Positions 1 through 33,507 of a stretch of 33,507 nucleotides of DNA are shown here, piece after piece. Positions within the stretch are counted from its first letter, which is position 1. Each line of letters begins with the position of its first letter. The position numbers and the translations under genes were made by a program. The stretch is taken from the IMG/VR virus record IMGVR_UViG_3300042450_000021, positions 1 to 33,507 of that record; one strand, given 5' to 3'. This DNA is from a virus. The notes beneath the pieces were generated by a model. The model was not told the DNA's origin and searched no databases. It worked only from the letters and a program-made list of their open reading frames with translations.

Positions 1-874
1 ATCCATATAGACAAGGTTCATGCTTCCAATGGTAGTCTTGTCTACCCATAACCATAGATGACTTCTTCCAAATCAAACATTGGCGTACTTTCCATCCTGC
101 ATCATGTGCCGCGCCCCTAAAGTTATAACCCTCACTATCGGCGTGCCAAATGTAGAACACTGCGCCAGGCTTCATTACCAAATCTGCGGTTACATAAGCA
201 TCGCGTAGGAACTGGCGAAACTGGTCATCGCCCATGCTGTCGTTTTGTATTTTTAGAGCGTCTTTTGTTTTGCCTTCATAGGCAACATTGTAAGGAGGGT
301 CTGTCAGCCACATATCTACTAATTGGCCATCGCATAGTTTTTCCATGTCCGTCAGACTGCAGGAGTCTCCACACATCAGTCGGTGCTTGCCAAGTAGATA
401 AATGTCACCCAGTTTGGTTGTTGGCTCTTCTGGTGTTGCTGGAACTGCATCTTCATCGGTCAGCCCTTCCACCACCTCTGGCTCTAGCAAGGCGGCTATC
501 TCTTTTGGGTCAAATCCTAATATATCCAATGCAAACCCGTCTGCCAATAGGTCGTTTAACTCTATGGTCAGCATCTCGTTATCCCACCCAGCATTGAGTG
601 CCAAACGATTGTCGGCAATGATGTAAGCCTTTTTTTGGGTTTCTGTTAGGTCTTTTAGTTCTATGGTGGGAACTTCTTTATGCCCTAATTTACGGGCGGC
701 CATGAGCCTGCCATGCCCTGCAATAATGCCGTTATCCCCGTCTACCAGTATTGGGTTAGTCCAGCCAAATTCCTTAATGCTTGCCGCTATCTGTGCCACT
801 TGCTCGTCAGAGTGTGTGCGGCTGTTGTTTACATAAGGGATTAGTTCTGTGACTTTCTTTTGGGTAATTTTCAC
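1..874 (-). CDS. ParB-fused DNA methyltransferase, N-terminal part (runs off window start)
   Basis: This is the first 291 codons of a site-specific DNA methyltransferase. A ParB/sulfiredoxin-like domain covers about residues 5-95 and includes GHGR at 53-56. The methyltransferase domain follows, with its catalytic DPPY at 192-195 (motif IV). Having motif IV before the SAM-binding motif is the beta-class order for N6-adenine or N4-cytosine enzymes. The SAM motif is absent here and lies in the piece at 33205-33507. The GTG start at 874 overlaps the stop of the upstream small gene (GTGA), which indicates translational coupling. The likely role is self-methylation against host restriction; the target site cannot be read. 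Family and class are clear. Confidence 0.93.
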   Translation of the reverse strand, partial: MKITQKKVTELIPYVNNSRTHSDEQVAQIAASIKEFGWTNPILVDGDNGIIAGHGRLMAARKLGHKEVPTIELKDLTETQKKAYIIADNRLALNAGWDNEMLTIELNDLLADGFALDILGFDPKEIAALLEPEVVEGLTDEDAVPATPEEPTTKLGDIYLLGKHRLMCGDSCSLTDMEKLCDGQLVDMWLTDPPYNVAYEGKTKDALKIQNDSMGDDQFRQFLRDAYVTADLVMKPGAVFYIWHADSEGYNFRGAAHDAGWKVRQCLIWKKSSMVMGRQDYHWKHEPCLYG

Positions 875-1029
875 TTCTTTGCGGTCTTAGCCGACTCCTT
901 AAATGCTTTGGCAGTAGGCGCACCCTTTGAGCCTGGCGTTCTCATCTTTTCCACGGGTTTGCCTTCAGCCTTTTGGCGCTCGATGCGTTCTTGCTTCTTG
1001 TGAATATTTGAATAAAGTCCAGTTTTCAT
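871..1029 (-). CDS. Small basic hypothetical protein (52 aa)
   Basis: The protein begins MKTGLYSNIHKKQERIERQK and is very rich in Lys and Arg, with no hydrophobic segment. It is probably a small soluble nucleic-acid-associated or disordered protein, but the function is unknown. The start ATG overlaps the stop of the upstream gene (TAATG) and its stop overlaps the GTG of the methyltransferase. This double coupling is the main evidence that it is real. Genes of this type often sit beside ParB-methyltransferases and terminases in phages; that last point is from memory. Confidence 0.7.
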   Translation of the reverse strand: MKTGLYSNIHKKQERIERQKAEGKPVEKMRTPGSKGAPTAKAFKESAKTAKK

Positions 1030-1301
1030 TAGCAGTTCCAGTTCTTTAGTGATGCTTTAGCCCGTTCCGCTGGCCCTTTAGCGTTTGCAACCACTCCAGA
1101 CATTCGAGCACAAAATGACGCTTTACGCCCTTCGTCTTTCTTTGTTTTTGGATTTGGGGCTGGTGGTTTCAAATTGGCGTTGTTCTTAGCATTGTATTCA
1201 GCACGACCTTTAGCGGTCATACCAGCGCCCTTGTCTGTCGGGTTGTAGGTCTTGCCCTTACCCGTTGTCTTATGCGCTATCGGCTTGTCGTGTTTCGTCA
1301 T
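1029..1301 (-). CDS. Conserved phage protein with FCARMSGV and C-terminal WNC signature (90 aa)
   Basis: A basic 90-residue protein with a central GMTAKGRAEYN segment, an SFCARMSGV motif and a C-terminal KNWNC. This combination recurs in small proteins encoded near terminase genes in environmental phages. No enzymatic motif is visible. The two conserved cysteines, in FCAR and WNC, could bind metal, which is inference. The reading frame overlaps the end of the upstream coiled-coil gene by about 30 bases. The family is recognised only by its pattern and the function is unknown. Confidence 0.75.
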   Translation of the reverse strand: MTKHDKPIAHKTTGKGKTYNPTDKGAGMTAKGRAEYNAKNNANLKPPAPNPKTKKDEGRKASFCARMSGVVANAKGPAERAKASLKNWNC

Positions 1302-1434
1302 CAGATTTCTCCAGTTCAGTTAGTGTCCATTGGCATTGCTGTAAAGCGCCATTGATTTGCTGTAACTCTTGTTCTAACTGCTTGCCTCTGGCAATTAGGT
1401 CTTGGATTCTCAAGTTAATTAGTTCTTTGTTCAT
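1270..1434 (-). CDS. Small coiled-coil protein (54 aa)
   Basis: The sequence MNKELINLRIQDLIARGKQ and the following residues are heptad-rich and Gln/Glu-rich, predicting a single amphipathic helix or coiled coil. A longer upstream start is possible, but the ATG at 1434 has a GGAGG site just ahead and overlaps the GroES stop (ATGA), so I prefer it. The function is unknown. Confidence 0.65.
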   Translation of the reverse strand: MNKELINLRIQDLIARGKQLEQELQQINGALQQCQWTLTELEKSDDETRQADSA

Positions 1435-1718
1435 GCTTCCTCCATTACTGCGGCAATATCTTGCCATGACATTTTTAAGTGACGCTCACCATCTAAGTTT
1501 AATTCCTCAAACTTTAAATATTCGTCTTTGTATTCTTTTGCCAATGTGCCAAACAGCACGCGGTCACCAATGTTTACGCCTTGAAGTAGCGCATCTTCAC
1601 CAGCGGCTATGACTCTGCCGATAGAGTCGGCTTCTTGCATTTGAGATAAGTCAATGTTTGACTTTAAACGAGGTTCTGGCTTGACGATGATTTTGTCGCG
1701 CAATGGTTTAATTTCCAT
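1431..1718 (-). CDS. groES: Phage GroES-type co-chaperonin (95 aa)
   Basis: The N-terminus MEIKPLRDKIIVKPEP matches the GroES/Cpn10 opening. It is followed by GRVIAAG and then GDRVLFG, the conserved barrel strands. The length of 95 is typical; E. coli GroES is 97. The segment between about residues 17 and 32, where the mobile GroEL-binding loop sits, lacks the usual GGI(V)L core (here NIDLSQM), so the loop is divergent. By analogy with T4 gp31 it would cap host GroEL to fold the phage coat protein; this role is inferred. The start ATG at 1718 follows an AGCGGAGGT site. A longer in-frame extension upstream lacks homology and is rejected. Confidence 0.88.
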   Translation of the reverse strand: MEIKPLRDKIIVKPEPRLKSNIDLSQMQEADSIGRVIAAGEDALLQGVNIGDRVLFGTLAKEYKDEYLKFEELNLDGERHLKMSWQDIAAVMEEA

Positions 1719-1932
1719 CTGCCACCTCCGCTTTAACTTTTGGCGGTCTACCCATGCGTTTAGCGCGTAAAAAGTCCCCCGCAGGGGAAAGTTCGGCAAC
1801 TGCTTTGACCGAAAACTCGCCACAAGTTTCTTGTGGGCTTCTGTTTTGGTAGGTTGGATATCTGCGGCACAAACCCAAAATTGAATTAGTGTCGCAGTAA
1901 TGCCGACAGTCCCTACAATGTTCACCAGCCAT
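1708..1932 (-). CDS. Small Cys-rich protein, possible zinc ribbon (74 aa)
   Basis: The N-terminus contains HCRDCRHYC, then CRRYP and ETCGEF. Spaced cysteines of this kind suggest a small zinc-binding fold. The C-terminus is basic with an AT-hook-like GRPPK. It may bind nucleic acid, which is inference. I chose ATG 1932, preceded by AAAGG, because the residues upstream look like read-through of the intergenic hairpin. Its stop overlaps the GroES start, so the two are co-translated. Confidence 0.68.
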   Translation of the reverse strand: MAGEHCRDCRHYCDTNSILGLCRRYPTYQNRSPQETCGEFSVKAVAELSPAGDFLRAKRMGRPPKVKAEVADGN

Positions 1933-1959
1933 ATCAACCTTTCTTGATTTGGTTAGAAG

Positions 1960-1987
1960 CCCCATTAGTCCCGACTGACTATTGGGG
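1960..1987. other. 11-bp imperfect hairpin between small genes
   Basis: The arm CCCCATTAGTC pairs with GACTATTGGGG around a six-base loop, with one mismatch in eleven. It lies between two leftward genes. Leftward there is no T tract; rightward it is followed by TTTCGCTTT. It could be an mRNA-stabilising or attenuating hairpin rather than a full terminator. Confidence 0.55.
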
Positions 1988-1994
1988 TTTCGCT

Positions 1995-2210
1995 TTAACG
2001 ATAGTGTGAGCGGTCGTGTGAATAGCAAACACCACCAGTTTTGCCAGTATTAAACTGAGCATCTTTGCCCTTTGCGTCTTCTTTACCCATAGCTACACCA
2101 CCAACAATTTTACCCATGCGTTCACCAGACATATCGCTAGATGATGCGCCTTTGGGCGGTGTTGCACCAGTGGTGCTTTTCATGCCTTTGTTTGAATCCA
2201 TTTTTCCCAT
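1995..2210 (-). CDS. Low-complexity hypothetical protein (71 aa)
   Basis: Gly-, Lys- and Met-rich, beginning MGKMDSNKGMKSTTGATPP and ending GGVCYSHDRSHYR. It appears disordered and no motif is recognised. The ATG at 2210 has AAGGAAA upstream. It is the first gene of the leftward block 1-2210, directly downstream of the candidate promoter at 2257-2284, so it may be the best-expressed gene of the block. Confidence 0.6.
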   Translation of the reverse strand: MGKMDSNKGMKSTTGATPPKGASSSDMSGERMGKIVGGVAMGKEDAKGKDAQFNTGKTGGVCYSHDRSHYR

Positions 2211-2237
2211 GATTGTTTCCTTGCAAGGTTAATCGAC

Positions 2238-2247
2238 ATTGTACAAT
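2238..2247. promoter_or_regulatory. Perfect palindrome ATTGTACAAT
   Basis: A ten-base perfect dyad between the divergent genes at 2210 and 2275, just downstream of the predicted leftward start. Its position suits a repressor site; no regulator can be assigned. Confidence 0.35.
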
Positions 2248-2256
2248 GCCTCAAAC

Positions 2257-2284
2257 ATTATAGGAGTTTTTTCTATGCCTACAA
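2257..2284 (-). promoter_or_regulatory. Candidate leftward sigma-70 promoter
   Basis: On the minus strand TTGTAG is followed after 16 bases by a perfect TATAAT (2257-2262). The start would fall near 2250, upstream of the gene starting at 2210. A perfect ten-base palindrome ATTGTACAAT (2238-2247) lies in the initially transcribed region and could be an operator. The promoter overlaps the start of the opposite-strand gene at 2275, so the two would interfere. Confidence 0.5.
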
Positions 2285-2442
2285 ACTTTAAGCTAACCCG
2301 CGAAAAAGCTGTCCACGACACACCCAAACATTATGTTGTTGAGCGTGAATTTAAAGCTGAACAGCGCAAAGTTGATGCTATTGCTAAAGAACTTAAATCA
2401 CATAAAAGCACTAGCATGGATAAAGCACACCCTAAAAGGTAG
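2275..2442 (+). CDS. Small lone plus-strand protein (55 aa)
   Basis: It starts MPTNFKLTREKAVHDTPKHY and ends in the charged stretch DKAHPKR. It is highly charged and probably helical, with no recognised family. TAGGAG lies eight bases ahead of ATG 2275, which supports this start over the in-frame ATG at 2239. It is the only likely plus-strand gene in the first 6.5 kb, flanked by a divergent promoter and a palindrome-rich intergenic block, so it is probably expressed on its own. Confidence 0.55.
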   Translation: MPTNFKLTREKAVHDTPKHYVVEREFKAEQRKVDAIAKELKSHKSTSMDKAHPKR

Positions 2443-2492
2443 TTGGTAACGCGCTCACATAAAGCAGTGGGTTCCTCAGTAAGTTGCAAAAC

Positions 2493-2519
2493 AAAAAACC
2501 ATGCGGCGCTAACCCGCAT
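2493..2519 (-). terminator. Intrinsic terminator for the leftward early operon
   Basis: Read leftward, ATGCGG, a seven-base loop and CCGCAT form a perfect six-base-pair stem, then GG and a run of six T. It lies about 190 bases beyond the HNH gene at 2712, the last gene of the leftward early operon. Confidence 0.68.
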
Positions 2520-2530
2520 TACGCACTACC

Positions 2531-2600
2531 AACACGGCTGGGGATTGATTTCTCTTTATGTTCCACGGACGTCTCGTGTACGTCAATCCCCAAGCGTGTT
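2531..2600. repeat. Long two-tier hairpin (70 bp)
   Basis: AACACG (2531-2536) pairs with CGTGTT (2595-2600). Inside it, TGGGGATTGA (2539-2548) pairs with TCAATCCCCA (2583-2592). A 2x2 internal bulge separates the two tiers. The loop holds a further CACG/CGTG pair. There is no T tract on either side, so it is not a simple terminator. Confidence 0.6.
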
Positions 2601-2711
2601 AGTGTTGAAATTCGATTCGGTCGTTTTATATACAAATGTATATGTGTATAGGAAAGCCAGAAAAATATACACTTCAACATCCTCGATTGCTGGCTTAACA
2701 TTTCAACGCCC

Positions 2712-3011
2712 CTATTTTATCCATAAACCTCGCTTTTTTAGTTCAATTAGGGTTTTCATATATGCGTTTTCCCACATGGTCTGTCTTTCTTCTTTTGATA
2801 AACACATTCCTTGGTCTAATTGGGCGTGGCATGGGTAGCACAAAGCCGCAGTGTATTCGTCAGAAGCCTTGATGCCCCGACCCTTGCCGTGTTTAGCCCA
2901 GTTGCTATGAGCCGCCTGCGTCTGACCCTCCATGCCGCAATGTTGGCAAGGCAAGTCAGCCACATTTTGTAGGTGCTTTTTGCTTCTGTAATAGTTAAAT
3001 TTAGGAATCAT
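2712..3011 (-). CDS. HNH-type endonuclease (99 aa)
   Basis: Zinc knuckles CQHC at 22-25 and CYPCH at 58-62 flank AAH (His35), an HNH-like arrangement. The layout resembles small phage nucleases near the nin region, such as Ref/DUF1364-type proteins, but the exact family is not certain. It probably nicks or cuts DNA during recombination or packaging, which is inference. The start overlaps the stop of the upstream PD-(D/E)XK gene by about 11 bases. It is the last gene of the leftward early operon. Confidence 0.75.
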   Translation of the reverse strand: MIPKFNYYRSKKHLQNVADLPCQHCGMEGQTQAAHSNWAKHGKGRGIKASDEYTAALCYPCHAQLDQGMCLSKEERQTMWENAYMKTLIELKKRGLWIK

Positions 3012-3366
3012 CTGCCCAGTTGTACCATTGGTTCATAAAGTCTTTTAAATCTTCTGCCGATTCGCCTTGCAGTTCGCACTTATCGTTTTTGATTTGCCAG
3101 AACTTTGTTACTACCATGTCCTTATCCGTATCGCCTTGGACTATTAAAACCACAAAGTTTTCTTGTTTTGCTAGGCTTTTTAATAGGATTTCTTGACCTT
3201 TGCTTAGTTTTTCGTTTTGTCGCTTCCACTCACCTACTAACAATTTACCCTTGCGCTCAAAAATCATGTCTAAATTGCTAGGCGTTGCGTTTGGGTTGTT
3301 TTTAAAAACCCCCTTAAATCTAAAAAAATCTAGGTGTGTGGCATAAGGGTTATGCATTAGCTTCAT
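3001..3366 (-). CDS. Putative PD-(D/E)XK nuclease (121 aa)
   Basis: Asp33 in NLDMIFE, followed by a beta-strand and GEWK with Glu46 and Lys48, matches the PD-(D/E)XK active-site pattern. A helix with GQEILLKSLA follows, as in VRR-NUC or resolvase-like folds. It lies between NinB and an HNH gene in a recombination cluster, so a structure-specific DNA nuclease role is likely. GGGGTGAT lies just ahead of the ATG at 3366. That start overlaps the ninB stop by 17 bases; ATG 3357 is an alternative. Confidence 0.68.
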   Translation of the reverse strand: MKLMHNPYATHLDFFRFKGVFKNNPNATPSNLDMIFERKGKLLVGEWKRQNEKLSKGQEILLKSLAKQENFVVLIVQGDTDKDMVVTKFWQIKNDKCELQGESAEDLKDFMNQWYNWADDS

Positions 3367-3763
3367 ATATCACCCCGTTTTCTGCACCCCAAGCGTGTAG
3401 CCATTCCACAAACTCTGAGGCTTGCTCTTTTGTAAATTTTCTTGTTTGTTGCCCAAGTTGGACAATTCCATCGCCAGACAAATTAGGAATAATTGCACCT
3501 GTTTTTATGCCGCTGTCCCTGCAAAACTGGTCAACTAATAAACGTTTCCAAGATTCTGCATCCCATTTCGAGCCTAAGTGCTGTGCCTGCTTAGATATTT
3601 CATTAATCATGGCGTGGTATTTTTCCTCTTGTTCACGGCTTTTATCTGCATCTTTAATTTCCATGCTAAGTTGCTTGCCAGCCTGTAACGCTTGAATGAC
3701 TTTAGGCCATAACCCCGTCATCAATGCTTTAGCCTGACTTTCGTTCAATAGTTGAAACTTCAT
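3350..3763 (-). CDS. ninB: NinB-family recombination protein (137 aa)
   Basis: Recognisable as NinB (lambda Orf): the KSREQEEKYHAMINEISKQ core, then SWKRLLVDQF, a QLGQQTRKFTKEQ stretch and AENGV near the end. Length is close to the 146 residues of lambda Orf. Orf binds SSB-coated DNA and helps load recombinases in place of RecFOR. Here it is next to RusA, as in lambdoid nin regions, and the phage also has ERF and an exonuclease. The start ATG at 3763 overlaps the rusA stop (ATGA). Confidence 0.9.
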   Translation of the reverse strand: MKFQLLNESQAKALMTGLWPKVIQALQAGKQLSMEIKDADKSREQEEKYHAMINEISKQAQHLGSKWDAESWKRLLVDQFCRDSGIKTGAIIPNLSGDGIVQLGQQTRKFTKEQASEFVEWLHAWGAENGVIYEANA

Positions 3764-4176
3764 CGCTCTTGCACCATTACATTTGCACCAGCAATTTCGT
3801 GATAGACCTTTGTGATTCGCGCTTCTACGATTTGGCTGTCATCAACATAAACAATTCCATTCATTGCGTCTGTAATGCTTTTATAAACGTTATCAATGTC
3901 TATGCGTTTGGGAAACTCCAAACCCGATAAACAGGCTTCCTTGCGTTTTTTAGAATATGAGGCGGGTACTGCATACCGAAGGTATAAAAAGACTGTTATA
4001 GCCCCTTTTAATGGCTCTGATGAGCCTATTGCTTGTCTGGCTTTCATTGCTACATGGGTTTCGTAGTCGATTGTCTTGGCATCGGTGTAAGTTTGGACAA
4101 ACTGACCCCTACGGGCAAAGCGTGGTCTGCTCTTGGGCACAGGATTTCCATCAACTGTGAATGTCACTATTAGCAT
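3760..4176 (-). CDS. rusA: RusA-family Holliday junction resolvase (138 aa)
   Basis: The opening GNPVPKSRPRFAR and the acidic core IDIDNVYKSITDAMNGI, then YVDDSQIV, match RusA, a dimeric metal-dependent nuclease that resolves four-way junctions. The Asp residues in IDIDN and VDDSQ are the expected metal ligands. Length is typical (about 120-140). I chose ATG 4176; a GTG one codon upstream is possible. Adjacent ninB supports a recombination cluster. Confidence 0.92.
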   Translation of the reverse strand: MLIVTFTVDGNPVPKSRPRFARRGQFVQTYTDAKTIDYETHVAMKARQAIGSSEPLKGAITVFLYLRYAVPASYSKKRKEACLSGLEFPKRIDIDNVYKSITDAMNGIVYVDDSQIVEARITKVYHEIAGANVMVQER

Positions 4177-4421
4177 CACGCAGTTCTTTCAATCGTTGGA
4201 CAATTAAGGTATGCAGAATAGGAAAATCTGACTTTAGGGCTTTGGTCATGTATCTGGCGTGGTCGATAGTTGTTGGGTTCATTGCCATCAGCGAATAGTG
4301 ATTTGCCAGATGCTCCACAAAGGTCACCTGTCCGTTGTAGGGCTTGAGTTGCGATAGCCAAGGACACGGGGTAGCCTTCTCTGATTCGGTCGAGGTGGGC
4401 ATGGGCTTCAGTTTTGTTCAC
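4151..4421 (-). CDS. Small hypothetical protein, possibly frameshifted (two overlapping frames)
   Basis: Two frames overlap here. Frame A (GTG 4421 to 4176) starts MNKTEAHAHLDRIREGYPVS and runs to QRTGDL, which resembles N-termini of small phage proteins. Its C-terminal half looks non-coding. Frame B (ATG 4402 to 4151) has an unconvincing N-terminus but a protein-like C-terminal half: FVEHLANHYSLMAMNPT, then LHTLIVQRLKELRD. A single +1 change near the GACCTTTGTG stretch would join the good half of each. The GTG start has GGAG upstream; frame B has no ribosome site. The function is unknown. It could be one frameshifted gene, two overlapping genes or a sequencing indel. Confidence 0.5.
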
Positions 4422-5349
4422 TTAGGATTCTCCATGCGGTTGCGGCACACAATGGGACTTGTCCATTTCCAATGGCTTTAAGTCTGTCCATCCTAGCGGC
4501 CACCCCATCAGCCACTCTACCCACGTTGGGTTCAATTGCCCACTGGTTGGATGTACCGATTGACTTAACATAATCTGCTTGCCTTTCGCAATCCTTCGTT
4601 GAATTGATGGGTTGCTCATGTTGCCCCTGTCCCTGTTGTCCGAGGCTTGTGGAGTTGGAAATTTCGCCGCATACGATTGAAGCGTTCTCCCTGACTGAGA
4701 TTTGGCTTTCGGGTCGTAATCCTTGGTGGGGCCTCTCTGACTTGCATCTGGTGTCGGTAAAAGTTTCTTCTTCAAGGCTTTGCGGCTGTTGCTTCCCCCA
4801 TCCAAACCCGTTGTGCATGGAGTGTGAAATTTGTCTATTCCGTTTGGCGAAAATCCATATTCTGTCCCTCTGATGGTTTGCTCCAATGTTCGCCGCTCCC
4901 AGCACTCCCCATCTCGCATCAAACCCCATTGCGGCCAAGTCTCCGAGAACTCTTCCAAGTCCCCTAGAAGTGAGCATTGGTGAGTTTTCCACAAAGACGA
5001 ATCTTGGTCGTACTTCGTGAATGATGCGTGCCATTTCTCCCCACATTCCGCTTCGCTCTCCATCAATTCCTGCGCCTTTTCCAGCGGCTGAAATGTCTTG
5101 GCATGGAAACCCACCAGATACAACGTCAACAATTCCTCGCCATGGGTGTCCGTCAAAGGTTTGTACGTCATCCCAAATCGGGAAAGGCGGGAGAAGTCCG
5201 TCATTTTGCCTGGCGCACAGTACGCTTGCGGGATACGCTTCCCACTCGACTGCACAGACTGTTCGCCATCCAAGGAGATGTCCCCCAAGTATTCCTCCAC
5301 CTGCTCCTGCAAAGAGAGCGAGTTCATTAAGGCTTTGCTGATTAACCAT
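4408..5349 (-). CDS. dcm-like: DNA cytosine-C5 methyltransferase (313 aa)
   Basis: All core m5C motifs are present. Motif I is LALFAGAGGG at about 10-19, motif IV GGFPCQ has catalytic Cys83, motif VI is ENS at 121-123, motif VIII QRDR is at 160-163, and motif X AIGNGQVP is at about 292-299. The target-recognition region lies between about 170 and 270. It methylates cytosine to 5-methylcytosine using SAM, probably as anti-restriction. The ATG at 5349 overlaps the stop of the HNH gene upstream. The natural N-terminus NELALFAGAG is preceded by MVNQQSL, which looks like a replacement start created by the HNH insertion. A second frame is fully open across the same DNA. Confidence 0.94.
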   Translation of the reverse strand: MVNQQSLNELALFAGAGGGILGGHLLGWRTVCAVEWEAYPASVLCARQNDGLLPPFPIWDDVQTFDGHPWRGIVDVVSGGFPCQDISAAGKGAGIDGERSGMWGEMARIIHEVRPRFVFVENSPMLTSRGLGRVLGDLAAMGFDARWGVLGAANIGANHQRDRIWIFAKRNRQISHSMHNGFGWGKQQPQSLEEETFTDTRCKSERPHQGLRPESQISVRENASIVCGEISNSTSLGQQGQGQHEQPINSTKDCERQADYVKSIGTSNQWAIEPNVGRVADGVAARMDRLKAIGNGQVPLCAATAWRILSEQN

Positions 5350-5354
5350 GACAT
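4422..5354 (-). CDS. Overlapping 310-codon open frame inside the m5C methyltransferase gene
   Basis: Same strand, different frame, open for 310 codons across nearly the whole methyltransferase. The product has FSRLSRFGM, SETWPQWGLMRDG, two LPTP/FPTP..AS.. segments and a C-terminal WVEWLMGWP. I recall similar sequences listed as phage proteins, but they may be alternative-frame translations of related methyltransferase genes. Candidate starts are ATG 5354 (MSWLISKALMNSL) and ATG 5327 (MNSLSLQEQ). Whether it is translated is unknown. A stop-free frame this long at moderate base composition is unusual. The methyltransferase frame is certain, so this entry is the doubtful one. Confidence 0.35.
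   Translation of the reverse strand: MSWLISKALMNSLSLQEQVEEYLGDISLDGEQSVQSSGKRIPQAYCAPGKMTDFSRLSRFGMTYKPLTDTHGEELLTLYLVGFHAKTFQPLEKAQELMESEAECGEKWHASFTKYDQDSSLWKTHQCSLLGDLEEFSETWPQWGLMRDGECWERRTLEQTIRGTEYGFSPNGIDKFHTPCTTGLDGGSNSRKALKKKLLPTPDASQRGPTKDYDPKAKSQSGRTLQSYAAKFPTPQASDNRDRGNMSNPSIQRRIAKGKQIMLSQSVHPTSGQLNPTWVEWLMGWPLGWTDLKPLEMDKSHCVPQPHGES
5299..5328 (-). repeat. Recoded duplicate of methyltransferase codons, copy 2
   Basis: Thirty bases encoding NELALFAGAG at the methyltransferase start. They match copy 1 at 5717-5746 at 10 of 10 residues but about 23 of 30 bases; every difference is synonymous. Confidence 0.85.
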
Positions 5355-5749
5355 TCCAAATATCCTATTAAATTTTTGAATAACTCTTTGTTGTCAATGC
5401 AAAGACCTAAAACTGTATTACACCTATTGCAAAGAATTCCTCTTACATTTCCTGTTGCATGGCAATGGTCAACATGAGGAGTGTTTTGTTTATCAGTCCA
5501 CTCCAATGGTTTTTTACAAGTTGCACAAGATTGATTTTGTGCCTCAAATTGCTTATCAAACCAATCAAAAGCGACACCATATTTCCTAACAATTTCCTGT
5601 TTATGATTTTTGCTTCTGTTCGTTTTGCGATAGGCAGCCACACGACCAGGATTAGCTAAACGCCATGCTTTAGCTTTTGCTCTCATGTACTCTGAAGATT
5701 TGTATTGCTTGGTCATACCAGCGCCTGCGAAAAGAGCCAACTCATTCAT
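5342..5749 (-). CDS. HNH endonuclease VII-type protein fused to captured methyltransferase N-terminus (135 aa)
   Basis: Residues 75-120 form a recombination endonuclease VII-type HNH: CATC, then HVDHCHATG with DHCH at 94-97, then CNRC. The first 11 residues, MNELALFAGAG, are those expected at the start of the downstream m5C methyltransferase and match its residues 8-17 exactly. The nuclease body begins at MTKQYKSSEY (ATG 5716). The start ATG 5749 overlaps the stop of the upstream gene (ATGA) behind a GAGGGG site, so the nuclease appears to have taken over the methyltransferase's original initiation signals. Free-standing phage HNH genes of this type are often mobile homing-type elements. Confidence 0.85.
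   Translation of the reverse strand: MNELALFAGAGMTKQYKSSEYMRAKAKAWRLANPGRVAAYRKTNRSKNHKQEIVRKYGVAFDWFDKQFEAQNQSCATCKKPLEWTDKQNTPHVDHCHATGNVRGILCNRCNTVLGLCIDNKELFKNLIGYLECHG
5717..5746 (-). repeat. Recoded duplicate of methyltransferase codons, copy 1
   Basis: Thirty bases encoding NELALFAGAG at the start of the HNH gene, in frame with it. Synonymously different from copy 2 at 5299-5328, so this is not a simple fresh target-site duplication. Confidence 0.85.
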
Positions 5750-6102
5750 TTTCCCCTCAACTTTGTTATGTAATCTCTGAAAAATGCAGGCATAGGGGCG
5801 ACATTCCTTGAATCTTCCTCAATTTTTAACAAAGCAGGGTCTCTAAAATTAACATTGACATTGACTGTCATATCAGGCACTTCAGCCCCATCCCAGCGCA
5901 TTTGATTGATGTATACCAAAGGAGCGGGAATAAACGCCCCAGCGCCTTTTTTCCATTGGTCGGTGGTTTTCATCCATTCAACGTGTTTTATTATTTGGTC
6001 AGCTTGTAAGTCTAGTTTTAACTTATCCCATTTGGCTCTACATTGGGCTTTGCCGCCCTTTCTTACATTACTAGGCCATGTCTTCCAGAAGTCTTCAAAC
6101 AT
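5746..6102 (-). CDS. Replication-protein-like, helicase-loader-type C-terminal domain only (118 aa)
   Basis: The FWKTWP opening, a KGGKAQCRAKW segment, then GAFIPAPLVYINQMRWDG match the C-terminal module of phage replication proteins related to lambda O and DnaT-like loaders. In those, this module recruits the host helicase and its loader. The usual N-terminal origin-binding HTH domain is absent. The ATG at 6102 has AAGGAGAG upstream and the start of the module is complete, so it looks like a stand-alone domain rather than a broken gene. No helicase or primase is seen elsewhere, which suggests reliance on host replication. Confidence 0.72.
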   Translation of the reverse strand: MFEDFWKTWPSNVRKGGKAQCRAKWDKLKLDLQADQIIKHVEWMKTTDQWKKGAGAFIPAPLVYINQMRWDGAEVPDMTVNVNVNFRDPALLKIEEDSRNVAPMPAFFRDYITKLRGK

Positions 6103-6226
6103 CTTCTACTCTCCTTAGATTTGCTTTTTGGTGAATGTTGGAGCAAAGCACAGCCTTACCGTGGTCATAACCAAAGTTCGCTCTGTGCCGTGACTTGCTT
6201 TTCGGAGCCATCTCTTGCCCAACCAT
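6095..6226 (-). CDS. Possible tiny protein (43 aa)
   Basis: A short frame starting MVGQEMAPKSKSRHRANFGY; ATG 6211 is an alternative. It overlaps the replication gene start by eight bases. The composition is protein-like and basic, but there is no strong ribosome site and no known family. It lies in a stretch with several inverted repeats, so it may be non-coding. Confidence 0.25.
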   Translation of the reverse strand: MVGQEMAPKSKSRHRANFGYDHGKAVLCSNIHQKANLRRVEDV

Positions 6227-6437
6227 CGACGTACCGCATTGGGCAGTCCAAAAGCAAAAACCCCGCAAGATGCTCTGTGGTCTTGGCTCTTGGCGAGAGC
6301 AACAACTAGACGATTGAGGTCAATCAAAAGACTCGTCATGCTGTACGACAAGACCACACAGAAACCTGCGGGGTTTATATTGACCTCAACGTCCAGATGC
6401 CACTCTAGACGGGTTGAATTATACACTACTTTTCCTT
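6103..6437. other. Structured intergenic stretch upstream of the replication gene
   Basis: This is 335 bases with no confident gene. It holds the candidate non-coding RNA at 6245-6411. Two smaller stems follow: TGCCCAA/TTGGGCA (6216-6222 with 6239-6245) and GCACAG/CTGTGC (6147-6152 with 6183-6188). A 111-codon open frame on the minus strand across it has non-coding composition. Confidence 0.55.
6245..6411 (-). ncRNA. Candidate structured small RNA or attenuator, promoter to terminator
   Basis: Read leftward from the promoter at 6418-6445. Stem A pairs TTGAGGTCAAT with ATTGACCTCAA (6379-6389 with 6314-6324, 11 bp). Stem B pairs CCCCGCA with TGCGGGG (6261-6267 with 6367-6373). Stem C pairs GTGGTCTTG with CAAGACCAC (6277-6285 with 6349-6357). 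A local hairpin GCTCT/AGAGC lies at 6286-6300. Stems B and C nest, and A crosses both, giving a pseudoknot or two exclusive folds. Leftward, stem B ends in GCGGGG and TTTTTGCTTTT, a terminator-like tail. It could be a free RNA or an attenuator for the replication operon. Confidence 0.5.
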
Positions 6438-6445
6438 TTATGCAA
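6418..6445 (-). promoter_or_regulatory. Candidate leftward promoter for the structured RNA
   Basis: On the minus strand TTGCAT and a perfect TATAAT (6418-6423) are separated by 16 bases. Transcription would start near 6411. The -35 overlaps the end of the Cro-like gene. The -35 and spacer match the rightward promoter at 6654-6681. Confidence 0.55.
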
Positions 6446-6590
6446 ACCAACTAGGTTTTAACACCATGAGTTGCCAAATTCTTTGCTGTGGCACTTTTTT
6501 CCATTGAGCCACGGCTGGTTGTTTTATTCCTAATAGTTCGGCAAGCGCACGTTGTGAGCCTGCTAATGCTATAAACTTTTGTTTGTCCAT
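6438..6590 (-). CDS. cro-like: Cro-like helix-turn-helix repressor (50 aa)
   Basis: The protein begins MDKQKFIALAGSQRALAELL and continues GIKQPAVAQWKKVP. This is the compact HTH of Cro/YdaS-type repressors, where the second helix (QPAVAQWKK) reads the operator. It ends with PSWFA. It sits at the left side of a divergent control region with an operator-like dyad at 6619-6637, as expected for a phage switch gene. No CI-type partner is visible. A TATAAT lies only seven bases ahead of the ATG, so the mRNA may be leaderless; there is no Shine-Dalgarno site. It is confident as a DNA-binding protein, and the regulatory role is inferred. Confidence 0.85.
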   Translation of the reverse strand: MDKQKFIALAGSQRALAELLGIKQPAVAQWKKVPQQRIWQLMVLKPSWFA

Positions 6591-6597
6591 AAGTCAA

Positions 6598-6603
6598 ATT
6601 ATA
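6598..6603 (-). promoter_or_regulatory. -10 element of the leftward cro-like promoter
   Basis: A perfect TATAAT on the minus strand whose start point would fall at or next to the ATG at 6590. The -35 region (about 6620-6626) is weak and lies inside the dyad at 6619-6637, consistent with repression or activation there. Confidence 0.55.
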
Positions 6604-6618
6604 CTTGAGTTGCTAAAA

Positions 6619-6637
6619 ACAAACAGTACGGGTTTGT
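6619..6637. promoter_or_regulatory. Operator-like dyad ACAAAC-N7-GTTTGT
   Basis: Perfect six-base inverted arms with a seven-base centre, 19 bases in total, a common size for Cro/CI-type sites. It covers the -35 region of the leftward promoter and lies 16 bases upstream of the rightward -35. Only one clear copy was seen. Confidence 0.55.
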
Positions 6638-6653
6638 CCTTATAAAATAATTG

Positions 6654-6681
6654 TTGCATAGTCAATAAGTTGGCTTATACT
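6654..6681 (+). promoter_or_regulatory. Candidate rightward early promoter
   Basis: TTGCAT, a 16-base spacer and TATACT. The start point would be near 6688, giving a leader of about 40 bases to the first rightward gene. It probably drives the whole 6730-11223 operon. Confidence 0.58.
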
Positions 6682-6729
6682 TCTATCCATGCCCTAGCAA
6701 TTTAGCAAATGGGTCTTTTAGGAGGTCTT

Positions 6730-6918
6730 ATGACCGATTTCACTTTCTCTCCCACAGACTTCAACGCTACCGAAATCTTGGTAGTCGCTAACACACCAGA
6801 AGCCAAGGAATACTTGGCAGAGCGCTATGGCGTTGGTTGTGTCTCCCTTTCAATTCGTAAGTCTGGTGCGCCAGACCTTGCCGACTCCTTTGAATTCCAA
6901 GGCTTGTCCTACTGTTAA
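6730..6918 (+). CDS. First rightward early protein, unknown (62 aa)
   Basis: It starts MTDFTFSPTDFNATEILVV, then has a TPEAKEYLAERYG helix and ends FEFQGLSYC. It is acidic and compact with no recognised domain. A strong TTAGGAGGT site sits four bases ahead of ATG 6730, so I reject the longer in-frame start at 6709. Being first behind the early promoter, it may act on the host early, which is inference only. Confidence 0.72.
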   Translation: MTDFTFSPTDFNATEILVVANTPEAKEYLAERYGVGCVSLSIRKSGAPDLADSFEFQGLSYC

Positions 6919-6951
6919 TAAACGGGGCGCAAGCCTCTATAAGGAAACACA

Positions 6952-7218
6952 ATGATTAAAGATTACGCAGACGAACACACAGACTTTGACCGCATGACTT
7001 GCACATGCGATTTCACAACAGTCGATTGCTTCTTTGACCCCTACACCGACAACCTTCATTTTGCCTACATAGGCGGGCAGTTAGTTACCGAAATGTTGCG
7101 TGACTCGGTTATCCAAAACTTTGAGCGTCAATACACCAAGGCTTGCCAACAAGAAGCAGAGGATTCTGCCCTGGACTTGGCTATCTCTAATTACGAACTA
7201 AAAAAAGGTTACGCATGA
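6952..7218 (+). CDS. Hypothetical early protein (88 aa)
   Basis: Acidic, beginning MIKDYADEHTDFDRMTCTCD. It has three N-terminal cysteines and a helical second half. No known family. AAGGAAA lies ahead of the start. Its stop overlaps the ATG of the next small membrane gene (ATGA), so the two are coupled. Confidence 0.68.
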   Translation: MIKDYADEHTDFDRMTCTCDFTTVDCFFDPYTDNLHFAYIGGQLVTEMLRDSVIQNFERQYTKACQQEAEDSALDLAISNYELKKGYA

Positions 7219-7352
7219 AACACAGCAATTACACAGAACACGGCATTGAAGGCCCGTTTACCCCACCCCCCACACTTGTTGACAAAGTATTGTTCTGGCT
7301 CTCTGGCTTTGTAGCAGGTTTAGTCTTTACCCTTTTAATCACAGGAAACTAA
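7215..7352 (+). CDS. Small single-span membrane protein (45 aa)
   Basis: It begins MKHSNYTEHGIEGPFTPPP and continues into a hydrophobic segment VLFWLSGFVAGLVFTLLI near the C-terminus, one membrane span. The start is coupled to the upstream stop, and the gene ends directly before the erf ATG, whose ribosome site (AGGAAACTAA) lies in its last codons. The function is unknown. Confidence 0.65.
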   Translation: MKHSNYTEHGIEGPFTPPPTLVDKVLFWLSGFVAGLVFTLLITGN

Positions 7353-7937
7353 ATGAAAGTTTATCAAGCAATTAACGCGGTACAGGCTGAATTAGCCCGT
7401 ACAGGCATCTCAAAAACTCAAACCAATACCCAAGGCGCAGGCTACAAGTTTAGGGGCATTGACAATGTGTTTAATGCCATTTCACCCGTATTGGCATCTC
7501 ATGGGCTTTGCATCCTTCCAAGAATGTTGACCAGAACTTGTGTTGAACGACTTTCCAACAAAGGCGGCAACCTTTTTTATGTAACAGTAGAAGCAGAGTT
7601 TGACTTTGTATCCGCTGAAGATGGCTCTAAACACACAGTTAAAACTTTTGGCGAAGCAATGGACTCTGGCGATAAGGCTACCAATAAGGCTATGTCAGCC
7701 GCTTATAAATATGCCGCCTTGCAAGCCTTTGCTATTCCAACAGAAGGAGATAACGACACCGAAAACCAAACACATGAGGTGTTACCCATAGAAAAAGTAC
7801 CTTTAGCCCCACATCGTTTGGAAGGTGCTATTAAGCAAATAAAGGCTGGAAACTACACCATTGAAACTTTGCGTGGAACTTTTATATTGACCCCAGAACA
7901 AGATATTGAACTTATAAAGGCGTTATCCAATGCTTAA
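7353..7937 (+). CDS. erf: ERF-family single-strand annealing protein (194 aa)
   Basis: The N-terminal and central region matches ERF: YKFRGIDNVFNAISPVLASH, then GEAMDSGDKATNKAMSAAYK and YAALQAFAIP. ERF proteins bind single-stranded DNA as rings and anneal complementary strands, serving phage genome recombination or circularisation. The last 50 or so residues form a separate small domain. The exonuclease gene overlaps its end by eight bases, making the usual annealase-exonuclease pair. Confidence 0.95.
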   Translation: MKVYQAINAVQAELARTGISKTQTNTQGAGYKFRGIDNVFNAISPVLASHGLCILPRMLTRTCVERLSNKGGNLFYVTVEAEFDFVSAEDGSKHTVKTFGEAMDSGDKATNKAMSAAYKYAALQAFAIPTEGDNDTENQTHEVLPIEKVPLAPHRLEGAIKQIKAGNYTIETLRGTFILTPEQDIELIKALSNA

Positions 7938-8559
7938 ATTCCGCCCACACATGATTGGTGAAATTATGACCGACCCCAAAGGAAAAGACGAAGTTCTGTC
8001 CGTAGGGGCTAAGACCACCATCACCAAAATGGCTAAAGAGTTTGTTTACGGCTTTGACGAAAAGATAACCAACAAATACATGACTAAAGGGCTTGAGATG
8101 GAAGACAAGTCTATTGAGTTGCTCAATTCGGTTTTGTTTACGTCTTACAAGAAAAACGAAGAAACCCTTGAAAACGATTGGCTTAGAGGCACTCCAGACT
8201 TGATTTGCAAGGACAGCGTTATAGACATTAAAACATCTTGGTCTTTAGCTACCTTCCCTTGTCTGTCTGAATTGGGCAAAGATAAGGGCTATGAATGGCA
8301 GGGCAGGGCATACATGATGTTGACCAATCTTGATAAGTTTGAAATCTGCTATTGCCTAGTAAGCACTCCAGAAAACCTAATCGGGTATGAAGATAAAACG
8401 TTGCATCTGGTTGACCACATTAACCCCGAACTAAGGATTACCCGCGTTTTATATGAGCGCGACAAGACTTTAGAAAACAAAATCAAACTCAAAGTAGAGG
8501 CCGCGAGAGAGTACTACCAAGAGGTTATCAACCAAATCTCCGCAGAACACATTTTTTGA
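7930..8559 (+). CDS. YqaJ/lambda-exo-type recombination exonuclease (209 aa)
   Basis: The PD-(D/E)XK core is visible: Glu56 in GLEMED, GTPD with Asp90, and IDIKTS with Asp99 and Lys101. WQGRAYM near residue 125 supplies the following helix with Gln. These are the catalytic residues of YqaJ/lambda-exonuclease enzymes, which resect one strand of double-stranded ends and hand it to the annealase. The overlap with erf supports that partnership. The start at 7930 could be replaced by the internal ATG at residue 8. Confidence 0.92.
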   Translation: MLKFRPHMIGEIMTDPKGKDEVLSVGAKTTITKMAKEFVYGFDEKITNKYMTKGLEMEDKSIELLNSVLFTSYKKNEETLENDWLRGTPDLICKDSVIDIKTSWSLATFPCLSELGKDKGYEWQGRAYMMLTNLDKFEICYCLVSTPENLIGYEDKTLHLVDHINPELRITRVLYERDKTLENKIKLKVEAAREYYQEVINQISAEHIF

Positions 8560-8567
8560 AAGAACCT

Positions 8568-8813
8568 ATGAAATACGATATTAAATTCCCTGCCCGTAAA
8601 TACAAAGACAAAGGCGTAGAAAAAACCTTTTGGACAACACATGGCAATTTGTGGGTAGATGACAAAACAAATAAGATGACCATACAACTTGATTCAATTC
8701 CAGTTGGCCAGGAGTTTACGGGCAAGTTGTGGATATTTGAGCAAAACACTAATGCACCTAAGAACCAGTTTGGCGGTGGTGCAAGCCGTGTAGATGACGA
8801 TATTCAATTCTGA
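8568..8813 (+). CDS. Small protein with SSB-like acidic C-terminal tip (81 aa)
   Basis: A beta-rich sequence MKYDIKFPARKYKDKGVEKT leads to a Gly/Asn-rich linker and a terminal VDDDIQF. That end resembles the DDDIPF tip by which bacterial SSB recruits partner proteins. Third gene after erf and exonuclease, so a single-strand-binding or SSB-mimic role is plausible, though the body is not a recognisable OB fold to me. I chose ATG 8568; an upstream TTG at 8556 is less likely. The stop overlaps the next start. Confidence 0.72.
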   Translation: MKYDIKFPARKYKDKGVEKTFWTTHGNLWVDDKTNKMTIQLDSIPVGQEFTGKLWIFEQNTNAPKNQFGGGASRVDDDIQF

Positions 8814-8899
8814 TGACACCGATTAGCGACTTTGCCATTTTGATGGCGCAAATAGCCCTAGCGGTATTTATCTACTATGTTTGGGAACACTATGCATAA
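8813..8899 (+). CDS. Tiny membrane peptide (28 aa)
   Basis: MTPISDFAILMAQIALAVFI followed by YYVWEHYA: almost the whole peptide is one hydrophobic span with an aromatic end. Its ATG overlaps the upstream stop and its end overlaps the next gene start, which makes a real coupled gene likely. The function is unknown. Confidence 0.5.
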   Translation: MTPISDFAILMAQIALAVFIYYVWEHYA

Positions 8900-9098
8900 C
8901 ACACCAGAAGATGATGAATTTAATCGTATAGAGATGGAGTCTTGCATTAGGCAAGAGCACATCAAAAGCATAAAACACAAAGCGCCTTTTATGTCTTTCT
9001 CAATAGACGACTATTTAAAACTGTCTGAAGAACTAGCCCTTGCCCGTGTGCTAATACGCGAGTTGAATGAAAGACTATCTAAATTGGAGAACAAATGA
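8892..9098 (+). CDS. Hypothetical helical protein (68 aa)
   Basis: It starts MHNTPEDDEFNRIEMESCIR and ends with a coiled-coil-like LNERLSKLENK. No family is recognised. I chose ATG 8892 with GGGAA ahead, which lies inside the end of the tiny membrane gene; ATG 8877 is the alternative. Its stop is coupled to the next start (ATGA). Confidence 0.65.
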   Translation: MHNTPEDDEFNRIEMESCIRQEHIKSIKHKAPFMSFSIDDYLKLSEELALARVLIRELNERLSKLENK

Positions 9099-9328
9099 AA
9101 GATATACCAGCATTTTCAAGACCTGCATCTGAAGCCCATCAACATGGGATGCACGCACCACAAGAAGGCATGACATTGCGTGATTACTTTGCGGCAAAGG
9201 CTATGCAAGGACAGTTATCAATATTTGAAAATGTTACTGCTCTTGCACGTGAGCAAATAAAACTTGAAGATGTTTGTATAGCCTCTTATGAAGTAGCAGA
9301 CGCAATGCTGAAAGCGAGGGAACAATGA
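9095..9328 (+). CDS. Conserved phage protein with GMTLRDYFAAKAM motif (77 aa)
   Basis: The motif GMTLRDYFAAKAM, then ASYEVADAMLKAREQ, is found in many small proteins of environmental and proteobacterial phages (recognition by pattern). The function is unknown. GGAG precedes the start. It ends in AREQ encoded within the junction cassette that carries the ribosome site for the next gene. Confidence 0.78.
   Translation: MKDIPAFSRPASEAHQHGMHAPQEGMTLRDYFAAKAMQGQLSIFENVTALAREQIKLEDVCIASYEVADAMLKAREQ
9314..9328 (+). repeat. Junction cassette A, diverged copy 1
   Basis: GCGAGGGAACA plus ATGA: codes AREQ-stop, supplies the ribosome site and the next start. A diverged relative of the identical copies at 9613 and 10332. 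Confidence 0.5.
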
Positions 9329-9630
9329 CACAAGATGAAATCAATCAACTGGTTGAACAAGCTGGTTTTCATGGGGTGCTTTCCATTGGTGTGGTTATGG
9401 ATTCAAAACAACTTGAAACCTTCACCAAACTGGTAGAACTGCGCTACCAAAAGAAAATAGCAGACCTTGAGAACATTATTTGCCAGCGTCATTGGGATGT
9501 GTTGCAAGAGCGTGAGGCGTGTGCAAAGATTATTTATGACTCTTATGAAACAACAACAGAGGGTGAAGGCATACCCGAAGATTGGCTTTTAACTTTAGCA
9601 GAACTAATCGAAGCAAGGGGACAAGCATGA
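9325..9630 (+). CDS. Conserved phage protein with REACAK motif (101 aa)
   Basis: The first half is a small alpha/beta segment and the second has a helix with QEREACAKIIYDS, a pattern common in small early phage proteins. It ends in EARGQA, encoded by a repeat cassette shared with the next gene end. Start and stop are both ATGA-coupled. The function is unknown. Confidence 0.75.
   Translation: MTQDEINQLVEQAGFHGVLSIGVVMDSKQLETFTKLVELRYQKKIADLENIICQRHWDVLQEREACAKIIYDSYETTTEGEGIPEDWLLTLAELIEARGQA
9613..9630 (+). repeat. Junction cassette A, copy 2
   Basis: GCAAGGGGACAAGCATGA, an 18-base sequence identical to 10332-10349. It encodes the C-terminal RGQA, the ribosome site and the overlapping start. 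Confidence 0.7.
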
Positions 9631-10349
9631 CACCTTTAATTCGTGAAACCATAAAAATGGCTTTTGATGGTGGCATAGACCCTACCGAACTTCAATGGTT
9701 TGATTTGTCTGGTTATGTTGACGATAGAAGCCATGCTGTAACTGAACCACTGATGAAGTACCGCCCACCGTTTGAAAAAAACATTGTGGTTTGGCGTGGC
9801 AAAACAAAAAGCCATGTTTCTTACGACATTATTATTATGGTTGTTGGCACTAACCCCGAAGAGGGCATTACTATTTCAACATGGAAAGGGGTAACAGGGC
9901 AGAAGCCTATCAGATTTCCGCTAATGGTTTATTTGATTGAAGGAGATATGTTGCGGTATGGCCCAGTAAATGACAGCGAAAAAATATCCAAAGAGATGGC
10001 AGAAACCTTGCTTGGGTTTTGTGGCAATTGGCTTGAGTCTTTGTCTCAATCAGTGCAATCACATAAGCCAGCAATCAAAACAACTTTTACCAATCAACGC
10101 AAAATTAAAGAAGGCAAGATGCCTGTTTACGATTGGACTACGGTGGTTGTTGAATCCTCTAAACCTAAAAATGAACATCAAGGTGGCACACACGCAAGCC
10201 CAAGGCAACATGACCGTAGAGGGCATTTACGAAGGCTAACAACAGGCAAGACTTGTTGGGTTAAAGCGCACAAAGTTGGCGACATAACCAAAGGTTACGT
10301 GTTTCACGATTATGTTATTAACGACATCAGAGCAAGGGGACAAGCATGA
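9627..10349 (+). CDS. Conserved phage protein, GGTHASPRQHDRRGH C-terminal domain (240 aa)
   Basis: The C-terminal part has GGTHASPRQHDRRGHLRR, then GKTCWVKAHKVGD and VFHDYVI, a basic motif that recurs at the C-terminus of phage proteins and may bind nucleic acid or metal (His-rich). The N-terminal two thirds are unrecognised. I chose ATG 9627, coupled to the upstream stop with AAGGGG ahead, not the longer in-frame ATG at 9582, which would lie within the upstream gene. It ends with RARGQA in a repeated junction cassette. Confidence 0.78.
   Translation: MTPLIRETIKMAFDGGIDPTELQWFDLSGYVDDRSHAVTEPLMKYRPPFEKNIVVWRGKTKSHVSYDIIIMVVGTNPEEGITISTWKGVTGQKPIRFPLMVYLIEGDMLRYGPVNDSEKISKEMAETLLGFCGNWLESLSQSVQSHKPAIKTTFTNQRKIKEGKMPVYDWTTVVVESSKPKNEHQGGTHASPRQHDRRGHLRRLTTGKTCWVKAHKVGDITKGYVFHDYVINDIRARGQA
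10332..10349 (+). repeat. Junction cassette A, copy 3
   Basis: Identical in 18 bases to 9613-9630, at the next gene junction but one. It bounds the 240-residue gene on its right side as copy 2 does on the left. Confidence 0.7.
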
Positions 10350-10741
10350 TTGAAGCAATGAAACAGGCGCTTGAGGCGTTGACCGCTATTGACGGGGCTA
10401 TGCCTTTTCCTGTCGGTAAAAGTGCCATCAAAGCCCTAGAAGAAGCACTAGCCAAGCAAGAGCAGGGTGAGCCTGTAACATGGCGTAACGCGGCTATCCG
10501 TGTGGGTGAAGACCTTTGTTCAGTTGGTCCATTTGGTTATTACGACATGACAGCAGAGCAATGGCTTGATTGGGCGTTAAGCGTTGTAACTGTTCATTTG
10601 CCACCACAACAACGCACATGGGTAGACCTGACGGATGAGGATGAAATCCCTTGGGATGGTGTTGATGCCAAGTCTTTTGCCAAAGCCATAGAAGCCAAAC
10701 TCAAGGAGAAGAACAGCTACGCCGAGGAGAAGAATACATGA
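10346..10741 (+). CDS. Hypothetical protein with LAKQEQGEPV and RTWV-LTDE modules (131 aa)
   Basis: N-terminal MKQALEALTAI and ALEEALAKQEQGEPV, then a middle segment with AEQWLDWAL, then RTWVDLTDEDE and a C-terminal AIEAKLKEKN. These short modules are shared among many small phage proteins in different combinations. The last module is repeated in the next gene. Role unknown. Coupled at both ends. Confidence 0.72.
   Translation: MIEAMKQALEALTAIDGAMPFPVGKSAIKALEEALAKQEQGEPVTWRNAAIRVGEDLCSVGPFGYYDMTAEQWLDWALSVVTVHLPPQQRTWVDLTDEDEIPWDGVDAKSFAKAIEAKLKEKNSYAEEKNT
10682..10716 (+). repeat. Junction cassette B, copy 1
   Basis: Encodes KAIEAKLKEKN with the embedded CTCAAGGAGAAGAACA. Nearly identical to 10981-11015; a shortened version (ATCAAGGAGAAGAA) lies at 11105-11118. 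Confidence 0.6.
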
Positions 10742-11022
10742 CAGACGAACAACGACTGCAAATGATTACTGAGCAACTGCTTATCGTGCGTGACAACTTG
10801 TTTCGTGGCTTGAGTAAATCAATGCAGAAACTACAAGCACAAAGTATCAACGAAGTTTTAGAGTTGCCCAACTACACAAAATCACCACAGCGCACATGGG
10901 TAGGACTGACGGACGAGGAAAGATTAAAACTTTACAGAAAATTTGAAGATTTTCTTGAAAGTGATAATTGGGAATATGAAAAAGCAATTGAAGCCGAACT
11001 CAAGGAGAAGAACAATGCATGA
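10738..11022 (+). CDS. Hypothetical protein sharing RTWV-LTDE and AIEAELKEKN modules (94 aa)
   Basis: The N-terminus is helical (MTDEQRLQMITEQLLIVRDN). The second half, QRTWVGLTDEERLKLYRKF and AIEAELKEKNN, repeats the C-terminal modules of the upstream protein. At the DNA level the shared stretches are nearly identical, which points to recent duplication or recombination. The stop overlaps the start of the next small gene. Confidence 0.72.
   Translation: MTDEQRLQMITEQLLIVRDNLFRGLSKSMQKLQAQSINEVLELPNYTKSPQRTWVGLTDEERLKLYRKFEDFLESDNWEYEKAIEAELKEKNNA
10981..11015 (+). repeat. Junction cassette B, copy 2
   Basis: Encodes KAIEAELKEKN with the same CTCAAGGAGAAGAACA, serving as ribosome site for the ATG at 11015. 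Confidence 0.6.
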
Positions 11023-11125
11023 TGTATTTTTATTTATCGCAGGAATGTTAATGCCCTCAGTCTTGAGCATAGTCATAACTTATGTTGAGTGGCTACAAAA
11101 GAAAATCAAGGAGAAGAAATGCTAG
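11015..11125 (+). CDS. Small single-span membrane protein (36 aa)
   Basis: MHDVFLFIAGMLMPSVLSIV continues to a basic tail ending KIKEKKC: one membrane span, inside-positive tail. The ATG at 11015 overlaps the upstream stop and uses the AAGGAGAAG site in the preceding cassette. The end again carries AAGGAG for the next gene. Confidence 0.62.
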   Translation: MHDVFLFIAGMLMPSVLSIVITYVEWLQKKIKEKKC

Positions 11126-11223
11126 AAAACATACTAACAATCATCGTAGTGCTAATCTTTGGAGCACTTATTGGCATAGGGGTAATCTTTGCCATCTTGT
11201 GGTCGCAGTTAGACCAAGACTAG
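11119..11223 (+). CDS. Small single-span membrane protein (34 aa)
   Basis: MLENILTIIVVLIFGALIGI continues to a short polar tail SQLDQD. One hydrophobic span. AAGGAGAAGAA lies directly ahead of the ATG. The stop codon overlaps that of the convergent endolysin gene (shared CTAG), so this is the end of the rightward operon. The function is unknown; a holin-like or immunity role is possible. Confidence 0.58.
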   Translation: MLENILTIIVVLIFGALIGIGVIFAILWSQLDQD

Positions 11224-11657
11224 GCGTAAGGTTTAGTACCAGCTTTGTCAATAATCAGGGCTTGCTTGCGGGGCTTATCGCTTTTGCTGTTTGGTATAGA
11301 AATATGTGTCCAGCGGTCAAACTCTCTGATTACTTGGTCATACCCTATACCCGATGCAATGATAGCCTTCACGACCTCATCAGGGGTCATGCTGGGTACA
11401 CGAATATCAGCCGCGCACCCTACCCTATGCTGAGAGGTGTCTTTTGAACCTACTGCATCATTAACTAACTTAGAACGAAACGCGCTGTTTACCATAATCG
11501 GCTTACCGCCCAGCACTTCTTTTACTTGCTCAAGAAAGTCTGCCAAGCGCGTCAGGTTAGCTAACTCTGCGTCATTTGGGCTATTGTCCCAGCCGTTGCG
11601 CTCTGCTGTCTCGCTGGCAGTTAATTCTTCTAAGGTGAAATGTGACGTTAAATTCAT
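11220..11657 (-). CDS. Endolysin, peptidase M15-type (145 aa)
   Basis: Zinc-site signature SQHRVGCAAD with His77 and Asp84, and a second ligand His118 in WTHIS. SAFRS with Arg61 is also conserved. This is the M15 D-Ala-D-Ala carboxypeptidase/endopeptidase fold used by many phages to cut peptidoglycan cross-links. No signal peptide, so release needs the holin upstream. The start overlaps the holin stop by four bases. Last gene of the late transcript; its stop overlaps that of a convergent gene. Confidence 0.92.
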   Translation of the reverse strand: MNLTSHFTLEELTASETAERNGWDNSPNDAELANLTRLADFLEQVKEVLGGKPIMVNSAFRSKLVNDAVGSKDTSQHRVGCAADIRVPSMTPDEVVKAIIASGIGYDQVIREFDRWTHISIPNSKSDKPRKQALIIDKAGTKPYA

Positions 11658-12154
11658 TTTTTAACCATGCCTTTCATGTCTTCTGTTTTGTCTTTACTGC
11701 CTTGGCTAGAGCCAAAGTAAAACGATAGCACTTGACCCGCCGCGCTAGTAATAAACCCTAGTGCAAAAATAACTAATTGTTGTTGGTCATTTGGTGTATC
11801 TACAAACATCAACACACCTATTAAAACAAACGCTAGACCTACTACGCCCAAGGCTAAAACAGGCACCACTACTTTTTCTAATTTAGTAGCGTTTTCAGAA
11901 GTTGCAACAGTAGCGTAAGCCTTACGCGCAGAGTCTCTATCTTGAGCATCCAACTTAGCGTACTCTAATTCTAATTCTTGTAGTTTTTGAGCCGCTTGTG
12001 GGTCACCAGCAATAGCTTTCGCAACAGCATCAACGGAATCAGAAACGCCAAACTTATTAGCCAAAGCGGTAATAGCAACCCCACCCAGAGGGCCAGCGAC
12101 AGCAGTTGCCAATGTGGGTGCGACACTTTTGAGAATATTGAATAGTTCATTCAT
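11654..12154 (-). CDS. Holin, three-span GTA-type (166 aa)
   Basis: The N-terminus has APTLATAVAGPLGGVAITAL, a hydrophobic segment. Two further spans follow about residues 96-118 and 127-147 (VVVPVLALGVVGLAFVLIGV and the FALGFITSAAGQVLSFYFG region). The middle is helical and charged (ELELEYAKLDAQDRDSARKA), the typical holin of the 3TM GTA type. It would form the membrane lesion that lets the endolysin out. The start overlaps the upstream small gene (ATGA). Confidence 0.82.
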   Translation of the reverse strand: MNELFNILKSVAPTLATAVAGPLGGVAITALANKFGVSDSVDAVAKAIAGDPQAAQKLQELELEYAKLDAQDRDSARKAYATVATSENATKLEKVVVPVLALGVVGLAFVLIGVLMFVDTPNDQQQLVIFALGFITSAAGQVLSFYFGSSQGSKDKTEDMKGMVKK

Positions 12155-12318
12155 TTACTTTCCTTTAGTTCCTGTTTAAGTTTGCGAAGTTCTTTAATTT
12201 CTTTTTTTAGTTGTGCTTTCATATATAGGGTTTCTATGTAGGCAATGCTTGTTGTGGCAACAATTATGCACAGAGCCAAAACGCTTAAAACCCATGCGAT
12301 AAGTTTTGAAGTTGCCAC
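12151..12318 (-). CDS. Small membrane coiled-coil protein, possible i-spanin-like (55 aa)
   Basis: GTG start at 12318: MATSKLIAWVLSVLALCIIV gives an N-terminal signal-anchor. It is followed by a charged helix, LKKEIKELRKLKQELKESK. This anchor-plus-coiled-coil layout resembles a short inner-membrane spanin (Rz type), though it is much smaller than Rz. No lipoprotein Rz1-like frame is found inside it. It overlaps the end of the upstream gene and the start of the holin, so it is firmly within the lysis cassette. Confidence 0.62.
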   Translation of the reverse strand: MATSKLIAWVLSVLALCIIVATTSIAYIETLYMKAQLKKEIKELRKLKQELKESK

Positions 12319-12986
12319 ATTAACCATCCAAAAACAACAAACACAAACATTATCGCAACTACCCCACTAACAAGTTCAATAAACCTTATTTCCTCTTGCT
12401 CTTGCTTCCATCGCTGTTGTCTTAACTTTCTAACTTCTTCGGCTCTAGCCCACTCTTGTTCTTGCTGAATTCTTGCATACATCTTCAGAAACCTTGTGTA
12501 TATTGCCTTCAGTTCTGGTGGTGCATATACAGTCATTTGCTCACGAATCTGGGAATCTAACATTTCCATTTGTAACTCGACTAGGCTTCGCTCTATTGCT
12601 TTTTTAGAGGTGTTCTGGGTTGGGTCGTAGTGCTCTTTAGACTCTGCTTCTAGCGAGGCGTAATAGTTCTTTAATTGGGCTTGTATGTCAAAGAAGTTCC
12701 CAAGTTGCACGCCAACATTGTTGATAATTTCAAGTTGGATGGTTTCGTAGGAATTATCTCTTTTAGGGGCTTTCGCTTTCGCCACAGGCTCGGTAGGTTT
12801 TGCAGACTTAAACAGCCCAATAAACCACTCCCACAGCCCCTTAATTGCTTTAAGGTCGGCTTGTACGCCTTGGATAGTTGACTTAGCACCCTCCAGTTGT
12901 AGCCTACCAGCGTGAAGCATTGAGCAACCTTGACGAATTGCACTACAAGCAGATTGAGCCAAAAGTAACAATGAAAGAGGGTCAAT
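12285..12986 (-). CDS. Conserved phage membrane protein with coiled coil (about 233 aa)
   Basis: A short hydrophobic N-terminus (LLLLAQSACSAIRQG) is followed by a helical body with QEQEWARAEEVRKLRQQRW and a C-terminal span about 205-222 ending WLMWQLQ. The same ending and charged helix occur in proteins of the lysis or late region of environmental phages (recognised by pattern). The function is unknown. The start is doubtful: no ATG or GTG in frame; TTG lies at 12971 and ATT at 12986, the latter just after the upstream stop and behind GGGGTG. Confidence 0.72.
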   Translation of the reverse strand: MDPLSLLLLAQSACSAIRQGCSMLHAGRLQLEGAKSTIQGVQADLKAIKGLWEWFIGLFKSAKPTEPVAKAKAPKRDNSYETIQLEIINNVGVQLGNFFDIQAQLKNYYASLEAESKEHYDPTQNTSKKAIERSLVELQMEMLDSQIREQMTVYAPPELKAIYTRFLKMYARIQQEQEWARAEEVRKLRQQRWKQEQEEIRFIELVSGVVAIMFVFVVFGWLMWQLQNLSHGF

Positions 12987-12987
12987 G

Positions 12988-13182
12988 TCACACCCCGAAA
13001 AACTTGTGAATAAAAGTTGCCGCTACATTTGGACCAAGCAAAACGCAAGCCATTACCGCATATAAAAGATATTCAATCTTAGTCATGCGCTTTTCGCCAG
13101 TTGCTAATGATTCTTCGATATTCTTGTATCGTTCAGCACAAATGGCTTCGTGAACCGCAATGCGTGTTTCAATGTCTTGCAT
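12988..13182 (-). CDS. XhlA-like membrane protein, possible holin partner (64 aa)
   Basis: An amphipathic N-terminal helix (MQDIETRIAVHEAICAERYK), then KRMTKIEYLLYAVMACVLLG with one span. This is the layout of haemolysin XhlA and related phage membrane proteins, often found next to holins and endolysins. I chose ATG 13182, two bases beyond the collar gene stop, because the longer frame upstream runs inside the collar gene in another frame. Confidence 0.68.
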   Translation of the reverse strand: MQDIETRIAVHEAICAERYKNIEESLATGEKRMTKIEYLLYAVMACVLLGPNVAATFIHKFFGV

Positions 13183-13183
13183 A

Positions 13184-13930
13184 TTAAGACTTTTGAATAA
13201 ACGCCAAAGCGTAATAAGGATTAAGGATTGAGAATGGAGTACTAGAACCAGTAGAACTGTTGGCCACACTAATGCCAGTTGTTGCCGATGGAATCACGAT
13301 TGCTGTGCCACCAACACAAGTTGTTGCACCACTTCCAGGAGAGGGCTGGGGGCCACCACCACCATAAAAACCACCAGAACCATGTATATGACCAGGGTCT
13401 GTTACTGTTGCAGTATGCGTGTGCGCTGGTAAATTGTTAGTGGTAAGCGTTATAGATGAAATACCGCCCGTTCCGTTTACCGCATAAGCAGAGCCAGCAC
13501 CAATAACAAATCTGTCTGTTAAGTTAGGTGTGCCGTTAGAACCATCACACAAATACCAGCCACTAGGAATAGAACCGATAGAGCCAGACCACATGGAGAT
13601 TAAACCCGCAGGAATAGTAGCGCCCGTAGTTGCTTGAACACCAATAATTCCATATAAATTATCGTATGTTTGTATCAGTACTTCATCGGCTGTTTTTAAA
13701 ATGAATTTGTAGTTAAAGCCGTAGGTCAGCCATATCTCATCGGCTGGTCTGCCATCAGTACCCAATATGATTGGGTTTGCGTTAGCCACTGTACCCGTGT
13801 TATCGGTATAGGTCGCTAGGGGCGTAGATGAACCCGCTTGATATGTGTATATCTTGCCACCAGCAAGAGGGATACCAGTAATGGTAAAAAACTGAAAGCC
13901 GTTACCGATGGGGGAGAGATTGACTGCCAT
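13184..13930 (-). CDS. Tail collar / short fibre protein (248 aa)
   Basis: The N-terminal part PLAGGKIYTYQAGSSTPLAT, with NPIILGTDGRP, is the head-binding-like module seen at the start of many podovirus fibres. The C-terminal part has the phage tail collar domain: IPSGWYLCDGSNGTPNLTDR, NLPAHTHTATV, GHIHG, then PYYALAFI at the end. The His-rich centre often coordinates metal in trimeric fibres. It probably attaches to the tail and touches the host. It lies between the ejection genes and the lysis genes. Confidence 0.88.
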   Translation of the reverse strand: MAVNLSPIGNGFQFFTITGIPLAGGKIYTYQAGSSTPLATYTDNTGTVANANPIILGTDGRPADEIWLTYGFNYKFILKTADEVLIQTYDNLYGIIGVQATTGATIPAGLISMWSGSIGSIPSGWYLCDGSNGTPNLTDRFVIGAGSAYAVNGTGGISSITLTTNNLPAHTHTATVTDPGHIHGSGGFYGGGGPQPSPGSGATTCVGGTAIVIPSATTGISVANSSTGSSTPFSILNPYYALAFIQKS

Positions 13931-13932
13931 GT

Positions 13933-15963
13933 TTATTCCTTACCTATGTCTTTAATTCTTACGCCTGAGCCTGGTCTTAGCGATTCTGATACTGCTTTTT
14001 TGGATTGTTGTTCTGCCAAAACTTGACGCGCTGGCTCTACAATTCTGCCCACAATAGGTATTTGCTCTGCTAATTTTTTGCCATATTTAGCCGCTAATGC
14101 CAATGCCGTATTAGGTTCATTTACAAATGCACCAGTTGGTCTAGCCTCAATAAGTTGTCCGGTTTTAGCAATCTTACGCAACATTTGAGCATCTTCGCCA
14201 AACAAAACATCTAATTTTTTGTTTACATCTAGATTTTCTATTGCTTTAGCAAAATTAGCAGGCTTAAAGTTACCACTTGTATCAGTAGCATCTCTAATAA
14301 TTACATCTAAAGCGCCAGCCCTTAAATTCTGTTTAGCGGTTGGGTCATCAAACAATTCCATTGTTTTGGCAAAGTCTTTGTTCTTAGACCGCAATACAGC
14401 GCTTTGAATAAAGTCTTTGGTATCTGTTTTGCCGTTAACCAAGTCTGCATAAACTTTGTTGTAGTTAGGACTATCACTGTTAAGAAGGTCAAACTCTGAT
14501 TTAGCAATTGCTCTAGCCTTGTCAGCAAGCGCTTTGGCTTGTACTGTTTCACCAATTAACGGCAACTTCTCTAGTTCACCACGAACCAAAGTCAACGCAT
14601 GAACAGCATTGCCGTCCTCTGCCTTTTGCGCTTTACGAGTTTCTCTAGCAATTTGAGTGCGTAGATTTTCGTATTGGGCAAAGTTCATTGGTTTGCCACC
14701 AGAATAGGTGTCAATCTTTGACTTAATAATAGATGGTAGAAATTCTATATCTTCTTTTTCAGATAATGCTTTAAGTGCATTTTGACCAAATGTTTTACTA
14801 TCAACTTCAATTTTTCCAGCGCCAAAGTCATCTAATGTTTTGTATGCTTCTCCAACAGCACTTTCGTTTTGTTTAATCTTGTTTCCAATAAATTCCATTG
14901 CGCTTTCAGCATTAGCAACATAATTTGGCGCAAAAACATCTGGTGCAGTTGTTTCTTTTACTTTTGCTACTTTTTCTTGCAATGCTTTGTTTTGTTTATT
15001 TAATGCCTCTGTTAGCCGTGTGTCCTCTGCTCTTGTATTGCGTTCAAATGAAATCAAATTAGGGTCTTGTGTTGCTTGACCTTTTGTTAATTGAACTCCA
15101 ACGCTATCAGCGTCAACATAACGCTCTAACACTTGCGGGTCAATGTTTGCAGGATTTTCTTTAGCAAGTTGTGCTTTTAAATCTGGATTTTTAATTTCTG
15201 CCAAAGCCGCATCTAGCGTTGCTTTCTTTGTGGTTGCGGCAGAGCCAGCCGATTGCATACCGCCAACAGTCTCAACACGCACAGATGGCATTTGTGCTTT
15301 GGCTTTTTCTGCCATGGCTTCTTCAAGAGAAAACGCTTTTTTGCCAGCAGTTTCTAAAGCACCGCCAACTTTAGGCGCTACTCTTGCACCACCATATAGC
15401 CCCAAAGAAGTCATCATGTTGTTTACATCTTCAACGGGTAATCCAGTGTTCTTAGAAATCCATTCAGCGCCTTTAGATGCGTTTTCACCAACAAACCCAA
15501 TTAATTTAGATAACGCTTCGCCTTTGTAGCCAGCAGTTTCAGTAACGCCAAAAGCCTTACCAAATGGTTGAGCAACAGCAGAAGATATGGTTTGACCAAT
15601 TTGTTCTGCTTTTTGTGGTGTTGTAAATGGTCTTGTTACGGCTTGTGCAACATAGCCAGCCATAGGTAAAACACCGCCAATAGTTACATCGCCTAGTGCG
15701 GCTATTCCTTGTCCAACTTGCGCCAAAGTGCTACCCTGCTTTGGTGCTGGTGTTTGTGGTGCTTGTTGTACTGGCTGTGCTGGCGCTTGAGTGCTACCAA
15801 GTATTAACTGCCCTAACTCATCTGGCTTTTCCTCATCTGGTTGCAGTTGAGGATTTTTGCCAAAGTTCTTACTTTTTGTAGGCGCAATAATGCTAGGCGC
15901 ACTACTGATTTTTTCTTTTTGTTTGGGTCTTTCGCCAAGAATTAAAGCGCCAAGTTCATCCAT
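13933..15963 (-). CDS. Large internal virion / ejection-type protein (676 aa)
   Basis: The N-terminus has two copies of a short motif: DELGALILGE at 2-11 and DELGQLILGS near 48-57. A hydrophobic Gly-rich region follows (GGVLPMAGYVAQAVTRPF), and the rest is a long helical Lys/Glu/Ala-rich body. Size, position after the neck genes and composition fit the ejection proteins injected with DNA in P22-like and T7-like phages. No lysozyme motif is seen. The N-terminal Met codon overlaps the upstream stop. Assigned by context more than by homology. Confidence 0.68.
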   Translation of the reverse strand: MDELGALILGERPKQKEKISSAPSIIAPTKSKNFGKNPQLQPDEEKPDELGQLILGSTQAPAQPVQQAPQTPAPKQGSTLAQVGQGIAALGDVTIGGVLPMAGYVAQAVTRPFTTPQKAEQIGQTISSAVAQPFGKAFGVTETAGYKGEALSKLIGFVGENASKGAEWISKNTGLPVEDVNNMMTSLGLYGGARVAPKVGGALETAGKKAFSLEEAMAEKAKAQMPSVRVETVGGMQSAGSAATTKKATLDAALAEIKNPDLKAQLAKENPANIDPQVLERYVDADSVGVQLTKGQATQDPNLISFERNTRAEDTRLTEALNKQNKALQEKVAKVKETTAPDVFAPNYVANAESAMEFIGNKIKQNESAVGEAYKTLDDFGAGKIEVDSKTFGQNALKALSEKEDIEFLPSIIKSKIDTYSGGKPMNFAQYENLRTQIARETRKAQKAEDGNAVHALTLVRGELEKLPLIGETVQAKALADKARAIAKSEFDLLNSDSPNYNKVYADLVNGKTDTKDFIQSAVLRSKNKDFAKTMELFDDPTAKQNLRAGALDVIIRDATDTSGNFKPANFAKAIENLDVNKKLDVLFGEDAQMLRKIAKTGQLIEARPTGAFVNEPNTALALAAKYGKKLAEQIPIVGRIVEPARQVLAEQQSKKAVSESLRPGSGVRIKDIGKE

Positions 15964-17456
15964 CAGAGTTCCCCTGTGGCGGTTAATTTCTTAATATTAT
16001 TGTATTTTTTAAAGAATTCTTCGCGTTTTTTAGGATTGTCACCCAACAATTTATCAATTTCTGTTTTTGCTATGGCAGGGTCTTTGACATTTTCAAATAT
16101 GCTCATAGCCTCAAACACCTTAGAGTCTGCATTGCTAGACCACATACGTTTAAAAGCATTTAAATTGCTATCCCCATATTTTTGTGCAAACTTAGATGCG
16201 CCAGTTGCTTGCATATCTAGATTAGTTAAATCAGAGTAAGTTCTTCTAGCAATGTTAACCAATACATCTGGTGGGTAAGTCTCATCACCATTAGCCATTT
16301 TGGTCAACTGTTGACCAGCAACAGTATCCATAGAGCCACCTTGGGCTTGTATGTTTGAAATCTGCACATTAGCTAAGTCTTTGCTTAATTGTTTGTATTT
16401 AGGGTCACCAGCCCATCCTTTAACAGTTCTTGTAAGAGCGCCTAAAACACCAGTAGAAAACAAATCTTCTTTGTCAATTTGTACTGCCGCTTTTATTACT
16501 TCATCTAAATTTCTGCGCGATGCAGATAAATCAGTTTGTCTTGTAGTTAATGAATTTCTATAACCAGCCCCCTTTTCTGTATCAATTGCCTCATTAGGTG
16601 CAAATGGTCGCACATCTCCAGCCCTACGAACGGGGTATTGCAATGACATTTGTGTGGGCGTAACGCCTTGTTGTGCGCCTTGGGCTGGTGGTTGTGTAAC
16701 AGGCGGTGGTGTGCCTTGACTTGGTTGCGCCATTCCACCACCCAAAGGTTTTAGGATTGGTTGACCGCCAGGCGTAGTGGGTGGAGAAATCTCATACTTA
16801 GCACCATTAATTTCAACGATGTTAGGCATTGGTGTAACGCCAGATGGAGCCTCGTAACTAACTTTAGGTGTTTCACCATAGGTCGATGGCGTAGTTCTAA
16901 TAACTTGACCAGCACCAGTAGTTTCAACTTTCTCTAAACCAGCGGCTCTTTGCTCGGCAGAACTCATGCCTTTTGTCATCATGTTTAACAAATACTGAGG
17001 CACAGAAGAAGGGTCTTGCATGGCTTTAGCCATTGCTGGTGCAATAACAGTATCTAAGCGTTTGTTACGAATACCACTAGCCACTCCCTCGGCTTTCATT
17101 TCGTGAATAACATCCATAACCGCGCTTGGGTTCTTTTTAATGTTTTCTGGTTTTAAGCGTGGGTCATAAGCAAAGCCACCAAGAATCTTGGCAAAAGAAC
17201 TATGCTCAGTATCGTCAAGACCATAACCAGCCTTTAAAGCGTCAATTCTTGCTTTTTCTAACTCAGTTTCTGACCTAGAAACGGCAAGAGGATTCATCTT
17301 TTGCGCTTGCTCAATCTCCATTTGCGCTTTTTGCAAGGCTAAAGGATTGGCTTGTTCTGCTTGTTGATAAGCCTGTGCGCCACGGGCAATGTTTACCATG
17401 TCCCCAAGCGTCATTGCTTGTGGCGGTTTAATTCCTAGTGCTACTGGTTCTGCCAT
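15963..17456 (-). CDS. Internal virion / ejection-type protein (497 aa)
   Basis: The N-terminal half has helices (ARGAQAYQQAEQANPLALQK) then a Pro/Gln-rich linker around 240-275 (QGTPPPVTQPPAQGAQ). The C-terminal half is helical and ends NNIKKLTATGEL. The position between two other ejection-type genes suggests it is one of the three proteins that leave the capsid with the DNA. The stop overlaps the next start. No catalytic motif is visible. Confidence 0.66.
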   Translation of the reverse strand: MAEPVALGIKPPQAMTLGDMVNIARGAQAYQQAEQANPLALQKAQMEIEQAQKMNPLAVSRSETELEKARIDALKAGYGLDDTEHSSFAKILGGFAYDPRLKPENIKKNPSAVMDVIHEMKAEGVASGIRNKRLDTVIAPAMAKAMQDPSSVPQYLLNMMTKGMSSAEQRAAGLEKVETTGAGQVIRTTPSTYGETPKVSYEAPSGVTPMPNIVEINGAKYEISPPTTPGGQPILKPLGGGMAQPSQGTPPPVTQPPAQGAQQGVTPTQMSLQYPVRRAGDVRPFAPNEAIDTEKGAGYRNSLTTRQTDLSASRRNLDEVIKAAVQIDKEDLFSTGVLGALTRTVKGWAGDPKYKQLSKDLANVQISNIQAQGGSMDTVAGQQLTKMANGDETYPPDVLVNIARRTYSDLTNLDMQATGASKFAQKYGDSNLNAFKRMWSSNADSKVFEAMSIFENVKDPAIAKTEIDKLLGDNPKKREEFFKKYNNIKKLTATGEL

Positions 17457-17465
17457 GATTATTCC

Positions 17466-18218
17466 TTATGCCGCATAGAAGTCTGCTACGCCTTGACCAG
17501 GCAAAACTCCCGATGTAGGCGCTACTGGCCCCATAAATTGATTAGGGTTGTAATAACCTAAACCATCAGTTGCTGGCGCTTTAGGCGCCAACAGTTGAGA
17601 CAAATACCGTTGATTGCCAAATTGTTGTAAACCACCAGACAAAGCGTTAGCAGAGCCAACAATGCCACCCGCTTGAGCCGCGCCAGCATTTGCTATGTTT
17701 GCACCAATGTTGCCTGCGGCAGTTGTGCCTGCGGCAGTTGTTTGACCAAGTGAAGTCTGTCCCAATCCAGCGATTGAAGCAAGACTGTTATAGATGTTGC
17801 TACGACCAGTTTGAAAGCGATTAAACGCATTTCCAAACTCGGTTGATGCTAACCCTTGCGTATAGTCTTGAGCGCCTCTTAAAGCGTTTCCGCTTACCAT
17901 TCCCCCCGCCATATTTGCCATGCGGTTAGTAGCCTCTTGACCTTGCTGGAGTCGGAATTGGTAGCCTGGGTCTATGCCTTGTGCAAAATCTTCTGGCGTA
18001 TATTGCTGAGTTAAATAGGGCTTCATTGCGCCTATATCGCTCAACGCAGAATAACCAGCTTCACGATACGGCTTTTGCTGTTCGTTGGTTAGATTAAATT
18101 GCTCTTGTTGCAGTTGAGCCGCATAACGAGCCGCATCTGCTTGAGTTTTAGCCGCCTTACCAGCGGCATTAGCCCCAATTACACTACTACCAACGATTGC
18201 CGCGCCAACCCATGTCAT
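17466..18218 (-). CDS. DNA transfer / ejection-type protein, Ala- and Gly-rich (250 aa)
   Basis: It begins MTWVGAAIVGSSVIGANAAG, a membrane-inserting hydrophobic segment, followed by a helix with AARYAAQLQQEQFNLTNEQQ. The middle has the FRLQQGQEATNRMANMAGG and SGNALRGAQDYTQGLAS patterns known from DNA-transfer proteins of many podo- and siphovirus genomes. The rest is very Ala/Gly-rich. It corresponds in position to P22 gp7. It is probably packed in the head and forms part of the trans-envelope channel. Confidence 0.78.
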   Translation of the reverse strand: MTWVGAAIVGSSVIGANAAGKAAKTQADAARYAAQLQQEQFNLTNEQQKPYREAGYSALSDIGAMKPYLTQQYTPEDFAQGIDPGYQFRLQQGQEATNRMANMAGGMVSGNALRGAQDYTQGLASTEFGNAFNRFQTGRSNIYNSLASIAGLGQTSLGQTTAAGTTAAGNIGANIANAGAAQAGGIVGSANALSGGLQQFGNQRYLSQLLAPKAPATDGLGYYNPNQFMGPVAPTSGVLPGQGVADFYAA

Positions 18219-18659
18219 TTATCTATCCTCCAAGGCTTGCACCTTAATTTTGTTAGACGAATCAAAAAGTGCCAATTCGTCTGGTTCTATCAATTCTTTT
18301 TCAATCTTGTCTAAATTGGTTTTACTTGTCTTGTGAAAAGTAATTCCAATAGCATCCGTTACCGCTAAAGTAACGCGCTTTGTGCCTGCTTTAGAACACA
18401 ACACATCACCTTCATTTAGCGTAACCATTCCTTTGTCAGACCAAGCAATAATTTGTCCTTTAGCGCACAAAAAGAAATGGTCTTTTTTGTGAACTTTTCC
18501 AACAATTAAAGTTCCTGCCACTCTTGCAACTTTTCTACAATACATTCCACCCGAAAAGTAATGCTCAGTCTGCAATTCAGCCTGTGGCATCTTGACCATC
18601 TCACGCTGTAAATTCTCGATTTCCGCGAGAGTAGGCGTGTGATTTTTGGTTAATTCCAT
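18219..18659 (-). CDS. Cupin-like phage structural-region protein (146 aa)
   Basis: After a helical N-terminus (TLAEIENLQREMVKM), a beta-rich stretch includes GTLIVGKVHKKDHFFLCAKG, GMVTLNEGDVL and GTKRVTLAVTD, which resembles a cupin barrel with a His-containing first motif (HKKDH). Cupin-like proteins occur among phage neck genes with unknown role. I chose ATG 18659, just past the upstream stop; ATG 18668 or 18698 would overlap the upstream gene. No strong ribosome site. Confidence 0.66.
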   Translation of the reverse strand: MELTKNHTPTLAEIENLQREMVKMPQAELQTEHYFSGGMYCRKVARVAGTLIVGKVHKKDHFFLCAKGQIIAWSDKGMVTLNEGDVLCSKAGTKRVTLAVTDAIGITFHKTSKTNLDKIEKELIEPDELALFDSSNKIKVQALEDR

Positions 18660-18660
18660 G

Positions 18661-18897
18661 CTATACATTGTAATATGGCACTTTGTAAGGCACACCATTT
18701 ATTGTTATATTTATGAACCCCACGGGGTTAGCAGGCAAAGTAGCAGAACCAGCCGTAGCCGTAGCCGCTGAACTGTAATTAAGCAGATTAAGGAAAAATT
18801 GTTGCCAAGCCCTTGTGGGTCGTTTAGTTTGTCCATCCAGAAACTCAGTTTGGGGATATGGGTTTAACTGCGTGGTATTGGAAATGCCGTATGCCAT
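18661..18897 (-). CDS. Small neck-region protein (78 aa)
   Basis: It starts [20 protein letters not shown], then TKRPTRAWQQFFLNLLNY and ends INGVPYKVPYYNV. The RPTRAWQQFFLNL segment is common in short phage structural proteins placed after the gp10-like gene (recognised by pattern). The function is unknown. The start overlaps the gp10-like stop by a single base (18897) with start and stop adjoining. Confidence 0.68.
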   Translation of the reverse strand: MAYGISNTTQLNPYPQTEFLDGQTKRPTRAWQQFFLNLLNYSSAATATAGSATLPANPVGFINITINGVPYKVPYYNV

Positions 18898-20783
18898 TAG
18901 TTTTCTCCCGCACTTGCTTTTAAGTTAGCCGAAATAATTACAGCGTTGATAGGGTCGCTTACAACCACCTCAAACACCCTATCCCTAGCCATTCCTAGTC
19001 TGCGCCAAATAGCACGATTTTTGTATTTGCCGACCAAGCCGATAGAAGTCCAATGTTCACTCGACCATGTGGAGCCGCCATCGTTTGACCATCTCAGCAT
19101 TGCTTGTGGGTTTGCGCCATCGACCGCATCATTTATAGGCACAGTTATGCCAGTTAGACCAACGCCTGGCTGGAACTGAATCTGCAACTCATCAAAATAC
19201 TGCCTTTGAAAGTCAGCCACCAAATGCGGGGCGCGTCTAAGCCTGCGAATATGTTGCCCGTTATCCGTGTAATTTAACTTGTCTAATGAGTAAATTGAAC
19301 CATCCTCATAATCACCGACTAGAACTAAACCTTGAAAAACTGCACAGCAATTACCCCTGTGCCTTGTATATGTTCCGCTGTTTTCTGTATATAGCCACTT
19401 GTGCCACATCCCAGATGCTAAGTCATACACCCACGTCAGTTCTAAAGTAGGAAAAGACACTACATAGCATTCGTGCCCTTCTAATTGGTAAGTCCAAGCA
19501 ATAGCGTTATCAACAAACTGATTAGTCAAAGAGTTTTCAACCGCATGATTAGATATGCGCGTAGGCACATACCCTTTCATTTGCATAATTTGCGCTTGAC
19601 CTCGGCTATTGCGAGAAACATAAGCAAAAGAATCACCAAAACGGGCAAGCGAAAACTTAGCCGCTATGCCGTGTTGGGTGTTAGTGCCTGGTATGCGCTG
19701 GAAAGGAAAAGGCACAGAACCCACATCAGTCCACACCTCAGAAGAAGCCTCACCCATTAGGTAGACCTCTCGGTGGTCGACAATTAGCGCTATTAAATCA
19801 TCTGGCGAACCATCTTTGCTAGAAAAAGATGTAGAACCAGAAATAGGCGACAAAACACCAGAAGCACCAAACTGTTGTGATTCTGGGCGGTTGTAAACAA
19901 AGTAATTATCAACAATATCGCAAGTCTCACCGCCTGAGAAAGCGCCATCACTAGAAGGTAGTACAGTCCAATTAAGGGCGTACATGGTAATAGATGCAAT
20001 TGTTTGAGAATTGTTTACTGTGTAAGTTCCAGCGCCACCAGTACCCGTACCCAAAGCAGTAATGATGGTTTGAACTGTAATGCCAGCGCCTTGGATTGTT
20101 TGACCAACAAACAAGGTGCCACTAGCAACAGACGCGACTGTTAAGGTTGTGCCAGATATGGCGGCAGTAATCACAGCGCCTGGACTTGATGTATACATCT
20201 GGCTAGAAGCGATTGTTTGCGATAGACCAAGGGTATATGTACCCACGCCGCCCGTACCCGTTCCAAGGGCTGTTATAACTGTTTCCTGTAACGCACCCAC
20301 AGCAAATAAGTTTTGACCAACCGCAAGAGTTCCTGAATTAATTGCAGAAACAGTAAGAGTCGTACCAGACACAGCGCCCGTAAACACAGCCGCAGTCACA
20401 GTAGAAATACGCCATGTGTAGCGATATGTGCCGTCTACGATATAAGCGTTAATCCCGTTATCTGATATGGTGACACGACCCGTAGTAGTGTTCATTTGAC
20501 CAATCATCGTAGGCGTTAAAAGGCTGTTAAACACATAAACATAAGCGCCACAAACAGCCAACATGGAAGTTCCGCCAGAAAGGGTACGCAAACCGCGCAC
20601 TTCTTCTTGGTTTGGCAAAATGGCTTTAATCGTTAGGCCAGGCGTCGGGTACAGCGCCACCACCCCTCTATCACCAGCTTGCTTTAGTGGGTCAATCTCT
20701 GGAAGAAAATTTATACACTCATTCGAGTCTTGATAAACCGATGCGGCAGGATAGGAGGGGCCAACAAAGCCAAAATCAGGCAT
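18897..20783 (-). CDS. P22 gp10-like packaged-DNA stabilisation protein (628 aa)
   Basis: The opening [20 protein letters not shown], with PTPGL near 47, and later [36 protein letters not shown] and [10 protein letters not shown], match the gp10 tail-hub family. It closes the portal channel and carries the tail. Length is larger than P22 gp10 (472) mainly because of two tandem copies of an SGTTLTV-type module at about 134-197 and 205-268. Also present is RRAPHL followed by a C-terminal beta-rich domain. Confidence 0.9.
19980..20171 (-). repeat. SGTTLTV-type module, gp10-like copy 2
   Basis: Encodes [20 protein letters not shown], then [19 protein letters not shown]. Tandem with copy 1. Confidence 0.7.
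20193..20384 (-). repeat. SGTTLTV-type module, gp10-like copy 1
   Basis: Encodes [20 protein letters not shown], then [19 protein letters not shown]. Tandem with copy 2. Confidence 0.7.
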
Positions 20784-20795
20784 GTATTACCTCTA

Positions 20796-21773
20796 TCATA
20801 CAAAGCCGCCCGTAAGTATGAATCCCGCATCTTTACTGCGCGAGTTCATCAAAACGTCTGGATATCTAGACATTTGCAACGGACTCATATTGTTGCGCTT
20901 TATGGTCGCTTTGGCTTGGGCGGCATAGGCATTAATCATCTGTATCTGTACAGTATTTGCTTTGCCGTACATAGGCATTAAACGCTCTGCCAAACACCAG
21001 CGAAGTGCCATTGAGTAGCCCTGTGGCAAAACAACGTTGTCGTATAAAGTGCCGTATCTGCTAAATATGGTATTAGCAAACAAGTGCATTTCGCCCTGCG
21101 AGGGGTTAGGCCAAACAAACAAATTTCCCGTGTCCGAATTTGGGTTGTAATAAATAGCTTTAGGCCATGGCCCACTTAAGGTTTTTAAGCCAATCATTTC
21201 ATAGCTTTGCAAAGGCAAAACAGCGACAGGGTAATCTAGCCCCCCGTTAATAATGGGCTGACCATTTGAATTAGTGTTAATACGAACAAAAGCAGAGTTA
21301 ATCTGCAAAGGCTTTTCATAGTAAGCGGTTATCGTTGTCGATGCCGCTGTCTGATTAATGTTTAGCTTGTATGTACCCTGCTCGTTAACATTACCGCCAG
21401 CGCCCGTCAAAAAGCCAACAATCTTTGTGCCTGTGGTAATTCCTGTGCCACTTAGGGTTTGCCCTTGGGCAACAGCACCAGAAGCAATAGTGGTCACAGT
21501 TAAAACATCACCAGTAATTGAACCTGTGAAAGATGCGCCAATAAAATTAGCGGTCGATGCGACAGGGCCAATCGTGTACTGGGTCTGACCCGCTATGACA
21601 GGGAAAATAATCTCTGTCACATTAAAAACCATCATGTCCTCATTTGACCATTGGTCTATAAGGTCGTTCAGCATATCAAAAGCATCTATTGCCGCGTCTG
21701 CGGTAGGCGTTTCACCAGCCTCTAAAGCGCCTATGTCTTTTAATGCTCTGCTAATAGTGTCATATGGGGTCAT
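20796..21773 (-). CDS. P22 gp4-like neck protein with inserted module (325 aa)
   Basis: The N-terminus [19 protein letters not shown] and later [19 protein letters not shown], with AKATIKRNN, match gp4-type head-completion proteins (P22 gp4 166 aa). The extra length comes partly from an inserted [11 protein letters not shown]-type module at about 82-150, shared with the neighbouring gp10-like protein. The middle has KAIYYNPN and [17 protein letters not shown], typical of the longer environmental versions. It probably forms the ring below the portal. Confidence 0.84.
21324..21530 (-). repeat. SGTTLTV-type protein module inside the gp4-like gene
   Basis: Encodes [11 protein letters not shown], then [19 protein letters not shown] and [18 protein letters not shown]. 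Related to the two copies in the gp10-like gene; DNA is diverged but the protein pattern is clear. Confidence 0.65.
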
Positions 21774-21776
21774 GGT

Positions 21777-22094
21777 TTATCCAAGATTTACTGTAAAAAC
21801 TTGGGGAACCCATGGCAATTTAACCTTGTCTTTGGCAAGATTAGCAAGTTGTTCCGCTAGGCGTGATTCTATTATATTTACGCCTTCTCGCATAGAGTCA
21901 GCCTTGACCCAAGCGATTACATCTTCCTCTTTTACCTCTAGCAAGGGCTTACGTAGAACAGGGTCACCAAAGCGCCAATATCCCTCAGTCTCTACTGTTA
22001 GGTCTATGTCTCGCGCTAGAACGCTGTACATGACTTCTGTAATTAGACCTTCATTAGCGTCTATTTCGTGTATTTTCCATTTGTAAGTAGTCAT
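21777..22094 (-). CDS. Conserved phage protein of the MTTYKWKI type (105 aa)
   Basis: MTTYKWKIHEIDANEGLITE, then GYWRFGDP, a helix VKEEDVIAWVKAD and a basic segment ending PWVPQVF. The family is widespread in cyanophages and freshwater phages (DUF7936-like by my reading), located near tail fibre genes; the role is unknown. The start overlaps the previous stop. Confidence 0.74.
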   Translation of the reverse strand: MTTYKWKIHEIDANEGLITEVMYSVLARDIDLTVETEGYWRFGDPVLRKPLLEVKEEDVIAWVKADSMREGVNIIESRLAEQLANLAKDKVKLPWVPQVFTVNLG

Positions 22095-22342
22095 TATGAA
22101 ATCCCCAATGCTTGTTTAAGTTTTGCTAACTCTGTCGGATTGGCAACAATTTGTTCCGCTAAGCTTAGTACAGGCACATCCACTACTACTAATGGAACAG
22201 GGCTGATGAACACACCGTCAATAAACTTATGTTGCGTTGTAATATCCTCGGTGCAGTCAATCCACCTTAACGCTTCATGTACTGGAAAGGTGTTGGCGCG
22301 AATTTCCGCTATGCGCCCAGATGGTTCAATAAGTGCTTTCAT
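22094..22342 (-). CDS. Small tail-region protein (82 aa)
   Basis: MKALIEPSGRIAEIRANTFP, then WIDCTEDITTQHKFIDGVFI and a C-terminal helix ELAKLKQALG. The short beta N-terminus and helical end resemble small tail-fibre-associated or chaperone-like proteins placed after fibre genes, but the function is not known. Both ends overlap neighbours by one to four bases. Confidence 0.68.
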   Translation of the reverse strand: MKALIEPSGRIAEIRANTFPVHEALRWIDCTEDITTQHKFIDGVFISPVPLVVVDVPVLSLAEQIVANPTELAKLKQALGIS

Positions 22343-23142
22343 ACGTAAAACTCCTCTACAACGACAATTCCAGCAGCGCCATTACCACCGGAAACCGCAC
22401 CTTGCCCGCCAAGACTAGCGCCGCCACCGCCGCCCGCCCCATATTGAGTAGCCGCCGCCGAGATTGCGCTACTCTGCACCCCTTCAGGGCCTGCACATAA
22501 AAAAGAAGCCCCCCCACTTCCTCCTACACCCCTATTGGGACTGGCAAAAGAAAACCCAAATCCACCAGAACCGCCTGTTAGGTTAAAACTTCCGCCAGAA
22601 CCAACGCCTCCTGTAGATGTAGAGCCGCCTTCGGTGTTTTGACCTGCATTTGAAATTGAGGGGCAACCTAATCCAGCACTGCCGCCCGTGGCGGAACAAT
22701 GTGAGCCAAAACTAGATGTGCCGCCCGCGCTTCCGTTGCCACCGCTAGTCCCGCCGCCACCAAGCGCACCAACAGTGACTGTTTCGGTAGCACCAACTGA
22801 GGAAGCACTAATAATTTCAATAGCCGTACCGCCACCACCGCCTCCTGTGGCGGCAGAATTAAATCCACCTGCGTTTGCTGCCGCACTACCACCGCCACCA
22901 CCACCGCCAACTACCGTTACTTTGATAGATTTAACACCGCTTGGTTTTGTGTAAGTACCAGAGGCGGTAAAGACTTGAATCGTTGTACCACCCGCCACAG
23001 CATTTGTAAAAGTAACAACCTGTGCCGCACTGATACTTACCGCAGTCGTTTCATTAGTTTGAATATTTAGGATGCCAGAATCGTCACCCGTGGAGATTAG
23101 CCCCCCGTTATTTGTGCTTGTGCCGTTGATAGTTGAAGCCAT
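22339..23142 (-). CDS. Glycine-rich fibre tip / receptor-binding protein (267 aa)
   Basis: The N-terminal 75 residues carry a small fibre module, then FTASGTYTKPSGVKSIKVTV, the classic start of a glycine-rich tip domain. From there almost every third residue is Gly, in runs such as GGGGGGGS and ATGGGGGG. Such domains form polyglycine sandwich tips that contact receptors (as in S16-type adhesins), with exposed variable loops. It is probably the distal adhesin of the long fibre encoded just upstream. Confidence 0.82.
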   Translation of the reverse strand: MASTINGTSTNNGGLISTGDDSGILNIQTNETTAVSISAAQVVTFTNAVAGGTTIQVFTASGTYTKPSGVKSIKVTVVGGGGGGGSAAANAGGFNSAATGGGGGGTAIEIISASSVGATETVTVGALGGGGTSGGNGSAGGTSSFGSHCSATGGSAGLGCPSISNAGQNTEGGSTSTGGVGSGGSFNLTGGSGGFGFSFASPNRGVGGSGGASFLCAGPEGVQSSAISAAATQYGAGGGGGASLGGQGAVSGGNGAAGIVVVEEFYV

Positions 23143-23143
23143 G

Positions 23144-23362
23144 TTAAGTTCCTGACGTAGATGCTAATAAATAGTAAACAGTACCATTGATATCTATGGC
23201 AATTTTATTTGTTACTGTTCCCAAAATAGAAGCGGAAACTCCAGTTGAAACCAATACATTTCCAGTAGCGGCTGGTAGCGTTAACGTAGTAGAACCAGAC
23301 ACCGCTAACGCTTGTAGCGTTACCGTTCCGCTTGTGTCTCCAGCAATAATTACTTGACTCAT
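23144..23362 (-). CDS. Small fibre-associated protein (72 aa)
   Basis: MSQVIIAGDTSGTVTLQALA, then VSGSTTLTLPAATGNVLVST. This GDTSG..TL..P..TGTV pattern is common at fibre N-termini and as short stand-alone proteins in environmental phages. The function is probably structural. It lies between the long fibre and the glycine-rich tip. Confidence 0.72.
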   Translation of the reverse strand: MSQVIIAGDTSGTVTLQALAVSGSTTLTLPAATGNVLVSTGVSASILGTVTNKIAIDINGTVYYLLASTSGT

Positions 23363-23372
23363 ATTTTTATCC

Positions 23373-26042
23373 TTAAACTACGTACCAGCGTTGACCCGAT
23401 GCAATAGTCACCGCCTGACCTGACGCAATTGTGATTGGGCCAACCGAAAATCCATTGTTTCCGCTTGCTATCGTGTAACTTGTGCTAACAGTCGTGCTGT
23501 TTAGCAATATGCCGTTTGATGCAACTACTGCTGGCGTTTTAAATTCGCCTTTGCTTGGGTTGTAGTTAAGTTTGGTTGAACTTACATATTCGGTGCTTAC
23601 TGTGCCAGTTGTAGCATCTGCAAATAAAGGATAGCGCGTTGCGTTAGTGGTTGTATCGTCACTAATCGTTACCGCAGTTCCAGCCGTTGCCCAAGTAAAC
23701 GCAGAGCCACTCCAAGTCAATGCTGTGCTTGCCGTTGTCGGTGCTACAACAAAAGAAGTCGCGCCAACACCACTTTGGAAAGGAATCTGATTAGCAGTTC
23801 CACCAGCAAGATTAGTTGCGGTTGTTGCACTTGTTGCGGTTGCCGCGTTACCACCAATCGAAAGACTAGTAGCCGTACCCGTTAGCCCAGTACCCGCGCC
23901 AGAGAATGAGGTCGATGTAAATACGCCCGTAGAAGGGTTAAATTGCAACTTGGTAGAGGATACATACTCTGTCGTTAGATTACCGCTTGTGGCGTCTGCG
24001 TAGAGCGGATAGCGCGTAGCGTTAGTAGTTGTGTCATCTGTTACTGTTGCGTAAGCAGATGGGGTTGTCCATGTAGGCGTTCCAGAACCAGCAGAGGTTA
24101 AAACTTGACCGATTGAACCAACAGTAGTAAATGCGTAAGCAGTACCGCTACCATAGGCAATGCCACCAGCAGTAGGAGTAGCCGTTCCATTTGTACCCCC
24201 ACTAGCAATAGGCACTTGTCCAACAATGTGGCTTACTTCAGTAGAAATAAACTGTATGCCTACCAACAAAGCGCCAACAGAAGGGTTAACTCTTGTTATT
24301 ACACCAACTTGAACAGAATAATTCGGATTATTTGGCTCGGTAGCCGTATAAGCGCCAGCAACTGTTGGCGATAGAAAAACAGCTTGACCATCTGTAAACG
24401 CAGATGTGTTAAGACCATTTACCAATCCAGAAGTTGTTACATAACCAAACCCGTTGTTTGCAATATTTGTAGTTGTAACGCCAATAATGTCAGATGTTGC
24501 AAAAGATGTTGCAATAGCCAAGGCAATAGTTGGAGTATTTCCAGTAGCACCATTTATATAAACAACAGAACCATCATTTATTTGTGAGCCTGTTTGATTT
24601 CTTACTCTAACGATTTGTTCTTGTCCGATGTTTACGGACATTTCGCTGTTATCGTTATAGTAATTCAGCGTTTTTGCTGTTGAATCATAAAAAAGCAATC
24701 CTTCCGCATAAGTTGGCGCGGTTGTAGGCGTAAATGCTTGGTAATTGCTTATTGTTGGGTTGTTTAGCGTAGGCGCAGTAGCCAGAGCCACCACAGTTCC
24801 CGTTCCTGTCGTGCTATACGAAGTACCCCATGCTGTACCCGTCGAATTAGGTATTCCAGCGCCAGGGTAAACCATTGGCGCGGTGTTTGCTATCGTTACA
24901 GCCGCAGAACCGTTGTAGCTTGTACCGCTTAGATTTGAACCGATAGTCAACGCAAATAGATTAGAGCCTAGCGATACGCCAGAAATCGTGCTGTTGGCTA
25001 ACTGCGCGTTAGTAATAGTTCCACTTAGGTCTGTCGTTGGTACTGTGGCAGACGCTGTAAACGCGCTTGTACCGCTTCCTTTTACATATCCTGTTAGCGT
25101 AGTAGCACCCGTACCGCCAAAAGCCACGCCAATCGTGCTTGCGTTCCAAGTGCCTGCGGTTAGCGTTCCTACACCAGTAATTCCAGTATAAGAGCCAGAG
25201 ATTCGTGCCGTATCTATCGTGCCAGAGGTAATCTGATTAGCGGCAATAGCAATACTTGTGTTAGTTACCGATGTAACTTGACCACTTGCGTTAGTTGTAA
25301 AAACTGGAACTTGCGAGGCAGAGCCATAAGTGCCAGCCGTACCTACGGGAGTGATGCTGAACTGAAAGCCAGCAAGGGTTAGCCCTGTGCCAGCCGTATA
25401 AATTGCGTTGTTTGAGAATTGAACAAAGGTAACAGCCGTAACGCCTAGAGTGCCACCAGTTTGATTAGTGTTTACCCAAGATGAGCCTGTCCACACAGTA
25501 CCAGAAATGATGAATAGGTAAGCCGCAACTAATTCATCCCAAGTATTCGCGTCTAGTGAGCGAGTCCATGCACTTGCAGAAGCCAAATAGATGCCGTTAT
25601 CAGCGCTTGCGGTTTGATTTCTTACTAAAATTCTTTCGCCAGCAGTTAGCGTAGAAACCCAATCGCCATTGGCCTGCACAGCAAGACCAGACAGCGTAAT
25701 GTTTCCATTTGTTGTGTAATTTGCTGGTTGTTTAAACGACAAACCTTGCGTCGTAGCGTCTACATACGCTTTATTAGCAATATCAGTCGAGTTAGAGGGC
25801 GATGTAAATATCGTTCCCGTTGTCGTAGTGATATTAGTAAAAACCCCAGTAGATGGGGTAACAGCACCGATAGTCGTTGAATTTATCGTGCTGTTTGTTA
25901 TGTTTAACCCAGATTGGTCTGGATTTACTGTCGCATAAAACGGTTGACCCTGACCAATAAAGGTCTGAAAAGTCCCGTCAACAGAAAAATACGCTTGAAC
26001 GGGAAGTAAGTTTTGCAGAACTGAATTGGCAGGGTTAGCCAT
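23373..26042 (-). CDS. Long tail fibre with internal repeats (889 aa)
   Basis: The N-terminus QAYFSVDGTFQTFIGQGQPF is followed by SPSNSTDIANKAYVDATTQG, a common fibre motif, and by GERILVRNQTASADNGIYLA. The body is beta-strand-rich with many Thr, Ser and Gly. Near the C-terminus there are two copies of a module with NATRYPL.ADAT and TEYVSSTKL. There is no peptidase or autocleavage motif. It is probably a trimeric fibre reaching the host surface. Its location between coat genes and neck genes is unusual for P22 itself but common in environmental podoviruses. Confidence 0.84.
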   Translation of the reverse strand: MANPANSVLQNLLPVQAYFSVDGTFQTFIGQGQPFYATVNPDQSGLNITNSTINSTTIGAVTPSTGVFTNITTTTGTIFTSPSNSTDIANKAYVDATTQGLSFKQPANYTTNGNITLSGLAVQANGDWVSTLTAGERILVRNQTASADNGIYLASASAWTRSLDANTWDELVAAYLFIISGTVWTGSSWVNTNQTGGTLGVTAVTFVQFSNNAIYTAGTGLTLAGFQFSITPVGTAGTYGSASQVPVFTTNASGQVTSVTNTSIAIAANQITSGTIDTARISGSYTGITGVGTLTAGTWNASTIGVAFGGTGATTLTGYVKGSGTSAFTASATVPTTDLSGTITNAQLANSTISGVSLGSNLFALTIGSNLSGTSYNGSAAVTIANTAPMVYPGAGIPNSTGTAWGTSYSTTGTGTVVALATAPTLNNPTISNYQAFTPTTAPTYAEGLLFYDSTAKTLNYYNDNSEMSVNIGQEQIVRVRNQTGSQINDGSVVYINGATGNTPTIALAIATSFATSDIIGVTTTNIANNGFGYVTTSGLVNGLNTSAFTDGQAVFLSPTVAGAYTATEPNNPNYSVQVGVITRVNPSVGALLVGIQFISTEVSHIVGQVPIASGGTNGTATPTAGGIAYGSGTAYAFTTVGSIGQVLTSAGSGTPTWTTPSAYATVTDDTTTNATRYPLYADATSGNLTTEYVSSTKLQFNPSTGVFTSTSFSGAGTGLTGTATSLSIGGNAATATSATTATNLAGGTANQIPFQSGVGATSFVVAPTTASTALTWSGSAFTWATAGTAVTISDDTTTNATRYPLFADATTGTVSTEYVSSTKLNYNPSKGEFKTPAVVASNGILLNSTTVSTSYTIASGNNGFSVGPITIASGQAVTIASGQRWYVV
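23541..23668 (-). repeat. Fibre module repeat, copy 1
   Basis: Encodes DDTTTNATRYPLFADATTG, then TEYVSSTKLNYNPSKGEF. Diverged duplicate of 23920-24050. Confidence 0.65.
23920..24050 (-). repeat. Fibre module repeat, copy 2
   Basis: Encodes DDTTTNATRYPLYADATSG, then TEYVSSTKLQFNPSTGVF. About 370 bases from copy 1. Confidence 0.65.
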
Positions 26043-26051
26043 AGCACCCCT

Positions 26052-26396
26052 TTAACTTTGATAGACAGAGGGCGTTACATACAAGATGCCAGCGGTTGCA
26101 GAATTGCTTTTTGCTGTTAAGTAGTATGGTGCAACAGGCGTTGCAACTATTAAAGGTCTTGTCATGCCGGCAGGCAATACAAAATCTCCATTAGTGCCGT
26201 CTACGGGAAAGACGGGAGCGCCTGGGTCGGTAGTTCCCCACTTCACCGCAATAGGGCTTGCACCCGTATTGAGAAAAGCGGTGTAGTTAACTTGGTCGTT
26301 AGTAGCGTCATCAATTAAAACAGCCGTATGCGCGGTCTGCGTTACCGATAAGGCTACTGTTTGACCTGCAGTTCTTAGAACAGATGAGCCAGCCAT
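26052..26396 (-). CDS. Hypothetical head-region protein (114 aa)
   Basis: MAGSSVLRTAGQTVALSVTQ, then an immunoglobulin-like or beta-sandwich pattern with AFLNTGASPIAVKWG and VLPAGMTRPLIVATP. It resembles small phage head-decoration or head-tail proteins, but the assignment is by position and composition only. It follows two paralogous decoration-like genes. Confidence 0.65.
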   Translation of the reverse strand: MAGSSVLRTAGQTVALSVTQTAHTAVLIDDATNDQVNYTAFLNTGASPIAVKWGTTDPGAPVFPVDGTNGDFVLPAGMTRPLIVATPVAPYYLTAKSNSATAGILYVTPSVYQS

Positions 26397-26398
26397 GA

Positions 26399-26737
26399 TT
26401 AAGCCGCGTTCGTTGCGATTGGTGCGCCTTCAACGCGGTCAACCCTGATGTAATACACACCAGCCGCAGGCGTAATTGCAGTAGCCGCGCCAGAAATGTT
26501 CTGGAACTGAATCTTCAATGTGTTGTCTGCGCTTGCGTCTATATTGGTGATTGCAACATTTGAGGTTTGATTACCCGCAAAGTGAAGCAATGAACAAATG
26601 TCAGACGCCTTTAAACCAGCGATTGGGAAGGTTTGCAAAGACTGCACAGAAGCGGTAGTCATTGCAGATGGGGTCAACGTGGGAGCCATGACAAATGATT
26701 CTTGAACATTTCCACGGGATAGGGTAGTAGATGACAT
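26399..26737 (-). CDS. Decoration-like head protein, paralogue 2 (112 aa)
   Basis: It shares a pattern with the gene at 26827-27204: QESFVMAP, a central QTSNVAITNIDASADNTLKI and a final TPAAGVYYIRVDR. Both are small beta-rich proteins downstream of the coat gene, so a capsid-decoration role is likely. It is separated from paralogue 1 by a terminator, so it may be expressed at a different level. Confidence 0.7.
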   Translation of the reverse strand: MSSTTLSRGNVQESFVMAPTLTPSAMTTASVQSLQTFPIAGLKASDICSLLHFAGNQTSNVAITNIDASADNTLKIQFQNISGAATAITPAAGVYYIRVDRVEGAPIATNAA

Positions 26738-26786
26738 AAATATTCCTTTGCAGAATGGTTTGATTGTATCGTAAAAGAAAAAAAAA

Positions 26787-26805
26787 CCACCCCTTTTGAG
26801 AGTGG
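26787..26805. terminator. Bidirectional terminator inside the late operon
   Basis: Read leftward, CCACTC, a short loop and GGGTGG (one G-T pair), then a run of nine T; read rightward the stem ends in GGCTTTTT. It lies downstream of the coat gene and the first decoration-like gene. It should reduce read-through to fibre and neck genes. Confidence 0.72.
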
Positions 26806-26826
26806 CTTTTTCCTACTTCACACCAA

Positions 26827-27204
26827 TTACCAAGAGAGTAATGGTGATGTTGCGGTGGAACCAGTTAAGGTGCTTGGGCGTTGTACAGACACTAAGTAAG
26901 TGCCAGCCGCAGGCGTTACGCTACCAGCGGTGGGGTTTACAAAGCGAATGGTCAACTGGTCAGCCGCTGAAACATAAGCATCTAAAACGCCTACGCCTGC
27001 CGTTTGTGCGCCATTAAAAGCAACAGAAACATAGTCACCTACCGCCAAACCAATGCCTGTAGAAGCAAAGTTTTGTGCGGCACAAGTGATAGTAGCTACT
27101 GCCACAGGAGTAAGACTCAAAGAAAACACGCCACCCTTGACCACATTGGTCATTGGGGCAAAGGATTCTTGAGTGATGGTGGTTGCTGGGCCTGGATTTG
27201 CCAT
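26827..27204 (-). CDS. Decoration-like head protein, paralogue 1 (125 aa)
   Basis: MANPGPATTITQESFAPMTN, then GLAVGDYVSVAFNGAQTAGV, VSAADQLTIRFVNPTAG and TPAAGTYLVSVQRP. The pattern is a small beta-sandwich found after coat genes in environmental phages. It matches the gene at 26399-26737 over most of its length, suggesting tandem duplication. It is probably a capsid-decorating or cement protein. Expressed with the coat gene. Confidence 0.73.
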   Translation of the reverse strand: MANPGPATTITQESFAPMTNVVKGGVFSLSLTPVAVATITCAAQNFASTGIGLAVGDYVSVAFNGAQTAGVGVLDAYVSAADQLTIRFVNPTAGSVTPAAGTYLVSVQRPSTLTGSTATSPLLSW

Positions 27205-27233
27205 GATATTTATTCCTTAAAAAGAGTTAATGA

Positions 27234-28490
27234 TTAAGCGGCAACGCGGCAAGCAAGTTCTGGGTACAAAGGTGCCCAGCCATACAACACATCTAAACGA
27301 GTCGGGATTGAGTCGTTGTTAATGGTGTATTGACGTACAACACGCATTGATAGACCGATTTCCTTGTCAGAAGCACGACCAGCAAAATGGACACCTTCTG
27401 GCAATTCAAGGTCGGCTACTGCGACTGTGAACGCATTGCGGTGCATGATGATGTTTTGTGGAGAAACAACGCCTGTGCTGTTGAACTGGGTCACAGAAGC
27501 AGAGGCAGAAGTTGTCGGAATAGACACGTTCTGGAACTGACCAGCAGTAATCACAGCAGGAGACACAACGACAGAGCCAGACGCACCAGAAGCGATAGCA
27601 ACAGTTGTTTTCACAACGAAGTTACGCAACTTATTTGAGCCGTAGGCTTGGCGGTTTTGTGGGTTGACAGCAAACACGCCAGCAATAGTGAAGGTATCAC
27701 CAGCGTTGAGGTTCAAAGTACCCGTGTTGGCGGCTGTAACAGTAATAGTGCTTGAAGATGCCCAACCAGAGGTCAAGAATCCAGTAGCAGTAGTAGTAGC
27801 GACAGAAGCAGTAACAGTAGTTGTGCTGTTTGAGCCAAAGGTTTGAGCAACGACGTTCTGGTCAAGTTTCCAATTCATACCACCAGAATCACGACCCATC
27901 AAACCTTTTTGGTATTGGTCGCTAATTGCTTGTTGTGGCACAAATAAGCCTTTCAAACTGTCAACGATAGTTGCAGATGTAAACGGCTCAACGATACAGC
28001 TTCTACGACCATCACGCGGTGCGCCTTCAGAGTCAAGGAAAGCGCCAGCGGTCAGATAAGTAATCAAACCAGTTGGAGGAGTACCAGCAACGCCAACAAT
28101 GTTGGCGGTCTGCAAGGTAGCCATAGCCAAACCATCGCGGTCAATCTTGTTTGCGATAGCGGCAACAGCAGGTTTCAACACGCGGTCGCTAAACATATCA
28201 AGGCTTAGAGCCAAGTCTTGTGTAGTGAACTGTGTATCAACGTGGAACTGGGTAGTCAAGGCAACGGGGACAGAAGTCTCGTTAAAATCTTCTACGTTCA
28301 ACGCGGGGCCAGTCGTACCGATGAAGCGGCCTGGTCTGCGGACATTGACTGTGTTACCAATCTTTGCACCGACAACAGCGAACTGGTCATCATAGTTGCG
28401 GTCAACTTCAGAGGTGAAGGTTAACTCGTTTTCCAAAACCATCAACGCTTCGTTGGTGATTTTTGATATGGTCAATAAATTATTAGCCAT
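27234..28490 (-). CDS. Major capsid protein, P22 coat type (418 aa)
   Basis: The N-terminal MANNLLTISKITNEALMVLE, then FTSEVDRNYDDQFA, KIGNTVNVRRPGRF and TTQFHVDTQFTTQDLALSLD, are signatures of the P22 gp5 coat family (HK97 fold). Length 418 is close to 430 in P22. The region around 220-330 is Thr/Ser/Val-rich and could be the inserted I-domain. The C-terminus TRLDVLYGWAPLYPELACRV is also conserved. It sits downstream of a scaffold, as expected for this fold. Confidence 0.94.
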   Translation of the reverse strand: MANNLLTISKITNEALMVLENELTFTSEVDRNYDDQFAVVGAKIGNTVNVRRPGRFIGTTGPALNVEDFNETSVPVALTTQFHVDTQFTTQDLALSLDMFSDRVLKPAVAAIANKIDRDGLAMATLQTANIVGVAGTPPTGLITYLTAGAFLDSEGAPRDGRRSCIVEPFTSATIVDSLKGLFVPQQAISDQYQKGLMGRDSGGMNWKLDQNVVAQTFGSNSTTTVTASVATTTATGFLTSGWASSSTITVTAANTGTLNLNAGDTFTIAGVFAVNPQNRQAYGSNKLRNFVVKTTVAIASGASGSVVVSPAVITAGQFQNVSIPTTSASASVTQFNSTGVVSPQNIIMHRNAFTVAVADLELPEGVHFAGRASDKEIGLSMRVVRQYTINNDSIPTRLDVLYGWAPLYPELACRVAA

Positions 28491-28520
28491 TACATTTCCT
28501 TAAAATAAAAAAGATTAGGT

Positions 28521-29399
28521 TTAGCGAATCTTTCCAGCCTTGCGAGCCTCTTTCCATGCTTGAAATGTTCCATGCCATTCGCCATTAGCGGACATAGGCA
28601 CATCAGCAGGGCTAGACCCTCTCAGCGGATTAATTGGCGCTGGTGCTTTACTTCGAGTAATCGGTGGCGGAGGTGCAGTTTCCTTTACCTCAAACCTTGC
28701 CTCTAACTTTCCTATCTCTCTTAACGCTTGTTTAGGTGACAACCCTGCTATGCGCTTTGCTACATCGTCATTCTCAGCCAGATGGTAGAGGATTTGTGGC
28801 CCCACATCGCTCTCAAGAATTGCATCACGGATATCGTCATTTACGACCACATCACTAGATGCCACTATGTCATCAAAGTCTGGCATCGACGCTTTAGCCG
28901 CTTGCACCTTACTTGCCCAAGTCTCTATGACTTTCTGGCGTTCCTGTGCCTCTTTAGCCTCTGCATCTTGCCGTCTCATTTCCCCAATTCGTTTGTCAGC
29001 CGTGTATTCCGCTAAGGCTTTGGCATATTCAAACGCATCGTTGAACTGGCTTGGTTGTGGTTCTTCATCGACTTTAGGCGCTTGAGGCGCTGGCTGTCTT
29101 TCAAGTACCGCTAATCTAGCTTCTAAGGCTTCCCGCGCTGACCGCTCTTGTTGCGCTTCTTTTCGCGCTTCTTCGCGTTGCTTGGTTATCTCAGAAAAAC
29201 GTCTTTCGAGTTTCGGATTCGCTTTAGGCTTTTCCTCTTGCTCTTTTTCCTCGATTTCTGGTTCACTCCGTTCCACTTCCTCTGTTGGCTCTGCTTGCAC
29301 AGCCTCAACATCGGGTCGGTCGGCTAAACCTAATCTATTTGCATAAAACTCTGCCGAGTTGTCGCTTGTAATAACATTACTTGCTTCTTTGTCAGACAT
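28521..29399 (-). CDS. Scaffolding protein (292 aa)
   Basis: An acidic, low-complexity N-terminus (EEVERSEPEIEEKEQEEKPK), a long coiled coil (RRFSEITKQREEARKEAQQE), then a helical region and a C-terminal basic helix (FQAWKEARKAGKIR). Layout and position between portal and coat match P22-like scaffolds, whose basic C-terminal helix binds the inside of the coat. The protein is probably released from the procapsid during packaging. Confidence 0.85.
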   Translation of the reverse strand: MSDKEASNVITSDNSAEFYANRLGLADRPDVEAVQAEPTEEVERSEPEIEEKEQEEKPKANPKLERRFSEITKQREEARKEAQQERSAREALEARLAVLERQPAPQAPKVDEEPQPSQFNDAFEYAKALAEYTADKRIGEMRRQDAEAKEAQERQKVIETWASKVQAAKASMPDFDDIVASSDVVVNDDIRDAILESDVGPQILYHLAENDDVAKRIAGLSPKQALREIGKLEARFEVKETAPPPPITRSKAPAPINPLRGSSPADVPMSANGEWHGTFQAWKEARKAGKIR

Positions 29400-29420
29400 T
29401 ACGTGTCCCTACGGATTTAC

Positions 29421-29437
29421 CCAGTTAACCTAACTGG
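29421..29437. other. Small hairpin between portal and scaffold genes
   Basis: CCAGTT, a five-base loop and AACTGG form a perfect six-base-pair stem, without a T tract. It may pause polymerase or protect the mRNA end between portal (low copy) and scaffold/coat (high copy). Confidence 0.45.
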
Positions 29438-29463
29438 TAAGGTTTGATGGCAAATTTACCACT

Positions 29464-31569
29464 TTATTGTTGCTGTGTCAAAGGATTGCTTTGATGTGCT
29501 ATATCCTCTGCCGCAATTAACATAGACCTATCCTGTTCAGCGTTGCGCTTATCAATTTCCTCTGTAAGCCTTGATGTATCCATCCTATGCAACAGCAGTT
29601 GAACAATCGCCTCAATCTCTGTTTTATTCTGGCTTGTAAGTGAGCGTGTGTTCTGGTCGTTAACCTTAACTTCTGCCAAGGTTTCGGTGTTGTGCGCTTT
29701 AGCGGTCTGGCGCATAAGTTCGCGTTTGTTTTCGTTGTCTTGTTTGACTTGCTCAATATCACCGCGTTGATGGATAAGCGTTGTCATTGCTTCCATTTGC
29801 TGTTCCATTTGCTGAATCTGTTGTTTAGCTTGCATGAGTTGCATTTGAACTTGAGGCGGTATGTCTGATTTCTCATCAATTTGCGCCAAGGGGTTCATAG
29901 CCGCCAAGCGGTCTGCGATTATGTCGGAGCCAGGGAAGTCCATATTCCTGAACACTAAATCGCCAGCAACGTTAAACAGTTCTGGCTTTGTCATTAGCGG
30001 CATCATGGCATCTACTGCCTCTTGGCGCTTGCTGTTGTAGCCTGGCCCCGTCTCCATCACCACATCGTATTGACCGATAGAAGCATCATTTAAGATTTTG
30101 CCTATGGCATCGCGTTGATTGATGTTTAGCATATTAGGCTTTCCATCTTCGCCAATGATTCGCAATATGCGCTCTGTGTCGTATATCTTGGGAATTAAGT
30201 CCAAACATATCTTGCCCACATGAGCAATAGAACGAGTTAAATTGTCGTAGTAATCAAAGTTTGTTAGGTCAACTTGCTGTTGTTGCCCGTTTAAAGCCTT
30301 GCCCGATATGTTGCCCTGTCCTAGTTGTGCAGGGTCAAAGATACCCATAATGGCTTTTATGTCGTCTGACACCATACCAGCCGCCGCCATAGTTCCCGCA
30401 GGCGGCGGCTCTGGTTGCAAGCGTACAGGAGGCGGAGCCATACGACCCTCAATGTCTGTTTGCTTGTAACGCAACAGCGGGAATGACTTGATGTTGGCCT
30501 GCGCCCAATCGTTCTCATGTCCTTCGTCTTGACCTTCTGCCATTACCCACTTGGCTTTAGGCGCTAGGGCTATGGATTCTGTAATAGAGGTTTGCCAAAA
30601 GTTATACATTCTTTGGCTGTCTTTGGCATAGCGCACCATGCCAAACTTTTTACGCTTGTCACCGATAACAACGTGGCGACCATAAACGGGCACGATTGGG
30701 ATGTAACGACTAGGCCAGTCACGTTCTTCAATAATCTCTACAGCAGTAAGTTTCTTGTATTTAATGGTCTTTTTATACGATTCGCGTGTATCAATGACCG
30801 ATATACCAGCCATTTGTAAGCGGTTAAAAAAGTCTTTGTCGTCAGCAAACGTACTAGAACCATCGCTTAATAGGTAGAGTTTGGCCTTTTCGCGTACTGT
30901 GTAGTAATACTCAGCAAGGCGAATATCCTCTTTAGTTATCCACTCGCTTTGAGCGTCACCCGTCCCGCGCTGGGTAAATGAAGTGCCATCGTCGTTTGAT
31001 GGGTACATTGACCTAAAGACTTGTTTGCTCATCATTGTGGTGATTAAGCATTTCTCAGCGTCTGAGCCATCAGGCAAGATGCTGTTAGGGTCAAAATAAA
31101 CTGTGAACGGGTTATCTACAGGGTCAATATAAATTTCTTGGTCGAACGAATCTTCGCTTATGTAGTCTGTTCTGACACGCATATAGCCCCAGCCCATCCT
31201 TACGGCATAGTCAAAGGCGTTGTCATAGGCGTGGTCTGCGTTGCTGTTGACTTCAATGTGACGAATCATGCCTTGAATGTCTTGGGCTTGAATCATCTGT
31301 TCATGCGTGTTTGTTGCGTGAACTTTTATTCTTGGGCGTTGCTGGCGTTGCTGGTTAGCTACTTGGCGGCAATATCCGTCTAGTTTATTAATGGTTAAAC
31401 AAGGGCGCGAATCTAAGTTGCGGCTGTTTTGTAGTTCTACGGGCCATTGGTCGCCAGAGACAAACTTTAAATCTTCTAACGCCTCTTGACGGTTCATAGT
31501 GTCCGCGTCATTGCAGAACTTGAGGAACTCAATCGCTTCTGTAATTACTGGGTCAAAGTCATTTGCCAT
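29464..31569 (-). CDS. P22-type portal protein (701 aa)
   Basis: The N-terminus MANDFDPVITEAIEFLKFCN with FVSGDQWP, then LTINKLDGYCRQVANQQRQQ and GWGYMRVRTDY, matches P22 gp1-type portals. It forms the twelvefold ring for packaging and tail attachment. The C-terminal region is a long Gln-rich helix (QLMQAKQQIQQMEQQMEAMT), the equivalent of the barrel of P22. I chose ATG 31569 with GGATGGGAT ahead; ATG 31584 would overlap the terminase gene by 13 bases. Length is close to P22 (725). Confidence 0.92.
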   Translation of the reverse strand: MANDFDPVITEAIEFLKFCNDADTMNRQEALEDLKFVSGDQWPVELQNSRNLDSRPCLTINKLDGYCRQVANQQRQQRPRIKVHATNTHEQMIQAQDIQGMIRHIEVNSNADHAYDNAFDYAVRMGWGYMRVRTDYISEDSFDQEIYIDPVDNPFTVYFDPNSILPDGSDAEKCLITTMMSKQVFRSMYPSNDDGTSFTQRGTGDAQSEWITKEDIRLAEYYYTVREKAKLYLLSDGSSTFADDKDFFNRLQMAGISVIDTRESYKKTIKYKKLTAVEIIEERDWPSRYIPIVPVYGRHVVIGDKRKKFGMVRYAKDSQRMYNFWQTSITESIALAPKAKWVMAEGQDEGHENDWAQANIKSFPLLRYKQTDIEGRMAPPPVRLQPEPPPAGTMAAAGMVSDDIKAIMGIFDPAQLGQGNISGKALNGQQQQVDLTNFDYYDNLTRSIAHVGKICLDLIPKIYDTERILRIIGEDGKPNMLNINQRDAIGKILNDASIGQYDVVMETGPGYNSKRQEAVDAMMPLMTKPELFNVAGDLVFRNMDFPGSDIIADRLAAMNPLAQIDEKSDIPPQVQMQLMQAKQQIQQMEQQMEAMTTLIHQRGDIEQVKQDNENKRELMRQTAKAHNTETLAEVKVNDQNTRSLTSQNKTEIEAIVQLLLHRMDTSRLTEEIDKRNAEQDRSMLIAAEDIAHQSNPLTQQQ

Positions 31570-31571
31570 AT

Positions 31572-32834
31572 CTATCCCATCCAACTGTTAGGCTGACCAT
31601 AATTTTGATTCTGAACTTTACGCCTCGGCTTTGGTTCGTTAATCATCAATCCAATATATCTAAACGCATCCGCGCCATGACTGTACTGGTCGTGCAAAGG
31701 ATTACGGCTAAATTGACCCGTTTCTGGGTCTACATCGTACCGATAATGTCTTAAGCATTGTAGACCATCGTAACAATTTTCTCTATCAAACCAGCAATTC
31801 CTAAATATCGTTCGTGCCGCATTTATTGAATCCGCTATTGGTGTTCTCTCAATTATCCGTGTTTTATAGCCTGCCACCCTAACAATTTCCTCGATGGATT
31901 TGCCGTTGCTGGCTAGTGTTTTGTTCTGCGCGTCATGCGGTAGCCACAGCGTGTCATACATATACCCATAGGTTTGCATCAAAGCTAGGTAATGGCTAAT
32001 TGTTTTCTGGCTATCTTCGTGGTATCGGATAAGCCTTGTTTCCATGCCCACAAACTGCAGGAACCAAATGGCTGTGCTATCTGCCCACCCAAGGTCAAAG
32101 ATGGCGTGTACGGGCTTTGTAGGGTCGTAGTTGACCTTTGTGATGCGCCCATCTAACTCCGCCACTTGCATCTCATTGGCAAAGATAGCGCCATCTACAG
32201 TAAGTCGGCATAAACCTTCCCATACTGTTTGGTAGGCGCTTGGGTCTCGGCTCTTTAGCGCGTCTTTCTCTAGCGCCAGCACTTCAGGAAACCAAGGGTT
32301 ATCGTTCCAGTTAATCTTTTGGACTACTGCACCTTCTGGCGGCTTTAGCACAAAGCGTTGGTAGGTTTCGTCTGATTCTAGTTCTGGATTAAATGTCACC
32401 CAGATTTCGCTTCCCTCTTTGCGGATGGTAGGAATCAAAGTATTCCATGACATTCGGCTAACAGTTTGGGCTTCCTCTACCCAGCAAATGTCTATGCCTT
32501 CATATGACTTGACATTAGCCACGTTGTTCTTTAGCCCAACAAAGGCAAACTCTGAGCCGTTCTTGCCCCTAATGCTGTTCTGGGTTATTTCATATATCGA
32601 ATGCATATTCATCAATTCAATCTGGTCACACAGTAATTTGTGAACTGAGTCTTTGATTGATGTTTGATACTCACGGGCACATAAAACACGTACTTGGCTT
32701 TTTGCACCCTTTATCAGCAACGCTTTAGCCGCTGAATGTGACTTGCCTGCACCCCTTCCACCGTAGTAAATTTTGTACCGCGCCTTGTCAAAAAGGCTTG
32801 CCATCTTTACTGGGAACTGTGCATTAGTCTCCAT
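31572..32834 (-). CDS. terL: Terminase large subunit (420 aa)
   Basis: Walker A GGRGAGKS at 25-32, and Walker B IDICWVEEAQ near 115. The C-terminal nuclease domain has acidic motifs in DLGWADSTA, and a terminal HDQYSHGADAFRY. This is the PBSX/Terminase_3 type. It packages DNA into the procapsid using ATP and cuts it with the nuclease. It overlaps the small subunit gene by 11 bases and is followed directly by the portal. Confidence 0.95.
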   Translation of the reverse strand: METNAQFPVKMASLFDKARYKIYYGGRGAGKSHSAAKALLIKGAKSQVRVLCAREYQTSIKDSVHKLLCDQIELMNMHSIYEITQNSIRGKNGSEFAFVGLKNNVANVKSYEGIDICWVEEAQTVSRMSWNTLIPTIRKEGSEIWVTFNPELESDETYQRFVLKPPEGAVVQKINWNDNPWFPEVLALEKDALKSRDPSAYQTVWEGLCRLTVDGAIFANEMQVAELDGRITKVNYDPTKPVHAIFDLGWADSTAIWFLQFVGMETRLIRYHEDSQKTISHYLALMQTYGYMYDTLWLPHDAQNKTLASNGKSIEEIVRVAGYKTRIIERTPIADSINAARTIFRNCWFDRENCYDGLQCLRHYRYDVDPETGQFSRNPLHDQYSHGADAFRYIGLMINEPKPRRKVQNQNYGQPNSWMG

Positions 32835-33177
32835 TAGGCTTTACAAAGGTCACGTTGATGCCCGTCAATGGCTCACCATCTGCACCCGTAACTTCGTTCT
32901 TTACAGTCTCAGACCAGCGCATTTGGCTCTTTGTCCACCATATCAGGCTAGTCGTGTCACCCGCCACGGCTTTGCTAAACAACGTCTTAGCTATTTGCCC
33001 GTTAGCTTTTGCCTTGCCCGTGTCTAGTTCGGTGCGGTAATACTTTCGCAGGGTTTTATCGTCTATGCCCACAAGAATGGCTATTTGCTCATGCGGCAAG
33101 CCTAACCCGCTGGTGCTTTCAACCATTCTGCGGGATTCATCGGTAGGCTGGTGCGCCTCTTGTGGAATTACTGGCAT
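32824..33177 (-). CDS. terS: Terminase small subunit (117 aa)
   Basis: An HTH-like N-terminal segment LPHEQIAILVGIDDKTLRKY, then LDTGKAKANGQIAKTLFSKA and TTSLIWWTKSQMRWSE, the typical pattern of phage small terminases that recognise the packaging site and activate TerL. It lies 27 bases downstream of the methyltransferase stop. No clear ribosome site ahead of ATG 33177; translation may be weakly initiated. Confidence 0.85.
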   Translation of the reverse strand: MPVIPQEAHQPTDESRRMVESTSGLGLPHEQIAILVGIDDKTLRKYYRTELDTGKAKANGQIAKTLFSKAVAGDTTSLIWWTKSQMRWSETVKNEVTGADGEPLTGINVTFVKPNGD

Positions 33178-33204
33178 CTTTTATATAGGGGAACTCGTTA
33201 ATAT

Positions 33205-33507
33205 TTAAGCAGTTTCGGTTACTTCTGTCAACAATACGGCTTTCTTTCCTGTAAAGTCTTCCCACCGCTTTACTATTACATCGCAATACTTGGGGTCTAG
33301 CTCCATCAATCTGGCATAGCGACCATGTTTTTCTGCTGCCAACATGGTTGTACCGCTTCCACCAAACGAATCCAACACAATATCACCGCCTTTGGTGTTA
33401 TTAAGCATTTGGTATTCAAATAGCGCAACAGGCTTCATAGTTGGGTGTTCACCACTTCTACTAGGTTTGTCAAACTCTAGGATAGTGGTTTGCTTGCGGT
33501 CGGTAGC
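33205..33507 (-). CDS. ParB-fused DNA methyltransferase, C-terminal part (runs off window end)
   Basis: One hundred codons to the stop, with GEHPTMKP at about 19-26, the SAM-binding motif I DSFGGSGTT at 46-54, and ELDPKYCDVIVKRWE. In beta-class enzymes this motif comes after DPPY, and DPPY is in the piece at 1-874. The two pieces lie on the same strand and fit a single enzyme of about 400 residues with roughly nine codons missing. The downstream neighbour is the terminase small subunit. Confidence 0.92.
   Translation of the reverse strand, partial: ATDRKQTTILEFDKPSRSGEHPTMKPVALFEYQMLNNTKGGDIVLDSFGGSGTTMLAAEKHGRYARLMELDPKYCDVIVKRWEDFTGKKAVLLTEVTETA

Follow-up and report, generated by a model that had tools for sequence, protein, structure and literature searches.

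Free-standing endonucleases that home into a conserved gene and swap one of its ends for a resistance-conferring allele are known from Torulaspora and Lachancea yeasts, in which WHO elements exchange the 3' end of FBA1 and the old end stays behind as a displaced fragment that provides homology, the host gene remaining functional without splicing; allelic resistance has been described for these elements and cleavage has been shown (Coughlan et al. 2020, PMC7282813). The element that we describe here lies in a 33,507-nucleotide stretch of viral DNA (the whole of the sequence analysed, positions 1 to 33,507 of IMG/VR record IMGVR_UViG_3300042450_000021, hereafter the window) and appears to follow the same plan, since one end of a host gene has been replaced and a fragment of the old end displaced. 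It is the 5' end that is exchanged, however, in mirror image of the yeast elements, and the replacement is about 24-27 bp long, heavily recoded, and duplicated for two frames. The nucleases also differ, that of WHO elements being intein-derived (HO/VDE-like, with a zinc finger) whereas that of the phage is of the Endo VII type (Endonuclease_7), and cleavage is something we infer for the phage element. The phage element would thus work like a WHO element, but it is not one.

Among phages, the family precedent is F-CphI of cyanophage S-PM2, a free-standing homing endonuclease of the DHHRN family (PMC6083498), which has the same D, H, H, R and N residues and zinc cysteines, is likewise phage-encoded, and adjoins its target gene; whereas its donor is protected by a group I intron in psbA, the element described here would use a recoded exon and no intron. 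Intronless homing by SegF of T4 is similar in that a free-standing phage nuclease acts from a donor made resistant by sequence difference, with co-conversion of the neighbour, but in T4 the intergenic nuclease gene and its cut site are described as lying hundreds to thousands of bp apart (PMC2988022), whereas in our phage the nuclease gene sits at the presumed cut, within the target gene, and a displaced fragment accompanies a minimal replacement. In phage Aeh1, mobE is also a free-standing nuclease gene inserted in a conserved gene, nrdA, which is left as two reassembling pieces (PMC2988022), whereas the element in the window resupplies the missing piece. As outlined in PMC7951863, synthetic Cleave-and-Rescue couples a nuclease to a copy of its target gene that has been recoded to resist cleavage; that system is an engineered gene drive, whereas the phage element is natural and would spread by homing. 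We found no description of the element itself in the open-access papers searched.

The nuclease gene and its neighbours

The minus strand of the window carries, in order, a replication initiation/primosomal-like gene (5746..6102; phrog_9474, E 3.7e-13), an HNH nuclease gene (5342..5749), and a gene for an m5C DNA methyltransferase (MT; 4408..5349; PF00145, DNA_methylase, E 1.7e-30; phrog_363, E 9.3e-68). The initial annotation, made from the sequence alone, had noted that the HNH protein opens with MNELALFAGAG and then continues as an Endonuclease VII-type protein, which was confirmed (MNELALFAGAG-MTKQYKSS...; Pfam Endonuclease_7, PF02945, E 5.9e-20), as was its observation that the MT starts seven residues ahead of the same NELALFAGAG (MVNQQSL-NELALFAGAGGGILGG). 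The two 30-base blocks encoding these ten residues, at 5746-5717 and 5328-5299, had been said to differ at about 7 synonymous positions, and they differ at exactly 7, 7/7 synonymous in the MT frame. The predicted ATGA coupling is also real, with the TGA of the upstream gene at 5748-5746 overlapping an ATG at 5749-5747. This ATG and the first NELALFAGAG block (5717..5749, minus strand) constitute a native MT 5' fragment broken off by the nuclease, which we refer to as the stub and which is in frame with HNH here. A scan of the window with the native 29-mer, allowing up to 3 mismatches, found the stub as its one match (0.00 expected by chance) and the native block nowhere else. The HNH start conserved among relatives is not the stub ATG but an internal ATG at 5716-5714.

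By sequence, the closest solved relative of the HNH protein is T4 Endo VII (E 5.4e-5). In nine representative HNH sequences the DHHRN catalytic residues D94, H95, H97, R103 and N111 and the zinc cysteines C75, C78, C107 and C110 were invariant, giving the arrangement of the Endo VII-type motif (zinc-binding CX2-4C and CX2C flanking DHxH, plus R and N). The YLECHG tail was also invariant among nine representative relatives, because the segment 5342..5354 (minus strand) is used in all three frames, encoding the end of HNH (CHG-stop), the start of an overlapping ORF described below (MSW..), and the start of the MT (MV..). It is unlikely that the protein acts as a Holliday-junction resolvase, because the phage already encodes RusA (3760..4179, minus strand; PF05866, E 4.1e-32). 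A second small HNH protein, unrelated to the first (DUF968 / RecA-dependent nuclease-like), is encoded near NinB and RusA at 2712-3011 (minus strand), and near the contig end there is a 77-aa ORF for an N6/N4-type DNA methylase (33205-33438, minus strand) resembling the C-terminal part of a longer gene.

Scans of IMG/VR for relatives of the nuclease retrieved 18 with the whole-protein query, one being a short, marginal match without an MT; an alignment used as query retrieved 96, and 80 of these were kept. All 36 retrieved relatives that were at least 51% identical lay directly upstream of this MT (36/36), and in nearly every one the end of the nuclease overlapped the MT start. In 21 more distant relatives that were checked (≤44% identity, and one 53% partial match) no MT match was found nearby, and we saw no Endo VII gene outside this locus with MNELALFAGAG, an occurrence that the initial annotation had listed as evidence against its reading. 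Genome contigs yielded a single distant match (36%), in a Lokiarchaeota MAG, and all nuclease-bearing copies come from metagenomic contigs. The same-site elements L096-L098 and L178 have a nuclease with an extra N-terminal CxxC zinc-finger-like region.

Empty and occupied sites

The initial annotation had proposed that a mobile nuclease was inserted after about codon 11 of the MT and the displaced gene rebuilt from another allele, and had suggested alignment with related phages lacking HNH. Such empty relatives exist, and they support the proposal. The left flank of empty L073 matches that of occupied L096/L097 at 96-100% nearest the junction, that of L062 matches L082 at 97% over 322 bp, that of L223 matches L086 at 89%, and that of L044 matches the window at 83% over 358 bp. 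In each pair the shared flank reaches the junction, and all four of these empty relatives read on from it through the insertion point as an uninterrupted NELALFAGAGGGILGG. The nuclease gene is therefore optional and at a fixed site that is empty in close genomes, and nuclease-bearing alleles differ from empty ones at the target, as is found for free-standing homing elements.

A stub was present upstream of the nuclease in 26 elements, always broken after about codon 8-10, and the left flanks of these 26 fell into 21 unrelated clusters (clustering at 70% identity). In three pairs the stub was identical (30/30) to the start in its own empty relative (L082-L062, L084-L024 and L086-L223), and a GCG/GCA difference between the first two pairs was mirrored in their stubs; the window stub matched its empty relative L044 at 27/30. 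Since the stub follows the local empty allele, we place the left crossover at the stub, where the homology on offer is short (about 23-30 bp). In L353, L354 and L096-L098 the stub was out of frame or stopped and the nuclease began at a start codon of its own; the fusion of stub and HNH in the window is therefore not essential. Five or six elements had no recognisable stub (L022/L090, L055, L101 and L344, with that of L348 possibly lost at a contig end), and hence not all copies arose via the same left junction.

At the MT start itself, the split between native and nuclease-linked alleles was perfect. Within this MT subfamily we found 149 distinct native alleles, with neither the nuclease (0/149) nor the prefix preceding NELALFAGAG (0/149) and with a YTG codon at position 3 (GAG YTG in 145 tabulated), whereas the nuclease-linked MT alleles were recoded in 20 of 20 cases (GAA CTY). 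This agrees with the earlier suggestion that through recoding the site may escape the nuclease, although resistance itself is what we infer from the split. Another 55 distinct alleles were recoded and had the prefix with no nuclease, and the upstream genes comprised 33 distinct ORFs with no obvious nuclease among them, as judged by eye; the lone recoded allele lacking both prefix and nuclease was in a truncated contig (L135). The 5' duplication to which, as described below, the prefix belongs can therefore exist without the nuclease, and these HNH-less alleles may be sources, escapees or former hosts of it. The initial annotation had regarded MVNQQSL-like prefixes in phages lacking HNH as contradicting insertion; they do literally occur, in the 55 alleles, but the insertion stands, and what these alleles carry is the same recoded duplication without an adjacent nuclease.

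To the right, nuclease-linked and native MTs, compared codon by codon, showed fixed differences in codons 2-9 only, and from codon 10 onward the two formed a single mixed pool. On a tree of the MT body the 18 nuclease-linked genes needed 18 changes (mean 17.4 for shuffled labels) and a single clade for them was rejected (AU p 1.6e-40). These results bear on the possibility that the prefix-bearing MT is a separate natural lineage, with the nuclease as a passenger or resolvase and recombination at a hot spot accounting for the rest. While the 55 HNH-less alleles with their 33 upstream ORFs are what such a lineage would look like, the MT bodies of the recoded class do not group as one lineage on the tree (39 changes, where shuffled labels gave 55, range 47-62; AU p 1.9e-5 against a single clade), the 26 stub-bearing elements retain a native fragment broken at one point, the close relatives of the nuclease are all at a single site, and a resolvase, RusA, is already present in the phage, which together make this explanation an unlikely one.

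Two reading frames at the methyltransferase start

The initial annotation missed a 310-aa ORF (4422..5354, minus strand; phrog_1008, E 2.2e-30) that spans nearly all of the MT in its +1 frame. Of 199 complete relatives, 192 keep this frame open along at least 80% of the MT, the highly variable C-terminal region included, and none (0/199) does so in the +2 frame. When MT codons were shuffled synonymously 5.4 stops per gene were expected in the +1 frame, and 173 of 186 genes had none; for the window, there were 0 against 6.0 expected (minimum 3). This second frame is thus open beyond chance across many diverged sequences, as in an overlapping gene. The C-terminus of the encoded protein is conserved (LNPTWVEWLMGWPLGWTDLKPL). 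In three loci (L097, L115 and L276) the overlapping frame stops early, and in L097 the MT frame finishes with the C-terminal motif of the overlapping protein, as by a frameshift within the overlap or a sequencing error. Among isolated phages, the overlap also occurs in those of Acinetobacter, Vibrio, Salmonella, Klebsiella and Pseudomonas; public annotation gives the MT alone in Acinetobacter phage ABMM1 (L319, 54972-55886), where the native 30-bp block is identical, and the overlapping ORF alone in Pseudomonas phage phPA-G (L320, 23175-23903).

It could be that the +1 frame is not a gene, and that its openness and the prefix have some other cause, such as MT codon usage or an RNA signal. The ORF had no match in Pfam or NCBIfam, AlphaFold2 predicted a low-confidence fold (mean pLDDT 53), and the third MT codon position is the most variable; but a frame free of stops in 192 of 199 relatives where shuffling predicts 5.4, a conserved C-terminal motif, membership in a PHROG family, and a duplicated copy (copy A, below) that retains precisely the N-terminus of this ORF despite very different nucleotides make a non-coding frame distinctly improbable. 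Judged by its sequence conservation, the overlapping ORF is likely a real but mostly unannotated gene, present at about 190 loci. We found no description of an overlap of a phage cytosine methyltransferase in the open-access papers searched.

In native alleles the start ATGAATGAGTTGGCTCTTTTCGCAGGCGCTGG is read as MNELALFAGA.. in the MT frame and MSWLFSQAL.. in the overlapping frame, and the block at the MT start (ATGAATGAGTTGGCTCTTTTCGCAGGCGCTGGTGGAGG) is severely constrained. There are 294,912 MT-synonymous versions of the ten-residue block, and 2 encode both peptides; these differ at TTG/CTG alone, a variation also present among natives, and the other common native variants alter the second frame conservatively (F/Y, Q/R, A/V). 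As the native 30-bp start is dual-coding, it cannot be rewritten synonymously, and the element carries the start twice. In the window and its kin the recoded alleles have a 27-bp tandem duplication of the start, comprising copy A (5329..5355, minus strand), which keeps the overlapping frame, and copy B (5302..5328, minus strand), which encodes NELALFAGA and keeps the MT frame. Over 17 nuclease-linked alleles, copy A retained 7.24/9 residues in the overlapping frame and 1.0/9 in the MT frame (13.2/27 nucleotides), and copy B 9.0/9 in the MT frame and 2.8/9 in the overlapping frame (20/27 nucleotides). The window copy A encodes MSWLISKAL, against the native MSWLFSQAL, and when read in the MT frame it makes up most of the MVNQQSL prefix. 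The initial annotation took MVNQQSL for a new start and did not see that these seven residues belong to a recoded duplicate of that 5' end read in the other frame; the overlapping gene explains why there is a prefix at all and why the block is not free to change by mutation alone. Copy B of L096 is identical to that of the window (27/27), yet the nuclease genes are just 68% identical.

In more distant elements (the form is seen in L335, L344-L354, L356, L027 and L054) the duplication is 39 bp long and its copy A spans 13 codons (MSWLISRALMEDY vs MSWLFSQALVEEY). This form is possibly of independent origin, and with two duplication forms the disentangling may have arisen at least twice. On the evidence of the alleles, duplication is the escape route that recoded alleles actually show. 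Resistance, and the rescue provided by the element, were probably reached only by duplicating the segment shared by two proteins, each copy keeping one frame, in a natural disentangling of overlapping genes.

The HNH-less prefix alleles (e.g., MNELVNQSSL in L048) were also considered as scars left by microhomology deletion of the nuclease, a reading that we dropped because the overlapping frame makes the prefix a functional recoded copy (MSWLISQAL) in 55 distinct alleles; nuclease loss may still account for some of them. The nuclease of L054 / L355, which precedes an intact, open recoded MT, has decayed, with an in-frame stop and its catalytic D replaced by N, and would represent a degenerate stage of the homing cycle.

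Probable homing with a recoded 5' end

An m5C MT adjoining and overlapping a beta-beta-alpha-metal nuclease invites the interpretation that the two are a co-translated restriction-modification pair, and HNH is weakly similar to the restriction enzyme Hpy99I and to a REase_II model of PADLOC. Such a pair would be expected to share a specificity, but nuclease and MT specificity are unlinked here, which sets the locus apart from type II systems: several nucleases are near-identical (WIN, L082, L084, L085 and L086, 96-99% mutually), and nucleases 98-99% identical stand beside MTs whose specificity regions, where comparable, are just 40-48% identical. Moreover, most MTs of the family have no nuclease, and nuclease linkage tracks the 5' end of the MT rather than its specificity region, so that we regard a restriction-modification pair as very improbable. 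A dormant group I intron or intein with the stub spliced to the downstream MT, which the initial annotation had also raised, can be dismissed almost entirely, since, although removing the element at its boundaries restores the native junction, there was no Rfam match across the region at E up to 1, the downstream MT is complete with its own start, and the stub is out of frame or stopped in several relatives.

We consider it highly probable that the locus is instead a free-standing homing element that destroys its host gene's 5' end and puts another in its place, with a rescue for both frames built in. Comparison of the sequences establishes its mobility among genomes, the single insertion point, a left boundary at the stub and a right boundary at about codon 10, and the recoding of both frames. 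Judging from the insertion point, the Endo VII-type nuclease would cut the native MT start near codons 8-10 in a co-infecting phage. Repair off the element-bearing genome would start on the left from the first codons of the recipient itself, which become the stub, and return on the right to the recipient MT at about codon 10, so that the nuclease and the recoded 5' end are inserted in between. For this the phage could draw on its own Erf single-strand annealing recombinase (7353..7937, plus strand; PF04404, E 3.6e-23), a candidate for short-homology repair, a RecE-like recombination exonuclease (7930..8559, plus strand; phrog_5715, E 2.6e-63), a candidate for end resection, and NinB and RusA, which are also present in the window phage, the stub and the MT body providing the homology. 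Copy A would supply the N-terminus of the overlapping protein and copy B that of the MT, and both would presumably escape cutting, being different enough from the target. The stub would provide a short stretch of homology for a further round, and it also happens, in the window phage, to give the nuclease its ribosome site and start codon. A dual-coding block would make an ideal target for such a nuclease, because synonymous escape is nearly closed.

If this is correct, phages would possess a natural equivalent of the engineered cleave-and-rescue drives, and the strategy of the yeast WHO elements would have been invented independently, by a selfish nuclease that aims at a sequence its victims can hardly mutate because two frames constrain it. 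The locus would also be a rare clean case of overlapping genes pulled apart at one end, and it reveals what is likely a conserved gene, for the most part not annotated, that overlaps the genes of a family of phage cytosine methyltransferases.
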